Source: Sporolactobacillus laevolacticus DSM 442 (GTDB lineage: Bacteria > Bacillota > Bacilli > Bacillales > Sporolactobacillaceae). Taken from it: a stretch of DNA of 64,000 nt. The notes beneath the pieces were generated by a model, which saw nothing but the letters and a program-made list of their open reading frames with translations, did not search any database and had not been told where the DNA came from. Positions 1-64,000 of the stretch are shown here, one piece after another. The first letter of the stretch is position 1. The number at the start of each line of letters is the position of its first letter. Position numbers and translations under genes: made by a program. Location of the stretch: positions 85,269-149,268 of the forward strand of contig NZ_AWTC01000008.1 of NCBI RefSeq assembly GCF_000497245.1, read 5' to 3'.

Positions 1-8
1 AGAAGGTT

Positions 9-171
9 CTTCTGCTAAAATCATGCACGTCCTGTGCATAACGCAGAAGTCACCGCATCCTGCGGAAGTTCTGTGTCAACTTGTTTCTCCGCTCCTCACG
101 TATTAACAGGAGAACTTCAACTAAGACCGCGTACGTCCTGTACGCAACGTTGAAGTCACTACATCCTGTAG
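9..171. repeat. Twin structured palindromic repeat units
   Basis: Two about 60-nt units (9-65 and 115-171) each form an outer stem, an inner stem and a second hairpin. Unit 1 has an outer stem 9-15/43-49, an inner stem 23-28/34-39 and a hairpin 53-57/61-65. Unit 2 has 115-121/149-155, 129-134/140-145 and 159-163/167-171. The stem sequences differ between units but every stem stays fully paired. The inner loop GTCCT, the hairpin loop TCC and the linkers AAC and TCA are identical. This is covariation within one locus, so structure appears to be selected. The family was not identified and the function is unknown. Confidence 0.75.
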
Positions 172-246
172 AAGTACGTCTGGTGCTCGAAACGGCGTTT
201 CCTTGACCTTCTCGGCTCTTTTTGTCTCCTTTTTGAACAGACTCCT
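76..246 (-). repeat. Dispersed repeat, interrupted copy of the 8.06-kb element
   Basis: Segments 76-104 and about 181-246 match, in inverted orientation, two adjoining parts of the element at 8060-8213. The stretch between them (105-180) is occupied by the second structured palindromic unit. The end toward 246 carries the TGTTCAAAAAG-type terminal motif in inverse form. The copy is either a longer mosaic form of the family or one invaded by the palindromic unit. It lies directly upstream of the ABC exporter gene. Confidence 0.7.
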
Positions 247-277
247 ATAGTTAAATATTAAATACTTAGGACGGGAG

Positions 278-1075
278 ATGTGGACAATCAACGCAGAGCA
301 TTCAGTGATTTTATCTATGGAAGATTTGACGATGAGCTATGGAGGGCATTACGTTTTAAAAGGGATCAACCTCGAAGTCCTGCGTGGGCAGATTATCGGT
401 TATATTGGACCCAATGGTGCTGGAAAAAGCACGACCGTGCGTATTATGCTCGGTCTCCAGAAAGGCTACGGCGGTAAAGTTTCTCTTTTTGGTGAGGATA
501 TTCGCACAAGCGGTGTTGCTTACAAAGGACGAATCGGCTATGTTCCGGAGACAGCGGAAGTCTACGATATGCTGACTGCTCGGGAATATCTTGTGTTTTC
601 TGGCGGCTGCTACGGTATCGATGAAAAGAGGGCAGAACGAAAAGGGCGGCTTCTGATGGATCAGTTTGGTCTCGCCGACGCATTTGACGCGCGCCTGTCT
701 TCATTCTCCAAAGGTATGCGGCAAAAAGTGCTGATCATCTCCAGCTTGCTCCATAATCCGGACTTGTTATTTTTTGATGAACCTCTGAGCGGATTAGATG
801 CGAACAGCGTACTGGTATTTAAAGAAATTCTTGCCCGGCTTGCTGAGCAAGGAAAAACAATCTTTTATTCTTCTCACATCATGGACATCGTTGAGAAAAT
901 CAGTCATCGCATTGTGCTCCTCTATGACGGACGAATTGCTGCGGATGGAAGTTTCGAAGAATTGAAAGCTCAAAATAAAGAGGGAACATTAGAGGAGATT
1001 TTCAATCAGCTGACCGGGTTTCATCAGCACGCACAAATTGCTGAAGACTTTGTTTCCATTGTCAAAGAGGTGTGA
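278..1075 (+). CDS. ABC transporter ATP-binding protein
   Basis: Predicted cytoplasmic ATPase of an ABC exporter, 265 aa. It shows Walker A GPNGAGKS near residue 44, a degenerate signature SSFSKGMRQ near residue 146, Walker B LLFFDEPLSGLD near residue 167 and the switch histidine in SSHIMD. The ATG at 278 is preceded by AGGA at a spacing of 6. The domain proper starts at the internal Met14, so a shorter start is possible. The stop is 3 nt before the permease gene, so the two form an operon and presumably one transporter. The short one-domain architecture resembles bacterial exporters of the YtrB/EcsA type. Substrate unknown. Confidence 0.9.
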   Translation: MWTINAEHSVILSMEDLTMSYGGHYVLKGINLEVLRGQIIGYIGPNGAGKSTTVRIMLGLQKGYGGKVSLFGEDIRTSGVAYKGRIGYVPETAEVYDMLTAREYLVFSGGCYGIDEKRAERKGRLLMDQFGLADAFDARLSSFSKGMRQKVLIISSLLHNPDLLFFDEPLSGLDANSVLVFKEILARLAEQGKTIFYSSHIMDIVEKISHRIVLLYDGRIAADGSFEELKAQNKEGTLEEIFNQLTGFHQHAQIAEDFVSIVKEV

Positions 1076-1078
1076 TTA

Positions 1079-2701
1079 ATGGAAAAGATCCGTTTTCTCA
1101 AATTTCTTGATCGCCTGCACTGGCTGTTTGAACGGCTTGGTGTCGATTACACGACGATGCGAAAAATTTTAGCCGTAAAATTACTGATGGATACTCGGCG
1201 GGCGCCGATTTTACTTAATCAACGAACGAGAAAGAAGAACAAAGAAGGGAATCTGTTTCTCAAATCGCTTTGGGTTTATGCACTAACCGGGCTATTTATC
1301 GTCCCACTAAACTTCATCGGTTCAGATTATCTCTTTAGAATGAGTATGATCTTCAGCATCATCCTCTTTATGGTGATGACTGCGATGATCGCGGATTTTT
1401 CTTCGGTTTTGCTGGACACTCGCGATCAATCGATTTTACGAACAAAGCCGATTGATGCTAAGACGCTGCATGCGGCCAAAACCGTTCATATCTGTATTTA
1501 TCTCATCCTTCTTACTGGCGCGCTCGCGCTGCCATCCGCAATCGCCGGGCTGCTGCGCAGCGGACCGCTGTTTTTATTGCTGTTCCTGCTGAATCTTGTC
1601 CTGATTGACCTAATCGCTATTTCCTGCACCACATTCATCTACTTAATTGTTCTTAAATTCTTTGATGGAGAGCGTCTTAAGGATGTCATAAATTATGTGC
1701 AAATCTTTCTCTCATTTACGGTTGCGGTTGGTTATCAACTTGTGATCCGTGCATTCGACGTCACGATGACCAACATCACGATAGGCTTTTCATGGTGGCA
1801 ACTTTTTGTTCCGCCGCTCTGGTTCGGTGCGATGTTTGAGTGGTTACTTGGAGGTCGGCACGCCGCAACGCTCTCAATTTTTGCACTTTTAGGACTGGTT
1901 GTACCGATTGTGCTGTTCCTCGTTTATCAGCAGTTTAGCGCAGCCTTCGAAACGGCCATTGCGAAGTTATCAGCACAAGAGGGAACCAGCAAACGTCGGC
2001 TTGGCAAAATGAATCATTTTTTTGCTAAGCTGCTTTGCCGCAGCTCGGAAGAACGGATCTTTTTCCGATTCGCATCACTGATGATGAAACAGGACCGAAT
2101 GTTTAAGCTTAAGGTCTATCCATCATTGGGCATGTCATTCGTATTCCCTTTTATCTTTTTATTGAACAATTTGCACGGTTCAACATGGAGTCAGGTGAGC
2201 AAAGGATCGGGTTACTACTATGTCTATTTTAGTCTGCTTCTCATTCCCGCTTCCTTGCTCATGCTTAAATACTCCAGCGCTTATAAGGGTGCCTGGATCT
2301 ACGGCACCACGCCAATTAAAAACCGATCCTCCATCTTTTCCGGAACGCTGAAAGCCTGTCTTACGGAGCTTTTTCTGCCTGTATTTCTGATTTTATCACT
2401 ACTTTTTCTGCTCCTTTTTCAGTGGCGTATCCTGCCGGATGTGATCGCCGTTTTGCTGACGGCTCCAATCTTTTGCGTGATCAGCTACCACTTTTGTATG
2501 GACGACACGCTCCCCTTTTCCGAGCCTTTCGATTCAGCGCCGACTACCGGAAATTATATGATTCTCTTTCTGTTTCTGATCGCAGGCCTGTTTATAGCTG
2601 CGCATGCCATGATTCGTTGGGCTCTTCCCGGATACGGTATTTTAATCTACATTGCATGCCTGCTGATCGCGAATATGATTGTTTGGAAGAAAGTTTTTTA
2701 A
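1079..2701 (+). CDS. ABC transporter permease, multi-spanning membrane protein
   Basis: 540 aa with roughly a dozen hydrophobic segments, beginning near residue 60 after a basic cytoplasmic N-terminus. Central stretches such as LLFLLNLVLIDLIAI and the C-terminal ILFLFLIAGLFIAAHAMI are typical transmembrane helices. The gene starts 3 nt after the ATPase stop, so it is the likely membrane half of that exporter. No solute-binding protein is encoded nearby, which fits export rather than uptake. Substrate unknown. A bidirectional hairpin terminator follows. Confidence 0.85.
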   Translation: MEKIRFLKFLDRLHWLFERLGVDYTTMRKILAVKLLMDTRRAPILLNQRTRKKNKEGNLFLKSLWVYALTGLFIVPLNFIGSDYLFRMSMIFSIILFMVMTAMIADFSSVLLDTRDQSILRTKPIDAKTLHAAKTVHICIYLILLTGALALPSAIAGLLRSGPLFLLLFLLNLVLIDLIAISCTTFIYLIVLKFFDGERLKDVINYVQIFLSFTVAVGYQLVIRAFDVTMTNITIGFSWWQLFVPPLWFGAMFEWLLGGRHAATLSIFALLGLVVPIVLFLVYQQFSAAFETAIAKLSAQEGTSKRRLGKMNHFFAKLLCRSSEERIFFRFASLMMKQDRMFKLKVYPSLGMSFVFPFIFLLNNLHGSTWSQVSKGSGYYYVYFSLLLIPASLLMLKYSSAYKGAWIYGTTPIKNRSSIFSGTLKACLTELFLPVFLILSLLFLLLFQWRILPDVIAVLLTAPIFCVISYHFCMDDTLPFSEPFDSAPTTGNYMILFLFLIAGLFIAAHAMIRWALPGYGILIYIACLLIANMIVWKKVF

Positions 2702-2748
2702 TCGAAAAAAGATCCCTTATCTTCCATATGGATACCAAACGTATTGTG

Positions 2749-2784
2749 TAAAAAATGCAGAGGCATTTGCCTCTGCATTTTTTT
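2749..2784. terminator. Bidirectional intrinsic terminator
   Basis: A perfect hairpin, AAATGCAGAGGC/GCCTCTGCATTT with loop ATTT (2753-2780), has A-rich and T-rich flanks on the two sides. It separates the ABC operon from the convergent nucleoside hydrolase gene. No gene is seen in 2785-2891. Confidence 0.85.
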
Positions 2785-2891
2785 GTTCAGGTTGAGCATT
2801 TATTAACATTAAGAGTAGTACACACAAGTATTCGTACAACTACAGCTTCTCCACAATCATATCTTGAAGTCATAGTTCCTTCAGCTACTAT

Positions 2892-3830
2892 TTATGCATT
2901 TTTCGCCAGGTTAATTATTTCTTCAAAGAATCGATCCGCCTGCACATCATACACAACTTCGACTGGACGCCCATCCTCAGCGGCTTCGATTCTTCCTTGA
3001 GATGGTTCCTCCGTATGGACAATGGTACGTACCGTCTTAGTCTGCACAAGCTCGGGATCACCGACCACCATCGTTGTCAGGACATCCCACAGGTAGTACG
3101 TTGAATTGCTTTCAAAATGAACGAGCGGCGGCACCGCTGCATAGCATTGACCAAGAAAATCAAGTCCTGTATATTTCCGAAGTGACGCCCACTGATTGCG
3201 GATTGGTACGGTTAACGGCACCTGATTGGTACTCTCGAGTGCGACCATTTGCACAGGAATGCTGCTGCGCCAAACACGCGCAACCGCCTCAGGATCCCAG
3301 AATGCGTTCCATTCCGCTGTACCATCATGCTCCGGCTCCTGCACATTTCCTACCGGATTCAATGTGCCGCCCATCCAAATCAACCGCTCGATTTTCTCCT
3401 CAATATTGGGAGCAAAGTCGAGTGCACGCGCCACATCGGTCAACGGTCCGGTGCAAAGGAGTGTTGTTTTTCCAACACTACCCTTAACCGTTTGCGCCAA
3501 ATGTTCATGCGCAGGCAGCGTACTCAAAGGCGCTTCTACTTTTCCCGATTCATTTAATAGAGGAAGCGCATCAACGAAAAACGGGTGCATACGCCATTCT
3601 TTCGGAAAAGGATTGTGCCCGCGCGAATTCGATCGTGCGACCTCTACGGGTTTCCTTCCAAACCGGTCGATTATTTTCCGACTCGCCTCAATACCCGGCG
3701 TTAAATACCCATCAGCGGGAATGACCGAAACACCCGTCACCTCCACCTGCTCCATCTGCAGCAGCAGAAATAAGGACACAAGATCATCAATACCCGCATC
3801 GTGATTAAAATAGACATTCATTCGTTCCAT
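2892..3830 (-). CDS. Inosine/uridine-preferring nucleoside hydrolase family protein
   Basis: About 312 aa. The N-terminal NHDAGIDDLVS matches the DxDxxxDD calcium/ribose-binding signature of IUNH hydrolases, with Asn replacing the first Asp. The central LLCTGPLTDVARAL and WMGGTLNPVGN blocks are also typical of the family, which cleaves ribonucleosides to base and ribose. The ATG at 3830 was chosen over the upstream GTG (3839) because AAAGGG lies about 9 nt before it. Transcribed alone. The first-Asp substitution makes the exact activity less certain. Confidence 0.85.
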   Translation of the reverse strand: MERMNVYFNHDAGIDDLVSLFLLLQMEQVEVTGVSVIPADGYLTPGIEASRKIIDRFGRKPVEVARSNSRGHNPFPKEWRMHPFFVDALPLLNESGKVEAPLSTLPAHEHLAQTVKGSVGKTTLLCTGPLTDVARALDFAPNIEEKIERLIWMGGTLNPVGNVQEPEHDGTAEWNAFWDPEAVARVWRSSIPVQMVALESTNQVPLTVPIRNQWASLRKYTGLDFLGQCYAAVPPLVHFESNSTYYLWDVLTTMVVGDPELVQTKTVRTIVHTEEPSQGRIEAAEDGRPVEVVYDVQADRFFEEIINLAKNA

Positions 3831-3911
3831 TACCTGCACCCTTTCTTTTACGAAACAATATCTTCTGTCTCTTAAAAATAGCAGACTCGATCAAAGGAGA
3901 GCAAGCATGAT

Positions 3912-3940
3912 TTGAAAGCGTTGAAGTGGTAAGATAATAC
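3912..3940 (+). promoter_or_regulatory. Promoter of pepT with overlapping cre-like site
   Basis: TTGAAA (3912-3917), a 17-nt spacer and TAATAC (3935-3940) form a plausible SigA promoter. TGAAAGCGTTGAAG (3913-3926) overlaps the -35 box and matches the CcpA cre consensus except at its last two positions. The ndh promoter in this window has the same arrangement. Confidence 0.45.
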
Positions 3941-3965
3941 ATATGACAAAAGGAGGCAAACTCTG

Positions 3966-5198
3966 TTGAAAGACGATTTGATTAAACGTTTCACTTCATA
4001 TGTAAAAGTAAACACACAATCCGACGATGATAGTCCGAGCTGCCCGTCAACACCCGGCCAGCTGACCCTTGCCCGCCAACTTTTAAGCGAGCTGAAAGCC
4101 ATCGGCATGCAAGAAGTCACCATGGATGAGAATGGCTATGTAATGGCCACCCTCCCAGCCAATACAGACAAAAATGTTCCGGTTGTCGGCTTCATGGCGC
4201 ATGTCGATACAGCAACCGATTTCACCGGTGATGGGGTCAACCCACAGCTTGTTGATAACTATGACGGCGGAGACATCGTTTTGAACGAGAAGCTGAACAT
4301 CGTGCTCAGCCCGAAAACATTCCCAGAACTTCTGAATTACAAGGGTCATTTACTAATCACAACCGATGGCACAACGCTTCTGGGTGCCGATGACAAATCA
4401 GGTGTGACAGAAGTCATGACCGCGATGGACTATCTGATCCAGCATCCTGAAGTTAAGCACGGTATAGTGCGCGTCGCTTTTACTCCCGACGAAGAAATCG
4501 GACGCGGCCCACATCAATTCGATGTCAAAGCATTCGGCGCTTCCCTCGCTTATACTGTTGATGGTGGCGCGCTTGGCGGCCTGGAATATGAAAACTTCAA
4601 TGCAGCCGAAGCGAAACTGATCTTTAAAGGCAGCAACGTTCACCCCGGATCAGCGAAGAACAAAATGCTCAGTTCCATCAAGATGGCTGTTGATTTCCAG
4701 AATCAGCTGCCTCCTGAAGAAGCTCCGGAATTCACCGATGGCTACGAAGGCTTCTACCATCCGTTAACCTTCAGCGGAGATGTCGAACAAACCAAAGTCG
4801 TTTACATCATTCGCGATTTCGATAAAGAAAAATTTGAAGCGAAAAAAGCCTTCGTCCAAGAAACCGTCCAGAAACTTGAAAAGAAATACGGAGAAGGAAC
4901 TATCGAGCTTCAATTAAAAGATCAGTACTACAACATGAAAGAAATTGTGGAACAACATAAGGAAGTTGTTGAGGTTGCTTACCAAGCAATGAAAAATCTG
5001 GACATCGAACCACAAATCTTACCTATCCGCGGAGGAACCGACGGTGCACAGATTTCTTACATGGGCCTGCCAACGCCAAATCTGTTCACCGGCGGAGAGA
5101 ATTTCCACGGTAAATTTGAATACATCTCGGTCAACGACATGATTAAAGCAACAAAGACTATTGTTGAGATCGCACGATTGTTTGAAGAACAAGCCTAA
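3966..5198 (+). CDS. pepT: Peptidase T (tripeptidase)
   Basis: 410 aa, the usual PepT length. This cytosolic M20-family dizinc aminotripeptidase removes N-terminal residues from tripeptides. Visible metal-site motifs are [39 protein letters not shown] and the late histidine in [10 protein letters not shown]. The start is TTG 3966, preceded by AAAGGAGG at good spacing. It stands alone, with its own promoter and terminator. With PepC at 19 kb it suggests peptide scavenging as in lactic acid bacteria. Confidence 0.95.
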
Positions 5199-5203
5199 AT
5201 TCT

Positions 5204-5247
5204 AAAAAACGCCGCTGAATCCTATACGGATTTCAGCGGCGTTTTTT
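5204..5247. terminator. Intrinsic terminator after pepT
   Basis: A/T-flanked hairpin with arms AAAAAACGCCGCTGAA and TTCAGCGGCGTTTTTT. It probably serves pepT and, in reverse, the convergent MFS gene. Confidence 0.85.
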
Positions 5248-5306
5248 AATTTATTCCATAGCACCAACGTTTAGAGCGGAACGGTTGGGTTATTGATCAG
5301 ACTCGT

Positions 5307-6710
5307 TTACACAATTTTCCCGCGCTTACCCAACGTTTTCTTGACCGAATGAATATCTCGAACGTTGTATTTTGCCATAAAATAATAACAAAGCGCGGAC
5401 GGAATGAGTGGAAGCTGCAAAATGCTCATCGTCAAAATATATTTACCTGGGCTATCCAGATAAATGGACGCAATAGCCAGCACGGCTCCTATTCCAAGGT
5501 TACCCACCGTTCTTCCCAAACTGTTTGCTAAATTTGCAATACTAAACACCGTGCCTCGATGCTCAGGCAAGTTAACATCGGTAATCAGCGCCAGCCAGTT
5601 CGGTGTATTTGCTGACTGCGCTGCCGACGCCAATAGAGAAATGACAAAAAGCGACAGAATCCAAGGGTTAGAAACCAGATCCCAAAGCAAACTAATAAAT
5701 AAAGTTACCGAATTTGTTGTGTCTGGGAGTGATAATTGATCGATTGGAAAAATAAATAATAAGATATACAGAGGCATGGTCAGAAAGACGAACACAGCAG
5801 TGATTAATGCACGCGCCTTATAACTTTTTCTTTGAAATACATCACCCAAATAGCCAAAAAAGGAGGAAAACGTGCCGCCGATCTGGAAAATACCGAATAG
5901 GAATGCAGCGACAATCACTGCTATTTTCGTTCCATAGCCAAGCTGTTCAATTTTGGATATGTAAAGCGTGGGCAACCAAATTAGACTGCCGGTCGCAATA
6001 TTCATGAAAAAGCCTTGCAGGAAGAGCAATAAGTTACTCCGTTTCCCGATCATGTCCATGATTTGGCCGATACCAACACGGTACGAATAATCCATGCCGC
6101 GATCCATCAGTTTCTGCAACTCAGGTTCTGCGTTTCCGAAACGCGGTTCCTCTACAAAAAAATAAAAGACGATCAGCAACATGCCGATGATTGCCAAAAT
6201 TTCGAAGGGAATCCTCCAGTTGGACATGGTTGAAATGATCGCTGCGATCAGCGCGCCAGCGATCCCGCCAAACCCTTGAGACATGCCCCACAGGCTAAGG
6301 ATCATGCCTCTTGAATGGTACGGCACATAGTCAGTAAGCGCACTGAACCCAATAGAAGCGATACAGCCTAGCCCGACACCCGTAATAATCTGGCAAAGCA
6401 GTAAGTGAATAAAGGAACCGCTCAGTGATGTCAGATAGACGCCGACAACCCAAATAAGCGTACCGATAATGACTAGACGCTTGCGCGTGTATTTGCCCGA
6501 CAGATAACCCCAGTACAAAGATGAAAAAGCGGTTGCGAGGATATTGATCGCCGAAATAACGCCCATTGAAGAAATTGCTACATTCAAATCATGCGAGATG
6601 CTCTTGTACAGCGGAGGAAACAGACCGATAACTATATTATCAAAAGCCGCCAAGCTGACATAAACGGATATAGCGTACACAGTTTTAAATTTCTGCAGTG
6701 ACATACACAC
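5307..6710 (-). CDS. Major facilitator superfamily transporter
   Basis: 467 aa with 12 predicted transmembrane helices and a central cytoplasmic loop (about 200-230). The loop between helices 2 and 3 reads YWGYLSGKYTRKR, a version of the MFS signature GxLaDrxGrkr. The GTG at 6710 is preceded by AAGGAG at spacing 5; an ATG two codons later is also possible. Divergent from the glycosyltransferase gene at 6881. Substrate not deducible. Confidence 0.85.
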   Translation of the reverse strand: MCMSLQKFKTVYAISVYVSLAAFDNIVIGLFPPLYKSISHDLNVAISSMGVISAINILATAFSSLYWGYLSGKYTRKRLVIIGTLIWVVGVYLTSLSGSFIHLLLCQIITGVGLGCIASIGFSALTDYVPYHSRGMILSLWGMSQGFGGIAGALIAAIISTMSNWRIPFEILAIIGMLLIVFYFFVEEPRFGNAEPELQKLMDRGMDYSYRVGIGQIMDMIGKRSNLLLFLQGFFMNIATGSLIWLPTLYISKIEQLGYGTKIAVIVAAFLFGIFQIGGTFSSFFGYLGDVFQRKSYKARALITAVFVFLTMPLYILLFIFPIDQLSLPDTTNSVTLFISLLWDLVSNPWILSLFVISLLASAAQSANTPNWLALITDVNLPEHRGTVFSIANLANSLGRTVGNLGIGAVLAIASIYLDSPGKYILTMSILQLPLIPSALCYYFMAKYNVRDIHSVKKTLGKRGKIV

Positions 6711-6784
6711 GTAATCTCCTTAGGTTTTTATTGCACGTTACATCGCTCTCTGATACGATTATGCAATAACTTCTCAAAAAAAAA

Positions 6785-6813
6785 TTGTTTCTTGTCCCAG
6801 TTTAGCATACAAT
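6785..6813 (+). promoter_or_regulatory. Promoter of the UgtP-like gene
   Basis: TTGTTT, a 17-nt spacer and TACAAT, located about 70 nt upstream of the start codon at 6881 in the divergent intergenic region. Confidence 0.5.
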
Positions 6814-6880
6814 GTAAGGTAGACAGAAGAGACTGCTTATCTAGCGAGTCAGTCCAATTGTTAGAGAAAGGATATCTTCG

Positions 6881-8050
6881 ATGATTAAAAATATACTCAT
6901 CATATCTTCAAATTACACCGGGCATGGTCACAAAAGCATTACGGAATCGCTGAGTGAAAAGTTTGATATTGTTCCGGATGTAAAAATTCATGTGGTCGAT
7001 GGTTTCTCACTGGGCGGCAATACACTGCTTAAAGTCGGCAAGATGTATGGACCCATCACCAGAAACTCGGAGCATCTCTGGAAAATAATCTGGGATATCA
7101 CATCCGTAAAAGTGCCATTTGTGAATCATTTGATCGAGATGAAAATTCGAACAAAATTTCTTGCTCTACTTGACAAAGTTAAGCCTGATCTCATTCTGAC
7201 CGTTCATCCGAATTTTAACGGTTCCATCCTGAACATTCTCGAAAAAAGCGACATTCATATACCTTTCGTGACCCTGATCGCCGACTTGATCAGTATCACC
7301 CCGCTTTGGGCAGACAGCCGCGCCGACTACATTATCAGCCCTACCAAAGAGGCAAAGGATAAATGTATTGAATTTGGTGTTCCGGCAAACAAAATCAAAG
7401 TGCTCGGTTTTCCTGTCCGCGAGCGATTCTACAATCATCAATCCAAAGATGCCGAGCAGTATTCGCCAAGCAAACCGCTTAACTGCCTGATCATGAGCGG
7501 CGGCGAAGGTGTCGGGCATATGGGCAAAATGGCTAAAACATTGATTGAAACATTTGGTTTCAATATTACCATTGTAGCCGGAAGAAATGAAAAATTACAA
7601 GCTCACCTAAAAAAAACGCTGGTGAAGAAATATGGCGACAAAGTTAAGATCTATGGATTTACAAGAAACATCCAAGATTTGATTGCTAATTCTGACATCG
7701 CGTTCGTGCGCAGCAGTCCAAATGTAATGATGGAAGCTGTGTCATGCAATACTCCGATTGTGATCACAGGAGCGCTGCCCGGTCAGGAAGCGGAAAATCC
7801 TAGGTTCGCGGAAAAATATCACCTGGCCATTACTTGCGATTCAATGAGTGACCTTGTTCCAACTATTAACGAATTACTGGATAACAATGTTGCCATGCTG
7901 AAAAAGATCAAAAAATCACAACAGCAATTTGTTGATCCGCAAATTCCCGAAAACATCGTAAACTTTATTTTGAACATCCCGGGTGAAGACTTTCAACCTG
8001 CAGGCGTCGCGCATGAGGTTTCCTTAAATAACATTAATTATGAATCGTAA
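6881..8050 (+). CDS. Processive diacylglycerol glucosyltransferase-like protein (UgtP/MGDG synthase family)
   Basis: 389 aa. The N-terminal NILIISSNYTGHGHKS and PDLILTVHP blocks match the MGDG-synthase domain, and the C-terminal half has the GT28 nucleotide-sugar site (MSGGEGVGHMGKM near 207, GALPGQEAENP near 302). Family members sit on the inner face of the membrane and transfer sugars from UDP-sugar to diacylglycerol, making glycolipids that can anchor lipoteichoic acid. Start supported by AGAAAGGA upstream. The paralogue or lipid specificity cannot be fixed from sequence. Confidence 0.85.
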   Translation: MIKNILIISSNYTGHGHKSITESLSEKFDIVPDVKIHVVDGFSLGGNTLLKVGKMYGPITRNSEHLWKIIWDITSVKVPFVNHLIEMKIRTKFLALLDKVKPDLILTVHPNFNGSILNILEKSDIHIPFVTLIADLISITPLWADSRADYIISPTKEAKDKCIEFGVPANKIKVLGFPVRERFYNHQSKDAEQYSPSKPLNCLIMSGGEGVGHMGKMAKTLIETFGFNITIVAGRNEKLQAHLKKTLVKKYGDKVKIYGFTRNIQDLIANSDIAFVRSSPNVMMEAVSCNTPIVITGALPGQEAENPRFAEKYHLAITCDSMSDLVPTINELLDNNVAMLKKIKKSQQQFVDPQIPENIVNFILNIPGEDFQPAGVAHEVSLNNINYES

Positions 8051-8059
8051 TTTCTTTAA

Positions 8060-8213
8060 GAGTCTGTTCAAAAAGGAAGACAAAAAGGGCCGAGAAGATC
8101 AAGGAAGCGCAGTTTCGAGCACCGGAGCGTATGAAAAGAATACGTGAGGAGCGGAGAAACAAGTTGACGAAGAGATTCGACAGCAATTTTTCCCGGACTT
8201 TTTGAACATCCTC
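8060..8213. mobile_element. MITE-like element with terminal inverted repeats
   Basis: The 154-bp element has imperfect terminal inverted repeats, GAGTCTGTTCAAAAAG at one end and GAGGATGTTCAAAAAG at the other in inverse orientation. It is flanked by TTTAA on both sides (8055-8059 and 8214-8218), a possible 5-bp target duplication. It encodes nothing. A rearranged inverse copy lies at 76-246. It sits between the stop codon of the glycosyltransferase gene and that gene's terminator. Confidence 0.7.
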
Positions 8214-8218
8214 TTTAA

Positions 8219-8259
8219 CAAAGCGGTGGAAGAGCCTTTAAGGCTTCCCACCGCTTTTT
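8219..8259 (+). terminator. Intrinsic terminator
   Basis: Hairpin with arms AAAGCGGTGG/CCACCGCTTT plus an inner AGCC/GGCT helix, followed by a T run. It probably terminates the UgtP-like gene, reading through the MITE-like element. Confidence 0.8.
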
Positions 8260-8383
8260 GTTTTATTCACACGTACGTCATTTTCATCAATATAAAAATT
8301 TTCGGATTTGCAGTACAATAATGAAAGAAAGTTCCATTAAACTTGGCCAACGGACAAAACGCGATTAAAAGGGAGCAAAGATC

Positions 8384-9106
8384 ATGAAAAAAATTCTAGC
8401 CCCGGTCGTTGGAACGCTGGGCGCTGGTGTCATTATCCTTTCCAGCATGTCCAATTTTGCACATGTCGATAATCCTTTTTCCCTTTCTCATTCAACATCC
8501 TCTTCTGATGCTTCATCGTTACCTGAACCATCATCACAAACGAACGCTGCCAATATTCCCGATGTGCAGACACTCGGTCTAGTAGCCATAAACTATCGTC
8601 TATTTCATCTTAATCAATTGGCGAGTAATCAAATTGCTTTTTGGATTGAAGATGAAAAAGGAAATTATGTAAAGACTTTGCGCGCATCCAGCTTTACTGC
8701 CGGTGGCGGTTACGATATGCGGCCGGAGTCACTTCCTGAATGGCGTAAAGCATCGAATTGGGCACACGCGTCGAAAACAGAAGTGAATCGTGTTAAGTTG
8801 CCTGAACAGAATGCCGGCGTGCATACCGTCTATTGGGACTGCACCGACGCTTCCGGCAAAGCCGTGAAACCAGGCACCTATGTTTATAAAGTCGAAGGTA
8901 ACATTTATTGGCAAAATCGTGTAGTATTCACCGGAAAGATCACTGTCGGAAAAAAAGATACACAGACAGCCGCGCAGGTGGTCTACAAGCCGGCCGGAGC
9001 AAAATCTCACGGCGTTTTGCTTGAAAACGTGCATGCTGACTTCGATTCGGGCAAAAGCATCGCTTCCGTCAAACAAGATCCGCCAACAAACACACAAGGT
9101 TCCTGA
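8384..9106 (+). CDS. Secreted/membrane-anchored DUF2271 protein
   Basis: 240 aa. A hydrophobic N-terminus (MKKILAPVVGTLGAGVIILSS) suggests a signal peptide or anchor, followed by a Ser/Thr-rich linker (about 28-62). The globular part (about 70-205) reads IAFWIEDEKGNYVKTL, RPESLPEW and GTYVYKVEGN, which I recognise as the DUF2271 pattern. DUF2271 proteins are known to occur with ApbE flavin transferases and PepSY or ferric-reductase-like membrane proteins. Here the next two genes are exactly that, 3 nt and 14 nt apart. No ApbE-type flavin acceptor motif is visible. RBS AAAAGGGAG. Confidence 0.8.
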   Translation: MKKILAPVVGTLGAGVIILSSMSNFAHVDNPFSLSHSTSSSDASSLPEPSSQTNAANIPDVQTLGLVAINYRLFHLNQLASNQIAFWIEDEKGNYVKTLRASSFTAGGGYDMRPESLPEWRKASNWAHASKTEVNRVKLPEQNAGVHTVYWDCTDASGKAVKPGTYVYKVEGNIYWQNRVVFTGKITVGKKDTQTAAQVVYKPAGAKSHGVLLENVHADFDSGKSIASVKQDPPTNTQGS

Positions 9107-9108
9107 AC

Positions 9109-10062
9109 ATGCCTGAATTTCACAGCAATCAAATGAACACTCATGTGCAAACCTCCGGAATAAATGCGCCGGACGCTTGTGAAGTCTTCGAATGGATGTC
9201 ATTAGTAGAAAATCAGTTTTCCAGATTTTTAGAAGATAGTGAACTGAGCCACGTCAATCGGCGTGCCGGACAAATTACATTAGTATCACAGAAGTTTGCT
9301 GAACTTTTATTCGAGGCCCTTCGTTTTTATTCAGAAACCAGTGGAATTTTCAATCCCTTTCTCGGCCAATTGATGTGTGAAATTGGTTACGACTGCTCCT
9401 TTGAAAAAATAAATTACCAGCACGAGCACAGAGACAAGGAAGAAAATCCTGCTCAATCCGCAAACACATTTTTTACGTTTGATCTTGACCAACGATCCGT
9501 AACATTAAGCCCAGACAGCATGCTGGATTTTGGCGGCATAGCCAAGGGGTGGGCAGTACAGAAAGCTGTCTTGAACTTGATTGACCACGGTCGACCAAGA
9601 GGATTGGTCAATGCCGGTGGGGACATCATGTGCTGGAACGACACACATGACCGGACACCTTGGGTCATTGGCGTGTCTCATCCCTATAAGGATGACCAAA
9701 TCATCGGTCAACTTGCTTTTCATATTGGCCGATGGGGTGTCGCCACGAGCAGCAAGACCAAACGGAGTTGGCGTGACAGTGGTATCACATTGCATCACCT
9801 GATTGATCCACGGAACGGATCTCCTTCTGATTCTGATATCATCCAGGCAACCGTCATAGGTCCAGCGCTTCTTCCTTGTGAAATCTATGCGAAATGTCTG
9901 CTGATCTTGGGAAGCCAGGACGGACCCGCTTGGCTTCGCGCGATACAGCCCGATTGTGCCTACCTGTTCATTATGGAAGATGGTCAATTAATCATGTCGT
10001 CTAATCTAAACGATTATATCCACGAGCAATTTCCCAAAAAAATTATACTTTCCGCTCAATAA
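9109..10062 (+). CDS. apbE: ApbE-family FAD:protein FMN transferase
   Basis: 317 aa. ApbE enzymes move FMN from FAD to Thr/Ser of extracytoplasmic redox proteins in a Mg-dependent reaction. The conserved blocks are LDFGGIAKGWAVQKA (near 141), LVNAGGDIMCWN (near 166), GVATSSKTKRSW (near 209) and HHLIDPRNGSP (near 227). There is no signal peptide or lipobox at the N-terminus, unlike the usual exported ApbE, so this copy looks cytoplasmic. The start is 2 nt after the DUF2271 stop, so it is tightly operonic. Confidence 0.9.
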   Translation: MPEFHSNQMNTHVQTSGINAPDACEVFEWMSLVENQFSRFLEDSELSHVNRRAGQITLVSQKFAELLFEALRFYSETSGIFNPFLGQLMCEIGYDCSFEKINYQHEHRDKEENPAQSANTFFTFDLDQRSVTLSPDSMLDFGGIAKGWAVQKAVLNLIDHGRPRGLVNAGGDIMCWNDTHDRTPWVIGVSHPYKDDQIIGQLAFHIGRWGVATSSKTKRSWRDSGITLHHLIDPRNGSPSDSDIIQATVIGPALLPCEIYAKCLLILGSQDGPAWLRAIQPDCAYLFIMEDGQLIMSSNLNDYIHEQFPKKIILSAQ

Positions 10063-10075
10063 GGAGAGATATGCC

Positions 10076-10759
10076 ATGGAACAAAAGCATAAAGTTTTAA
10101 AATGGATCGTTGGACTGGCTTTAATCCTTATTTTAAGTATATTCATTGAAATCGAACGCCGGACGGGCATCCTACCCGCTTCCACACCTACTTGGCTAAT
10201 TGTTCGTGTACTGGGGATAATTGCGTACCTGCTCCTTTTCTGCGGCATCTGCCTTGGCATTATCTCAGGCATGCCGATCTGGAAAGGCAAAAAAGGCGCT
10301 CGTGATCTGCTCCTGAGCTTTCACTTTTATCTCAATACAATCGGAGTATTTGTCGCCATGCTTCACCCGCTGCTTCTTATTATTGATCCTTATGTCCCTT
10401 TTTCATGGGCACAGCTTCTCATTCCATTCACGGCACCGCGCGAACCGTTTCTCTATGGACTCGGTACGCTTACACTCTATGGTCTACTGTTTGTGCTACT
10501 GACCACCGACCTGAAAAAGATAATGCCGGTCAAGCTCTGGCGCAGTTTCCATCTGATTGCTTATTTTCTATTCCTTTTAGCGCTTACTCATGGCATCATG
10601 GGAGGCACGGATTCCAAAAATGTGTTTATCTTTTCCATGTATGTTGTTACTTTTTTAATTGTTTTGACGCTCATGATCGCGCAGATCCAGATGGCCAGCT
10701 CGCTTAAGAAAAAGGCTTTGCGCAGATCACATCTGAGTCAAGACAGCGTTCATCACTAA
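10076..10759 (+). CDS. Ferric-reductase-like transmembrane cytochrome
   Basis: 227 aa with six predicted transmembrane helices. Paired histidines His83/His97 and His159/His172 are spaced 14 and 13 residues apart in facing helices, as in two-heme ferric reductase/NOX/MsrQ-type proteins. It lacks the C-terminal FAD/NADPH domain of full-length ferric reductases. Probably carries electrons across the membrane to an external partner matured by the adjacent ApbE. RBS AAGGAGAG. Third gene of the operon. Family call secure; partner unknown. Confidence 0.8.
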   Translation: MEQKHKVLKWIVGLALILILSIFIEIERRTGILPASTPTWLIVRVLGIIAYLLLFCGICLGIISGMPIWKGKKGARDLLLSFHFYLNTIGVFVAMLHPLLLIIDPYVPFSWAQLLIPFTAPREPFLYGLGTLTLYGLLFVLLTTDLKKIMPVKLWRSFHLIAYFLFLLALTHGIMGGTDSKNVFIFSMYVVTFLIVLTLMIAQIQMASSLKKKALRRSHLSQDSVHH

Positions 10760-10779
10760 TTGTTGGAGTGTGGTTACTG

Positions 10780-11415
10780 GTGGAACATTATCTGCTTTTC
10801 ATTATTGTCTCTTGCTTTTTGATTATGCTTCCTGGCCCGGATATGGCGCTTGCAACACGGAATACGCTGCTTTATGGACAGTCAGTTGGTTTGAGTACCA
10901 TTACCGGAACGTCCACCGCGCTCATGTTCCACACAACCGCGGCAGCACTCGGTCTATCCGCCTTGCTTGTAGAATCCGCTTTACTTTTTTCCATTTTTAA
11001 ATACATTGGTGCGCTTTATCTGGCTTATCTCGGCATCCGAACATTATTAACTGTTAAAAATCAGACTGCCGCTCAAATCAATGGGCAACCTTCCTTCTCC
11101 AAAAAGTACCTTTCAAAAAAGGCTGGGTATTTTCAAGGATTATTAACCAACTTGATGAATCCTAAAGTTGCTGTTTTCTTTTTAACTTTTCTTCCTCAAT
11201 TTGTTCGGTCGGACAATCAATCGATTGTGCCCTTTTTTGAGCTGGGTGTCTCGCATATCATCGTTAACTTTATTTTGTTCAGTTCGTATGTGCTGCTTAT
11301 CACCATTTTCAGTCTATGGATGCAAAAACCGGCGGTTCAACGCGTAATTCAAAGTGTGACCGGCTGTATCCTGATCGGATTCGGCATCCAACTTGCGCTC
11401 GCGGGGCATAGATAA
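10780..11415 (+). CDS. LysE-family amino-acid/metabolite exporter
   Basis: About 211 aa, six predicted helices. The N-terminal signature LIMLPGPDMALATRNTLLYG and the later LTNLMNPKVAVFFLTFLPQF are diagnostic of the LysE/RhtB family, membrane exporters of amino acids and related compounds. The start is uncertain. GTG 10780 gives the usual family N-terminus with GGAG 11 nt upstream; GTG 10768 is the alternative. It lies 20 nt after the redox operon and may be co-transcribed with it. Confidence 0.9.
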   Translation: MEHYLLFIIVSCFLIMLPGPDMALATRNTLLYGQSVGLSTITGTSTALMFHTTAAALGLSALLVESALLFSIFKYIGALYLAYLGIRTLLTVKNQTAAQINGQPSFSKKYLSKKAGYFQGLLTNLMNPKVAVFFLTFLPQFVRSDNQSIVPFFELGVSHIIVNFILFSSYVLLITIFSLWMQKPAVQRVIQSVTGCILIGFGIQLALAGHR

Positions 11416-11463
11416 ACACTTTTGATACAAATTGAATACTCGCCCATGCCGGTCGCACTAAAA

Positions 11464-11499
11464 ACCCGGATGAAAGGAATATATTCCTTTCATCCGGGT
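11464..11499. terminator. Bidirectional intrinsic terminator
   Basis: Long near-perfect hairpin with arms ACCCGGATGAAAGGAAT and ATTCCTTTCATCCGGGT. On the minus strand it is followed by TTTTT, so it ends rlmN and probably also the convergent lysE-like gene. Confidence 0.85.
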
Positions 11500-11527
11500 C
11501 TATTTATTCCCTATTTTTTTGATTGAC

Positions 11528-12601
11528 TCAACCTTTACGTACGCGCTCTTTTTTTATCTGCTTACTGCGTAGCTGGCCGCAGGCAGCATCAATGTCGGTA
11601 CCGAATTCCTTACGTACAACAGCGTTAATGCCGCGTTTTTTCAGTGTTTCGTAAAATGCAACAACAGACTCTTTCTCGCTTCGTTGATATTCAGAATGCT
11701 CTTCAACCGGATTGTAGGGAATCAAGTTCACATACGCGAGATGTCGCTTGTTTTCAAGCAACTTAGCAAGTTGCAGGGCTTCTTCTTTATGATCATTAAT
11801 ATCTTTTAACATAATATACTCAAAAGTAATGCGCCTATTCGTCTTTTTCAGGTAATAATCTACAGCTTCCATCAGTTTTTCAATTGGATAAGCGCGATTG
11901 ATTTTCATGATCCGACTGCGCAGTTCATTGTTCGGCGCGTGCAGCGAAATAGCAAGATTGATCTGCCAGTCAATATCAGCAAATTCATAAATTTTCGGAA
12001 CAATACCGCTTGTAGATACGGTGATGTGTCTCGCACCGATCGCCAGCCCTTTTCCATCGTTAATGATCCGAAGAAAATCCATGACGTAATCAAAGTTGTC
12101 AAACGGTTCGCCAATGCCCATAACCACAATATGGCTCACACGTTCATCTTTACCTTTTTGATCAAGGCTGCGCTGTATGGCAACCAGCTGCTCGACCATC
12201 TCGCCACTCGTCAAATCTCTGTTTTTCTTTAATAGTCCGCTGGCACAGAAACTGCAGCCGATATTACAACCGACTTGTGAGGTGACACAGACCGAAAGTC
12301 CGTATTCATGGGGCATCAGTACCGTTTCAATCAGGTTGCCGTCAGATAGGCGGAACAGAAACTTTGTCGTGCCGTCTTTTGCTTTTTGTTCAATCTGCTT
12401 CTCAAGTGTGCCCATCACGTAACAATTTTGAAGCAGCTGGATTGTCTTCTTAGAGAGATTTGTCATTTGCTCAAAGTCATCGACGCGCTTAACATAAATC
12501 CAATTCCAGATCTGTGCTGCGCGGAATTTCTTCTCCCCTTGAGCGACAAGCCAGTCTGTTAATTTATCTAAAGTTAATCCATAAATGGACATTTTACTCA
12601 T
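11528..12601 (-). CDS. rlmN: Dual-specificity RNA methyltransferase RlmN
   Basis: 357 aa radical-SAM enzyme that makes 2-methyladenosine at A2503 of 23S rRNA and A37 of some tRNAs. The CxxxCxxC cluster motif is in [11 protein letters not shown] (near 117). MGIGEPFDN and [19 protein letters not shown] follow, and the second catalytic Cys is in [13 protein letters not shown] near the C-terminus. The C-terminal third ([27 protein letters not shown]) resembles the lactobacillus version more than the B. subtilis one. It is RlmN rather than the resistance enzyme Cfr. Start supported by AAAGAGG. Confidence 0.95.
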
Positions 12602-12704
12602 CTTTAATACCTCTTTTAAGAATGCGTGATGATTTCATCATACTGAATCAAAGCCAAATAAGCAAGACACATCCCAAGCTTCCTGTATAAGCCTTACACC
12701 TATA

Positions 12705-12734
12705 CAAAAACAAGACAAGGCAAGCCCTGTCTTG
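12705..12734 (-). terminator. Terminator of the AI-2E-family gene
   Basis: Minus-strand hairpin with arms CAAGACA and TGTCTTG and an extra GG/CC pair, followed by TTTTTG. Confidence 0.7.
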
Positions 12735-12748
12735 AGTATGATTGATTA

Positions 12749-13786
12749 TTATTCTTTTGAACGGTTGAAGGATCGTTTCTTAGCCGGACGTTTGTATTCT
12801 ACGCCAAGCACATCAATCAGGAAAACGAAAATAGGTAAACCGACGATCAGACCCCAGATTCCAAAGAAGTGTTCAGAGAAAATTAGCACAACAAAGGTGT
12901 AGAAGACCGGAAGTTCTGTCTTTGCCGACATCAGTTTCGGATTTAACACATAAGCTTCCACTGCGTGAACAACGAGAATAGTCAGCACCATGTAAATAAC
13001 GTCCTGAATACCACCGATTGTGTATCCGATCGTGCACAACGGAATCAGTGAGATTACAACCCCAGCAACCGGGATCAAACTAAGCACAAACACCATCAGA
13101 ATCAAGCTGAACAATTGTGGAAAATGAAGAATGGCCAGGATGACTGCGGTAATGGCCGTATTTACGAGTGCAATAACAAACTGTGCCTCGATCACCTTGC
13201 CGAACGTCTGAACGAATCGTGAACCGAAAAAAGCAACCTCTTCATATAGAAACCCAATTTTACTTACCTTAAAGCCTTTCGAAAACTGGAACAATCGCTC
13301 TTTCTCAAGTGAGAAAAACAAGCTGAGCAGCAACGCCAGAAATAGGTCGATCGTAAATGAACCAAAGGACGAAAATGAATCGATCAGAAATTTAACACCG
13401 GATTTCAAATACGATTCGACATTATATTTTTGAAGCTGATCAAAAATAGCATTAACAACTACCGAACCCCGGAATTCTTTAATCGTCTTCATGATGGAAT
13501 CAAATAGCTGTACAGTCTGATCAGCAATGATCGGCAGATAGATTGTAACGGCCGCGTAAATGCCTAGCGCAATAAGTGAATAAAGCACTATCACCACAAG
13601 TCGTCTAGGCAGCTTCATCTTTTGATGGACAAAAGTCTCCAAACGATCCACTAAAAAACAAAAAATAAACGTAAGGAGCAGCAAATCAATCAAACTTCTA
13701 AGCAGATAAACGATAAAAACCAGCAGGGCAAAAATCAGGACACGTCTGATTGATTGTTTTTGCAAGTACCCGATCAGTAAATTCAT
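12749..13786 (-). CDS. AI-2E family transporter (PF01594-type permease)
   Basis: About 345 aa, seven or eight helices. The RVLIFALLVFIVYLLRSLI N-terminus and the LIPVAGVVISLIPLCTIGY and EAYVLNPKLMSAKTELP blocks are characteristic of the AI-2E/YdiK/YhhT permease family, whose members export various solutes or act as sodium antiporters. The ATG at 13786 has AAGGA about 10 nt upstream; the longer upstream frame is not needed. Monocistronic. Substrate unknown, and family membership does not imply quorum sensing. Confidence 0.85.
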   Translation of the reverse strand: MNLLIGYLQKQSIRRVLIFALLVFIVYLLRSLIDLLLLTFIFCFLVDRLETFVHQKMKLPRRLVVIVLYSLIALGIYAAVTIYLPIIADQTVQLFDSIMKTIKEFRGSVVVNAIFDQLQKYNVESYLKSGVKFLIDSFSSFGSFTIDLFLALLLSLFFSLEKERLFQFSKGFKVSKIGFLYEEVAFFGSRFVQTFGKVIEAQFVIALVNTAITAVILAILHFPQLFSLILMVFVLSLIPVAGVVISLIPLCTIGYTIGGIQDVIYMVLTILVVHAVEAYVLNPKLMSAKTELPVFYTFVVLIFSEHFFGIWGLIVGLPIFVFLIDVLGVEYKRPAKKRSFNRSKE

Positions 13787-13921
13787 AGTTTCTGTTTCCT
13801 TTTCTCCTTTTCTGCTGTCCCAAGTTTTTATATCTAGTAATAGGAACAGATACATACTTTTATTTTAGTTGTTTTTCAACATAGATGCAAAACAAATCAT
13901 TAGAAATGAAGGAAGGGAAAT

Positions 13922-13948
13922 AGAGGATGCACAAACGTGCATCCTCTT
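13922..13948 (-). terminator. Hairpin after the first GW protein gene
   Basis: Perfect inverted repeat with arms GAGGATGCAC and GTGCATCCTC located 10-36 nt downstream of the stop codon. Only a weak T run follows. Confidence 0.55.
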
Positions 13949-13957
13949 ATCTCACCT

Positions 13958-16285
13958 TTATTGTTGAATGTAAATCTTATGTCCGGAAAGCCCAACAACT
14001 AGTTTCCCATTTACTCGTGTCAGCCCTTCACTCTCCTGCGGCAGCTCCCCATTTGGAATGGAAAAATGGAAGCGATCCACAAGCTTCATGCTCTGATCCA
14101 ATACCGTTATATAGTTATTGGTGAGAAAATAAAGATTTCCATCATCATATTGCATGCCTTGGACCACTCCCATTTTCTTTAACTGAACCTTATTGCTGAG
14201 TGGATTGTTCGGGTTGTTTAAATCATAGTCAAAGAATGTATCGTCACCGAATGATTCGGTCATAAGGATCAGTGTATGTTCATCCTTGACTGTCATCATG
14301 GCCACATATGGAATGACTTGGTTATTAATCTTAACCCCGTCTTCTGATTCTGGTGTTAAAGTATCCGGATCAATGGTGTAGAGTTTTGGTGAGTCGCCTG
14401 CACTGCTTACCGCATACAGTCTTTTGGTGTATGGACTGTAGCTGACTGCGCACGTATGACCTAATGGCAGACTCTTAGAAATTCTAATCTGATCGTTAAT
14501 CACTTGATTATTTTCATCGAGTGGATAAGCGATAATTTTACCCATGCCATTCCCAAGATCATAGCCAACATAAAAAGTGTTTTTTTCATTGTTATAGGCA
14601 AGACCTTGCTGATTGCCGTTATCAGCGGTAAATAGGTCGTTGAATCCTTGGAATCTTAAGTCGTTCAAGTAATCATTTTGAACCCAGCCGATGTCAATAT
14701 CTTTATCTGGTTTTCCATACCAGTCATTATATTTGAGGAAAGACCAGCCATCGGACTGTTTGATGACTTCGAGCATCCGATTGCTGTAGTCGCCCAGATT
14801 TCCGATACGCGCATTACTATCGGGAGCATCGCCGCTACTCTGGCCATTATAAATTCCTGCATTTGTATTTAAGTCGCGCACTTGCTTATAGTCTTGTGTG
14901 CTGTTCACGAGATTCAGAGCATTACTTCGCACCCAACCAATAACGTGATGATTAAATGAGATTCGGTACATCTCTTCATTTTCAACTTGCTTTTCTTGAT
15001 TAATCTGAACAACACGATTGCTCGCATTGTATTGGCCGCTATAACCGACAAAGTTAGCTCGGTCATCAAAAATCGGTGCTGTATCGCTCGATATAGTTGC
15101 ATTATAGTTAACGTTCAATGTGCCTGAAGAAACGACATCCTGCACGTTTAAGTCGTCGGTTTTAACCCAACCAAGAACAGTTCCTGCCGTATATTTTTTT
15201 ATATGTACCCAGCGACCATTATCAGCAACTTGATCGATTTTCAGCTTGAGATTTGCGTAAATGTTTAAAAAAACAGGAAGTGCAGTTCCATTAACTGTTC
15301 CATAGAGCTGCCCATTGACATTTTTTACGCTGGCGACTGCTAAATGCGGGATACTGCCGTCATCGGCCGTTCCAGAAGTAATCTGTACCGTATCTTTATG
15401 TACCCATCCCAGAATCTGACCATCGACGCCTATTTGGAACCATTCTGTGTTGCTAACCTTAGATTCACGGAGAATAGTCAAAGGCAGCAGATTATAATCT
15501 GCAATCCGGCCAATGGATTTGGCACCGGCAATTCCATAAGGCTGATCCCAAATTCCATGGTCCGCACCGTCAGAAACAACACCATAGGTATCCGGTGCGA
15601 CAGGATTATTATAAGAATAGTTCACTTGACTGTTCGCCAAATTCGAAGCATAAACATAACTATTCACGCCATTGTAATTTACCCAATAAAGCTTGTTAGA
15701 CTGGGGACTTGTTGTCGTCAGTACCGTGTTTACTGGTATGGTGCCTTTATATTTCTTGGTATGGGCGTAATTTTTGTAACGTGTTGATGCCTTAATCACA
15801 AACTTTGTTATCGGCGTTTTTTGAGTGGAAAGATTGGTCGCATACACATAACCCTTCTTGCCCTTATAGGTTACGTGATACATTTTATTATTCAGATTGC
15901 TGTCTGTTGTCAGGCTGTTATTGATGGCAATTGTTTGTATGCGCTGCTTCGCTGCAGTCGAACCAGTGTAGAGATATGCAGTTTTATGAATGTAACGTTT
16001 TACTGTCGTTCTTTTTGTCCATAAACTCGATCGATACACATAGCCCGTTTTGCCTGCATAACTTACTTTGTACATTCTGCTTGTCTTTTTACTGGTCGTT
16101 TTCAGTTTGGCATTAATTGGGATCTGGCCAATTTGCTGCTTCGCATTTGAAGCAGAGTAAAACGATGCTGTATTATGCACATAATAAGTACGGGATGCCT
16201 TAGCATGCGCCGGGTAATACGATAAAAAACTAAATACGAGTAAAAATAAAAGTAAAAAAGTGGTTGTTTTCGTTGCCTGTTTCAC
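13958..16285 (-). CDS. Secreted GW/SH3-repeat cell-wall-binding protein with propeller-like C-terminus
   Basis: 775 aa. The signal peptide ends near residue 29 (SYYPAHA). Three about 57-residue SH3-like repeats follow (about 33-217; each has YVH-type start and a GYVY..LWT end). Four GW-type modules come next, with GWV at 293, 372, 450 and 533. The C-terminal domain (about 555-775) has repeated strands such as GLAYNNEKNTFYVGYD and VVQGMQYDDGNLYFLTNN, like a beta-propeller. GW modules bind lipoteichoic acid in known proteins. There is no LPXTG or catalytic domain. GTG start with AAAGGAG 12 nt upstream. It is a paralogue of the next gene upstream. Confidence 0.8.
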   Translation of the reverse strand: MKQATKTTTFLLLFLLVFSFLSYYPAHAKASRTYYVHNTASFYSASNAKQQIGQIPINAKLKTTSKKTSRMYKVSYAGKTGYVYRSSLWTKRTTVKRYIHKTAYLYTGSTAAKQRIQTIAINNSLTTDSNLNNKMYHVTYKGKKGYVYATNLSTQKTPITKFVIKASTRYKNYAHTKKYKGTIPVNTVLTTTSPQSNKLYWVNYNGVNSYVYASNLANSQVNYSYNNPVAPDTYGVVSDGADHGIWDQPYGIAGAKSIGRIADYNLLPLTILRESKVSNTEWFQIGVDGQILGWVHKDTVQITSGTADDGSIPHLAVASVKNVNGQLYGTVNGTALPVFLNIYANLKLKIDQVADNGRWVHIKKYTAGTVLGWVKTDDLNVQDVVSSGTLNVNYNATISSDTAPIFDDRANFVGYSGQYNASNRVVQINQEKQVENEEMYRISFNHHVIGWVRSNALNLVNSTQDYKQVRDLNTNAGIYNGQSSGDAPDSNARIGNLGDYSNRMLEVIKQSDGWSFLKYNDWYGKPDKDIDIGWVQNDYLNDLRFQGFNDLFTADNGNQQGLAYNNEKNTFYVGYDLGNGMGKIIAYPLDENNQVINDQIRISKSLPLGHTCAVSYSPYTKRLYAVSSAGDSPKLYTIDPDTLTPESEDGVKINNQVIPYVAMMTVKDEHTLILMTESFGDDTFFDYDLNNPNNPLSNKVQLKKMGVVQGMQYDDGNLYFLTNNYITVLDQSMKLVDRFHFSIPNGELPQESEGLTRVNGKLVVGLSGHKIYIQQ

Positions 16286-16394
16286 TATTTAATAAAGCTC
16301 CTTTCATATGATACATGCGTTAGTACTCGGCCATACCCATTTATGCTTTACCACAATTACTTAACCTTGGAAGCACAGTACTATATCGGTTATG

Positions 16395-16432
16395 AAAAGA
16401 TGCCCGAACGGTCGTTAGAGCCACGGGCATCT
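16395..16432 (-). terminator. Terminator of the upstream GW protein gene
   Basis: Minus-strand hairpin AGATGCCCG/CGGGCATCT followed by TTTT, between the two paralogous genes. This implies they are at least partly separate transcripts. Confidence 0.75.
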
Positions 16433-16447
16433 GTGTTAAACTGTTTT

Positions 16448-18763
16448 TTATTTTTCAATATAAACGGAATGATCAGCAAAGCCTATAGCAAGTTTGCCGT
16501 TAACTACTGTGAGCCCTTCACTTTCCTGCGGTGTTCCGCCATCTGGAATCGAGAAACGGAAACGATCCGAAATATTATAATTAGAATCAAGCACGGTAAT
16601 GAAGTTATTCGCCAGAAAATAGATTTTTCCATTGTCATACTGCATGCCCTGGACAACACCCATTTTGGCAATTTGTGCTGTTCGAGTCAGCTCATGGGAA
16701 ATCAAATCATAGTTGAAGAACGTATCTGCTCCGCCTAGAGATTCTGTCATCAAGATCAATGTACGGTCATCTTTTACCGTCATCATCGCTACATAAGGGA
16801 TCTTGTTGCCATCCAATTTTATTCCATCTGTTTGCTGAGTAAGGTTGTTTGGATCAATGATATAGAGAACCGGCGTATCTCCGGCACTGCTGACAGCATA
16901 AATCTTATCGTTCGCTTCGCTGTAGCTAATTGCACAGGTATGACCCAGCGGCATTGCCGCTGATTGATTAACAGCTTCTCCATTCTGATAAGCGACAATC
17001 TTGCCATAACCGCCGCCTAAGTCATAGCCGATGTAATAAGTGTCTGTCTTCGGATTGTACGCAAGGCCTTGTTGATTGCCACTCATTGCAGACAGCTTCC
17101 GCTCAAAAAGTGTTGTATGATCATTTAACGTGGACAGGCTGTTTGTTTGTACCCACCCAATATCAAGATCCTTTCCTGCTTTTCCATACCAATCGTTGTA
17201 TTTTACAAAGGACCAATCGCCATATTGCTTGATAATTTCAATCATTCGGTTTCTGTACTCAGAAAGGGATCCAATGCGGCTGCCGGTATCCGGTACATCA
17301 CCGTTTCCGTATTGTCCGTTATAAATCCCTGCATTGGCGTCCCCAACTTGTTTGTAGGCTTGCGTCTTATTTTCAAGATTCAATGCCGTGCTGACTACCC
17401 ACCCGATCACATGATGGTTATAGGAAATGCGGTATCGTTCTTCGTTTTCCACTTGCTTTTCTTCATTAATCTGAACATAGCGATTGCTTGCATTGAACTG
17501 CCCGCTATAGCCGACAAAATGGTCTTCATCATCAAAGATCGGCGCCTTGCTGCTGGAAATGGTGGCACTGTAGTTTACATTTAGCGCTTGACCGGACTTA
17601 TTATTTTGAATAGATAGATCAGTTGCTTTTACCCAACCCAAAGAAGTTCCAGCTGTATATTTCTTAACGTGAACCCATTCGCCATTATTTGCTATCAAGT
17701 CAACCCTAAGTTTCAGATTGGCATAGATATTCAATCCGGAAATGATTCCATTGCCGGGTGTCTGATACAAAAATCCGTTAGTGTTCGACACATTAGCTAC
17801 AGCCAAATGAGGAATGCTTCCGTCATTTGCGGTGTTTGAGGTAATTTGGACGATATCTTTGTGAATCCAGCCCAAGGTCCGACCATCTGCGCCAACCTGA
17901 TACCAGGCTACATTACCGACTTCAGACTCGCGAAGTACGTTCAGTGGCACACGTTCATAATCCGCAATATTTCCAACTGATCTCGCATCCCTGATTCCAT
18001 AAGGCTGATCCCAAATCCCATGATTTCCGCCTTCAGAAACAACACCGTACGTGTTGTCTGCAACTGGATTATTGTAGGCGTAAGTCAACTCAGCATTGGT
18101 CAGATTGCTTGCATAGACGTAACTCTTTCTGCCATTGTAGGTAACCCAGAACATCTTATTTGATTGAGGGCTTTGTGTCTCTAATCTTGTCCCTAACGGA
18201 ATTGTGCCTGAATAACGCCTTGTGTGGTTGTAATCTTTATATTGCCTAGAGTCCTTCTTCACATATTTAACAACGGTAGTTTTATATGGAGAGAGGTTTG
18301 ATTTGTATACGTAACCACGTCTCCCATTGTAGTTCACGTGATACATTGTTGAATTCATGTTGCTGTCGGTTGTGAGACTTTTATTAACCGCTATTTTCCA
18401 AATGCGCTGTTTCGATCCGTCACGGCTTGAGTACAAATAGGATGTTTTGTGTATGTAACGGCCAATTGTCGTTCTTCGTGTCCATAGATTGGAGCGATAA
18501 ACGTAACCGGTTTGCCCGCCATACGTCACTTTGTACATTTTGCTTGATTTCTTGCTGGTGGTTGTCAGCTTAGCGTTGATCGGGACATAACGGATGAACT
18601 GCTTGGAACTTTTTGAATTCGTGTACAGCTTCGAAGTCTTATGCACGTAATATGTATAAGATTTCTTCGCTTGCGCAGGGTAGTAGGAAAAAAGGCTCAA
18701 CAACAAAATGACGACAAGTAGCACTGAAAAATAAATGTGTTTCATACGAAATTGACTTTCCAA
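16448..18763 (-). CDS. Secreted GW/SH3-repeat cell-wall-binding protein, second paralogue
   Basis: About 771 aa from TTG 18763, which has AAAGGAG 9 nt upstream; the longer upstream frame lacks such a site. Signal peptide MKHIYFSVLLVVILLLSLFSYYPAQA. The layout is the same as its neighbour: three SH3-like repeats, four GW modules ending in GWI/GWV, then a propeller-like domain. The two proteins are similar along their whole length, so this is a tandem duplication. Basic, Lys/Arg/Tyr-rich N-terminal repeats suit binding to anionic wall polymers. Ligand of the propeller part unknown. The 300 bp upstream (18764-19014) shows no gene. Confidence 0.8.
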   Translation of the reverse strand: MESQFRMKHIYFSVLLVVILLLSLFSYYPAQAKKSYTYYVHKTSKLYTNSKSSKQFIRYVPINAKLTTTSKKSSKMYKVTYGGQTGYVYRSNLWTRRTTIGRYIHKTSYLYSSRDGSKQRIWKIAVNKSLTTDSNMNSTMYHVNYNGRRGYVYKSNLSPYKTTVVKYVKKDSRQYKDYNHTRRYSGTIPLGTRLETQSPQSNKMFWVTYNGRKSYVYASNLTNAELTYAYNNPVADNTYGVVSEGGNHGIWDQPYGIRDARSVGNIADYERVPLNVLRESEVGNVAWYQVGADGRTLGWIHKDIVQITSNTANDGSIPHLAVANVSNTNGFLYQTPGNGIISGLNIYANLKLRVDLIANNGEWVHVKKYTAGTSLGWVKATDLSIQNNKSGQALNVNYSATISSSKAPIFDDEDHFVGYSGQFNASNRYVQINEEKQVENEERYRISYNHHVIGWVVSTALNLENKTQAYKQVGDANAGIYNGQYGNGDVPDTGSRIGSLSEYRNRMIEIIKQYGDWSFVKYNDWYGKAGKDLDIGWVQTNSLSTLNDHTTLFERKLSAMSGNQQGLAYNPKTDTYYIGYDLGGGYGKIVAYQNGEAVNQSAAMPLGHTCAISYSEANDKIYAVSSAGDTPVLYIIDPNNLTQQTDGIKLDGNKIPYVAMMTVKDDRTLILMTESLGGADTFFNYDLISHELTRTAQIAKMGVVQGMQYDNGKIYFLANNFITVLDSNYNISDRFRFSIPDGGTPQESEGLTVVNGKLAIGFADHSVYIEK

Positions 18764-19014
18764 TATTAATGACTCCTTTCGAGGATAACGGCTTAATGCT
18801 CTGAGAGGCAAAAGTCTGAGGGAAAACATTTAAAGCTTGGATCATATGTAAACTTCTCTGTAAATTTAACGAATTGAAACTACTTTTATAAGTATAACTC
18901 TTCTACGAGTCTTCTAACAATAGGATGATGGCTTTATCCCCAATTTTTCAGAACCAACATGGATACTTTTCCTAGATTAGGTCATGCATACAGGAGCTAC
19001 CAAATAATTCTCGA

Positions 19015-19046
19015 CAAAAATAAAAACCGCCCTGAGATCAGAGCGG
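19015..19046 (-). terminator. Terminator of pepC
   Basis: Minus-strand 9-bp hairpin CCGCTCTGA/TCAGGGCGG followed by TTTTTATTTTT. Confidence 0.8.
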
Positions 19047-19061
19047 CTTAGCGGTTCCCTC

Positions 19062-20402
19062 TTATTGCATAACAGCCAGGGCTCCCATAGGATCCCAAGG
19101 CTTTAACTCAATAGGTTCTTGTTCAAACGCAGCTTTCAGTTCGTCTGAAAGATATTTCTTATTGATCACAACTTGATAGGTGTATTCATCCATCCAAGCG
19201 TCACTCATCACAAAATAGCCCTTTGTTCCCCACTTCTCGCCCCAGCTGTTTTCTACCTTCCAGCGATTCGACTTGCCGTCAACGAGGTTAACACCCGTTA
19301 GTACCATTGCATGTGACAGACAGCTGTGCTTGTAATCTAGACGCTCAGCTTTGGTCATTTTAAACTCGGTGCCAAACGCTGTATCATAATCAAACAAGTC
19401 CGTATCCATAATGCCGAGCGTATTATCTGAGTACAAGACCACATCACAGCCGAACCATACCGATTCCTTATTCTTGATCTGGCTGATTGCGAGACTCTTC
19501 AGTGTTTCCATGTCGACATTTAAATACTTGATTGGATGGCCGCCGACAACGGTACCGAGGTATTGAACTGTGTAGGTCTTGTTATATGGCTTGTCTTTGG
19601 TTGGCGCGTTGATCACGGCGACATAATCATTCAAATCAAGATCAACATATTTTTTGAAAAAGGCCTGTGGCGTTATACCAATTTCTCTGTGGAAATCCTT
19701 ATCTTCATCGCGATATTCAAAGTCAAATGTCTTCGGCGGTTCACCAAGCACGAACGCGAGAATGCGATAAATATCGCTCAACATACCTGTTTTTGCTTCT
19801 TCAAGTTCTTCTCTTGATTTCCCGTCTGCACTCATATTTCGCAGAACACCGGCATCCTCGCGCAGCTTTGTATCCAGCACGCGGTTCAGTTCCAATGTCC
19901 TACCGCTCTGGAACGTTTCCGGCATCACTTGCTTAGGCACAACGCCATATTTTTCAACAATTGCAACAAGCATATCCCATTGGCCGCCATCTTGTTGCGG
20001 TGTGTCCATGAGCCAAGTGACAAGCCTGCCTTCGAGTGGTTCATTTGCGGTATCTATAATACTCTCAAGGAAGAAATTCGATTTCTCAAACTTATCCCAG
20101 AACAGAGTATAATTTTGCGAGAGTTCGAAGTCTTTGAGATTAAATGCGTCACTTAATTTGTGGCGAAATGTATTTAGTGCGGCAAACATCCAGCATCTTC
20201 CACTTGCTTTCTGATCAGATACTTTACCGGTCTCGATTTCCTCCGAGAATACCGGATTCATCGATACGACTGCCTCACTATTTAACGTTGCCGCTTTGAT
20301 TCCGTTCTTCATTACTGCATCTTTAATTACTTTATTTTCTGCCGTAGTCTGTATTTTGTCAGAAAACTTCTCAATCATTGATGCTGAAATTTCTTTTGCC
20401 AT
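19062..20402 (-). CDS. pepC: Aminopeptidase C (bleomycin hydrolase family)
   Basis: 446 aa cytosolic cysteine aminopeptidase of family C1B, normally a self-compartmentalising hexamer. The catalytic Cys is in ASGRCWMFAALN (near 70), the His in HSCLSHAMVLTGV, and the Asn in VENSWGEKWG. The length matches PepC of lactic acid bacteria. The ATG at 20402 has AAGGGGGAG at spacing 6 and gives the standard MAKEI N-terminus. Monocistronic. Function as a general aminopeptidase is inferred from the family. Confidence 0.95.
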   Translation of the reverse strand: MAKEISASMIEKFSDKIQTTAENKVIKDAVMKNGIKAATLNSEAVVSMNPVFSEEIETGKVSDQKASGRCWMFAALNTFRHKLSDAFNLKDFELSQNYTLFWDKFEKSNFFLESIIDTANEPLEGRLVTWLMDTPQQDGGQWDMLVAIVEKYGVVPKQVMPETFQSGRTLELNRVLDTKLREDAGVLRNMSADGKSREELEEAKTGMLSDIYRILAFVLGEPPKTFDFEYRDEDKDFHREIGITPQAFFKKYVDLDLNDYVAVINAPTKDKPYNKTYTVQYLGTVVGGHPIKYLNVDMETLKSLAISQIKNKESVWFGCDVVLYSDNTLGIMDTDLFDYDTAFGTEFKMTKAERLDYKHSCLSHAMVLTGVNLVDGKSNRWKVENSWGEKWGTKGYFVMSDAWMDEYTYQVVINKKYLSDELKAAFEQEPIELKPWDPMGALAVMQ

Positions 20403-20526
20403 TTCATTCTCCCCCTTAAAGTTCACTAACAAAAACCATTATATGTCTAAAAAAATAGCTTAGCAAAGGTAACACATTGAAGGATGAGAAGATATGTTAG
20501 ATATTATGACATATCCTTTTTGAGAT

Positions 20527-21525
20527 TTAACATACGGTAGAAGCTATTTGTGCATGTACTCTTTTTCGCAGCAGATCAAAGTCTTTCCTGCTATTTACGA
20601 ATAGCATTTCTGCTTCTTCAACAGAAATGCTATGAAAACGCAGCTTACTGCTTGGTCCCAATTGAGCGAGCATCGGCAAATCCACCGAGGCGACCTGTGC
20701 AATACGCGGATATCCTCCTGTTGACTGATGATCAGTCAGGAGAATTATTGGTTGTCCGCTTCGAGGAACCTGAATCGATCCGTTTGTCACCGCTTCCGAA
20801 AAAAGTTCGAGCGGTTGATCCAATTCAAGACTCTCTCCTTCCAATCGATAACCCATTCGATCAGATGATGCAGTAATCTGATAATCAGTTGTCAAGAACG
20901 CATGCCGACTCTTTTCTGAAAAACGTTTCCAAAGCATATCCGGAATAATACGAATAATTTTAGTCCCCCGATATGACCTGTGAAATGAAAAGAACCATTT
21001 AGACATCGTTTCTCCAGATCGAGACATTTCTTCTAGGATCCTCATTGCAAATTCTGAGGGCTTCCCAACCGGTATTTGATCTTGATCTTGTAACAATCTT
21101 CCCTTAAAGCCGCCTTGTCCAGCCCGTTCATAGGTAGAGCGACTGCCAAACCATTCCGGCGTATCTATACCTCCTGCCACAGCAAGGTAACCTCTGCTGC
21201 CCGAGACCAAGCCACCCACAGTCAGAATCTGACCTTGTCGTGCGAAACACGGTCGTCCCGTTCCAATCTCCCGCCTGTCAAGGCTTGGATGGCAATCGGC
21301 ACCGGTAAGCGCGAACAGCGTATCTTCAGTAAAAAGAACGGATGGCCCCATAAAAGAATACTCAATTAGAGCCGCAGAGTCCGTATTCCCAACTAACCAG
21401 TTTGCCAGCTTTGCTGAAGGAGGGTCCATCACTCCGCCAACAATAATTCCATATTTCTGGAAGCCAAATCGCCCCAGATCCTGAACGGATGATGCAAATC
21501 CTTTTTGAAGCAATGTCAGTGTCAT
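20527..21525 (-). CDS. pxpC: 5-oxoprolinase subunit PxpC (KipA-like, biotin-dependent carboxyltransferase family)
   Basis: 332 aa AHS2-domain protein. The N-terminus KGFASSVQDLGRFGFQKYGI and the block LTGADCHPSL are typical. With PxpA and PxpB it forms the ATP-dependent 5-oxoprolinase that converts pyroglutamate to glutamate. It overlaps pxpB by 4 nt and is the last gene of the operon. In B. subtilis the same protein was first known as KipA, an antagonist of the KinA inhibitor KipI. Confidence 0.92.
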   Translation of the reverse strand: MTLTLLQKGFASSVQDLGRFGFQKYGIIVGGVMDPPSAKLANWLVGNTDSAALIEYSFMGPSVLFTEDTLFALTGADCHPSLDRREIGTGRPCFARQGQILTVGGLVSGSRGYLAVAGGIDTPEWFGSRSTYERAGQGGFKGRLLQDQDQIPVGKPSEFAMRILEEMSRSGETMSKWFFSFHRSYRGTKIIRIIPDMLWKRFSEKSRHAFLTTDYQITASSDRMGYRLEGESLELDQPLELFSEAVTNGSIQVPRSGQPIILLTDHQSTGGYPRIAQVASVDLPMLAQLGPSSKLRFHSISVEEAEMLFVNSRKDFDLLRKRVHAQIASTVC

Positions 21526-22235
21526 GAATGTCCCTCCTTCAATTGAGCATATTCCCGTTCTGTAATTGGATCAAATTTAACCAAATCCCCGGCAGCAAGC
21601 AAAGTAGGTGGATTCTCTTTTGGTGTGAACAAAAGGATAGGCGTTCTGCCAATAATTTGCCAACCGCCCGGAGAGTCCAGTGGATAGGCGCCTGTTTGCT
21701 TACCGGCAATCCCTACCGATCCCGCAGCAATTCTGAGACGTGGGGTTGCCCGTCGTGGGGTTGCAAGTTCCTCAGGAAGTCCGCCTAAGAACGGAAAACC
21801 CGGTGCAAATCCAAGCATATACACTAAGTATTGCGGTGATGAATGCTTAGCAATAACTTCATCACATGTTAAATGATGGAGCGCTGCTACCTCATTGAGA
21901 TCCGGTCCAAATTCACCTCCATAGCATACCGGAATATGGATCACCCGTCTTTTCCCCTCATTTTCTAAGTTGATGTCCAAACGCTTTAACAAATCCTCCA
22001 GATAATCCATCACCTGTCGTTGGGCAGAGCGGTCTTTCCTTCCGCCGCAAATAACGTCCAACGGATTATAGTAGAAGACAACATTTGTATAAGCGGGTAC
22101 ATACTCAATAAATCCATGAAAAGGAGAACGGTCAAATAGAATAAGAAACTGGTTAATTTGAAATTGAACAGACGGAGCGATCCTGTCGCCAAAAATGACA
22201 CGAACGGCCTGATCACCAAAAGATTCTACCTTCAT
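21522..22235 (-). CDS. pxpB: 5-oxoprolinase subunit PxpB (KipI-like)
   Basis: 237 aa AHS1-domain protein with the conserved VYMLGFAPGFPFLGGLPEELATPR and GSVGIAGKQTGAYPLDSPGGWQIIG blocks. It partners PxpC in oxoproline cleavage, and the homologue KipI inhibits sporulation kinase KinA in B. subtilis. Translationally coupled to pxpC. A perfect hairpin lies just upstream (22259-22281). Confidence 0.93.
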   Translation of the reverse strand: MKVESFGDQAVRVIFGDRIAPSVQFQINQFLILFDRSPFHGFIEYVPAYTNVVFYYNPLDVICGGRKDRSAQRQVMDYLEDLLKRLDINLENEGKRRVIHIPVCYGGEFGPDLNEVAALHHLTCDEVIAKHSSPQYLVYMLGFAPGFPFLGGLPEELATPRRATPRLRIAAGSVGIAGKQTGAYPLDSPGGWQIIGRTPILLFTPKENPPTLLAAGDLVKFDPITEREYAQLKEGHS

Positions 22236-22258
22236 ATCTCTGTTGCCCCTTAATAAAG

Positions 22259-22281
22259 AAACTTGCCAAGTGGCAAGTTTA
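22259..22281 (-). promoter_or_regulatory. Intercistronic hairpin between the ycsI-like gene and pxpB
   Basis: Inverted repeat with arms AAACTTGCCA and TGGCAAGTTT and a short loop, in the 71-nt gap inside the operon. No long T run follows on the coding strand, so mRNA processing, stability or partial attenuation is more likely than full termination. Confidence 0.55.
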
Positions 22282-22306
22282 AATGAATTTTATGTCTAAA
22301 CTACAT

Positions 22307-23125
22307 TTATAAAATACTAAATACAGTATCTTTTTGATCGGTAATGAACATATGGCCGGGTGCGTGAGTAATGGCAATTTCCGGCTTGGATGCCATGACG
22401 GCAGCCTGTGGTGTCACACCACAAGCCCAAAACACCGGAATTTCGCCGTCCCTGATGATGACTGGATCGCCAAAATCTGGATGCAATAAATCATGAATGC
22501 CAATTTTCTCTGGATTGCCAAAATGAACCGGCGCACCATGAACAGAAGGAAAACGACTGGTCACTTGAATAGCTCGAATGGCTTGTTTTTCCGTCATCGG
22601 ACGCATACTCACGACCATTGGGCCTTCAAATACTCCTGCTGATTTGCAAGGAATGTTCGTGCGAAACATCGGTACATTGCACTGCTGCTCAATTTGGCGT
22701 ACTGGGATATCATTTTCCAACAGCGCCTGTTCAAAGCTGAAGCTGCAACCGATGAGAAACGATACAAAGTCTTCCTGCCATAACGAAGTGATATCAGTGA
22801 TCTCATCGTTCAACAAGCCGTTCCTGTAAACCCGATATTTTGGAAGATCCGTTCGAATATCTGCATGTTCTGCCGTTAATTTAATGATAGGATCACCGGT
22901 ATCCAGAACTTCTAGTAACGGACATGGTTTAGGATTACGCTGACAGAACAGCAGAAAATCGTATGCATATTTTTCAGGGAGAATCACTAAGTTTGCTTGC
23001 GTATAACCATTTGACAGACCGCTAGTAGGTTGAGTCCATGAACCTCTGCGAATCAGATTACGAACCTCAGATGGTCTTTTGCCGGCAAGATCTAGAATAT
23101 CCATCATTCCTTCCATCATCTCCAT
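22307..23125 (-). CDS. YcsI/DUF1445-family putative hydro-lyase
   Basis: 272 aa. The conserved blocks [29 protein letters not shown] and [32 protein letters not shown] match the YcsI family (DUF1445), related to D-glutamate cyclases and annotated as hydro-lyases. It sits between pxpA and pxpB, as in many oxoproline operons, suggesting interconversion of glutamate-derived cyclic compounds. Several Met codons near the 5' end make the exact start uncertain. Confidence 0.85.
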
Positions 23126-23128
23126 TAC

Positions 23129-23887
23129 TTATTGCCATGCTTTTATTGTTATCCCACGATCTTGTAACTCACGTCTGATCGTTTCAGCAAAAGCCAGCGC
23201 TGCCGTTCCGTCGCCATGGACGCAGATCGTTTCGGCACGGACTTTCGCTTTTTCTCTCGTCGTCGTTGTGACGGTTCCGTATTGAATCATTTCAAGAACC
23301 TGTGCCAAAGCCTGATCAGAATCTGTGATTAATGCATCCGGCCTCGACCGTGGTGTTAATGACCCATCCGTTTGATAGGTTCTATCGGCGTAAGCCTCAT
23401 AAATCACATGAAGGCCCGCTTTCTCACCTACTTCAGTCAGGAATGTGCCATCCATGCCAAAAAGCAGCAAGTCTGGATTAACATCCACAACAGCCTGAAC
23501 CACTGCCTCAGCGATCTTTTGTTGATCTGAAGCCATGTGATACAATGCGCCATGAGGCTTAACATGATTCATTCGCGTTCCTTGCGCTGCTGTCATCGCC
23601 TGCAATGCTCCAATTTGGTAAACCACCATATCGTAAACCTCAGTAGGCGATACCTTCATTTCTCTCCGGCCGAATCCTTTCAAATCCGGCAAGCCTGGGT
23701 GTGCGCCAATCGCAACACCATTTTTTCTCGCCCGTTCTACCGTCTGATGCATAACCGAAAAGTCACCGGCGTGGAAGCCGCAAGCAACGTTTGCCGAAGT
23801 AATCAGCGGCAATACCTGTTCATCATATCCAATCACATAATGACCAAAGCTCTCGCCTAGATCACAATTTAAATCAATTTGAGTCAT
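23129..23887 (-). CDS. pxpA: 5-oxoprolinase subunit PxpA (LamB/YcsF family)
   Basis: About 252 aa. The N-terminal IDLNCDLGESFGHY, ANVACGFHAGD and GAHPGLPDLKGFGRR and the later HVKPHGALYHMA are hallmarks of the YcsF/LamB family, the catalytic partner of PxpBC in ATP-dependent 5-oxoproline ring opening. The ATG at 23887 follows AAAGGA by 10 nt. Second gene of the operon. Confidence 0.94.
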   Translation of the reverse strand: MTQIDLNCDLGESFGHYVIGYDEQVLPLITSANVACGFHAGDFSVMHQTVERARKNGVAIGAHPGLPDLKGFGRREMKVSPTEVYDMVVYQIGALQAMTAAQGTRMNHVKPHGALYHMASDQQKIAEAVVQAVVDVNPDLLLFGMDGTFLTEVGEKAGLHVIYEAYADRTYQTDGSLTPRSRPDALITDSDQALAQVLEMIQYGTVTTTTREKAKVRAETICVHGDGTAALAFAETIRRELQDRGITIKAWQ

Positions 23888-23918
23888 AATCAATCATTCC
23901 TTTTTCACAATGCGCTTT

Positions 23919-25130
23919 TCAGAAGAGCGATGAAAAACCCTTAATAACGGATTGAACGCCGGCATAAGCCATGAACACAACAATAATCCATCCAAAAATG
24001 GTCAGCCATAATGGATGCTTATACAATTCACCCATAATCTTTTTCTTTGTCACAGCGACCAGCAGGATTGCCAGAGCAATCGGAAGAATCAATCCGTTGA
24101 TTGCACCAACCATAACAAGAACCTTGGCCGGACTGCCGATAAAGTAGAAAATCGCCGTAGAAAATACAATAAAGAAAATAATGAGATAAGGACGTAATTT
24201 ATGATAGAAATTGTTTCTGTCATCAGATTTAGAGTAGTCTAAAAAGGATACTGATGTAAAGGTCGATCCCAAAGTCGAAGTCATACCCGCTGCAAGCAGG
24301 ATCAAACCGAAAAATTTATAACCAAAGTTCCCGGCTGCCGACTGAAAAATGCTTGCTGCCGGGTTTAATGGATTGAGCTTGTACCCTTCCGCAATAACTG
24401 CCAATGCCGCCAGAAATAGAAGAATACGAATGATTGACGCTACGCCAATACCAGTCAAGGCACCGGCATTTATGTATCGAATGCTTTCCTTTCCTCTCAG
24501 CCCGCCTTCAAGCAAACGATGGCCGCCGGAGAAGGAAATATAACCGCCAACCGTACCACCGACAATGGTCACGATTGAATAAAAATCGATGTGAGAAGGT
24601 ACAAACGTATGCAGAGCCGCTTGTCCGACCGGTGGTGAGCTGATCGCAACAATAAATATAATCAGGAGCACTTTGACGACCGCCAGAACCTGAACGGTGC
24701 GATCCATGACAATAAGAGCATTGCGTACTAGAAAAATGACAAGTGCAATCGCACCGCCGATCAATGCACCGTTTTCCGGAGAAATGCCAAAGAGTACATT
24801 AAATCCCAACCCAACACCACCGATATTGCCGATGTTAAAAGTCAGTCCCCCCATAACAATTAATGCCGTGAGCAGATAACCAAGACCAGGCACTAACTCA
24901 TTAGCAACTGTTTGCGCCTTCTTACCCGAGACACAAATAATTCGCCAGATGTTCAGCTGAACACCGATATCAACCAAAATGCAAATTAAGATAGCAAAAC
25001 CAAAATCCGCGCCAAGCTGCCCGGTAAACGCGGCCGTCTGAGTCAAAAATCCCGGTCCTACTGCTGACATAGCCATCAGAAATGCTGCGCCCATGGCCAC
25101 ATTAAAGGCTATATTTTTCTTTTTAACCAA
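23919..25130 (-). CDS. NRAMP-like transporter (YcsG type)
   Basis: About 403 aa with 11 predicted helices. The first helix contains SAVGPGFLTQTAAFTGQLGADFG, an NRAMP-like pattern without the strict DPGN metal motif. B. subtilis YcsG, encoded beside the oxoproline genes, is the closest architecture I recognise. Probable carrier for the pathway substrate or a related solute. TTG 25130 was chosen because AAAGGAGG lies 8 nt upstream. First gene of the operon; in B. subtilis the order is ycsF-ycsG-ycsI. Confidence 0.8.
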   Translation of the reverse strand: MVKKKNIAFNVAMGAAFLMAMSAVGPGFLTQTAAFTGQLGADFGFAILICILVDIGVQLNIWRIICVSGKKAQTVANELVPGLGYLLTALIVMGGLTFNIGNIGGVGLGFNVLFGISPENGALIGGAIALVIFLVRNALIVMDRTVQVLAVVKVLLIIFIVAISSPPVGQAALHTFVPSHIDFYSIVTIVGGTVGGYISFSGGHRLLEGGLRGKESIRYINAGALTGIGVASIIRILLFLAALAVIAEGYKLNPLNPAASIFQSAAGNFGYKFFGLILLAAGMTSTLGSTFTSVSFLDYSKSDDRNNFYHKLRPYLIIFFIVFSTAIFYFIGSPAKVLVMVGAINGLILPIALAILLVAVTKKKIMGELYKHPLWLTIFGWIIVVFMAYAGVQSVIKGFSSLF

Positions 25131-25167
25131 AAATGACTCCTCCTTTGAAAAATACAATTTATAGGTG

Positions 25168-25173
25168 ATTATA
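25168..25173 (-). promoter_or_regulatory. Candidate -10 of the oxoproline operon
   Basis: A perfect TATAAT box lies about 40 nt upstream of the TTG start. The hexamer 17 nt upstream is AT-rich but poor. The rest of 25174-25384 shows no gene. Confidence 0.4.
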
Positions 25174-25384
25174 CAACTTTTGTAATTATTTTTAAATCAA
25201 TTATTTTCTGTCAATTATTCCTTTAAATAGTACATAATACACTATTTATTTTTGAGATTCTATGCTCTGAGAAAAAAGAGCTATCATCTTGTGAATAAAT
25301 AAACGACTCATTTATTACATCAGAACTAAAGTTGATTCAATGTATGACTTTTGATCGAATTAGCATTTTTTTACAAACAAATAA

Positions 25385-25452
25385 TCTAGTCGCTCTGCGG
25401 AGTCTCCCTTGGCCTGCATCAACTGGTTCGATCCCGCAGGAGTTTCGCACCA
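25385..25452 (-). repeat. Truncated Bacillaceae-type dispersed repeat (copy 1)
   Basis: The minus strand reads GCGAAACTCCTGCGGGA, then CTGCAGGCC-like sequence and GGAGACTCCGCAG. It aligns with the left half of the copies at 37075-37205 and 57165-57285 but lacks their GAGGAGGCTCA and CCCGCGG part. I recall similar GCGAGACTCCTGCGGGA repeats in many Bacillaceae genomes; not verified here. Confidence 0.6.
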
Positions 25453-25572
25453 CGCGTTCCTCAGTTTATACTTGGGTAGAAACAAAATAAGATAGAAAAA
25501 TAACCTTTTAATAAAGTAAAATATTGAACAGAATAATAATTTCATTATTCTGTTAGCAGTAAGAAAAATCGT

Positions 25573-25601
25573 TTGACAGTAAAATTAAGAAAGCGTATAC
25601 T
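25573..25601 (+). promoter_or_regulatory. Near-consensus SigA promoter of the rpiA-like operon
   Basis: TTGACA (25573-25578), a 17-nt spacer and TATACT (25596-25601). This is among the strongest promoters in the window, just upstream of two palindromes. Confidence 0.8.
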
Positions 25602-25615
25602 TAAGCCATCAGATG

Positions 25616-25646
25616 GCACATATGCATTTTTTATGCACATATGTGC
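25616..25646. promoter_or_regulatory. Pair of candidate operators
   Basis: The perfect palindrome GCACATATGTGC (25635-25646) and its near copy GCACATATGCAT (25616-25627) are 19 bp apart, just after the predicted transcription start. This spacing suits a dimeric repressor bound on one DNA face. The regulator is not identified. Confidence 0.5.
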
Positions 25647-25661
25647 AAGCTAAAGGGGGTG

Positions 25662-26363
25662 ATGACAATATCTGGAGACATCAAGAAAGCATGTGCTCGA
25701 GAAGCCTTAGACATCATTCAAAATCATTCCGTGATTGGATTAGGCGGGGGCAGCACAATCAGCCATCTTATCGAATTCATAAGGGAAAAGCCGAATTTCA
25801 AGATTAGCGTTGTAACTCCATCGACAAGTACAAGATTGCTTTGCTTGAAAAACGGGCTGGACGTGCTTCACACAGAGCTCGTTGATCACATCGACCTTGC
25901 CTTCGATGGATGTGATCAAGTCGATGAACAACTCAATGCACTAAAAAGCGGTGGGGGCATCCATACAAAGGAGAAACTGATCGCATCAATGGCGGATGAT
26001 TACATTCTGCTTGTCGATGAATCCAAATTTGTGCCGGTACTAACTTTTGAAAAGCCTGTTGTCCTTGAAATTCTTGAAGACTCGATGGCATATGTCCAAA
26101 AGAAAGCTGAGCTGCTTGGCGGTAAGCCGATTATGCGGCAGAGTGACGCAAAAGACGGATTCACCGTATCTGACAATGGTCATCTATTAATGGATGTGTA
26201 TTTTGATCATGTGGCGGATATTAGTAAATTAGAAAGCGATTTGCAGGCGATACATGGAGTGATTGATACTTCACTCTTTGTTGACGTCGCAACGAAAGCA
26301 CTCGTCGCAGGAGAAAACAACATGAAATGGTATAGCAAACCTGCAGAAGAGGTGAAGAATTAA
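25662..26363 (+). CDS. rpiA: Ribose-5-phosphate isomerase A
   Basis: About 233 aa. Characteristic blocks are VIGLGGGSTISHLIEFI (near 20), DLAFDGCDQVDEQLNALKSGGGIHTKEK (near 77), and LVDESKFVP with the phosphate-site Lys. It interconverts ribose 5-phosphate and ribulose 5-phosphate. ATG 25662 is placed after AAAGGGGG; the upstream ATG at 25641 lies inside the operator palindrome and has no RBS. The strong regulated promoter and coupling to an oxidoreductase suggest inducible sugar use rather than the housekeeping copy. Confidence 0.88.
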   Translation: MTISGDIKKACAREALDIIQNHSVIGLGGGSTISHLIEFIREKPNFKISVVTPSTSTRLLCLKNGLDVLHTELVDHIDLAFDGCDQVDEQLNALKSGGGIHTKEKLIASMADDYILLVDESKFVPVLTFEKPVVLEILEDSMAYVQKKAELLGGKPIMRQSDAKDGFTVSDNGHLLMDVYFDHVADISKLESDLQAIHGVIDTSLFVDVATKALVAGENNMKWYSKPAEEVKN

Positions 26364-27331
26364 TGAAGGAACTAAATTGGGCCATTATTGGTCCCGGACA
26401 AATCGCATCCGAATTCGCACAGACACTGCACGCCAACGGTCGAAAGATATATGGTGTCGGATCCCGCAGTCTAGAACGTGCTCAAGCATTTGCCGACAAG
26501 AATTATATCGAAAAAGCATACGGAAGCTACGATGAAATGCTGAATGACCCAGCAATCGATGTCATTTATTTAGCGACACCGCATTCAAATCATTACGGCT
26601 ACCTGATAAAATGCCTTGAGAACGGAAAACATGTGCTCTGTGAAAAAGCAATTACCGTGAGCAGTCGCCAGCTAGATCCCGTCGTTCGCTTTGCTAAAGA
26701 AAAGAATCTGATTGTTGCTGAGGCGATGACCATTTATCACATGCCGCTATACCAAAAATTAAAGGAAATTGTTGATAGCGGCGTAATCGGTGAAGTAAAA
26801 ATGGTACAAGTCTCTTTTGGAAGCCTGAAGCCTTACGATGTCAATGGTCGTTTCTTTAATATGAACCTAGCAGGAGGCGCACTTCTGGATATCGGCACCT
26901 ATGCCCTGTCCTTTACCAGATTTTTTCTTACAAGCCAGCCTACCGAGGTGCTGACGACAGTCAAGCCTTTCGAAACCGGGGTGGACGAACAATCTGGAAT
27001 TATTTTGAAGAATCCGGATGATCAAATGGCTGTCATTGCACTGACGATGAGAGCCAAATTACCAAAGCGCGGCATCGTCACCGGCGATAAAGCCTATATT
27101 ACTGTGGATAATTTTCCAAGAGCTGACAAAGCAACGATCACTTATCCGGATGGACGCACGGAAACCATTGAAGCCGGGAACACCGCAGAAGCTATGGTCT
27201 ATGAATATGATTATATGAATGCAGTGGTCAATGGAGAGCTTGAAGAAAAGACACTTCCGCTAACTGAAGGCGTAATGAAGATCATGACCGATGTACGAGA
27301 TCAGTGGGGGATCCGCTATCCGTTCGAATAA
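26363..27331 (+). CDS. Gfo/Idh/MocA-family oxidoreductase
   Basis: 322 aa. Rossmann start NWAIIGPGQIASEFAQTL, then ATPHSNHYGYLIKCLENGKHVLCEKAI with the conserved EK(A/P) lysine. Family members oxidise or reduce sugars and cyclitols with NAD(P). It overlaps rpiA by 1 nt (TAATG), so translation is coupled. Probably feeds a sugar derivative into the pentose phosphate pathway; the substrate is not predictable. Confidence 0.88.
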   Translation: MKELNWAIIGPGQIASEFAQTLHANGRKIYGVGSRSLERAQAFADKNYIEKAYGSYDEMLNDPAIDVIYLATPHSNHYGYLIKCLENGKHVLCEKAITVSSRQLDPVVRFAKEKNLIVAEAMTIYHMPLYQKLKEIVDSGVIGEVKMVQVSFGSLKPYDVNGRFFNMNLAGGALLDIGTYALSFTRFFLTSQPTEVLTTVKPFETGVDEQSGIILKNPDDQMAVIALTMRAKLPKRGIVTGDKAYITVDNFPRADKATITYPDGRTETIEAGNTAEAMVYEYDYMNAVVNGELEEKTLPLTEGVMKIMTDVRDQWGIRYPFE

Positions 27332-27346
27332 AAAAGAATAGTTGAG

Positions 27347-27368
27347 AAATCCCTTTTAAGGGATTTTT
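27347..27368 (+). terminator. Short terminator after the oxidoreductase gene
   Basis: Hairpin AAATCCCTT/AAGGGATTT with a 2-nt spacer and a following T run. Small but well placed 16 nt after the stop. Confidence 0.5.
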
Positions 27369-27385
27369 ACAATTGTTTTAAAAAA

Positions 27386-27399
27386 AGAGAGCGTTTTCT
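27386..27399 (+). promoter_or_regulatory. cre-like site upstream of aldehyde dehydrogenase
   Basis: AGAGAGCGTTTTCT matches the CcpA consensus TGWNANCGNTNWCA except at the first and last bases. It lies 77 nt before the start codon. A TTGTGATATTAATCATTA dyad (from 27434) could be a weak Rex-type site. Confidence 0.35.
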
Positions 27400-27475
27400 T
27401 TTTAATTTTTGAAAGTCTGCATTACAATGGATTTGTGATATTAATCATTATCAAACATTGAAGGGATGATAGGTC

Positions 27476-28972
27476 ATGAGTATTCAGGAAAACGTCTTGG
27501 AGCAAGCAGTAGATACAGATTACAAACTATACATCGGCGGTAAATGGGTAGAGGGTTCTGAAAGCCGAAAAATAGCAAGCTATAACCCTAGCACCGGTAA
27601 AAAGCTTACCGAATTCACAGATGCAAGCCACGCTGATGTCGACGCTGCTGTGGAAGCGGCTACAAAAGCATTTGAATCCTGGAAGGAAGTCAGCGTTCAG
27701 GAAAAAAGCACATTGCTTTTGAAAATTGCTGATCTCATTGATGAAAACGCCGATCATCTTGCACTTGTTGAAACACTCGATAACGGCAAGCCGCTTCGCG
27801 AAACAAAAGCGATTGACGTTCCTGCCAGCTCTGATCACTTCCGCTATTTTGCAGGAGTTATCCGTTCTGAAGAAGGCACAGCTAACGCGCTCGACGAAAA
27901 TACATTGACCATCAACTTGAAAGAACCAATCGGTGTTGTTGGACAGATCGTTCCTTGGAACTTTCCACTGTTGATGGCCGCATGGAAAATCGCTCCTGCT
28001 ATTGCTGCCGGGAATACGGTTGTGATTCATCCATCTTCATCAACTTCGCTAAGTCTGCTCGAATTAGCAAAAATTCTGGATCAAGTGCTCCCTGCCGGTG
28101 TCGTTAACGTCATTACAGGCCGCGGTTCTGACTCCGGTGATTATATGCTTCACCATCCGGGATTTGCAAAGCTCGCATTTACTGGTTCGACTCAAATCGG
28201 CTATGAAGTAGCAGCAGCCGCTGCAAAACGATTAATTCCGGCGACTTTGGAACTCGGAGGAAAATCTGCGAATATCTTCTTCGATGACGCTCCATGGGAA
28301 CGCGCGATCGAAGGTGCTCAGCTGGGTATTCTCTTTAATCAAGGTCAGGTATGCTGCGCAGGATCTCGTATCTTCGTTCAGGAAGGCATCTACGACAAAT
28401 TTGTTAGCGCTTTAAAAGAAGCGTTTGAAAAAGTTACTGTTGGCCTCCCTTGGGAGGACGGCGTACAAATGGGTGCTCAAGTTAACAAACGCCAACTGGA
28501 AAAGATCCTAGAATATGTCAAGATCGGTCAAGATGAAGGCGCAAAACTTGTTACCGGGGGACATAAGCTAAGCGACAACAATTTGGAAAAAGGTGTATTT
28601 ATGGCACCTACCCTACTTGCTGATGCGAATAATGACATGCGGATTGCTCAGGAAGAAATCTTCGGACCAGTTGCCACTGTCATTAGGTTTAAAGATGCTG
28701 ACGAAGCAATTAAACTGGCAAATCAATCTGAATATGGTCTAGGTGGCGCCGTATGGACCCGTGACATTAATACAGCACTTCGCGTTGCGCGCAATGTACG
28801 TACAGGACGTATGTGGGTAAATACGTACAACCAGCTTCCTGCAGGTGCACCATTCGGCGGCTACAAAAAATCAGGTATCGGTCGCGAAACCTACAAGAGC
28901 ATTCTTGATGCGTATACACAAACGAAGAACATCTACATCAGCACAAAAGAAACTGTTGACGGATTGTATTGA
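27476..28972 (+). CDS. NAD(P)-dependent aldehyde dehydrogenase
   Basis: 498 aa, standard ALDH length. Motifs: PWNFPLLMAAWKIAPAIAAGNTVV, FTGSTQIGYEVA, the catalytic Glu in LELGGKSANIFF, the catalytic Cys in NQGQVCCAGSRIF, and EEIFGPVATV. Oxidises aldehydes to acids, plausibly acetaldehyde or a sugar-derived aldehyde. Monocistronic with a downstream terminator (29009-29038). cre-like and Rex-like sequences upstream would fit carbon/redox control, but both are imperfect. Confidence 0.92.
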   Translation: MSIQENVLEQAVDTDYKLYIGGKWVEGSESRKIASYNPSTGKKLTEFTDASHADVDAAVEAATKAFESWKEVSVQEKSTLLLKIADLIDENADHLALVETLDNGKPLRETKAIDVPASSDHFRYFAGVIRSEEGTANALDENTLTINLKEPIGVVGQIVPWNFPLLMAAWKIAPAIAAGNTVVIHPSSSTSLSLLELAKILDQVLPAGVVNVITGRGSDSGDYMLHHPGFAKLAFTGSTQIGYEVAAAAAKRLIPATLELGGKSANIFFDDAPWERAIEGAQLGILFNQGQVCCAGSRIFVQEGIYDKFVSALKEAFEKVTVGLPWEDGVQMGAQVNKRQLEKILEYVKIGQDEGAKLVTGGHKLSDNNLEKGVFMAPTLLADANNDMRIAQEEIFGPVATVIRFKDADEAIKLANQSEYGLGGAVWTRDINTALRVARNVRTGRMWVNTYNQLPAGAPFGGYKKSGIGRETYKSILDAYTQTKNIYISTKETVDGLY

Positions 28973-29008
28973 TTCGTAGCAACAAATCGTATAATTTTAT
29001 CAATACGG

Positions 29009-29038
29009 AGTGGAGAATTTAGAATGAAATTCTCCACT
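29009..29038 (+). terminator. Terminator after aldehyde dehydrogenase
   Basis: Perfect 12-bp hairpin AGTGGAGAATTT/AAATTCTCCACT with loop AGAATG. Confidence 0.75.
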
Positions 29039-29082
29039 CTTATTTATTTATATTAAAACTACCTTTTTACTTGTATTTATGC

Positions 29083-29111
29083 TTGACAAATCCATTTAAC
29101 GAGACTAAACT
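29083..29111 (+). promoter_or_regulatory. Promoter of the S-box/O-acetylhomoserine sulfhydrylase transcript
   Basis: TTGACA, 17-nt spacer, TAAACT, about 20 nt before the riboswitch aptamer. Confidence 0.75.
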
Positions 29112-29129
29112 GAACTCAATTAAATAAAT

Positions 29130-29231
29130 CTTATCAAGAGTGGCGGAGGGACTGGCCCGACGAAGCCCGACAACCAGCACAGATTGTGTGTATGGTGTTA
29201 ATTCCAGCAGATTAAGTTCTGGCAGATAAGA
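29130..29231 (+). ncRNA. SAM-I (S-box) riboswitch
   Basis: P1 pairs CTTATC (29130) with GATAAG (29225-29230). Between them lie the S-box hallmarks AGAGTGGCGGAGGGACTGG, CCCGACGAAGCCCGACAACC and GGTGTTAATTCCAGCAG. It is followed by a terminator hairpin (29244-29288), so SAM should switch off the downstream sulfur gene. Confidence 0.95.
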
Positions 29232-29243
29232 AAAGAATCGGCG

Positions 29244-29288
29244 AAAAGGCTGCATTCCCCATCTACTCTGCGGGAATGTAGCCTTTTA
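29244..29288 (+). terminator. Riboswitch expression-platform terminator
   Basis: Long hairpin with arms AAAAGGCTGCATTCCC and GGGAATGTAGCCTTTT, 13 nt after the aptamer P1 and before the gene at 29353. Confidence 0.85.
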
Positions 29289-29352
29289 ATCTGCGCACCT
29301 CCTTTCTAAGATTTTATTTAATGAAAACAAAGAACACAGGGAGAGATGGAAC

Positions 29353-30657
29353 ATGGCAGAAGAAAGGCAATATGGATTTGAAACGTTGCAAGTACACGCA
29401 GGACAGGTGCCCGACCCAACAACCGGTGCGCGCGCTGTCCCGATCTATCAGACAACTTCGTTCGTATTTAAAGATGCGGACGAAGCAGCGGACTTCTTCC
29501 AATTAAAAAAACCGGGTAATGTGTACGCACGTATTATGAACCCTACAGAAGACGTTTTTGAACAACGCGTTGCTCAGCTTGAAGGCGGTTCAGCAGCACT
29601 CGCAACATCATCCGGTCTGGCAGCTATTACTTACGCAATTCTGAACGTTGCAAACAGCGGAGACCATATTGTCGCTGCCTCCACTTTGTATGGCGGTACT
29701 TATGAACTGTTTGCTGTTACCTTGAAAAAACTTGGTATCGACGTTACTTTTGTTGATCCGGATGATCCGGAAAACTTCCGTGATGCAATTCAGGAGAATA
29801 CAAAAGCACTCTATGGCGAAACAATCGGTAATCCTAAAATTAATGTACTGGACATCGAAGCTGTTGCCGACATTGCACATGAAAACAAAATTCCTTTAAT
29901 TGTTGACAACACATTTGGCACACCTTATCTTGTTCGCCCGATTGAATTCGGAGCAGATGTTGTCGTGCATTCCGCTACAAAATTCATTGGCGGCCATGGC
30001 ACAGCTATCGGCGGCATCCTCGTTGACGGCGGAAAATTTGACTGGCGCGCAAGCGGCAAATTCCCTGATTTCACGACTCCTGATAAGAGCTACGGTGGTC
30101 TGGTCTATGCAGACCTCGCTCCTGCCTCATTCGCTGCAAAAGCGCGTGTTCAATTGCTGCGCAACACAGGTGCTACGGTTAGCCCGCAAAACGCATTCCT
30201 GTTCCTGCAAGGCCTTGAATCCCTCTCCCTCCGCGTAGAACGCCATGTTCAAAACGCACGCAAGGTTGCTGAATACCTGAACAACCATCCTAAAATTACT
30301 TGGGTAAACTACCCTGAACTTGAAGGAAACAAATACAATGCCCTTGCCAAGAAATACCTGCCAAAGGGTGCCGGTTCCATCTTCACCTTTGGTGTAAAAG
30401 GCGGAAAGGACGCAGGAAAAGCATTGATTAATAATGTCAAGCTGTTCTCTCTGCTGGCAAATGTTGCCGATGCAAAATCACTGATTATTCATCCGGCAAG
30501 CACAACACACGCCGAACTGACTCCGGAAGAACAAGCCGTTACCGGTGTAACGCCTGAATTGATCCGTGTTTCAATCGGTATTGAAAGTGTTGACGATATT
30601 ATCTATGATCTTGATCAAGCACTGGCTAAGATTCCCGTTCCAGTAACAAGCAATTAA
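29353..30657 (+). CDS. metY: O-acetylhomoserine aminocarboxypropyltransferase (sulfhydrylase)
   Basis: 434 aa PLP enzyme of the Cys/Met metabolism family. N-terminus [15 protein letters not shown]-binding [15 protein letters not shown] with the Schiff-base Lys (near 208), and [19 protein letters not shown]. Makes homocysteine from O-acetylhomoserine and sulfide; the about 430-aa length separates it from the shorter cystathionine synthases/lyases. Its own S-box leader agrees with a role in methionine supply. ATG supported by GGAG. A terminator hairpin follows at 30697-30731. Confidence 0.93.
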
Positions 30658-30696
30658 CAAATAGATAGAGCATCATATATGGGGGTTATTTAGGAT

Positions 30697-30731
30697 AAAG
30701 GAGTCTGCAAATCAACTTTGCAGGCTCCTTT
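30697..30731. terminator. Terminator between metY and ndh
   Basis: Hairpin arms AAAGGAGTCTGCAAA and TTTGCAGGCTCCTTT with one mismatch, in the convergent gap; it may serve both genes. Confidence 0.75.
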
Positions 30732-30762
30732 ACTTTGTTTATAATTAACCCTTTTATTTGCT

Positions 30763-31956
30763 TTAACTAAATCTTCCTTTTTTAATCATCGTCTCTACAC
30801 CACCGATTTTCACTAATGACCGGTTTTCAATGACTTTCTTCATAATTGATGCAGGCCGTCCTTTCAGATTTCTGCCCATGATTTCTCCGACTGCATCGTC
30901 TCGTCCCAGTGAACAAACCGTACCCATAAATTTAAAAACAAACGGTTTCGTTGGACTACCTTCAATCAGCGCATAAAGATTATGTGCAGCACAATCTGCT
31001 TGCTGCATCGCTATTTGTGCGGTTGTCGGATACGGACGCCCTGTCTCAGGATCAATAACCGCAGAACAGTCACCGATGATGAGAATCTCGGAATTGCCCG
31101 CAACCGTCAGATCCGTATTGACAACAACACGTCCGCGATGCTGTTCGAATCCCGAACGACCGACTACAGAGCTACCACTTACTCCGCCGGTCCAAATAAA
31201 GGTACCTGCCTGGAGCGTATGCGTCTCATTTCCATCTTTATAAAAAATACGCTCACCATCCAATTCACTCACTCTGCCAATCACAAATTCTACCCCGCGA
31301 TCAATCAGCTTGTTAGCGCCATACTCCGCAAGATGACGATTGAACATAGGTAATGCGTTGGGTGTCGGTTCAATACAGATCACACGTACCAACCCACGGT
31401 CGACTCGATGGCGGGCAATTAAATGGGGTACCCGATTTGTCAGTTCTCCCAAAAATTCAAAACTGGTAAATCCGGCTCCTCCCACCACAATAATCAGACG
31501 TTCCTTTCGCCGGTCATCCCCCCACTTCTTAAATTGATCCTCAATATGATGGCGAATTTTCTTAACGGATGGAATATCCGAGATCGCTAGCCCATATTCA
31601 TCCATTCCCTGAATACCAAAGAACTCCGGTTCAAACCCTAAACCGATCAGCAGATAATCATAGGACACGGGCTCGCTATCCTGTAAAATTACGCGCTTTG
31701 ATTCCCGTTCCACGCGGACAACTGTATCCTGAATGAATAGCGTTCTTTTCCGATCGATGACCTGATCGATTGAATAACAGATTTCATCGGCATCAGCCGT
31801 ACCAGCCGCAACCTCATGAAGTGAGGTTGTTTCACAATGGTAGTTATTCTTATCTATGATAATAAGATCAGCATTTGGCTTCAACTTCTGAAGCTTTTTT
31901 AACGTGCGTAATCCCCCATAACCCGCACCTAAAATGACGATTTTTTTCTTTTCCAA
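30763..31956 (-). CDS. ndh: Type II NADH dehydrogenase
   Basis: About 397 aa single-subunit flavoprotein. FAD site KIVILGAGYGGLRTLKKLQ at the N-terminus, NAD site IVVGGAGFTSFEFLGEL (near 158), and the family marks TFIWTGGVSGS and IGDCSAV. It passes electrons from NADH to quinone without pumping protons. TTG 31956 has AAGGGGG 9 nt upstream; ATG 31962 is the alternative. Monocistronic, with a cre site over its promoter. Confidence 0.9.
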   Translation of the reverse strand: MEKKKIVILGAGYGGLRTLKKLQKLKPNADLIIIDKNNYHCETTSLHEVAAGTADADEICYSIDQVIDRKRTLFIQDTVVRVERESKRVILQDSEPVSYDYLLIGLGFEPEFFGIQGMDEYGLAISDIPSVKKIRHHIEDQFKKWGDDRRKERLIIVVGGAGFTSFEFLGELTNRVPHLIARHRVDRGLVRVICIEPTPNALPMFNRHLAEYGANKLIDRGVEFVIGRVSELDGERIFYKDGNETHTLQAGTFIWTGGVSGSSVVGRSGFEQHRGRVVVNTDLTVAGNSEILIIGDCSAVIDPETGRPYPTTAQIAMQQADCAAHNLYALIEGSPTKPFVFKFMGTVCSLGRDDAVGEIMGRNLKGRPASIMKKVIENRSLVKIGGVETMIKKGRFS

Positions 31957-32044
31957 TACCATCATCCCCCTTGCCGGCGGCATTGATTAACAAGCCATAC
32001 TATAAGAATCATTCTTGTCACATTTTATTCACATTTCCTCTTTT

Positions 32045-32073
32045 ATTGTAACCTAAAATGTAAACGCTTTCAA
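32045..32073 (-). promoter_or_regulatory. ndh promoter with perfect cre site
   Basis: Minus-strand TTGAAA (32068-32073), 17-nt spacer and TACAAT (32045-32050). TGTAAACGCTTTCA (plus strand 32059-32072) fits the CcpA consensus at every position and covers part of the -35 box, so catabolite repression by promoter occlusion is predicted. Confidence 0.8.
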
Positions 32074-32145
32074 TAATGTGGAAAATAAAAACCATCCGCA
32101 CCTTTGGTTACGCGTTGCCTGGTGGGATGGCTAGGTCTTTAAATA

Positions 32146-32217
32146 GAGGGCGTACGGGAATTGAACCCGCGATCATGGAATGAGAATCCATTGGCTTAAC
32201 CACTTGCCCAACGCCCT
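32146..32217 (-). tRNA. tRNA-Glu (anticodon CUC)
   Basis: 72-nt cloverleaf. Acceptor AGGGCGT/ACGCCCT, T8 G9, D arm GGC/GCC, anticodon arm ATGGA-TTCTCAT-TCCAT giving CUC at 34-36, T arm GCGGG-TTCAATT-CCCGT. No 3' CCA is encoded and the first pair is A1-U72. It is a lone gene. Bacillales normally read both Glu codons with UUC, so this is an extra or specialised isoacceptor. Confidence 0.85.
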
Positions 32218-32342
32218 ATAATCATCGTGCAAAATTCCCGCGAAATATTTCCGCACATTTAGCACGACAAGAAGTATAACATATTTCAACAATAGATTTC
32301 AAGTCCTGATTATAGTATACAGAAAGCTTATAGACATTCTGG

Positions 32343-32996
32343 TTAATGGGATTCTGCGATAATCTTTACCCCTGAGCTGGCACCAATTCGCGTGGCACCG
32401 GCAGCAATCATTGCTTCAGCTTCAGCCTTAGAATGGATGCCTCCCGCTGCTTTGACACCGATATTCTTGCCTACAGTCTTACGCATCAGCGCGACATCTT
32501 CCGGAGTAGCTCCTCCTGTAGAAAAACCGGTAGAGGTTTTCACAAAATCCGCACCTGCTCTGACAGCCAATTGGCACGCTCGAACCTTTTCATCTTCAGT
32601 TAACAGGCACGCTTCAATGATCACTTTGACAAGAGCGCGCTTCGCGGCTGCCTCCACCACAGCACGAATATCAGCTTCCACTAATTCCTCTTGTCCGCTC
32701 TTCAATGCGCCGATGTTGATGACCATATCAACCTCATCAGCCCCTTTATCGATCGCATCCTTTGTTTCAAATGCTTTAACTTCCGGAGTTGAAGCGCCAA
32801 GAGGAAAACCGATCACGGTACATACTTCTACATCTGATTCTTTTAACTGGTCTGCGGCTAGCGCAACCCAGCATGGATTGACACATACCGAAGCAAAACC
32901 AAACTTCTTTGCCTCATCAGTTAGTTTTAAAATATCTGCTTCTGTTGTTTCAGGCTTTAACGCCGTATGATCAATATATTTTGCGAGATCTGTCAT
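32343..32996 (-). CDS. deoC: Deoxyribose-phosphate aldolase
   Basis: 217 aa TIM-barrel class I aldolase that splits 2-deoxyribose 5-phosphate into glyceraldehyde 3-phosphate and acetaldehyde. The Schiff-base Lys is in [16 protein letters not shown] (near 152); [11 protein letters not shown] and [10 protein letters not shown] are also conserved. Last gene of the deoB-pdp-deoC operon, 27 nt after pdp. The acetaldehyde it produces could be a substrate for the aldehyde dehydrogenase at 27.5 kb. Confidence 0.96.
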
Positions 32997-33023
32997 GATT
33001 TTTTCTCCTTTTTGCCTTGATTA

Positions 33024-34322
33024 TCAGGAAATTATCCGGTGAATCAATTGTGGTCTGTCCGCGTGCTGCGCGATTTTAATATGGTGATACAACGTTTCTT
33101 CAATCCGGCTGACATCCTTGGAATCCGAATGGATCGTCAAAAGTGGCTCACCTTTCGCTACTCGATCGCCGACCTTTTTGCACAGCACTATGCCTGCCGC
33201 ATGATTAATTGAATCCTCTTTCGTCGCTCGTCCGGCGCCAAGCAGCATCGCTGCAAGCCCGATCTGATCCGCCCTTAATTCAGCAACAACACCGGACTCT
33301 TTGGCCAGAAGGTCGATTTGGTATTTGGCACGCGGCAATTGCTCTGGGTGATCTGCAATCGCCGGATCTCCGCCTTGATTTTCTATAAACTGTTTGAATT
33401 TAGCGAAGGCCTTCCCTTGCGCCAGCGCTTGCTCAAGCTGCCCTCTGGCATCTTCCAGATTTTCAGCCTTTCCGGCGAGCAGCACCATTCGGCTGCCAAG
33501 CGCGAAAACTAGCTCCTCTAAGTCGTTTGGTCCATGCCCCTGCAAGGTGTCAATTGCTTCTTTCACTTCAAGAGCATTGCCAATGGCGAAACCGAGCGGC
33601 TGAGACATATCGGTAATAACAGCCGCTGTCTTTCTCCCGACATGCGTTCCGATTTGAACCATCGTTTCCGCGAGCCGGATCGCATCTTCCTCCTTTTTCA
33701 TAAAGGCACCGGATCCGCAAGTCACTTCGAGGACAATCGCATCTGCTCCCGCTGCAATCTTCTTGCTCATGATCGAACTTGCGATCAACGGAATGGATTC
33801 AACAGACCCGCTAACATCACGCAAAGCGTAAAGTTTCTTATCTGCCGGAACCAAATCACCTGTCTGACCGATGACCGCAATCTGGTCACGATTGACGAGC
33901 TGAACAAAATGATCACTAGTCATCTCAACTGAAAAACCGGCAATGGATTCAAGTTTATCGATCGTACCGCCGGTGAACCCGAGACCGCGACCGGACATCT
34001 TGGCGACCGGTACGCCAACGGAGGCAACAAGCGGTGCAAGGACGAGCGTGGTTGTATCGCCGACACCACCAGTTGAATGCTTATCTACCTTGACACCAGT
34101 GATTGCCGACAAATCGACGGTTTCTCCGGAGTCAATCATCGCCCGTGTCAGTTCGGCAATTTCTACATCAGTCATGTCCTTAAAATAGATGGCCATGGCT
34201 AGTGCGCTTGCCTGATAATCCGGTATCGAGCCACTGACATAGCCTTCTATGAAAAAACGGATTTCTTCGGGGGAAAGCGCATAGCCATCCCGCTTTTTCG
34301 TAATAATGTCTACCATCCGCAT
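33024..34322 (-). CDS. pdp: Pyrimidine-nucleoside phosphorylase
   Basis: 432 aa, usual length. Phosphate-binding [17 protein letters not shown] (near 81) and [17 protein letters not shown] (near 110). Cleaves thymidine, deoxyuridine and uridine to base and (deoxy)ribose 1-phosphate. ATG 34322 has GAGGTGA upstream. It lies 17 nt after deoB; the three enzymes convert nucleosides to central metabolites. Confidence 0.96.
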
Positions 34323-34339
34323 GACGGCTCACCTCGATC

Positions 34340-35533
34340 TCATTTTAAAGCATCCAGAAAACTCGTACCGACCTTCGGCATCGTCGTTTTAAAATTATCG
34401 GTTATTGTTGCCCCAAGGTCTGCAAACGTTTCACGTACAGGAAGCTCTTGACCAGCGGCAAATGCCGGTGAATAAACAAGCAACGGTACATATTCGCGTG
34501 TGTGATCCGTTCCTCTAAAACCAGGGTCATTGCCATGATCGGCGGTGATGATGAGCAAGTCATCTTCTTTGAGTTTAGATAATGCTTGCCCCAGCTGCCG
34601 GTCGAATGTTTCAATCGCTTTCCCGAAAAGGACAGGTTCGCGTCGATGCCCGTATTTAGCGTCGAAATCAACAAGATTGGTAAAGCTGAGTCCGTGAAAA
34701 TCACGATCCAAAATTGAAATGAACCGCTCCATGCCGTCATCATTGCTAACCGTATGCCAGCCCTCTTTAATGCCCTGCCCACTGAAGATGTCGTTAATTT
34801 TACCTATCGCGAGCGTATCCAGTCCGGCTTCAGCTAGCAAATCTAAAACCGTTTTTTCCGGTGGAACGAGTGTTAAATCACGTCGGTTCGCCGTTCGTTC
34901 GAAATTTTCGGCATTGTCCCCGAGAAAAGGGCGAGCGATGACTCTGCCAAGGTGGTACGGCTCGTCAATGGTTAGCTTTCGGCTGTATTCACAAATCTTA
35001 TATAATTCTTCCAATGGGATGACTTTCTCGTGCGCAGCGATTTGCAATACGGAATCTCCTGATGTGTACACAATCAGTTCCCCTGTCTTCATCTGACGCT
35101 CACCGAGTTTTTTAATAATTTCCGTGCCGCTTGCCGGTTTGTTCCAAATCACTTTGCGCCCACTGAATGCTTCAATCTTACTGATTAATTCTTCTGGAAA
35201 ACCGTTAGGAAATGTGTGTAATGGAGTCAGTACCGGAAGCCCCATCATTTCCCAATGACCGTCCATACTGTCCTTACCGGCAGAAACCTCATGCATCTTG
35301 CTATAGTAAGCCGCCGGTTGTGGTTGAACGGGAACACCTAGGATCGGGCGCTCAGGGCGAATATTGGACAGCCCTAATCGAGCGAGGTTTGGAGCATTCA
35401 ATCCGCCCATCGCTTCCGCTGTATGGCCCAAAGTATCGCAGCCTTCATCTCCGTATTTCGCTGCATCGGATGCTTCCCCAATGCCCACTGAATCTAACAC
35501 AATAATATGAACACGTTTAAATTTTTCAGTCAT
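34340..35533 (-). CDS. deoB: Phosphopentomutase
   Basis: 397 aa alkaline-phosphatase-superfamily enzyme that converts (deoxy)ribose 1-phosphate to the 5-phosphate. Metal-site blocks are [14 protein letters not shown], the nucleophile region [13 protein letters not shown], and [24 protein letters not shown]. Start at the second of two Met codons, 6 nt after AGGAGG. First gene of the operon. Confidence 0.96.
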
Positions 35534-35636
35534 CATTGTCCTCCTGAATTAACGCTAGTGCATGGAAAGAAGATACGTCATCTTCCTTATAGCCTGTCTG
35601 TTGTCTTGTTTCATTTTACCCCATCGAAAAAAAAGC

Positions 35637-35684
35637 CGCAAAAAAAACCTCGAGATGAGGGGAGAATCACCCTTATCTCGAGAT
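35637..35684 (-). terminator. Terminator of the PanE-family gene
   Basis: Minus-strand hairpin AATCTCGAGATAAGGG/CCCTCATCTCGAGGTT followed by eight T, 18 nt after the stop codon. Confidence 0.85.
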
Positions 35685-35701
35685 TGAATGCTATAAATAG
35701 A

Positions 35702-36652
35702 TTAATTTTGGTATTTTCTCGACTCTTCTTTAAGATGGACAAGATCCACAAGCATCGAATGATAGGGCGCTTGTAGTCCGTGTTTTTCAGCAAGACGGAC
35801 AATGGCTCCGTTAATATAATCAACTTCTGTCGGCCTGTTGGTAGTCATATCCTGATGCATCGATGGGTAGTGCAGAGGATTACCGACTTGAGAAACATAC
35901 ATAACCTGATCAACAAGCTCATCGCGTGTCACTTCCATTTTAAATCCTTCAGCGTCAATGGCTTCATACGCTTCATAAATCAGTTTGCGCGACATTTCTT
36001 TTGCATTCTTATAGGCTGCGAATTCGCCCATTTTCATGTTCATCAGTGTACACAGCGTGTTCACTACCGAATTAAAGACAAGCTTGGTCCAAACCGTACC
36101 CATATAATCTTTTTGAACAGTTGGATTCATGAGCGCTTTTTCCATTTCAGCAGCAACTTTATAGATGAATTCATTAGGTTCGCCTTCTACACGAACAATA
36201 TGAACATGGCCGGCGCCACGTTTTCCGATAAAGTCAACCTTTCCAGGACCTTTCATGACCGTAGCGATCATTGCCGTACCTGCGATGATTCGTTCACGCG
36301 GCACAAATTGAGCGATATATTCAGCACCACCAAAGCCGTTTTGGTTGGTCATTACATAAGTATTTTTGCTAATGAAGTGCTTGCACCTTTCCATGGTCTC
36401 AACCGTATGCATATCTTTGATAAAAACAATTGCCAGCTCGGGTTCTTCATGATATTCCTCAGGATAGCTGACGCTAATCTCTGCAAAACGCTCATCTTTA
36501 CCATCACGCCAGACCGTAACGCCGCCGTTCTTCTTAATCGCTTCAACGTTAGGCTCCCACGTGTCTACGAAATGAACATCATTTCCGGCCTCTTGTAAAA
36601 GCACGCCGTACCTTAACCCCATTGCTCCTGCTCCAATAACAACAATTTTCAT
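35702..36652 (-). CDS. panE: 2-dehydropantoate 2-reductase (PanE/ApbA) family protein
   Basis: 316 aa. NADP site MKIVVIGAGAMGLRYGVLLQEAG, then the KDMHTVE and MTNQNGFGG blocks and the catalytic Lys in GTVWTKLVFNSVVNTLC (near 190). PanE makes pantoate from ketopantoate; in lactic acid bacteria relatives instead reduce branched-chain 2-oxo acids to hydroxy acids. ATG 36652 has AAAGGAG 9 nt upstream. It is preceded by a 260-nt leader encoding a Leu/Val/Ile-rich peptide and an attenuator, so expression is predicted to respond to branched-chain amino acids. This fits both candidate functions. Confidence 0.85.
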   Translation of the reverse strand: MKIVVIGAGAMGLRYGVLLQEAGNDVHFVDTWEPNVEAIKKNGGVTVWRDGKDERFAEISVSYPEEYHEEPELAIVFIKDMHTVETMERCKHFISKNTYVMTNQNGFGGAEYIAQFVPRERIIAGTAMIATVMKGPGKVDFIGKRGAGHVHIVRVEGEPNEFIYKVAAEMEKALMNPTVQKDYMGTVWTKLVFNSVVNTLCTLMNMKMGEFAAYKNAKEMSRKLIYEAYEAIDAEGFKMEVTRDELVDQVMYVSQVGNPLHYPSMHQDMTTNRPTEVDYINGAIVRLAEKHGLQAPYHSMLVDLVHLKEESRKYQN

Positions 36653-36721
36653 CCTTCTCGTCTCCTTTTTCTGTGTAACGGACAAAAAGCGCCTTCCTTT
36701 TCTTCGAAGTATCCAGTCCAA

Positions 36722-36760
36722 TTAAAAAGCCCCATCCAGTTGATTCTGAATGGGGCTTTA
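36722..36760 (-). terminator. Attenuator terminator upstream of panE
   Basis: RNA arms AAAGCCCCA (36751-36759) and UGGGGCUUU (36726-36734) followed by a U run. The 5' arm and loop also form the 3' arm of the competing hairpin 36743-36779, so only one of the two can exist at a time. Confidence 0.85.
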
Positions 36761-36832
36761 CCCAAGTCCCATTCAGAACGAAGAGGACTCAAGCACATGC
36801 GATCGATTAAACGATTGATGTACCCGAGTCCT
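36743..36832 (-). promoter_or_regulatory. Mutually exclusive attenuator hairpins of the panE leader
   Basis: In RNA order: hairpin A pairs 36818-36832 with 36784-36798, starting at the leader-peptide stop. Hairpin B pairs 36784-36794 with 36760-36770. Antiterminator C pairs 36768-36779 with 36743-36754 over 11-12 bp. A excludes B, B excludes C, and C excludes the terminator. A ribosome at the stop codon masks the 5' arm of A and favours B and termination; a ribosome stalled on the Leu/Val/Ile codons leaves A free and favours C and readthrough. Confidence 0.75.
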
Positions 36833-36878
36833 AACTAATCAAAATGACGACTAATTCATTCGCTTTTGAACGGAACAT
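36831..36878 (-). CDS. Leader peptide of the panE attenuator
   Basis: 15-codon frame, ATG to TAG, translating as MFRSKANELVVILIS. Codons 9-14 are TTA GTC GTC ATT TTG ATT, i.e. six branched-chain amino-acid residues in a row just before the stop. AAGAAGG lies 7 nt upstream of the ATG, and the promoter is about 40 nt upstream. The stop overlaps the 5' arm of hairpin A. Codon content, position and pairing are all those expected of a ribosome-stalling leader. Confidence 0.75.
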   Translation of the reverse strand: MFRSKANELVVILIS

Positions 36879-36919
36879 ATAAAGACCTTCTTGAAAGACT
36901 ATTTTTTGTGAGTGTCGTT

Positions 36920-36948
36920 AGTTTACACGATGAACATTCTGATGTCAA
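36920..36948 (-). promoter_or_regulatory. Promoter of the panE leader transcript
   Basis: Minus-strand TTGACA (36943-36948), 17-nt spacer, TAAACT (36920-36925). Transcription should start near 36912, about 34 nt before the leader peptide. Confidence 0.8.
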
Positions 36949-37009
36949 TAGAAGATTAAGAATATTTTCATTTAATTAGGCAAATATCAACGTTTCAAAT
37001 ATTCGAGCG

Positions 37010-37215
37010 TAAGAAAAACCGGGCAAAAAGCTCCCGGTTCGTACTCCCGCAAGACGCGGTGACTGGGCACTAACCTTGACTACGCTCCGATTGCTCGCAT
37101 CAACAGGTGCGGCCGCGGGCGATCCGTGAGCCTCCTCAGACAGGCGGTAATCTGCGGGGTATCACTTGGCTCGCAGTTCTCGCAGAAGTCTCGCATCTGC
37201 GCGTTTGATCATCAA
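37010..37215 (-). repeat. Bacillaceae-type dispersed repeat (copy 2) with terminator-like tail
   Basis: The minus strand reads GCGAGACTTCTGCGAGAA, then ACCCCGCAG, TGTCTGAGGAGGCTCA, CGCCCGCGG and GTTGATGCGAGCAA, matching the copy at 57165-57285. Downstream on that strand is a hairpin AACCGGG/CCCGGTT followed by TTTCTT (37015-37042). No coding frame is seen in 36949-37252. Confidence 0.7.
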
Positions 37216-37252
37216 CTTAGTTTTGCCAAAAATCGTATACTTTCTTTACTTG

Positions 37253-37285
37253 CAAAAAAAACAGCCTTGCTTGTTTCAGCAAGAC
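37253..37285 (-). terminator. Terminator of the D-lactate dehydrogenase gene
   Basis: Minus-strand hairpin CTTGCT/AGCAAG with additional flanking pairs, followed by a run of eight T, about 22 nt after the stop. Confidence 0.75.
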
Positions 37286-37306
37286 CGTTTTTTATCGATT
37301 AATAAC

Positions 37307-38332
37307 TTATTTTGCAGCTGGTTCAGGAAGTTCAACTTCAGCGCGTCCGAGGCTTTCACCTTTAAGTGCTGCATTGAAGTTGTCATAGCTTGTAGAAATC
37401 ATGTTTGAAACGGCTACATCAGTCATCGCTGCAACGTGAGGTGTGATCAATACCTTTGGATACAGTTCAATCAATTCCTTGATTGTTTCATCAGGGAATT
37501 CACTGCCGTCGGAGAAGTCTTTACCGAAGAAGCGAGCTTCGTCAGTCAGAACGTCTGCGCCGAAGCCTTCGAGTTTGCCGCTCTTAATTGCTTTTGTAAC
37601 TGCAGCTTCGTCAACGATTTCACCGCGAGCGGTATTGATCAGGATCGCGCCGTCTTTCATTTTGCTGATGAATTCTTCGCCAACAAAGTTTTCATTCTTT
37701 CCTGGGAAGTAAGGAAGGTGCAGGCTGACGATATCCGATTCAGCAAGCAGTTCATCAAGTTCTTTAAAATCAACTAATTTCTTAGCACGATCACTTTGGA
37801 AGATGTCATAGCCGAGCAATTTAGCGCCAAGGCCTTTGTACAACTCAGCTTCAACACAACCGATGTTACCAGTTCCGACGATACCAACGGTGCATTTGTG
37901 AACTTCGTGGCTGAACATTGTTTCTGTAACAGTAAAGTTCAATTTAGCAGTTCTGCCGGTTGTATAAACCGTGTGGCGAAGCAAAGATGTGCCAAGGTAT
38001 ACAGCAAGTTCGGCAATCGCATTAGGTGAATAAGCAGGAACGCGGGCAACCTTAAGGCCAAGATCAGAAGCAGCCTGAAGATCAATGTGGTTAAATCCGG
38101 CAGTACGTGTGAATACATATTTGATGCCATATTCATTGAATTTTTCAAGGTTCGCACGGTCTGCAAGGCAGTTAACGAACAACAGTACACCGTCATGACC
38201 CTTCGCAAGATCTCCATTGTCGGCAGTCAGCAAGTCATTGACCAACGTTAATTCGTAACCGTAATTATTCAGTTCACTGTACAAATGTTCTTCGTAAGGT
38301 TCAACACCATACGCAATGATTTTAAAAGCCAT
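37307..38332 (-). CDS. ldhD: D-lactate dehydrogenase
   Basis: 341 aa D-isomer-specific 2-hydroxyacid dehydrogenase. NAD site VGIVGTGNIGCVEAELYKGLGAKLLGYD (near 146); the catalytic Arg is in NTARGEIVDE, the Glu in DVLTDEARFF and the His in TPHVAAMTD. It reduces pyruvate to D-lactate, the main fermentation product of Sporolactobacillus. ATG 38332 lies 10 nt after AGGAGG and gives the MAFKIIAYG start. Monocistronic, with a Rex-like operator 87 nt upstream. Confidence 0.93.
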   Translation of the reverse strand: MAFKIIAYGVEPYEEHLYSELNNYGYELTLVNDLLTADNGDLAKGHDGVLLFVNCLADRANLEKFNEYGIKYVFTRTAGFNHIDLQAASDLGLKVARVPAYSPNAIAELAVYLGTSLLRHTVYTTGRTAKLNFTVTETMFSHEVHKCTVGIVGTGNIGCVEAELYKGLGAKLLGYDIFQSDRAKKLVDFKELDELLAESDIVSLHLPYFPGKNENFVGEEFISKMKDGAILINTARGEIVDEAAVTKAIKSGKLEGFGADVLTDEARFFGKDFSDGSEFPDETIKELIELYPKVLITPHVAAMTDVAVSNMISTSYDNFNAALKGESLGRAEVELPEPAAK

Positions 38333-38418
38333 GCTCAAACATCCTCCTAAAGAAATTTATTCTACACCTGATGTTTCTGAACACCAGGGCTGTAACCTGA
38401 TACGCATTGGAACCTGTT

Positions 38419-38436
38419 TCGTGATTGTTTTCACAA
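38419..38436 (-). promoter_or_regulatory. Rex-like operator upstream of ldhD
   Basis: TTGTGA-AAACAA-TCACGA on the minus strand matches the Rex consensus TTGTGA-N6-TCACAA with one mismatch. Rex senses the NADH/NAD ratio and represses fermentation genes. The rest of 38437-38862 shows no gene. Confidence 0.65.
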
Positions 38437-38862
38437 TATTGAAAAAAAGTTTCTTCACGTCGTTCTTACATCATGCCAAGTATTCCTTAGTTTAACCATT
38501 GTAAAGCGAACGATTCTGAAATCTTTTTTCACCCTAGAATTATAACATTGCACCTTGTCAGCGACAATCCACTAAAGTGCGGAAAAAGTGATCTTTTTGT
38601 GAAATAGCAATCTGCTAATCGATTTCAATCTCCGCTAACAGCAAGCCCATCTTTTGATTGTTGCTATACCTATACCCATTCTTCAATATCTGAAACCCCA
38701 ACCGTAAAAAGCACTTATTTCGTTCATTAAGCAAATGAACTCTATGCTTATTGTGTGCATACGATACAAAATATTAGCTTCGAAATACAACTTGTGCTAT
38801 TTTTGATCAGGAATTGAGGAGGAATTCTTTAGCTTTAGACCTCTCACACTACAGTAATTTGT

Positions 38863-38893
38863 AAAAAAAGTGACAACCTATTTATCGCCACTT
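38863..38893 (-). terminator. Terminator downstream of the Cys-rich coat-like gene
   Basis: Minus-strand 9-bp hairpin (AAGTGGCGA/TTGTCACTT, with G-T pairs) followed by seven T. It lies 140 nt after the stop at 39033; the interval 38894-39032 shows no gene. Confidence 0.6.
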
Positions 38894-39032
38894 CTCTTGT
38901 AACCTTATTTATAAATCCGTATTCCATCGTCGTTAAAATTGAACTAAAAAAAGACCAGACCGGCTATTACCTGTAACAGAAAGGAGGGCATCTGTCACTT
39001 GGGTAGGCGTCTGACCCACACAACTCGTTTCT

Positions 39033-39392
39033 TTAGTTAATAAAGACAAGACTTTCGATTTTCAGACAGTCAACAAAGACGACTTCACACGGAATAGGTG
39101 GCGAGACGATCTCATTAACCTCAATGATTGCGCAGCATTTCTCCTCACTAAGCCCAAGAAATTTCCCTTCAATGATGTCCCCTGAATCAGTAACCACCCT
39201 GACCATTGTCCCTGACCCCGCTTTCTTTAACAGCTGACAGATACCACTCTGACAGGAATCGTGATCATGAGGTTCTTTTTTAGAGCATGTGCACTCCTCT
39301 TTTTTATCGGGATGTTCTTTTTCAGAACATTTACAGTCCTCTTGTTTATCTTGAAGTTCTATTTTGTTAACAGACTTTTTTTTATGGCCCAA
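39033..39392 (-). CDS. Cys-rich protein with a C-terminal Sm-like barrel, probable spore-surface protein
   Basis: About 119 aa. A charged N-terminal half has CKC, CTC and CQSGIC cysteine groups and Lys/Glu/His-rich spacers. The C-terminal half MVRVVTDSGDIIEGKFLGLSEEKCCAIIEVNEI...VVFVDCLKIESLVFI has the strand pattern of a small SH3/Sm-like barrel. Not recognised as a named family. Position beside a spore-type glycosylation island and the cysteine content suggest a coat or crust protein; this is inference. TTG 39392 fits the RBS GAGGGGTGA better than GTG 39401. Confidence 0.6.
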   Translation of the reverse strand: MGHKKKSVNKIELQDKQEDCKCSEKEHPDKKEECTCSKKEPHDHDSCQSGICQLLKKAGSGTMVRVVTDSGDIIEGKFLGLSEEKCCAIIEVNEIVSPPIPCEVVFVDCLKIESLVFIN

Positions 39393-39540
39393 TCTTTTCA
39401 CCCCTCATTATTTTCTCACTTGTACCATATTCTGTTGGAGCGTCACTTGGCAGTGCTTAAACCTAATTCGATCGAAAATAATGAAGTAGCCTGAATTCCG
39501 TCATCACTGAATACAAACAGGAACTATAGACATTAAACAC

Positions 39541-40275
39541 TTAAAAAATAGGACTCATCTGATCTACCACGAGGTTAAAATTCATTGTACGGGTGACCCA
39601 ATCACTTTTCTTCTTTAACAAAAAGTCACGACTTTCGGAAGTATGATGATGAGGTAATGGATATCTTAAATAAGCATAATTCATTTTAGAGGTAGCATAC
39701 ATCCTGATTCCATTGAGAAAACAGTTTTTTTGAAACCGGATGTCTTCCCCAAGGTTAGTGTTTGGAAAAGGGTAAGTTTCAGCAATGCTCTTTTTGATAA
39801 CTAAAGTTGCCCCGCTAAAAAAATAAGTTCTTTTATAAGCGGACCAGCCACGATCCGGAATCCAGATGTGCTCATGATTGGGATTATATAATCGAAGCTC
39901 GTTCGTGTTTTTAAAGTAAATGAAAAAGGATTGTTTTCCAATGAATTCAGCACCTGTTTCAGTTAGTACATGCTGGGCTTCCTCTAAATAATATTTTCCA
40001 TAATAATCATCATCATCAAATTTAGCAATCGTAGGATAACGTGCTCTTTTTACCCCTTGATTGAGACATTCACCAAGACTTATATTTGCTGATAAAAGAT
40101 GGATATCACCGCGAACACCGCAATCTGCAAGCTTTTTTTTAATGGGTAAAACATCTATATCCTCAGTATTGAGGATCAAAATCAGCTCTTTTTCGGCAAG
40201 TGTTTGTTTTGAAAAGTTTTCAATAATATTGTCGATAAATCGCAGACGATAAGTTGAGACGACAACGGAGATCAT
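39541..40275 (-). CDS. Family 2 (GT-A) glycosyltransferase
   Basis: 244 aa. N-terminal ISVVVSTYRLRFIDNIIENFSKQTL and the metal-binding KFDDDDYYGKYYLEEA (near 90) are GT2 features. Acts in the cytosol on nucleotide sugars. It overlaps the upstream paralogue by 4 nt, so the two are translationally coupled; both share the unusual DDDDYY motif. Acceptor and donor unknown. Confidence 0.85.
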   Translation of the reverse strand: MISVVVSTYRLRFIDNIIENFSKQTLAEKELILILNTEDIDVLPIKKKLADCGVRGDIHLLSANISLGECLNQGVKRARYPTIAKFDDDDYYGKYYLEEAQHVLTETGAEFIGKQSFFIYFKNTNELRLYNPNHEHIWIPDRGWSAYKRTYFFSGATLVIKKSIAETYPFPNTNLGEDIRFQKNCFLNGIRMYATSKMNYAYLRYPLPHHHTSESRDFLLKKKSDWVTRTMNFNLVVDQMSPIF

Positions 40276-41042
40276 GGAGCATCACGCTTTGTTTGAGGTC
40301 GTTGGATCAGACCCTCAAAGGACTCCGTCACAGATATCAACTGACAATACCGCTGAAAGATTTGGTTGTCTATATTCCATGAATGCTGATGATGTTTTGG
40401 ATCATATCGAAAGAGTACATAATCATAAGGATCGCTTGAGAACAGAGATAAACCTTGTTGGAGACAATCCTTTTGAAATTGAAGATCTTCTCCTTTATTT
40501 AAACGTGCAAAGGGTACCTTTTTTAGAACAGCCTTTTTAAATATAAGCGTTCCTCCCGCTAATGCCCTTTTTAAATCCCTCTCGTTTCTTATATAAAAAG
40601 GACTTTTACTTCTTCTGAATAAGCTCAGTTTTTTCTCGGTTTTAAAATAAACAAATATAGAAGACTTACCGATGACATCAATATTTTTCTTCTTTAATTG
40701 ACCGACCATATTCGTTAAATAAGCAGGTGAATAGTAATCATCATCATCAAATTTGGCAATGACATCATAGAGTGCTTGTTGTCCGCCAAAATTCAGGCAT
40801 TCTCCTAATGTCTTTTTTTCATCCAATTGAAAAACACGGATATTGTTATAATTTGCCGTTCTTTCCTTCCATTGGCCTGCATTTAACTCCTTTTTATTTA
40901 GAAGAATGATTAATTCTTTTGGATGATAATCCTGCCTCAGGAAATTCTTTAGAATATGATCTGACATCTCCTGTCGCATCGTACTCGTCACCACGGTTAT
41001 CACAAAATCCCTCCAATTGAGTTTATTGTCCATACCATTCAT
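40272..41042 (-). CDS. Family 2 (GT-A) glycosyltransferase, paralogue
   Basis: 256 aa, same layout as its neighbour: ITVVTSTMRQEMSDHILKNFLRQDYHPKELIILLN and IAKFDDDDYYSPAYLTNM. First gene of a two-gene operon divergent from the epimerase/decarboxylase at 41099. Probably transfers consecutive sugars of one glycan. The pair arose by duplication. Confidence 0.85.
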   Translation of the reverse strand: MNGMDNKLNWRDFVITVVTSTMRQEMSDHILKNFLRQDYHPKELIILLNKKELNAGQWKERTANYNNIRVFQLDEKKTLGECLNFGGQQALYDVIAKFDDDDYYSPAYLTNMVGQLKKKNIDVIGKSSIFVYFKTEKKLSLFRRSKSPFYIRNERDLKRALAGGTLIFKKAVLKKVPFARLNKGEDLQFQKDCLQQGLSLFSSDPYDYVLFRYDPKHHQHSWNIDNQIFQRYCQLISVTESFEGLIQRPQTKRDAP

Positions 41043-41098
41043 GTCCCCTCTTCATAGTATGTTATCAACGTGAATCGAAAGATAAATGAGGTGTAAAA

Positions 41099-42049
41099 AT
41101 GGGAAGAAAAATCGTCGTAACCGGAGCGGCAGGTTTCTTAGGATCTCATCTGGTAAAAGAATTGATCGATGAGGGAAACCTGGTCGTCGGCATCGATAAC
41201 TTGTTAACTGGAAAGTCCAAAAATATGATTGATATGAACAGCGAAAAGTTTACTTTTATAGGTATGGATATTTGCTCTCCTAAGCTACTGAGTCATCCTC
41301 TTTTAAACGGGGTAGACGAAATCTATCATCTGGCGTCACCCGCTTCTCCCAGGAGTTATCAGGCACATCCCTTAAAAACCGTTGAAGTGAACACACTAGG
41401 TACAAAAAACATGCTTGAATTAGCCATGAAAAGCGATGCAAAAATAGTGTTTACAAGTACGAGCGAGGCTTACGGTGACCCAAAAATCACGCCTCAGCCG
41501 GAAACTTATCGTGGAAATGTCAACACTTGGGGCCCAAGAGCCTGTTATGACGAATCCAAACGGCTCGGTGAAGTGTATTGTTACCTCTACCATGCCTTAT
41601 ATGATGTCAAAGTGAAGGTTGCACGCATTTTTAATACGTATTCGGCAGGTCTCGCAAATGATGATGGCCGTGTCATTTCAAACTTTGTGACGGAAGCTTT
41701 AACGGGTAAAGATATAACGGTTTATGGTGACGGGACCCAAACCCGATCCTTTTGTTACGTCACCGATACCATTCATGGCTTAAAATTGTTGATGGAAAAG
41801 GAAGATGCTACTGGAGAAATCATTAATATTGGCAATCCTGCTGAAATAACGATTCTCAATCTGGCAAAAAAAATAAAGCACTTGACACAATCCAGTAGCA
41901 GAATTGTTTATCAACCGCTGCCAGTTGATGATCCCACGATTCGAAAACCGAATCTCGAGAAGGCTAAAAGGCTTTTAAACTGGGAACCTACTGTTTCTCT
42001 GGATGAAGGACTTAAAGCGACAATAAAAGCTTATAAAGACAAGATTTGA
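41099..42049 (+). CDS. UDP-glucuronate decarboxylase-like SDR (UDP-xylose synthase family)
   Basis: 316 aa extended SDR. NAD site VVTGAAGFLGSHLVKELI, then HLASPASPRSYQAHPLKTVEVNTLGT, STSEAYGDP, WGPRACYDESKRLGE with the YxxxK pair, and FNTYSAGLANDDGRVI. These blocks follow the UXS pattern (LASPASP..Y...P, STSE.YGDP, GPR.CYDE.KR) rather than GalE. Would convert UDP-glucuronate to UDP-xylose; the required dehydrogenase is encoded at 50.6 kb. Specificity is inferred from motifs. Confidence 0.8.
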   Translation: MGRKIVVTGAAGFLGSHLVKELIDEGNLVVGIDNLLTGKSKNMIDMNSEKFTFIGMDICSPKLLSHPLLNGVDEIYHLASPASPRSYQAHPLKTVEVNTLGTKNMLELAMKSDAKIVFTSTSEAYGDPKITPQPETYRGNVNTWGPRACYDESKRLGEVYCYLYHALYDVKVKVARIFNTYSAGLANDDGRVISNFVTEALTGKDITVYGDGTQTRSFCYVTDTIHGLKLLMEKEDATGEIINIGNPAEITILNLAKKIKHLTQSSSRIVYQPLPVDDPTIRKPNLEKAKRLLNWEPTVSLDEGLKATIKAYKDKI

Positions 42050-42072
42050 TAAATTGAGAAGAGGTCATAATA

Positions 42073-42762
42073 TTGATTCCCAACGTTGATCTTAGTCTTC
42101 ACCCTTCAAGTGATACAGTAATTTGTTCACTCGCCATCGGTGAACATCAAAACTTGTTGCACTTAATGAAACCAACAGTCGACTTATACGCAAATAAACA
42201 TGGATTTGATACCGTCTTCGTCACCTACCAGTTGACGGACAGACCCGTGGCCTGGGATAAAGTCGTTTTAATACGCAGACTCTTGGATTATTATTCGTTG
42301 GTCATCTGGATGGATGCTGACACCATGATTGTAAATCCTCACCAAAATATTAAAGACGACCTTGATTCAAACTATGATATGCACCTTTGCACGCACAAGG
42401 GAGTGGAACCCTGTTGCCCGAATACAGGGGTGTGGGTCGTTAAAAAAACGGATCAATCCATAAAAATATTAGAAGATATATGGAATCAAACGGATCATAT
42501 TCCCAATCATCCATGGGAACAAGGTGCCCTTTTCAAGCTTTTAGGTTATCCCAATCCTCGTGATTTCTTTTACTATGTGGGACCGACTGAATATACGCAT
42601 TGTATTAAAACTCTGGATATCAAATACAACAGCATGATGTCGTGGGGTGGATTTTTAGGTGCAGCCAGTAATCCTGTTATTGTTCATCACTGCGGCGTTC
42701 CCCTTGAGGAAAGATTGGCCAGCATGCAAGAGAGTTACAAGCTATTTTTAAAAAACAAATAA
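42073..42762 (+). CDS. GMA12/GT34-like glycosyltransferase
   Basis: 229 aa. HLMKPTVDLYANKHGFDTVFVT, then PVAWDKVVLIRRLLDYYSLVIWMDADTMIVNP with the DxD in a WMDAD context, and HPWEQGALFKLLGY are features of the galactosyl/xylosyl-transferase GMA12 family. TTG 42073 follows GAGG. A homologue lies at 48.6-49.3 kb. It probably forms a unit with the UXS-like gene 23 nt upstream. Confidence 0.8.
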   Translation: MIPNVDLSLHPSSDTVICSLAIGEHQNLLHLMKPTVDLYANKHGFDTVFVTYQLTDRPVAWDKVVLIRRLLDYYSLVIWMDADTMIVNPHQNIKDDLDSNYDMHLCTHKGVEPCCPNTGVWVVKKTDQSIKILEDIWNQTDHIPNHPWEQGALFKLLGYPNPRDFFYYVGPTEYTHCIKTLDIKYNSMMSWGGFLGAASNPVIVHHCGVPLEERLASMQESYKLFLKNK

Positions 42763-42777
42763 TTGATGGTTTCACTT

Positions 42778-43779
42778 TTATGAAAAATCATCTGGTATCC
42801 AGACCTTAAAGATTTGGTTTCCGAATGACAAACCCTTGCCGACAAAAAACCGAAAAATCCGATCAATTTGAGGATTTGAAGCCAGAACAATCCCATCAAT
42901 TTTATTAAATCGGTATAATGAGTAAGCTTTTTTCATGTCACTCAGTTTCTGTTCAAGAAATAGCATCTGTAAATAATGATTTCTAGGTGATATTTTTTCT
43001 TTATAAAAGGCAATCTCTTTTTGTGAACCAAGTAAAAGCAGTTTGGGTATTCTGTTTAAATGGTCGAACTTTACCTTCGCTATAGATTTAAACGTGCTCA
43101 GGAGAATTTCGCATGTTGTCTCTATTCGATTAGTGTGTGCAAGAGAATGGGTCCGAACTCTGTATTGATATAAGACTTCCGGTATTCTTCCAATTTCTCC
43201 CTCTCCAAACATTCTCGACCAAAGGTCATAATCATAAGCTATTTTAAATGCGGGATCATATCCTCCAACATTTTGAAAAGCTCTTTTTGAGAAAAGGCCC
43301 GTACCATGACAAATAGGTGTACTGTAAAACTGTTCATTCCTGAATTGTCCTGGATCTTTGGCGTTGAAAAAGTACGATTCCATTTCCAGAAAATTCGGAT
43401 CAACCATTTCATCCCCAGGTATACATTGAATGAGGGAACCAACAGCAGCAAATTCCGGGTGGGACTTTATATAGGTTAATTGTCTTTGTAGGCGCTGTTT
43501 CATGCTAACATCATCGGCGTCTTGAAGGGCAATCCATTCACCATTGGCTTCGTGAATACCTGTATTTAGGGCATTGGCAGCACCTTTGTTCTTCTCTAAA
43601 TGAATCACCTTTACTCTAGGATCGTTCACTCCGTCTAGTATTTCTTTTGTCTGATCATTTGAACCGTCATTCACAATGATATATTCAAAGTCATGAAAAG
43701 TTTGATTAAGTACGCTATGAATAGCCTCTTCGAGATGAGCTTTACCATTATAAACAGCTGTTACCACAGATAACTCCAT
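42778..43779 (-). CDS. Family 2 glycosyltransferase
   Basis: 333 aa. Classic GT2 start SVVTAVYNGKAHLEEAIHSVLNQTFHDFEYIIVNDGSNDQT, GEWIALQDADDVS with DxD (near 85), and KIAYDYDLWSRMFGEGEIGRIPEVLYQYRV. The ATG has GGAGGG upstream. Convergent with the GT34-like gene. A SigK-like -10 lies upstream (43808-43817). Confidence 0.88.
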   Translation of the reverse strand: MELSVVTAVYNGKAHLEEAIHSVLNQTFHDFEYIIVNDGSNDQTKEILDGVNDPRVKVIHLEKNKGAANALNTGIHEANGEWIALQDADDVSMKQRLQRQLTYIKSHPEFAAVGSLIQCIPGDEMVDPNFLEMESYFFNAKDPGQFRNEQFYSTPICHGTGLFSKRAFQNVGGYDPAFKIAYDYDLWSRMFGEGEIGRIPEVLYQYRVRTHSLAHTNRIETTCEILLSTFKSIAKVKFDHLNRIPKLLLLGSQKEIAFYKEKISPRNHYLQMLFLEQKLSDMKKAYSLYRFNKIDGIVLASNPQIDRIFRFFVGKGLSFGNQIFKVWIPDDFS

Positions 43780-43807
43780 AGGTACACTCCCTCCAAAACA
43801 TTTGGTT

Positions 43808-43817
43808 TATCTTATGC
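43808..43817 (-). promoter_or_regulatory. Candidate SigK -10 element
   Basis: GCATAAGATA matches GCATANNNTA exactly. AC lies 14 nt upstream of CATA (CACA context). Consistent with late mother-cell expression, but this short motif also occurs by chance. Confidence 0.35.
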
Positions 43818-43911
43818 TTGGCGAGAATTTGTGCCATCATCTATACACATAAAAATAATGTGAATAAACTATAACGACCGGGAGAGTGATAATAACTTAA
43901 GGGGGATTGTT

Positions 43912-44829
43912 ATGAAAAAAATATTCTGTGTCGGCATGTTAAAGAATGAGGCTGATATCATTGAGTCCTACATTAGATACCATCTGAATATTTTTGATGG
44001 TATGGTCCTTCTAGATAATGGGAGTACGGATCGATCTCTTGATATTATCTACCAGTTGCAAGCAGAGGGCCTTCCTGTCTATTTAAAACATGACGTTAGT
44101 CTGGAATATATCCAGGGAGACAAAACAACAGATTTAATCAGGGATACCTTCGATCAATTTGGTCCTGATTTTATATTCCCTTTAGACGTTGATGAGTTTT
44201 TAATGGCACCTAATTTTTCTGGAAATCCTCGAAAATTAGTAAATAATTTATCGGCAAATAAAGTTTATTACATTGAACGAGAATATACGTACTTCCCCAT
44301 AAACCTAAATGAAAACGAGTTGTTTATACCGAAAAGGCTTACTTTCGCAAGTCCAATAAAAGATTATTGGCCTAAAGTCATCGTTTCGAAAAAAATAATG
44401 GATACTTATTCCCCATCTATTTCCGGTGGCAATCATGATTTATTATTTGATAAAAAAAATATACAAACACTTAAATTGCAGACCCTGAAATTAAGACATT
44501 TTCCTTATCGATCCATTGAACAATTAAAATCAAAAATAACCGTAGGATGGATTAACACACTTGCTTCTTATAACTATAGCGAGGGCTTTAATTATCACTG
44601 GCATACCCTCTTTGATGAACTTAAAGAAAATAACTTTGATCTAAATGTTGAAGCGATATCGGATCATCAGGAAAGACATGTTCCAATGAACGTTTCTTTC
44701 TGCCGTTCACTGGATTTAAAGTACACCACAGATCACGAGGTCAATGCTATTGTCAACCTACTAAACTATTGCGAGTCCTTAGCCGACAATTATAGGCAAC
44801 TGGACAAACAGCGACGTGAGGGATCATAA
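43912..44829 (+). CDS. Glycosyltransferase family 2-like (Glyco_tranf_2_4 type)
   Basis: 305 aa. MKKIFCVGMLKNEADIIESYIRYHLNIFDGMVLLDNGSTDRSL and FIFPLDVDEFLMAP (DxDE, near 93) define the NEADI/DNxSTD subgroup of GT2 enzymes. The downstream GT8 starts on the next base, so both are co-translated. Donor and acceptor unknown. Confidence 0.85.
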   Translation: MKKIFCVGMLKNEADIIESYIRYHLNIFDGMVLLDNGSTDRSLDIIYQLQAEGLPVYLKHDVSLEYIQGDKTTDLIRDTFDQFGPDFIFPLDVDEFLMAPNFSGNPRKLVNNLSANKVYYIEREYTYFPINLNENELFIPKRLTFASPIKDYWPKVIVSKKIMDTYSPSISGGNHDLLFDKKNIQTLKLQTLKLRHFPYRSIEQLKSKITVGWINTLASYNYSEGFNYHWHTLFDELKENNFDLNVEAISDHQERHVPMNVSFCRSLDLKYTTDHEVNAIVNLLNYCESLADNYRQLDKQRREGS

Positions 44830-45585
44830 ATGGACGATGTCTCAATAATTACACTTTGCAATGACAACTACGCCGTTCATTTAGCTACGATGCTCCTTTC
44901 TTTATTTGAAAATAAAGCGCCGGAAACGCGCTATCAAATCTATATTATCGATGGAGATTTGTCGGAGGATAATAAATTAAAGTTACGTAACCTCCTCCAA
45001 GGCTTCAACTCCTCTCCTATATTCCTGAACGTCGATCAGAAGCTTTTCAAATACTGTAAAGGCTGGGGACATGTGAGCCGCGAAGCTTTCTATCGGATAG
45101 CCATACCCGATCTCTTAGACAGGAAGATAAAAAAAGCATTGTATCTCGACAGTGATCTGATCATTAAAGACGATCTCCTTGAATTATGGAACAATAAGCA
45201 ATTGGGTCACTATTTTTTAGGTGCTGTCGAGGACCCGGTCGATATTGCCGGAATCAGATTATCTAAGAGGTATAAATACTTTAATTCAGGCGTTATGCTA
45301 ATGAACCTTGAAAAGTGGCGGAAAAACAATATTTCGAAAAGGATTTTTCAATTTATCAGGAAACATTCTTCAAAAATCATGTGGTGGGATCAGGATGCGC
45401 TTAACGCCATACTGTACAATAAATGGTTTGAACTTGATTACACGTGGAACTATCAAGTATACAGGATGGGACACTTAAAGATTCAGCCAAAGATTATTCA
45501 TTTCAATACAGATGTCAAACCTTGGAATGGAGAACCTTATCTTAAAGAAGAATACGATTACTATAGACAGAGACTAAACTGGTAA
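44830..45585 (+). CDS. Family 8 glycosyltransferase
   Basis: 251 aa. TLCNDNYAVHLATMLLSLFENK, ALYLDSDLIIKDDLLELW (DxD near 108), YFNSGVMLMNLEKWR and WWDQDALNAILY are the GT8 (LgtC/glycogenin-like) blocks; retaining hexosyltransferase. Its ATG directly follows the TAA of the previous gene. Second gene of the pair. Confidence 0.9.
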   Translation: MDDVSIITLCNDNYAVHLATMLLSLFENKAPETRYQIYIIDGDLSEDNKLKLRNLLQGFNSSPIFLNVDQKLFKYCKGWGHVSREAFYRIAIPDLLDRKIKKALYLDSDLIIKDDLLELWNNKQLGHYFLGAVEDPVDIAGIRLSKRYKYFNSGVMLMNLEKWRKNNISKRIFQFIRKHSSKIMWWDQDALNAILYNKWFELDYTWNYQVYRMGHLKIQPKIIHFNTDVKPWNGEPYLKEEYDYYRQRLNW

Positions 45586-45674
45586 ATGAATAACAAAAGC
45601 AAATCCGGTTGACCACAATGCAAATTTTGCAATCTTAAAGATCGAAGAAAATTAAAATGAATAGGGGTGTCTTT

Positions 45675-46748
45675 TTGAGTCATTTACTACCGCCTAATGG
45701 AATTGTTAATTCTATAAAAGAGTGGACCGCTGCAAAGGATGGCTACTTGGGCGTTGATATTAAAGAATTCTACCCTGAAACGTCTATTTTAAGTAGAACG
45801 AAACGTCGTCCTCCCTGGCCTTCTTCATGGTTTCCAAGTAAATTAAAATCACAGGGTGGTTATGTTGCGGTTATTCCGAACGGGCGTGTATGGGGAGTAA
45901 ATGGAGCAATCATTACTCCTGATAATCAACTCGTATGGGATGTATCTTTTGAGGGCGTTGATATTACTCCCGAGAATCATTCTATTTTTAAAGAGAATAT
46001 ATTGCCTGCCGTTTCTTTCGTCAAAAATGCTGCAGATCTGACACATGTTTTTAGCAGGAATTATTATCATTGGATGTATGAGGTGATTCCCCGGATTCAT
46101 TTAATTCAGCTGAGCGGTCTAACGGTTGATCAATTTATCGTGAATACAGAACCCGAGCACCCTTACCAAACCGAAACCTTGCGTCAATTAGGACTAAATA
46201 ATGAGAAATTATTAATGACACACGCCGGCTTTCATGTTCAGGCTGAAAATTTAATTATTCCTACACAACCGACGTTCCCCACAAAATGGGGATATGATTT
46301 TCTACGCAAAACATTTTTAAAAGATTATGAATCTAATTCCTCTGATAAAAAGCGAATCTACATTAGCAGAAAATGGTCGCGAAAAATCACAAATGAAGAT
46401 CAAATAATGCAGATATTAAGCAAATATGGTTTTGTTAAAGTGGAATTGGAATCTCTCTCAGTGACCGAACAGATTCAACTTTTTTCGTCCGCAGAAGCCA
46501 TAATATCTGCTCACGGGGCATCCTTAACAAATTTAACGTTCTGCAAGCCTGGAACAAAGGTTCTGGAAATTTTTCATCCAAATTATATTATCGCCCATTA
46601 CTATGGAATAAGTTCATTGGGAGAATTAGAGTATTATTATTTTATTGGTGAAAAGGGCCCACAGGAGTTAAATAGATGGCCGGGAGCAGATGACATAACC
46701 CTAAATATTCCTAAATTTGCAGCCTACCTAAAAAGAATGCGCCTTTAA
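45675..46748 (+). CDS. Family 61 (DUF563) glycosyltransferase
   Basis: About 357 aa. FSRNYYHWMYEVIPRIHLI (near 122) and ISAHGASLTNLTFCKPGTKVLEIF (near 277) are the hallmark GT61/DUF563 motifs. Known GT61 members include eukaryotic xylosyl- and GlcNAc-transferases. TTG 45675 fits the RBS AGGGGTG; ATG 45657 lacks one. Convergent with the GT4 gene downstream. Confidence 0.87.
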   Translation: MSHLLPPNGIVNSIKEWTAAKDGYLGVDIKEFYPETSILSRTKRRPPWPSSWFPSKLKSQGGYVAVIPNGRVWGVNGAIITPDNQLVWDVSFEGVDITPENHSIFKENILPAVSFVKNAADLTHVFSRNYYHWMYEVIPRIHLIQLSGLTVDQFIVNTEPEHPYQTETLRQLGLNNEKLLMTHAGFHVQAENLIIPTQPTFPTKWGYDFLRKTFLKDYESNSSDKKRIYISRKWSRKITNEDQIMQILSKYGFVKVELESLSVTEQIQLFSSAEAIISAHGASLTNLTFCKPGTKVLEIFHPNYIIAHYYGISSLGELEYYYFIGEKGPQELNRWPGADDITLNIPKFAAYLKRMRL

Positions 46749-46763
46749 TAAAAACAATCTAAT

Positions 46764-47996
46764 TTAATTATTCATAGATTGATAGAGATTAAAATACTCA
46801 TTAGCTTCTTCCTGGACTGTTCTAACTTTTTCATTTTTAATATTATTTTTTATCCTATTTAATAACTTTGGTTCCTTTATCAATTTTCTTAATATTTTGG
46901 TGAGTTTTTCCGAATTACTTCTTGGAAAGATAAAACCATTCCGGCAATCATCAATGATTTCTGTTATACCACCGACATCTGAAGCTATGACAGGTAATCC
47001 ACATGCTAATGCTTCGTAAACCACAAATGGGCAATTTTCATGCCAGATTGAAGGAACGATAAGTACATCAACCCCACTAAAAATTTTCCCAACATCCATT
47101 TCATCATAAACGCCACAAAGTTCAATATTACCATTTTTAGAGGATTCTCTAATCATATTATTATAAGATTCATCATTCCCAGATCCATAGATTTTTAACT
47201 TAGCTTTTTCAACCTTGGGACTTAGGAATGCTTTTATTAAAACATGCAGCCCTTTATGATAATAGTGGCTTCCCGCATAGCAAAATGTCAGCCTTTGGTC
47301 TTTAGTATAAACGGTGTTATTCTGAATACATTTTTCTTTATTGATTCCGTAATTTATAACTTTTATATCTAGTTCAGGAAACTCCTTCTGAAACATTTTT
47401 GCCAAAAAGAAGGATGGGGCAATGACCTTTTTTGCAGATAATAGCATATTCTTAGATTGGTTGTAACGATATTTGACAAATTCATTATTGATCTCTGGGC
47501 ATAGGGTTCTACAAGCATCACCTTGTTTAGCACCCAAACAAGGTGACCCCGCACTTGTCATAAATATACCTTTAGGGCACATAAAGAAGAAATCGGTAAG
47601 TGTTATAAAGTAAGGGATGTTCCTATTTATTGAAACTTTAATAAATTCGCCCATCCGTATGGGATGGGCAACATGAATAATATCCGGCTGCTCTTTTTGA
47701 AAAATCATGTTTGCAAACCCGGTTAATTCAGTATCTTCCAACGATTGATAAAGCGTTTGAGGACCGGGGTCGTTAATATGTTTATATGCAATAATGGGGA
47801 TATCGTTATAAAGAAATTCTTTGTACATTATGTTTTCATAGATCTGTTCGAAATATGAGTCGGGTTGAAAACTATGGGTAATTACTTTCACATCATGCCC
47901 ATTAGTCTTTACCTGTCCGGAAAGATTTAGCAAGAAATTTTCAGTACCTGTATATGTTTCCGGGAAGAATTGATGTATCAGATAAAGAATTTTAAT
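46764..47996 (-). CDS. Family 4 (GT-B) glycosyltransferase with apparent AUU start
   Basis: About 410 aa. IKILYLIHQFFPETYTGTENFLLNL, DIIHVAHPIRMG, FCYAGSHYYHKGLHVLIKAF and SIWHENCPFVVYEALACGLPVIASDVGGITEII are GT4 features. The homologous N-terminus begins at codon ATT 47996, 7 nt after AAAGGAGG. No ATG/GTG/TTG lies there, and the upstream GTG (48062) would add 22 non-homologous residues. An internal Cys-rich stretch (CPKGIFMTSAGSPCLGAKQGDACRTLC) resembles GT4 enzymes of surface-polysaccharide loci. Confidence 0.85.
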   Translation of the reverse strand: MKILYLIHQFFPETYTGTENFLLNLSGQVKTNGHDVKVITHSFQPDSYFEQIYENIMYKEFLYNDIPIIAYKHINDPGPQTLYQSLEDTELTGFANMIFQKEQPDIIHVAHPIRMGEFIKVSINRNIPYFITLTDFFFMCPKGIFMTSAGSPCLGAKQGDACRTLCPEINNEFVKYRYNQSKNMLLSAKKVIAPSFFLAKMFQKEFPELDIKVINYGINKEKCIQNNTVYTKDQRLTFCYAGSHYYHKGLHVLIKAFLSPKVEKAKLKIYGSGNDESYNNMIRESSKNGNIELCGVYDEMDVGKIFSGVDVLIVPSIWHENCPFVVYEALACGLPVIASDVGGITEIIDDCRNGFIFPRSNSEKLTKILRKLIKEPKLLNRIKNNIKNEKVRTVQEEANEYFNLYQSMNN

Positions 47997-48410
47997 GGTA
48001 AACCCTCCTTTACTTTTTTCTACCAATATTATTATTGGTAATTTCGGCTTAAGTGTGTTCACTTGGATGTTAACATCATGATCGGAAAGTGAGGCAAAAT
48101 AAACAGACTACATGAATAATATCCGTTCACACTATATGTATTATATTTTGGTTTTATGCATGAAAGTATAGGAACACTATATGTACGTACTTTATGAAAA
48201 CAGCAAATTAAAAACCTTATTAGATCCACAGTGAACCGTATCACGAAAAAGGACGAGCCAGCTGGAATGAGGTGCTTTATTTCCCGAAACACTAGAGCCT
48301 TAAATTGTCGTTGTCTTCGTTATGGCACTACACTTTATGGTATCCTGGCATACTAGGGCTGAAAGCTGATGAAAAAGGAAGAGGAACCACTCATTCTGTA
48401 GGGTAAACAA

Positions 48411-48435
48411 AAAGTCTTCCGGCTCACCGGAAGCT
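48411..48435 (-). terminator. Terminator of the second GT34-like gene
   Basis: Minus-strand hairpin CTTCCGG/CCGGAAG followed by ACTTTTTG, about 150 nt after the stop at 48586. The surrounding 47997-48410 region shows no gene. Confidence 0.65.
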
Positions 48436-48585
48436 AAGCATTCGTTTCATCCATCAGATACGGCATCTGTAAAGGTAACCTCAGACTTGGTATGGTTAAC
48501 TGTTTGCAAGAGAATAAAGCCAAAACAAGTTTTTAAGGGGCTTCATCATAAAATGGAATGATGATCCATATCTCAACTGATCGTT

Positions 48586-49311
48586 TTACCTCCTATACTT
48601 ATCTCGTCTCGTTCTTATCTTAAAAATACGCAGGCAAGATATCATTCCACTAATCCTGGTTTCATGAGGAAGACCCCCATAATGCATAATGATGGGATCT
48701 TCACTTACATCACCATCTATTGGTCTGCAATTCCATTTAAGATCTAATGGCCCAATAAGGTTGCTATATTCGTTAGGGTGGTAGGCAATTATGTTGTGAT
48801 AGGAATTTTCATAACCTAATACATTAAAAATAGCTTGCTGTTCCCACCATGGATGGTGAATCACATCTGTTTCATTCCATATTTTATTTAATAAATCAAA
48901 AGTCTTTTTGTCTTTTTTCGCAACAATTAATCCGCCATTAGGCCAAATTGGTGATCTTCCGTAATGGGTGACCATAAACATAACATGATCTTCATTTAAT
49001 TCGGTTCGTATATCTAAACTGTTATCTAAAAATATTGCATCTGAATCCATCCACATGACAATATCGTAATTTTTTAATAAATTATATAGAATGATAATTT
49101 TATCCCATGATGCGGGTCTGCTTAAATCGAATCGCTCCGTAAAAAAAATCGTATCCATGTTATGCTTTTTGGCATAGGCTTCAACCGTAGGTTTCATTAT
49201 CTTCAATTCCATTTCGTGCATTTCTCCGGTTGCACTGCTACAAATAATCATAGTACTCTTTGGATCCAATTTGAAGTTGACTTCAGGTATAGGAAGTTCT
49301 AAGTGACTTAT
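48586..49311 (-). CDS. GMA12/GT34-like glycosyltransferase, second copy, apparent AUA start
   Basis: About 241 aa. IMKPTVEAYAKKHNMDTIFFTE, PASWDKIIILYNLLKNYDIVMWMDSDAIF and HHPWWEQQAIFNVLGYEN parallel the 42.1-kb gene. Homology runs upstream of the first TTG (49269): IPEVNFKLDPKSTMIICS aligns with IPNVDLSLHPSSDTVICS. The only well-placed RBS (AAGGAG, 49322 region) is 9 nt before ATA 49311, so an AUA start is the best fit. If not, TTG 49269 without an RBS is the fallback. Confidence 0.8.
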   Translation of the reverse strand: MSHLELPIPEVNFKLDPKSTMIICSSATGEMHEMELKIMKPTVEAYAKKHNMDTIFFTERFDLSRPASWDKIIILYNLLKNYDIVMWMDSDAIFLDNSLDIRTELNEDHVMFMVTHYGRSPIWPNGGLIVAKKDKKTFDLLNKIWNETDVIHHPWWEQQAIFNVLGYENSYHNIIAYHPNEYSNLIGPLDLKWNCRPIDGDVSEDPIIMHYGGLPHETRISGMISCLRIFKIRTRRDKYRR

Positions 49312-49397
49312 AGCCGTTCACTCCTTATCTCAATCTGTCCTTCCATCAAATTATTCGTGAAAATAACAATCTGGAACTTATCATCTCAATGATGAAC

Positions 49398-49430
49398 AAA
49401 AATGGGGGTTAGCCCCAGCCCCCCATTGTT
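49398..49430 (-). terminator. Terminator of galE
   Basis: Minus-strand hairpin AATGGGGG/CCCCCATT followed by TTTTTG, about 36 nt after the galE stop. Confidence 0.85.
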
Positions 49431-49465
49431 TGTATGCTCTAAATAACTTCGTATTAATCTCAATC

Positions 49466-50455
49466 TCAAAATGATTCATAGCCGTGTGGATGTTTGAGAT
49501 GCCATTTCCAGGCTGAACGGACAATGTCAGTTAAGGTATAATCCGGGACCCATCCTAATTCATTCACTATTTTAGAGGATGAGGCAACCAAAATTGGTGG
49601 ATCCCCAGGTCTTTTAGGCGCATAATTTACCTTTGCTCTTTTATTTGTTATCCGTTCACATTCACTGATAACTTCTTTTATAGAGTGCCCTTCTCCATTA
49701 CCCAGGTTATACTGCAACCCTATTTTAGGTTGTGATAAAAGGTACTTTAAAGCGAGAATGTGCGCTTTCGATAAATCCTGAACGTGGATGTAATCCCTGA
49801 TACATGTACCGTCAGGTGTATCATAATCATTGCCGAAAACATCGATTTCTTCTGTAGCGCCTTGCAGGTGCCTTAGGATATTTGGAATTAAATGTGTTTC
49901 AGGATCATGATCCTCTCCGATTTCACTAGAAAAATGAGCCCCTGCCGCATTAAAATATCTGAGCGAAATATAGCTTAACCCATCGCTGTTTGAGGTATCG
50001 TTTAAAATCGTCTCGATCATAAGCTTAGATCTTCCATATGGATTAATCGGATTTTTCGGTAGTTGTTCTGTGATTAAGTCCTGTTCGGGCTCTCCATAGA
50101 TGGCGCAAGTTGACGAAAAAATTAATCTATTCACTTTATGCTTGATCATGCTCTGAATCAGTCGTGTCGTCTTACCTACATTATTATCGTAATACTTTAG
50201 CGGATTCTGGACGGATTCACCAACTAGGCAATTAGCAGCAAAATGCATCACTGCTTCAATGTCATATTGATTAAATAAGTCATCCAGTATTTGACGATCA
50301 CTAATATCACCTAATTTAAAAACAGCTCTCCCGTCAACGGCCGATTGATGTCCAGTCGACAAATTATCCAATACAATGACTTTATAGCCTTGGTTTATTA
50401 GTTCTCTCGTGACATGGCTTCCTATATAGCCTGCTCCGCCTGTTACCAGAATCAT
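49466..50455 (-). CDS. galE: UDP-glucose 4-epimerase
   Basis: 329 aa. MILVTGGAGYIGSHVTRELI, VMHFAANCLVGESVQNP, FSSTCAIYGEP, NPYGRSKLMIE (YxxxK) and SLRYFNAAGAH are the GalE hallmarks. Interconverts UDP-glucose and UDP-galactose. ATG 50455 has GGAGGAG 7 nt upstream. Lies 140 nt after ugd and on the same strand; supplies galactose donors for the island. Confidence 0.94.
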   Translation of the reverse strand: MILVTGGAGYIGSHVTRELINQGYKVIVLDNLSTGHQSAVDGRAVFKLGDISDRQILDDLFNQYDIEAVMHFAANCLVGESVQNPLKYYDNNVGKTTRLIQSMIKHKVNRLIFSSTCAIYGEPEQDLITEQLPKNPINPYGRSKLMIETILNDTSNSDGLSYISLRYFNAAGAHFSSEIGEDHDPETHLIPNILRHLQGATEEIDVFGNDYDTPDGTCIRDYIHVQDLSKAHILALKYLLSQPKIGLQYNLGNGEGHSIKEVISECERITNKRAKVNYAPKRPGDPPILVASSSKIVNELGWVPDYTLTDIVRSAWKWHLKHPHGYESF

Positions 50456-50595
50456 GGGCAATCTCCTCCAATCTTTTGTCATATCCGTCGAGCCATGATA
50501 GAAGTGTTCAACTATTTACTTTTAACAACTAATGAACGCTTCTCCATTGAAACCGTTGGTAGTCACTGTTAGCGTTACTTATCGTTATGAAGCGA

Positions 50596-51879
50596 TTAAC
50601 TTTTCCCGATTGCATAATAATCGAAGCCCGCATGCTTTATTTCATTTGCATTCAGTATATTTTTACCGTCAACGATAAAGGGGAATCGTACGCGTTTTCT
50701 GACTGATACCCAATCAATAGCTTTATATTGTTCCCAACCCGTACACAAGATAATGGCGTCGGTATCTGAAACACATTCCTCGACTGTTTGGACTTGCTTG
50801 AAGGTATAGCCCGATCCTACTTTTACAGTTGGGTCGTGGACTTTTACCCTAGCTCCCGCTTTTTCCAGATCATCAATGATTTTGAAGCTTGGCGATTCAC
50901 GTGTATCATCGGTGTTGGGTTTAAAGGCTAATCCGAGAACAGCAACCACTTTGTTTTCCAAACTACCCAGAGCAGCCTGAAGTTTTTCAATAAAATATTT
51001 TGGCTGTGATTTGTTAACTTTCACGGCTGCTTCCAGAATAGATAGCGATTGATGGTTCGTTTCAGCTGTTTTGAGCAAGGCACTGACATCCTTTGGAAAA
51101 CAAGACCCTCCATAACCAATGCCAGCATTTAGAAAGGCCTCACCTATCCGGTGATCAAGTCCAATCCCCTTTGAAATGTCATCAACCTCAATTTCTAAGA
51201 CATCACATAATCGTGCAAGCTCATTTATATAAGAGATTTTTAAAGCTAAGAAAGAATTAGCGGCATACTTGATCATTTCGGCTGTTTTTTGCGTTGTATC
51301 AACGAATGGACAATCAAAATCCTTATAGAGTTCCCTCATAAAATGCAGGGCTTTCTCACTTGAATGCCCAATGATAATTCGATCAGGTTTCAAGGCATCG
51401 TGGAGGGCTGACCCTTCGCGAAGAAATTCAGGATTAGAAACCACATCAAATGGAACAGTTTTTTCTTGATGTTGTGTGATCCATTTCGTAACCTTGTCAG
51501 CAGTTCCTACAGGTACGGTACTTTTATCTACAATGACTTTATAGGCATTCAGGTTTTTCCCAATCCTTTCAGCCACATCTTGAACGTATTTTAGATCAGC
51601 ACTTCCATCCTCATCTTGTGGTGTACCGACACAAATAAAAATAATGTCATTTTCCTCAATGGCTTTCGATTCATTTTGTGTAAAAGAAAGATTTCCTTCC
51701 CTTAGGTGCTTTTTTAATAATTCATCTAATCCAGGTTCAAAAAAATGAAGCTGACCGGATTGCAGTCTTCTTATTTTCTTTTCATCAACATCAAGTCCTG
51801 TCACCTGATGACCCTTTTCACAAAAAACAAGGGCTGTGGTTGTGCCAACGTAACCCGTTCCAACAATTAAAATTTTCAT
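50596..51879 (-). CDS. ugd: UDP-glucose 6-dehydrogenase
   Basis: 427 aa. NAD site MKILIVGTGYVGTTTALVFCEKGH, then STVPVGTADKV and NPEFLREGSALHD; the catalytic Cys is in GIGYGGSCFPKDVSAL (near 260). Oxidises UDP-glucose to UDP-glucuronate, the substrate for the UXS-like enzyme. It follows galU by 20 nt. The galU-ugd-plus-epimerase grouping resembles B. subtilis ytdA-ytcA-ytcB of spore-surface polysaccharide synthesis. Confidence 0.94.
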   Translation of the reverse strand: MKILIVGTGYVGTTTALVFCEKGHQVTGLDVDEKKIRRLQSGQLHFFEPGLDELLKKHLREGNLSFTQNESKAIEENDIIFICVGTPQDEDGSADLKYVQDVAERIGKNLNAYKVIVDKSTVPVGTADKVTKWITQHQEKTVPFDVVSNPEFLREGSALHDALKPDRIIIGHSSEKALHFMRELYKDFDCPFVDTTQKTAEMIKYAANSFLALKISYINELARLCDVLEIEVDDISKGIGLDHRIGEAFLNAGIGYGGSCFPKDVSALLKTAETNHQSLSILEAAVKVNKSQPKYFIEKLQAALGSLENKVVAVLGLAFKPNTDDTRESPSFKIIDDLEKAGARVKVHDPTVKVGSGYTFKQVQTVEECVSDTDAIILCTGWEQYKAIDWVSVRKRVRFPFIVDGKNILNANEIKHAGFDYYAIGKS

Positions 51880-51899
51880 AATAAGTAACCTCCAAAATG

Positions 51900-52718
51900 T
51901 TAACCTTCACCATGGGCCGAACCGCACAGCAAATTTGTGAGAGACACATACTCAGGCATCTTCGAAATATCAAATCGCTGTCCGACAATCTCTATACCAT
52001 AGCTGGGCATATCGCTTAACATCGCTTTAATGGCATCTGTTAATTGAATTTCTGATCCAACACCAGGCTGCAGTCGATCTAAATAGTCGAATATAGAAGG
52101 TTCAAGAATATACCTTCCCACAACGGCTAAATTCGATGGAAAGGAATCCTGTGCTTTTTCAATAATGTTTTTAAGCTTAAAGGTTGTGTCGTCCAACTTC
52201 TGAGGATCGATCACTCCATAGCTCTTAAGCTCGGATGGATCCATACGCTTTAGCCCAAGCACATTCCCTTTTAGCTTATTACGACTTTCAATTAACTGAC
52301 GCAATGCTGTTTTATCTTGTGAAACAACGATTTCATCAGGAAGCAAAACGGCAAATGGTTCCTGACCAACAAAAAACTTACCCAATCGAACTGCATCCCC
52401 CAGACCGGTAGGATAAGGCTGTCGGATATATTGGATATGAACTTTAGGCTGATCCAGCTTCTTTAATAAATCTGTTTTATTTTTCTTTTTTAAATAGGCT
52501 TCTAACTCTAGTGATCTATCAAAATAGTCAAGAATCATATCCTTATTTTTGGATACGACAATTAAAATCTGTTCAATTCCTGAATCAATTGCTTCCTGAA
52601 CGATATAATCAATAGCGGGTCGACCACAAATGGGCAACATTTCTTTTGGTAAGACTTTTGTAATCGGCAGGCTTCTCGTTCCATACCCCGCTGCAGGTAT
52701 AATCGCTTTTTTGACCAT
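51900..52718 (-). CDS. galU: UTP-glucose-1-phosphate uridylyltransferase
   Basis: 272 aa. MVKKAIIPAAGYGTRSLPITKVLPKEMLPICGRPAIDYIVQEAI and RQPYPTGLGDAVRLGKFF are the GalU/GtaB signatures; the enzyme makes UDP-glucose. ATG 52718 follows AAAGGTGG. Somewhat shorter than GtaB (about 290 aa), close to the YtdA/YngB paralogues. First gene of galU-ugd. Confidence 0.93.
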   Translation of the reverse strand: MVKKAIIPAAGYGTRSLPITKVLPKEMLPICGRPAIDYIVQEAIDSGIEQILIVVSKNKDMILDYFDRSLELEAYLKKKNKTDLLKKLDQPKVHIQYIRQPYPTGLGDAVRLGKFFVGQEPFAVLLPDEIVVSQDKTALRQLIESRNKLKGNVLGLKRMDPSELKSYGVIDPQKLDDTTFKLKNIIEKAQDSFPSNLAVVGRYILEPSIFDYLDRLQPGVGSEIQLTDAIKAMLSDMPSYGIEIVGQRFDISKMPEYVSLTNLLCGSAHGEG

Positions 52719-53076
52719 ATTTAAGCCACCTTTCTTTGTTAACAATGTATTCATAAGTGGACTAAGAGTAACTTGTCCAATAGCATAAAGGGCACTTTAT
52801 AGATACCTGTGAAGGTGAATTTTAATAGGCGGCATATGAAACGTAGAGGCGTTCTATCAAAGCCTACTTAATGGGTGAAGTATTGAAATAGTTTAACAAT
52901 AGAATGGGACAATCTTAGTTACAGAGGGAATGTCGATATAGTCTGAATAGTGTGAATCAAATCGGTAAAAATGAAAATCGCAATGGACATGTCGGATAGG
53001 CATGCTAAGAAAAGTCAGACCAATTGAAACAGAGTGGAAGAACGGTCCCATCTGCTACTGCACCGGCTGATAAATT

Positions 53077-53114
53077 AAAACATCGGGAGGGAAAAATTAT
53101 CCTCTCGATGTTTT
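53077..53114. terminator. Terminator between the YtcB-like gene and galU
   Basis: Hairpin arms AAAACATCG.GAGG and CCTC.CGATGTTTT with A/T flanks, about 90 nt beyond the stop at 53204. The rest of 52719-53203 shows no gene. Confidence 0.75.
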
Positions 53115-53203
53115 CTTCAGGCTACATTTTGGAATAAACTCATTACAAATCTCATATTTCTTGACGAGCCATGTGTTGGGAAAAACCGCTATTCGTTATC
53201 GGT

Positions 53204-54148
53204 TCAGCCCTCTTTATAGAAAAGTTTTAAATCGTTGATTTCTTTTTCAAGTCCTGATTTTAGTGAAATGATCGGCTGGTAGTTTAACAAACTCCGTGCT
53301 TTAGATAGGTCGGCCCAAGTATGTTTAGGTTCACCTTTAGGCTGCTCGATAAAATTTATTTGGATCTTCGCATTCAGAATCTTCTTGATCATGTTCGTAA
53401 CTTCAAGGATAGATGCTCTTTCTGTCCCGCCAATATTAATCGTTTCACCGATAACTTTATTTGTATAAAGTACGGAAAGTGTGCCTTCAACACAATCACC
53501 AACATACGTAAAATCGCGTGTTTGTTTTCCGTCACCATATATCTGAATCGGTTTTCTTTGGAGAATATGATGAATAAGGCGATGGAAAGCCATATCAGGA
53601 TACTGTCTGGGTCCATATACAGAGAAGTATCGTAAAATAACAATAGGAATCCCTTCATTTTCCTGATATACCCTGCATAAATTTTCCCCGGAAAGTTTGC
53701 TTACTCCATTTGGGGATAAAGGTTCAGGTAGAGCATTCTCAGACACTTTTCCTTTTTTTTCGCCATAAACTGATGAAGTGGAGATATAAATAAATTTCTT
53801 TAATGGCAGTTCTCTGCAAGCCTCGAGCAGTTTATGAGTGACTAGGATATTGCTTGCCACATATTGATCGAAATCACTTCCCCAGCTTGAACGCACACCA
53901 GGCACGCCTGACATATGATAGACAACATCTATATCTTTAAGTAATGGACTCAAATTGGTGTTCAGCAAATGAACATTGTGAAAGTGAAATCGTGGATTTT
54001 TAAGTAAAGTACCCAAGTTACGTTGTTTTATCTTCGAATTGTTCATCAATGTATCGACACCGATGACGTGATGATCTTTAATTTGCAATAACCGTTCACA
54101 TAAGTGAGAACCGATAAAACCAGCAGCCCCTGTTACCAGTATTCTCAT
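53204..54148 (-). CDS. NAD-dependent sugar epimerase, YtcB-like
   Basis: 314 aa extended SDR. RILVTGAAGFIGSHLCERLL, VVYHMSGVPGVRSSWGSDFDQYVASNI, STSSVYGEKKGKVSENALPEPLSPNGVSKLSGE and RYFSVYGPRQYPDMAFHRLI closely follow my memory of B. subtilis YtcB, a spore-coat polysaccharide epimerase. In the catalytic YxxxK position Asn replaces Tyr (PNGVSK instead of PYGVSK), which is unusual. It may act on UDP-glucuronate or UDP-glucose. Monocistronic. Confidence 0.82.
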   Translation of the reverse strand: MRILVTGAAGFIGSHLCERLLQIKDHHVIGVDTLMNNSKIKQRNLGTLLKNPRFHFHNVHLLNTNLSPLLKDIDVVYHMSGVPGVRSSWGSDFDQYVASNILVTHKLLEACRELPLKKFIYISTSSVYGEKKGKVSENALPEPLSPNGVSKLSGENLCRVYQENEGIPIVILRYFSVYGPRQYPDMAFHRLIHHILQRKPIQIYGDGKQTRDFTYVGDCVEGTLSVLYTNKVIGETINIGGTERASILEVTNMIKKILNAKIQINFIEQPKGEPKHTWADLSKARSLLNYQPIISLKSGLEKEINDLKLFYKEG

Positions 54149-54573
54149 GCTCTACCAACTCCTAAGTACTTTAGTCCATGCTTCCGGGCAATTCTTAGGT
54201 AGATGAAAATTCGACAGTTCAGCAGCATGTTTCTCCACTCAGCATTTTTTTAAATTAGAAATCCCTGGTTACAAAAACATCTAAGCATGCACTTAAGTAT
54301 CATGACCGCATATCTAAATAATCACTCTCTGATCGATACAATATCCTTATTTTTTTACATACTATTCTTGGGTAAAAATTCAGTAACTTGTCTATACAGA
54401 AACAGACTCTCACTAAAGTGATGAATGTGTATATTATTTCCCTTCTATACAAAATGTCTGTCAGAACACGTTCCAGAAGATGATCCAAACAGAATAAACT
54501 TATGCAAAATTAGGTGATTACAGCATTTATCTAAAACCCTATCATTTTGTCCAAACCAAGATTTTCTGTCACA

Positions 54574-54582
54574 CATACTGTA
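54574..54582 (+). promoter_or_regulatory. Candidate SigK -10 element
   Basis: CATACTGTA matches CATANNNTA; AAC occurs 17 nt upstream. It lies 38 nt before the TTG start of the GT4 gene. The other sequence in 54149-54573 shows no gene. Confidence 0.35.
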
Positions 54583-54619
54583 TTTGTAGCTGATAATAAC
54601 TCGAGAGGTGAAGGTAGCG

Positions 54620-55678
54620 TTGGATACAGTTATGCATTTAAATTTAAGGGTTGATCCGACCCAATATATTGAACAGATCCGCCAAGTCCCAGATTTTGAT
54701 TACATTCATATGGTTCGACAACCTAAGTACATGGCGGATATTTCGCTTCTTAATGAAAAGGTATATTACCTAAGTGAGATCTTCTCTCCAGCAGAATTTG
54801 TAAAAAAAAATCATATTTCGCTAATGCACGCACATCATGCTCAGTTAGGGATCTTATTACTTCCTTTTAAAGAAGAAATGAACCTTCCGCTCGTAACGAG
54901 CATTCGAGGACGAGATGCCACGCTTGCTGGCCAGCCAATTGGTTATTTGGAACACATCAAGATGCTATTTGACCAAGGTGATCGGTTTTTCCCTGTCTGT
55001 CACTACTTGGCGGAGAAGATCATGGACTTAGGCTGTCCGTCAGACAAAATCAGGGTATTGTATGGTGGTGTTGACCTTGGCCAATTCGTCTATCGAACAC
55101 CAGATCGGGGAGACACTCAAAATATAATATCCCTTGGAAGATTAGTAGAAAAAAAAGGACATCCAATATTAATCCAGGCTTTTCATAAAATAAAAAGTAA
55201 ATTCCCAAATGCCACTCTTACCATTATCGGAAGTGGACCACTTGAAGAGGCAATCCACTCTTTGGCGAACCAACTTAATCTAGGTGATTCTTTCCGTCTT
55301 CTTAAACAAATTCCAAAAGATCAAGTGCAGAAAGAATTGTTTCAAGCGGATTTATTTTGTGCTCCTAGCATGGAAGCATCTAATGGGGATGTGGAAGGTA
55401 TCCCAAATACAATAAAAGAGGCGATGGCAACGGGTTTGCCAGTAATCTCGACCTCTCATGCGGGTATCCCTGAGCTGATCACCCATAATAAAGAGGGCAT
55501 TCTAGTTCAGGAAAATAATGTGGATGAACTTGCAGATGCTATTGAATTTATGCTGCATAACAGGCAGAAATGGGAAACGTATACTCTGGCAGCTCGTCAA
55601 AAAATCGAACAAAATTTCGAGCTTAGTCAACAACTTTTACAGCAAGCCAAATATTATGAGGAATTGTTAGGGGACTGA
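54620..55678 (+). CDS. Family 4 glycosyltransferase (colanic-acid type)
   Basis: About 352 aa. LVTSIRGRDATL, ISLGRLVEKKGHPILIQAFHKI, IIGSGPLEEAI and APSMEASNGDVEGIPNTIKEAMATGLPVISTSHAGIPELI are typical of GT4 enzymes in exopolysaccharide loci. TTG 54620 fits AGAGGTGA with spacing 8 better than GTG 54608, which overlaps the RBS. Its stop is 2 nt before the kinase-like gene, so the two are an operon. Confidence 0.87.
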   Translation: MDTVMHLNLRVDPTQYIEQIRQVPDFDYIHMVRQPKYMADISLLNEKVYYLSEIFSPAEFVKKNHISLMHAHHAQLGILLLPFKEEMNLPLVTSIRGRDATLAGQPIGYLEHIKMLFDQGDRFFPVCHYLAEKIMDLGCPSDKIRVLYGGVDLGQFVYRTPDRGDTQNIISLGRLVEKKGHPILIQAFHKIKSKFPNATLTIIGSGPLEEAIHSLANQLNLGDSFRLLKQIPKDQVQKELFQADLFCAPSMEASNGDVEGIPNTIKEAMATGLPVISTSHAGIPELITHNKEGILVQENNVDELADAIEFMLHNRQKWETYTLAARQKIEQNFELSQQLLQQAKYYEELLGD

Positions 55679-55680
55679 TT

Positions 55681-56883
55681 ATGGAAGACTTTAAATCTAT
55701 CGTTGTGACAAAAGGTGAGAAATCTTTAGATATTGAGAACCCCACTACCTATCCGCTAATTGGGTATGGTACTCAAGGCGCTGTATTTAAACTTTCAGAG
55801 GATCGATGTGTCAAAATCTATGTAGACGAGGAACAAGCTAAAATGGAGGCATTTGCATTGGAAGTCGGTCAGCATCTCCCCTTCATTCCTAAGCTCTATG
55901 AGTCGGGTTCAAATTATGTCGTCATGGACTATTTTAATGCGCCAAATTTAAAAGACTATCTAAGAAACTGTACGTATATCCCTGAATCTATTGTCAAAAA
56001 ACTTCTCGATATACTAATTGAATTAAAGCGGGCAAACTTTACTATGATTGATGCCCCGCTTCGTCATATATTTGTCTTGAAAAATGAAGAGCTCAAAGTC
56101 ATTGACCATGTCAACTCCTTCAAAAGACAACATCCTGTTCCACTAAAATTATTAAGAGATTTAAAAATGATTCTATTAAAAGATTCATTTTTATCACAAG
56201 TTAAAAAACTAGATCCTGTTACTTTTACCGAATGGGACATTTATATTCATGACAAAATGGATTTTGATCAAATCATGGTGACCTCCGGAAGCAAAGGGAA
56301 TAGCGTAAAGGTGGATAGTGCAATTACCCAAATGCTTATTGGAATAGGGCACCAAGGTGCTGTTTTTCGAATATCTGAAGATCAGTGTATTAAATTTTAC
56401 GGGAAAATGAAACATGCCAAGATGGAACAAGAAGTCCTTTTATCAAACCAATCTTTATCCTTTATACCGAAAGTTTATAAAACAGCAGCAAATTATACGA
56501 TTATGGAATATCTGGCCGGATCTGATTTAAACAGCTATCTCAAAAAACAGTATACCCTTTCTGAAAACATTACGAGAAAACTATTGGATATGCTGAAAAC
56601 AATGAAAAATTCAGGTTTCAAACAAATTGATGCCCCACTGCGTCATATCATTATAACAAAAGAGGGTTTTAAATTGATCGACCATGTTTTCTCCTTTTCA
56701 CATGATCAAGCCAAACCCCTCGAACTGTTTGAAAATCTTCGGGAAAGAAATTTTCTGGATTCCTTTCTTGAACAAGTCAAAATGCTGGATCCGGAAACTT
56801 ATCAAGAATGGACAGAGCCGCCCGTCTCAAATTCACAAATTGATGTATCTAACAACATTATATTCATTGTAAATATATGGTGA
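55681..56883 (+). CDS. Protein with two tandem kinase-like domains
   Basis: 400 aa made of an internal duplication. Each half has a Gly-rich loop (IGYGTQGAVF 27-36; IGIGHQGAVF 220-229), a Lys in VKIY/IKFY (45; 238), DAPLRHI at the catalytic-loop position (124-130; 317-323) and IDHV at the DFG position (141-144; 333-336). The metal-binding Asp residues seem retained, but the catalytic-loop Asn is His. Each half ends in FLxQVKxLDPxTFxEW. It resembles Bacillales kinase-like spore proteins but is not a family I can name. Co-translated with a GT4, so it may phosphorylate or scaffold glycan enzymes. Confidence 0.7.
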   Translation: MEDFKSIVVTKGEKSLDIENPTTYPLIGYGTQGAVFKLSEDRCVKIYVDEEQAKMEAFALEVGQHLPFIPKLYESGSNYVVMDYFNAPNLKDYLRNCTYIPESIVKKLLDILIELKRANFTMIDAPLRHIFVLKNEELKVIDHVNSFKRQHPVPLKLLRDLKMILLKDSFLSQVKKLDPVTFTEWDIYIHDKMDFDQIMVTSGSKGNSVKVDSAITQMLIGIGHQGAVFRISEDQCIKFYGKMKHAKMEQEVLLSNQSLSFIPKVYKTAANYTIMEYLAGSDLNSYLKKQYTLSENITRKLLDMLKTMKNSGFKQIDAPLRHIIITKEGFKLIDHVFSFSHDQAKPLELFENLRERNFLDSFLEQVKMLDPETYQEWTEPPVSNSQIDVSNNIIFIVNIW

Positions 56884-57085
56884 GAGCCACTCTTTGAAAC
56901 AGTTATTATTTTCACGGAAAATTATACCCTCATCACTTTACGAAGCAGAAGTTTTGAATAAAAAATAAATAGATACCAAACTTCGTGAGCAATCAATAAT
57001 GTAATAAAGACCCGCCGAAATCAATAATCGGCAGGTCTGTACTATTTTCAGACTGAATCCACTTCAATTCATGGTAAATTAGAAA

Positions 57086-57106
57086 AACCAGGCTATGCCT
57101 GGTCCT
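57086..57106 (-). terminator. Terminator beyond the repeat downstream of the PepSY lipoprotein
   Basis: Minus-strand hairpin ACCAGGC/GCCTGGT followed by TTTTCT. A separate hairpin at 57007-57037 (AGACC.GCCGA/TCGGC.GGTCT) may end the kinase-like gene. No other gene is seen in 56884-57405. Confidence 0.6.
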
Positions 57107-57164
57107 TCCCTATCACTCTTTATGCGGCTTTAATTCACCGAATTTGTGCTTCAATGACACTTCA

Positions 57165-57285
57165 GTTGCTCGCATCAACTGGTGCGACCGCGGGTAGTCC
57201 ATGAGCCTCCTCAGACATACTTTTGCCTGTGGGGTCTCCTTCGGCCTGCGATCAACAGGATCGCTCCGCAGGAGTCTCGCACTTT
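57165..57285 (-). repeat. Bacillaceae-type dispersed repeat (copy 3)
   Basis: The minus strand reads GCGAGACTCCTGCGGAG, then GGAGACCCCACAGG, TGTCTGAGGAGGCTCA, ACCCGCGGTCGCA and GTTGATGCGAGCAA. It is the most complete of three copies (others at 25385 and 37010) and also lies between a gene and a terminator hairpin. Short complementary arms (CCTGCG/CGCAGG, TCGCA/TGCGA) suggest folding. Confidence 0.7.
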
Positions 57286-57405
57286 CGTGTTTGAATCAGA
57301 ATTTTTTCCGAGCAGTACGCCGCTGATATGAACCCTGAATTCATTCAAAATTTTATATACTTTCTTATCCTGGCACATAGAACTTTTCCTTGAAATAGTC
57401 CTGAT

Positions 57406-58167
57406 TTAATTCTTAACTTCCTTATACGTATTACTGATGAGGTCTAATTGCGTGATCTTGCCTGTATCTTTGTAGTAGCGGAAGAACCCGGCAGACGGCG
57501 CTGTATCAGGATCGGCCGCACTGTCATTCTGGTGGTTCTCACGCAGTTCCATTGAGTAATAAGCACCATCATCGGTGGTATCAATATAAACTTCATCAGG
57601 CGTATAACCCGCTGCTTTAATAACAGCCTCTTCTGCCTGTTGCTGCGTCACTGTCGCACTCGAGCTAGCGGTAGAACTGCTCTGGCTGCTGGATGATGAT
57701 GCAGCGGATGAACCATCAGAGCTGCCGGATGACGAAGCACTCGAACTGCTCGAAGATGCAGCTTCTGAATTCGAGACAGACGTTCCTATCGAGGCTCCCT
57801 CCGTCTTTTTCTGTTTCAATGTCATCGCCTGATCTCTAAGCTCCCTCGCATCTTTTCTCAAAATCCCTGAACCACTTTTTTGAAGAATAACCCCATTTAA
57901 TGCTTTAATCGCTTGATCCGGATCATCCATTAACCGTCTTGCAACATTGAAATTATACGTCTGTGCCGATAGAATCGTCGCTTTTTTATCATTCTTTTTG
58001 TGACTTAAAGCCTCTTTAAAGTATTTTGCCGCAGCATCATAATTTTTCGAAACAAGAGCAGCTTGCCCCTTTTTCATTGCCTGATCGTATGCTTTTTCCT
58101 CCTGATTCGCGCAACCACTCAGAATGAGAATCGCAACCAGGAATAAGGTTGTCAGAGTTTTTTTCAT
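57406..58167 (-). CDS. Lipoprotein with TPR-like region, Ser-rich linker and PepSY-like domain
   Basis: 253 aa. Signal peptide with lipobox LILSGC (Cys about 20). A TPR-like helical region (about 27-110; AYDQAMKKGQAALVSKNYDAAAKYFKEAL) is followed by an almost pure Ser/Ala linker (about 128-172). The C-terminal domain (TQQQAEEAVIKAAGYTPDEVYIDTTDDGAYYSMEL) resembles PepSY modules, which often restrain proteases or occur in redox proteins. Start at the second Met, 6 nt after GGAGG. Function unknown. Confidence 0.75.
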   Translation of the reverse strand: MKKTLTTLFLVAILILSGCANQEEKAYDQAMKKGQAALVSKNYDAAAKYFKEALSHKKNDKKATILSAQTYNFNVARRLMDDPDQAIKALNGVILQKSGSGILRKDARELRDQAMTLKQKKTEGASIGTSVSNSEAASSSSSSASSSGSSDGSSAASSSSSQSSSTASSSATVTQQQAEEAVIKAAGYTPDEVYIDTTDDGAYYSMELRENHQNDSAADPDTAPSAGFFRYYKDTGKITQLDLISNTYKEVKN

Positions 58168-58288
58168 CATCTGCCTCCAGTTTCAAAAGACGTTATATTT
58201 TCTATTCTAGCATTTTTTGCTTCTCTTTTTCCTTCTTTCTCTGTATATCGACATTTTCTAAAGAGAGCATAAGTGATTGCCTAGCTAG

Positions 58289-58411
58289 GCATTACAAGAG
58301 CAGGATAACCATATGAGCTTGCTTGCATATGCACTGCTTACATCCGATGACGGACCCTATATCATCGGGCAGACGATCCATGTCAATAGTGGAGAAAACA
58401 TGGCCACCTAA
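58289..58411 (+). pseudogene. C-terminal remnant of a short-chain dehydrogenase
   Basis: The frame ends in LLAYALLTSDDGPYIIGQTIHVNSGENMAT and a stop, which is the typical C-terminal tail of FabG-like SDR enzymes (SDDA.YITGQ.IHVNGG). In-frame stop codons lie just upstream (58286) and no SDR core is present. It is a decayed gene left between the lipoprotein and the yxjG-like gene. Confidence 0.7.
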
Positions 58412-58432
58412 ACGATTTTTAACTAGGCAAAA

Positions 58433-58466
58433 AGAGCACCGGCACTCTGCAGTGCCGATGCTCTCT
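58433..58466 (-). terminator. Terminator of the YxjG-type gene
   Basis: Hairpin AGAGCA.CGGCACT/AGTGCCG.TGCTCT followed on the minus strand by a T-rich stretch, 16 nt after the stop. Confidence 0.75.
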
Positions 58467-58481
58467 ATCATTCATATTCAT

Positions 58482-59624
58482 TTATTCTGTTGCAGGTGCA
58501 TCGTTCCAGATATCTTCGGCAATGGAAACAACCAGACCCAGCTTGTTCCATTGATCTTCTTCTGTCAAAATGTTGCCTTCCTCAGTCGAAGCAAAACCGC
58601 ATTGCGGACTAAGTGCCAGCTGGTTCAGCGACACATACTTGGTCGCTTCCTCAATTCGTTCTTGAATGGCAGCCTTGGCTTCCAGTTCAGGAAACTTGGA
58701 TGTAATCAGTCCCAGAACAATTTTCAAATCAGGACGTTTGACGAAACGTAGCGGATGGAAGTCACCGGCACGTTCGCTGTCATACTCTAGGAAGAAGCCA
58801 TCAACATTCACCGAACCGAATAGGATCTCAGCGACTGGTTCATAACCACCGGAGAAAATCCATGAAGAAGCAAAGTTGCCGCGGCAAATGTGCATGGTTA
58901 CAGTCAGATCTTCCGGCTTGTCCTCAAGGGCGGCATTAATCGCCTGAGCGCAAAGACGTGCCAAATGATCTGGATCGCGACCATCCTTGCGGATCTCTTC
59001 TCTCTTTTCTTGAGAACAGAGGTACGCCCAGTTGGTGTCATCGAGCTGAAGATAGCGGCATCCATGATTGTAAAAGGCACGAATCGCTTTCTTGTATGCC
59101 TGTCCAAGATCATGGAAATATGCCGCCTCATCGTCATAACAGGAACCATCCAAGTAATTGTAGCGTCCGAGCATGCCTGGACTTGGAATGGTCTGTTTTG
59201 CAATAAAATCGCCGCTATCGCCAACTAATTTGTTGAGGAAATCAAAATCAACAAGGAAAGGGTGTTCATCTGAAAAATCGATTTTTCCCGTAACCCGTAC
59301 CTGATGGCTACTCGTTGTTTTGCCACTGAAATGATAACCGGCGTTCGCTTCATAGCCTTCCACACCAACTAGATTTTCAAGAAAATCCAAATGCCACCAA
59401 GAACGACGGAATTCGCCATCGGTGATCGCTTTCAAGCCAACGTCTTTTTGCTTACGGACAATTTTTTCAATTTCTTCATTTTCTATTTGCCTGAGCTGTT
59501 CGCGGGAAATCACACCCTCTTTATATTGTTGGCGTGCGGCCTTCAGTGCCTGAGGGCGGAGCAAGCTGCCCACTTGATCTGCGGCGAACGGCCCTTTTTT
59601 TGATTGTACTTGCAATGTGGTCAT
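58482..59624 (-). CDS. YxjG/YxjH-type methionine synthase (MetE C-terminal-domain family)
   Basis: About 380 aa. One MetE-like barrel: FAADQVGSLLRP, KAITDGEFRRSWWHLDFLENL, YLQLDDTNWAYL, VTMHICRGNFAS with the zinc His/Cys pair (near 240), and LSPQCGFASTEEGN with the second Cys. This family lacks the N-terminal half of MetE and methylates homocysteine or related thiols. ATG 59624 lies 8 nt after AAGGAG. Controlled by its own S-box riboswitch, consistent with methionine synthesis. Confidence 0.9.
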   Translation of the reverse strand: MTTLQVQSKKGPFAADQVGSLLRPQALKAARQQYKEGVISREQLRQIENEEIEKIVRKQKDVGLKAITDGEFRRSWWHLDFLENLVGVEGYEANAGYHFSGKTTSSHQVRVTGKIDFSDEHPFLVDFDFLNKLVGDSGDFIAKQTIPSPGMLGRYNYLDGSCYDDEAAYFHDLGQAYKKAIRAFYNHGCRYLQLDDTNWAYLCSQEKREEIRKDGRDPDHLARLCAQAINAALEDKPEDLTVTMHICRGNFASSWIFSGGYEPVAEILFGSVNVDGFFLEYDSERAGDFHPLRFVKRPDLKIVLGLITSKFPELEAKAAIQERIEEATKYVSLNQLALSPQCGFASTEEGNILTEEDQWNKLGLVVSIAEDIWNDAPATE

Positions 59625-59710
59625 GATCATATCTCCTTTTTACGCTCTAAAAATTTAAGTTCATCCGGCATTGAATGCTAATTTGCCAATGTTTTTATCG
59701 AAAGAAGCAA

Positions 59711-59744
59711 GAAAAAACTCTCCTATTTCAAAAATAAGAGAGTT
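59711..59744 (-). terminator. Riboswitch terminator upstream of the YxjG-type gene
   Basis: Minus-strand hairpin AACTCTC.TATTT/AAATAGGAGAGTT with one mismatch, followed by TTTTTT. It lies directly after the S-box aptamer. Confidence 0.8.
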
Positions 59745-59764
59745 GGTTTCACTGAAATCCTAGT

Positions 59765-59862
59765 TTTATCTTCCAGATTTGCATCTGATGGATTTAGCAC
59801 CTTCCGCAATGCGGGGTTGCTGAAGTATCGTCGGGCCAGTCCCTCCACTTCTCTCGATAAAA
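59765..59862 (-). ncRNA. SAM-I (S-box) riboswitch
   Basis: On the minus strand P1 is TTTATC/GATAAA. The core reads AGAAGTGGAGGGACTGGCCC, GACGATACTTCAGCAACC and GGAAGGTGCTAAATCCATCAG. This matches the S-box core seen at 29130. SAM binding should allow the downstream terminator to form and silence the methionine synthase gene. Confidence 0.94.
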
Positions 59863-59879
59863 GATTAAATTGTTTATTG

Positions 59880-59908
59880 AGCATAGCGTATTTTTAGCGT
59901 TTAATCAA
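59880..59908 (-). promoter_or_regulatory. Promoter of the S-box/yxjG-like transcript
   Basis: Minus-strand TTGATT (59903-59908), 17-nt spacer, TATGCT (59880-59885). It starts transcription just before the aptamer. Confidence 0.65.
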
Positions 59909-59945
59909 CAGTTAATCATGTTAAGCGCCCTTTTGACCGGGAAAA

Positions 59946-61130
59946 TTATTGATAATCCTTTGCAAGCTTTTCAAATGCTGCAAGCGACCGCTCCACTTTT
60001 TCTGTCGGAATGCAGTATGCCATGCGGAAGTAGCCCGGGCAGCCGAAACTGTCAGCCGGAACAAGAATGAGATCATACTTCAAAGCGCGCTTGCAGAACG
60101 CAATAGCATCCTCCTCCAGCGCTTTCGGGAAAATATAGAATGTTCCGCCCGGCTTAACACACGAGAAGCCAAGCTTGGTTAATCCGTCATACAGGATGTT
60201 CATATTCGTTTCATAAACCGATAAATCGGCGGTCAGATCAATGACATCAGCGACGGCCAGTTGGATTAAAGATGGCGGACAATTGTGGCCAATAACCCGA
60301 GAAATTTGGCCGCACATATTAATAATAAGTGCAGCATCCGGACATTTAGGGTTTACGGCCACGTAGCCAATCCGTTCACCCGGAAGCGACAGTGATTTGC
60401 TGAATGAGTAACAGGTAATTGTGTTTGTGTAAAAATTCGCCGTATATGGTGCATCAACATGGTCAAAAACAATTTCTCGATACGGTTCATCAGAAATGAG
60501 GTAGATGTCATGACCGTACTCTTTTTCTTTCTGCACTAAAAAGTCTGCCAGTTTCTGAATCGTTTCGGTCGAATATACCACCCCTGAAGGGTTGTTTGGT
60601 GTATTGATCAGCACGACCGTAACCTTTTCTGAAAACATTTTTTCAAACGCATCAAAATTGATCTGAAGTGTATCCGTATCGGGCGGTACTACTTTCAAAA
60701 TAGCGCCTGTTCCGTGCACGTAAGGTGTATATTCTGGAAAAAACGGCGCAAATGTGATGACTTCGTCGCCCTTTTCAGTAACTGCACGTAAAGCATGTGC
60801 GAGCGCGCCAGCAGCCCCAGACGTCATGAAGATGTGCTCTTTTTTATAATCAAGCCCAAACCTTCTTGATAGCGACGCCGCCACCTTTTCACGCACAGAA
60901 GTAATGCCAAGACTTGGACTATATCCGTGCACAGCCATCGAATCCTTACTTGAAGCAAGCGATACTAATTTATCGGTAAAGGCCTGAGGCACCGGTACCG
61001 ACGGATTGCCCAGGCTATAATCAAAGACATTTTCATAGCCGATTTGTTTCGCTCTTTCAGTGGCGTATTCGGCCAGTTCCCTGATGACCGATTTTTGGCC
61101 TAGCATTTGCTTAAATTCTTCAGCAATCAT
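59946..61130 (-). CDS. Class I/II pyridoxal-phosphate aminotransferase
   Basis: 394 aa. FDYSLGNPSVPVP, MTSGAAGALAHALRAV, NTPNNPSGVVYS, LISDEPYREIVFD and the PLP Lys in CYSFSKSLSLPGERIGY (near 238) are standard fold-type I features. Transfers amino groups between an amino acid and a 2-oxo acid; closest in layout to aspartate/aromatic aminotransferases of Firmicutes. It is just upstream of the S-box transcript on the same strand but has its own RBS. Substrate not predictable. Confidence 0.9.
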   Translation of the reverse strand: MIAEEFKQMLGQKSVIRELAEYATERAKQIGYENVFDYSLGNPSVPVPQAFTDKLVSLASSKDSMAVHGYSPSLGITSVREKVAASLSRRFGLDYKKEHIFMTSGAAGALAHALRAVTEKGDEVITFAPFFPEYTPYVHGTGAILKVVPPDTDTLQINFDAFEKMFSEKVTVVLINTPNNPSGVVYSTETIQKLADFLVQKEKEYGHDIYLISDEPYREIVFDHVDAPYTANFYTNTITCYSFSKSLSLPGERIGYVAVNPKCPDAALIINMCGQISRVIGHNCPPSLIQLAVADVIDLTADLSVYETNMNILYDGLTKLGFSCVKPGGTFYIFPKALEEDAIAFCKRALKYDLILVPADSFGCPGYFRMAYCIPTEKVERSLAAFEKLAKDYQ

Positions 61131-61423
61131 TTAGTTATCCCTCTCTTTTTTCAAAATCCGTTCTTCTTTTGGAAGCAGCAGGGTGTTGCCGCTTCAGTCA
61201 GACAGTACTGTTATTATACCGATCTTGACCCATAATTTCTATGGAAGGCTAAGGAATTGTTTCGCGCTTTTCAGTTTTCAATCATTAATGAACACGCTCA
61301 TCCCAAATGTTGTACAATCGCTTTTTTTCCCTTATGTTTATCTTACAAGACTTTAACGGTTATCGGACTGCAAATATTGGTTTAAATTTTTTATACAGCA
61401 GAATGAAAAATGAGGCGATAGAA

Positions 61424-63010
61424 ATGAAATTATGGGAAAATGGAACCTTTTATACGATGAATAAACAAGGTGAAAGCGCAAGCTGTGTGCTCACCGATAA
61501 AGGTAGGATTGTGGCACTTGATGAACAGGCAAGAAATCTTGCCCAGACATCGCAAGCGGAAACTATTGATCTGCAGAATGGGGTAGTATTTCCCGGTTTT
61601 GTCGACAGCCATCTTCATTTGCTTTGGTACGGACAAGCCCTGGACCGCCTGAATCTTTACGGATATCCATCGAAGCAGGCATGTCTTGAAGCCATCGCGG
61701 AACGGGCAAAAAGATTAACGGATGGGCAATGGCTGTTCGTGGAAGGTTACGATGATAACAATTTAAGCGACAGCAAGCAACTGTTGACTCGCTGGGATCT
61801 CGATAAAATCAGTGACACACACCCGATTCTCGTTCGCCGGATTGACTATCACAGCGTTAGTGTAAATACACCATTCATTAAAGAGATTGGACTGAAACAC
61901 GGCCAGGTATTTGAAGGCGGCGGTATGATTGATCTTAATGACGAAGGAGAACCAACCGGAGTTTTAAGGGATGAAGCATCCATGCTCGCCATTGAGCGTT
62001 TTCCGACTGAAAGCCAGGAAGAGCTGGAGCGATTGATCAAGTTGGCGATTCATGTTCTATGGAAAAAAGGTCTGGTCGGCGCACACTCAGAAGATCTTCA
62101 TTACTTTAATGGTCTGGTTGGAACGGTAAAAGCCTATCGAAATGTACTTTCTCAGAAAATTCCCTTTCGAGCTCATCTACTCGTTCATCACAAAGAGCTT
62201 AGTGCCTACTTGAAAGCGCCCGAGGCCATTACCCACGCCGACGCCTTCGTCGAGCTTGGTGCAATGAAAATTTTCTATGATGGGACAGTTGGTTCACATA
62301 CCGCATTAATGTCTCAACCTTACATGGGGGAACCCGGTAATTATGGTCTGAAATTTCACAGCGATGAGGAATTCGAGAAGTTGGTACAGCAGGCGCGTGC
62401 CGCAAAGCTGCCAGTGGCCATCCATATCATCGGAGACCGCGCTTTTCAGAATGTCATTCGGGTTCTAAAAAAGTATCCGCCGCTCCCAGGCCAGAAAGAT
62501 CGCATGATTCACACGCCATGGCTCCACCCGAACATGCTTGAAGAAGCGAAAGGCATGCCGCTCATTTTTGATATCCAACCGCAATTTATGAGCAGTGATA
62601 TGCCGTGGGCATTCGACGTTCTCGGACCGAGTTTTCCGCCGCTGGCTTTTGCCTGGAAATCGATTCAGGACTATGGCTTCACAATTGCCGGCGGCAGCGA
62701 TGCACCGATTGAAATTCCTAACCCGTTTCATGCCATCCACGCCGCAGTCACGCGCACGTGTAATTCCGACTTAAACGGAAAACAGTATTTCCCAGAAGAA
62801 CGTTTGAACGTCTTTGAAGCGATCGGCTTATATACGTCCGGCAGTGCAGCTGCTTGCAATCACTCTGACACACGCGGCACGATTAACGTTGGCAACGTTG
62901 CGGATTTTACTGTTCTCGACAAAGATCCATTTCATATCGACCCTGCTGATCTGCGCAAAATCACCGTTCAAAAGACGATTGTGGACGAACGTGTCGTGTT
63001 TCAAAAATAA
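61424..63010 (+). CDS. YtcJ-type amidohydrolase
   Basis: About 528 aa. N-terminal VVFPGFVDSHLHLLWYGQALDRL with the metal-binding HxH, YDGTVGSHTALMSQPY, VAIHIIGDRAF and IAGGSDAPIEIPNPFHAIHAAVTR (the late Asp ligand) define the amidohydrolase_3/YtcJ family, cytosolic metal hydrolases of amide bonds. ATG 61424 has GAGG 8 nt upstream; the longer frame has no RBS. The carbamoyltransferase-like gene follows by 32 nt. Confidence 0.9.
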   Translation: MKLWENGTFYTMNKQGESASCVLTDKGRIVALDEQARNLAQTSQAETIDLQNGVVFPGFVDSHLHLLWYGQALDRLNLYGYPSKQACLEAIAERAKRLTDGQWLFVEGYDDNNLSDSKQLLTRWDLDKISDTHPILVRRIDYHSVSVNTPFIKEIGLKHGQVFEGGGMIDLNDEGEPTGVLRDEASMLAIERFPTESQEELERLIKLAIHVLWKKGLVGAHSEDLHYFNGLVGTVKAYRNVLSQKIPFRAHLLVHHKELSAYLKAPEAITHADAFVELGAMKIFYDGTVGSHTALMSQPYMGEPGNYGLKFHSDEEFEKLVQQARAAKLPVAIHIIGDRAFQNVIRVLKKYPPLPGQKDRMIHTPWLHPNMLEEAKGMPLIFDIQPQFMSSDMPWAFDVLGPSFPPLAFAWKSIQDYGFTIAGGSDAPIEIPNPFHAIHAAVTRTCNSDLNGKQYFPEERLNVFEAIGLYTSGSAAACNHSDTRGTINVGNVADFTVLDKDPFHIDPADLRKITVQKTIVDERVVFQK

Positions 63011-63042
63011 ATAATAGATTACACTCCAAAGGGGAAAATGGT

Positions 63043-63888
63043 ATGCATTTATTAGATATTAGCGATCTATCAGCGGATCAGATCACCGATATTTTTCACT
63101 TGGCAGATAAGCTGCATTCTGGAAATACGGATCTTCAGTTAAAGAACAAAACATTTATTCTTTTCTTTCCGGAAACAAGTTTAAGAACCCGGGTCACCTT
63201 TGAAAAAGGTATCAACGATTTAGGAGGACGCTGCCTCTTATTTCCACCGGAAACCTTAAACAAACGGGAAGCGTTAAGCGATGTCATCGGATATTTAGAG
63301 AATTGGGCTGATGGTATCATTGTCCGGCATCCAGATTTTTCAAAGCTGCAAAAATTAGCAGAGAAATCTTCGATACCGATCATAAACGCCATGACGTCAC
63401 GTAATCATCCCTGTGAGATTTTGTCCGATCTTTACACGCTTCGCAACCTAAGACCAAACTTTAAAGAACTCGTCTATACATTTGTCGGACCAAAAGGCAA
63501 CATTTCTAGAACGTGGATGGACGCTGCCGATGTTTTAAATCTCACGTTCAATCACGTTTGCGTACCAGGAAATGAAATGGGCCCGGAATCATCAAACTAT
63601 ACGTTTCACACAGATTTAGAGGCAGTGCTCGCAGAAACTGATGTCCTTTTAACCGATTCTTTGCCCGATGAACTGCGCAATGAGGATTATTTCACTAAAT
63701 ATCAGATCACGCTTGAGAGATTAAGATCAGCAAAACCTGAAGCTCTGTTAAATCCATGCCCTCCCTTTTACAGAGATGAAGAAGTCAGCAGCGATGCCAT
63801 CTCCTCTAATCATTTTGTCGGGTATGAATTCAAGAAAAATTTGCTTTATGTTCAGCAAGCAATCATTCTATTCTGCCTGTCACATTAG
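63043..63888 (+). CDS. Atypical carbamoyltransferase (aspartate/ornithine carbamoyltransferase superfamily)
   Basis: 281 aa, about 30 shorter than OTC/ATC. The carbamoyl-phosphate motif is SLRTR (46-50) instead of STRTR. HPCE (122-125) replaces HP(T/C)Q. NPCPPFYRDEEV (237-248) stands where OTC has HCLP and ATC has HPLPR. The fold is clear from FVGPKGNISRTWMDAADVL and DVLLTDSLPDE. The acceptor is probably not plain ornithine or aspartate. RBS AAAGGGG. Likely operon with the amidohydrolase, suggesting breakdown of a ureido or amide compound. Confidence 0.75.
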   Translation: MHLLDISDLSADQITDIFHLADKLHSGNTDLQLKNKTFILFFPETSLRTRVTFEKGINDLGGRCLLFPPETLNKREALSDVIGYLENWADGIIVRHPDFSKLQKLAEKSSIPIINAMTSRNHPCEILSDLYTLRNLRPNFKELVYTFVGPKGNISRTWMDAADVLNLTFNHVCVPGNEMGPESSNYTFHTDLEAVLAETDVLLTDSLPDELRNEDYFTKYQITLERLRSAKPEALLNPCPPFYRDEEVSSDAISSNHFVGYEFKKNLLYVQQAIILFCLSH

Positions 63889-63945
63889 GATTAATATTTC
63901 GCGATCTAAAGGGACTTACACTACCCTAAAGGAGCAATTTGCTAA

Positions 63946-64000
63946 ATGAATAGGACGAAAAAAGCACCTGATTCAGAAACTGATGTGAATGTTGTATTTT
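63946..64000 (+). CDS. Truncated start of a gene at the window edge
   Basis: ATG 63946 is preceded by AAAGGAG at a spacing of 11 nt, and the frame is open to the end (MNRTKKAPDSETDVNVVF). Too short to assign. Confidence 0.5.
   Translation, partial: MNRTKKAPDSETDVNVVF

Follow-up and report, generated by a model that had tools for sequence, protein, structure and literature searches.

What controls the PanE/ApbA-family oxidoreductase gene of Sporolactobacillus laevolacticus DSM 442, and to which metabolic signal does this control respond? The gene lies in a window of 64,000 nucleotides (the whole stretch of DNA that was analyzed) and is preceded by a leader that combines a short open reading frame rich in Leu, Val and Ile codons with a series of alternative hairpins. 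The original prediction was that of a ribosome-mediated branched-chain amino acid (BCAA) attenuator. Based on the comparisons described below, we assign a probability of about 0.86 to the reading that the element is a ribosome-mediated transcription attenuator sensing the charging of Leu, Ile and Val tRNAs, and that it belongs to a family also preceding ilvD and genes for PanS-like transporters; this mechanism is strongly indicated by comparison.

Ribosome-mediated BCAA attenuators have already been described in Firmicutes, namely in Staphylococcus aureus (PMC5794164) and Listeria (PMC5864092), and, as far as the accessible parts of these reports go, those described so far reside at ilv-leu operons. 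Leaders of actinobacterial ilvB are also known (PMC1262725, accessible part). In Sporolactobacillus a single attenuator has been copied to multiple places of the genome, among them those of a 2-oxo-acid reductase and of transporters, in an organism with T-box leaders at leuS, ileS, valS and leuA. The element was not found in a literature search on panE with leader-peptide attenuation and on Sporolactobacillus leader peptides, the coverage of which mostly excluded subscription journals. The family provides some 40 naturally varied versions of a single switch, with a predicted inverted default that can be tested, as well as a functional clue for a “PanE”-annotated enzyme in known D-lactate producers.

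The leader of the PanE-family gene

The minus strand from 36948 to 36653 carries a promoter, a Shine-Dalgarno sequence, a leader open reading frame of 15 codons and the hairpins A to D, all 5' of the PanE/ApbA-family gene:

36920-36948, minus strand: promoter TTGACA-17-TAAACT, 10 of 12 consensus matches
36886-36892, minus strand: Shine-Dalgarno sequence AAGAAGG of the leader peptide
36831-36878, minus strand: leader open reading frame MFRSKANELVVILIS, stop codon TAG
36837-36854, minus strand: control codons TTA GTC GTC ATT TTG ATT (Leu Val Val Ile Leu Ile)
36785-36831, minus strand: hairpin A (segments 1:2), whose 5' arm has the final base of the stop codon as its first
36759-36796, minus strand: hairpin B (segments 2:3), which uses the 3' arm of A and competes with A and C
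36743-36779, minus strand: hairpin C (segments 3:4), putative antiterminator, which competes with D
36724-36759, minus strand: intrinsic terminator D (segments 4:5) with T run, from folding
36653-36670, minus strand: ribosome-binding region of the PanE-family gene
35702-36652, minus strand: PanE/ApbA-family oxidoreductase gene, 316 aa (TIGR00745, 232.1 bits, cut-off 141.35)

Sequence reading and a promoter scan placed the promoter, the Shine-Dalgarno sequence and the leader with its six Leu/Val/Ile codons where they had been predicted, and RNA folding confirmed, likewise in the predicted places, mutually exclusive hairpins followed by an intrinsic terminator. Six such codons in a row at this given place have a probability of about 2e-4 (base rate of Leu/Ile/Val codons in the window, 0.242), and the leader (273 nt) folds with z = -6.0 relative to 200 dinucleotide shuffles. 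Promoter-like sites in the region were no more frequent than by chance (5 observed, 6.4 expected), so the promoter consensus by itself is weak; TTGACA is kept in 14/14 panE leaders with a slice long enough (L011 included, L012 being too short), with a variable -10 element. D was missed by a terminator scan of the region, probably since some of its T run pairs within the stem, and it is folding that reveals it.

A genus-wide family of elements

The leader and its peptide were present at panE in 15/15 Sporolactobacillus genomes searched, and the comparison of related leaders proposed with the original prediction thus recovered the Leu/Val/Ile run throughout; a 16th genome, THM7-4, also has the panE leader, with the run broken by one Thr according to the reading of its sequence. 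A covariance model built from the panE leaders (R1) detected further copies in the same genomes with E values from 2e-10 to about 1e-6, with a layout comprising a Shine-Dalgarno sequence, a peptide of 13-19 codons, or more in the copies with CAG in place of the stop, and hairpins A to D. A second model (R2), built from 39 elements, produced 44 matches at E <= 5.3e-8 spread over all 15 genomes: 15 at panE, 16 at ilvD (one of them a remnant), nine divergent from ilvB, three at PanS-like transporters and one at a gene without Pfam or NCBIfam match. Another 13 weaker R2 rows lay between 1e-4 and 1e-3. The leader noticed at panE is real and conserved, and its main point had been read correctly, but it does not stand alone: judged by these comparisons, it is one member of a genus-wide family of BCAA attenuators in Sporolactobacillus.

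Beyond the genus, R2 had no match at E <= 0.001 in 11 other genomes of the family (one 75% complete). A search of 397 genomes of the order at E <= 1e-4 returned matches in the genus and a single one outside it (G207, 8.6e-6), which was rejected on reading of its sequence. With R1, matches at E up to 0.01 occurred in 17 non-genus genomes among the same 397; ten of these genomes were read, none had such a leader peptide, and several of the matches resemble gene-end terminators. These order-level sets contained 10 of the 15 Sporolactobacillus genomes and were searched with stricter filters. In 18 upstream regions of paralogous PanE-type genes (G007:C33 left out) there was no open reading frame with at least five consecutive Leu/Ile/Val codons, and the leader was seen at neither of two 62%-identical orthologs in the sister genus.

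Covariation of the hairpins

Pairing in the hairpins is conserved and covarying across 39 copies, as had been anticipated for a genuine set of stems. The proportion of paired cells was 95.1% for A, 89.7% for B, 82.6% for C and 99.0% for D, and cells changed on both sides numbered 54, 28, 21 and 80, respectively, compared with shuffled means of 19, 9, 12 and 22 (for C, 2 of 500 shuffles reached 21; helix B was counted solely in the panE register). The covariation score of each helix was reached by 0/500 shuffles, counts that, given the relatedness of the rows, are not readable as probabilities and that come from tests which are not independent, since some segments are common to several helices. 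When pairs with two-sided change were counted in the 39 elements there was no clear excess for B (90/500 shuffles) or C (84/500), nor was there for further pair types (B 381/500, C 191/500). The 15 panE-type rows alone covaried clearly only in D (0/500), with C reached by 7/500, B by 26/500 and A by 103/500 shuffles.

Proposed mechanism and default state

Under the preferred reading, when BCAAs are plentiful the ribosome would reach the stop codon that abuts hairpin A and cover the 5' arm of A; segment 2 would then pair with segment 3 (B), leaving segment 4 free to form terminator D. A ribosome stalled upstream at a Leu, Ile or Val codon would allow A to form, so that segment 3 would pair with segment 4 (C), D would be blocked and RNA polymerase would read into the gene. 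The leader had been described as following textbook trp/ilv logic, and this holds for the sign of the response (starvation leading to readthrough) but probably not for the default, as the arrangement of five segments predicts that an untranslated leader folds into A plus C. The RNA that is free without a ribosome is the same as with an upstream-stalled one, and readthrough by default is accordingly what the pairing model predicts in the absence of translation.

In the trp, his and ilv leaders of Escherichia coli, the control codons lie within segment 1 and an untranslated leader terminates. The Sporolactobacillus element would share with them the choice between exclusive hairpins according to the position of the ribosome on the control codons; it differs in that the codons lie upstream of segment 1 and that it is the finished ribosome that would mask this segment. 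The Rli60 element of Listeria monocytogenes is likewise a ribosome-mediated attenuator with a short BCAA-rich leader peptide (13 aa) before ilvD, but in the accessible part of its description it has four segments instead of five, and loss of leader translation lowers its expression (“super-attenuator” mutants), contrary to the readthrough predicted here (PMC5864092). It differs further from the Sporolactobacillus element in that the latter occurs in several copies, one of them at a PanE-family gene. The S. aureus ilvD attenuator resembles the present one in its run of Leu/Ile codons, its terminator, its ilvD target and the lack of a T-box, and it differs, in the part of the report available, in a peptide of 26 aa, an antiterminator whose suggested partner is the U tail and its location at an ilv-leu operon (PMC5794164).

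A variant of the same attenuator, compatible with the main claim, would terminate by default as trp and Rli60 do, C being too weak unaided, so that only a ribosome stalled at the right place, possibly assisted by a pause of RNA polymerase or by a protein, would bring about readthrough. In agreement with this variant, D exceeds C in stability in 16/16 panE leaders, and mutating the start codon or the Shine-Dalgarno sequence of the Listeria leader reduces expression (PMC5864092). Against it stand the pairing scheme, which gives the upstream-stalled and the ribosome-free RNA the same free sequence, and the fact that C covaries. We consider this variant possible, if not what we would expect.

A home-made and crude model of co-transcriptional folding, with K0 set to 1e5 per s, 0.03 s allowed for each nucleotide and 0.5 s for the terminator, supports the mechanism only partly. 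In 11 of 15 panE leaders D fell by at least 0.3 when A was free compared with a ribosome at the stop, the exceptions being L006, L013, L015 and L019 (L014, identical to L013 in this part, was left out); D with A free exceeded 0.9 in 4/15 panE leaders and 0.5 in 17/25 other elements, as termination by default would have it. Among these 25 elements six switched and four were reversed, and with slower rates (K0 1e4, 0.05 s), applied to the same 25 non-panE elements only, five switched and five were reversed. The small number of switching elements among these 25 and the reversed cases count against the attenuator reading, as does the weakness of C in L013, L014, L015 and L019, four of the 16 panE leaders, where it has only -7 to -10 kcal/mol. 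A ribosome covers about 16 nt from its P site. With a footprint of this size, a simulated stall at codon -3 left D at 0.99 or more in 13/15 panE leaders; since a stall at this place already opens A far enough for D to form, the most conserved codons, which are nearest to the stop, would not act as predicted.

A broader proposal can be built on these elements, namely that of a multi-copy regulon of inverted parity that originated in Sporolactobacillus, in which termination needs a finished ribosome at the stop and either BCAA shortage or lost leader translation induces ilvD, 2-oxo-acid transporters and a D-2-hydroxy-acid dehydrogenase, BCAAs being rebuilt from scavenged 2-oxo and D-2-hydroxy acids. 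We put it forward tentatively, at somewhat less than even odds.

Control codons and the leader peptide

A leader open reading frame with a match to a loose Shine-Dalgarno pattern was found in 43/43 leaders read, the 44th strong copy having neither. Counting back from the stop codon, Leu, Ile or Val codons occupy positions -2, -3 and -4 in all 43 leaders, a run at a fixed place before the hairpins, as well as position -5 in 42, -6 in 16, -7 in 26 and -8 in 13; further upstream they occupy -9 in 4, -10 in 6 and -11 in 5, with a base rate in the window of 24%. These 43 rows include near-identical species and do not amount to 43 independent events. Every leader has Ile at codon -2 and either Leu or Ile at -3; positions -4 and -5 show exchange among all three residues, and the codon just before the stop can be S, I, N, T, C, Q or L. 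The lone non-Leu/Ile/Val codon at -5 belongs to the leader of the ilvD remnant. Two features count against the attenuator reading: the invariant Ile at -2 exceeds what a pure constraint on the BCAA class would need, and CAG takes the place of the stop, with the peptide extending into A, in G009 and G010 (at both panE and ilvD) and in THM7-4 (at panE).

The pattern of conservation bears on a second explanation, according to which the hydrophobic C-terminus of the nascent peptide (ILIS or IIIS) would stall the ribosome at or near the stop on sensing a small molecule and force termination, uncharged tRNA not being the trigger. The invariant Ile at -2 is in line with such an arrest, as are the strong conservation of the last codons, which in the panE leaders extends to silent positions (15/15 have TTGATT), and the stop codon abutting hairpin A, where an arrested ribosome would matter. 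Arrest peptides, however, usually keep exact residues, and here Leu and Ile are swapped at -3, all three residues alternate at -4 and -5, the pre-stop codon varies and THM7-4 has TTA and a Thr, which makes peptide arrest improbable. A ligand-binding riboswitch or another peptide-independent RNA switch with an incidental open reading frame, as the strong alternative helices and one degenerate copy without peptide might suggest, is very improbable considering the Shine-Dalgarno-like sequence and in-frame Leu/Ile/Val block with constant spacing to hairpin A in 43/43 leaders, the variable loop of A among copies and the fact that neither the panE nor the ilvD element reaches the cut-off of any Rfam family.

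One copy deserves separate mention, as it too counts against the attenuator reading: the transporter element of G011 (L172:3390-3488, minus strand; G011:C5:13889) is degenerate, having lost its leader peptide and part of hairpin A.

Genes behind the elements

Returning to the tRNA-sensing attenuator, its target ilvD lies in the pathway of the amino acids presumably sensed. The ilvD of the window genome is well identified (TIGR00110, 783.9 bits, cut-off 618), and tblastn located ilvD genes 89-100% identical to it, with the element upstream, in all 15 genomes. The presence of the same element before ilvD makes a BCAA signal much likelier than a chance series of hydrophobic codons, and together with the conserved codon run and the covariation of A to D it supports the BCAA attenuator originally proposed; the link of the PanE-family gene itself to BCAA metabolism would follow from this company. 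The window genome has one element (C5:178665; L135:4666-4771) leading ilvD and a PanS-like BASS transporter directly behind it, and another (C5:181807; L135:7808-7911) leading a second PanS-like BASS transporter. Both transporters match PanS and BASS models with scores below the curated cut-offs, and the transporters that follow the elements in G004 and G011 share 75-76% identity with that of the window genome (tblastn).

The nine divergent elements all adjoin ilvB on the opposite strand (L090:7628-7730, minus strand, and those in L129, L133, L139, L140, L142, L143, L169 and L170). Downstream of them there is a well-placed strong Shine-Dalgarno sequence and a fast-evolving open reading frame, without Pfam match in the one tested. 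The ilvD element itself adjoins ilvB in G006, G007 and G014, as does the element of the remnant in G005, so ilvD was perhaps once divergent from ilvB and the nine orphan leaders were left behind when it moved. On its own strand, the ilvB-ilvC-ilvA operon showed neither a T-box nor a run of at least four Leu/Ile/Val codons in a short open reading frame. The G005 element (L141:3719-3826, minus strand; G005:C1:1835718) precedes an ilvD remnant of 52% identity over 96 residues beside ilvB, apparently a decayed ilvD duplicate. In L130 (G010:C1:968741) the alignment of the ilvD behind the element is split into two overlapping parts that differ in reading frame, which may reflect a frameshift or an error of sequencing.

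Role of the PanE-family enzyme

The gene had been taken to encode a ketopantoate/2-oxo-acid reductase. Membership in the PanE family is upheld by TIGR00745, the sole model over its cut-off (the other 15 models among the matches listed are below theirs), and an ortholog occurs in 15/15 Sporolactobacillus genomes with 76-100% identity. The nearest solved relatives (2ew2, 8wl1 and 3wfi; E 1e-46 to 1e-52) were deposited as 2-dehydropantoate 2-reductase. They belong with the PanE-family D-2-hydroxy-acid dehydrogenases, such as Lactococcus PanE and Enterococcus D-mandelate dehydrogenase. Lactococcus PanE acts on branched-chain 2-oxo acids.

The ketopantoate part of the original assignment is unlikely. 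A panB gene was found in 0/15 Sporolactobacillus genomes (controls 11/14) and panC in 10/15, which points to a truncated pantothenate pathway in the genus, and the window genome (L094, G000:C21) has panC followed by a gene read by eye as panD, with no separate open reading frame of at least 100 aa beside them that could be panB. Since panB was found in none of the 15 genomes, the gene is probably not for pantothenate synthesis and ketopantoate synthesis is disfavored as its role, although the product may use imported ketopantoate. The absence of panB, along with the company of ilvD and transporters, makes a role on branched-chain acids likelier, and the enzyme probably interconverts branched-chain 2-oxo and D-2-hydroxy acids. 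As to why shortage should induce a reductase, our guess is that D-2-hydroxy acids are oxidized back to BCAA precursors.

Directly upstream of the attenuated gene, positions 37307-38338 (minus strand) encode a protein of the D-2-hydroxy-acid dehydrogenase family (D-lactate/VanH-like models, below cut-offs), and a terminator-like stem was seen by eye near 37030, at this gene.

T-boxes and other leaders of the same genome

It had been assumed that Firmicutes mostly use T-boxes for BCAA control, a view that has to make room for the ribosome-mediated attenuators of S. aureus and Listeria (PMC5794164; PMC5864092). The T-box model RF00230 had no match within the window; elsewhere in the genome it matched 19 stretches at E <= 0.001. 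Of these, 12 exceeded the cut-off; T-boxes precede leuS, ileS and valS, and a match that stays below the cut-off precedes leuA. As attenuator copies occur in the same genome, both systems coexist.

Weak matches to the element (E 1e-4 to 4e-3) precede a transporter read by eye as of the MFS type in G000 (L137:2626-2739, minus strand; G000:C1:68125), G014 (L148:2226-2329; G014:C4:12725) and G007 (L173:2818-2936, minus strand; G007:C3:49317). These loci have a longer leader open reading frame of other sequence (28 codons in G000 and G014), possibly that of a different attenuator, and the G000 copy is near the leuA T-box. The window contains, in addition, two adjoining Bacillaceae-1 RNAs (Rfam RF01690) at 3-66 and 105-172, and two SAM riboswitches at 29128-29232 (plus strand) and 59763-59863 (minus strand).
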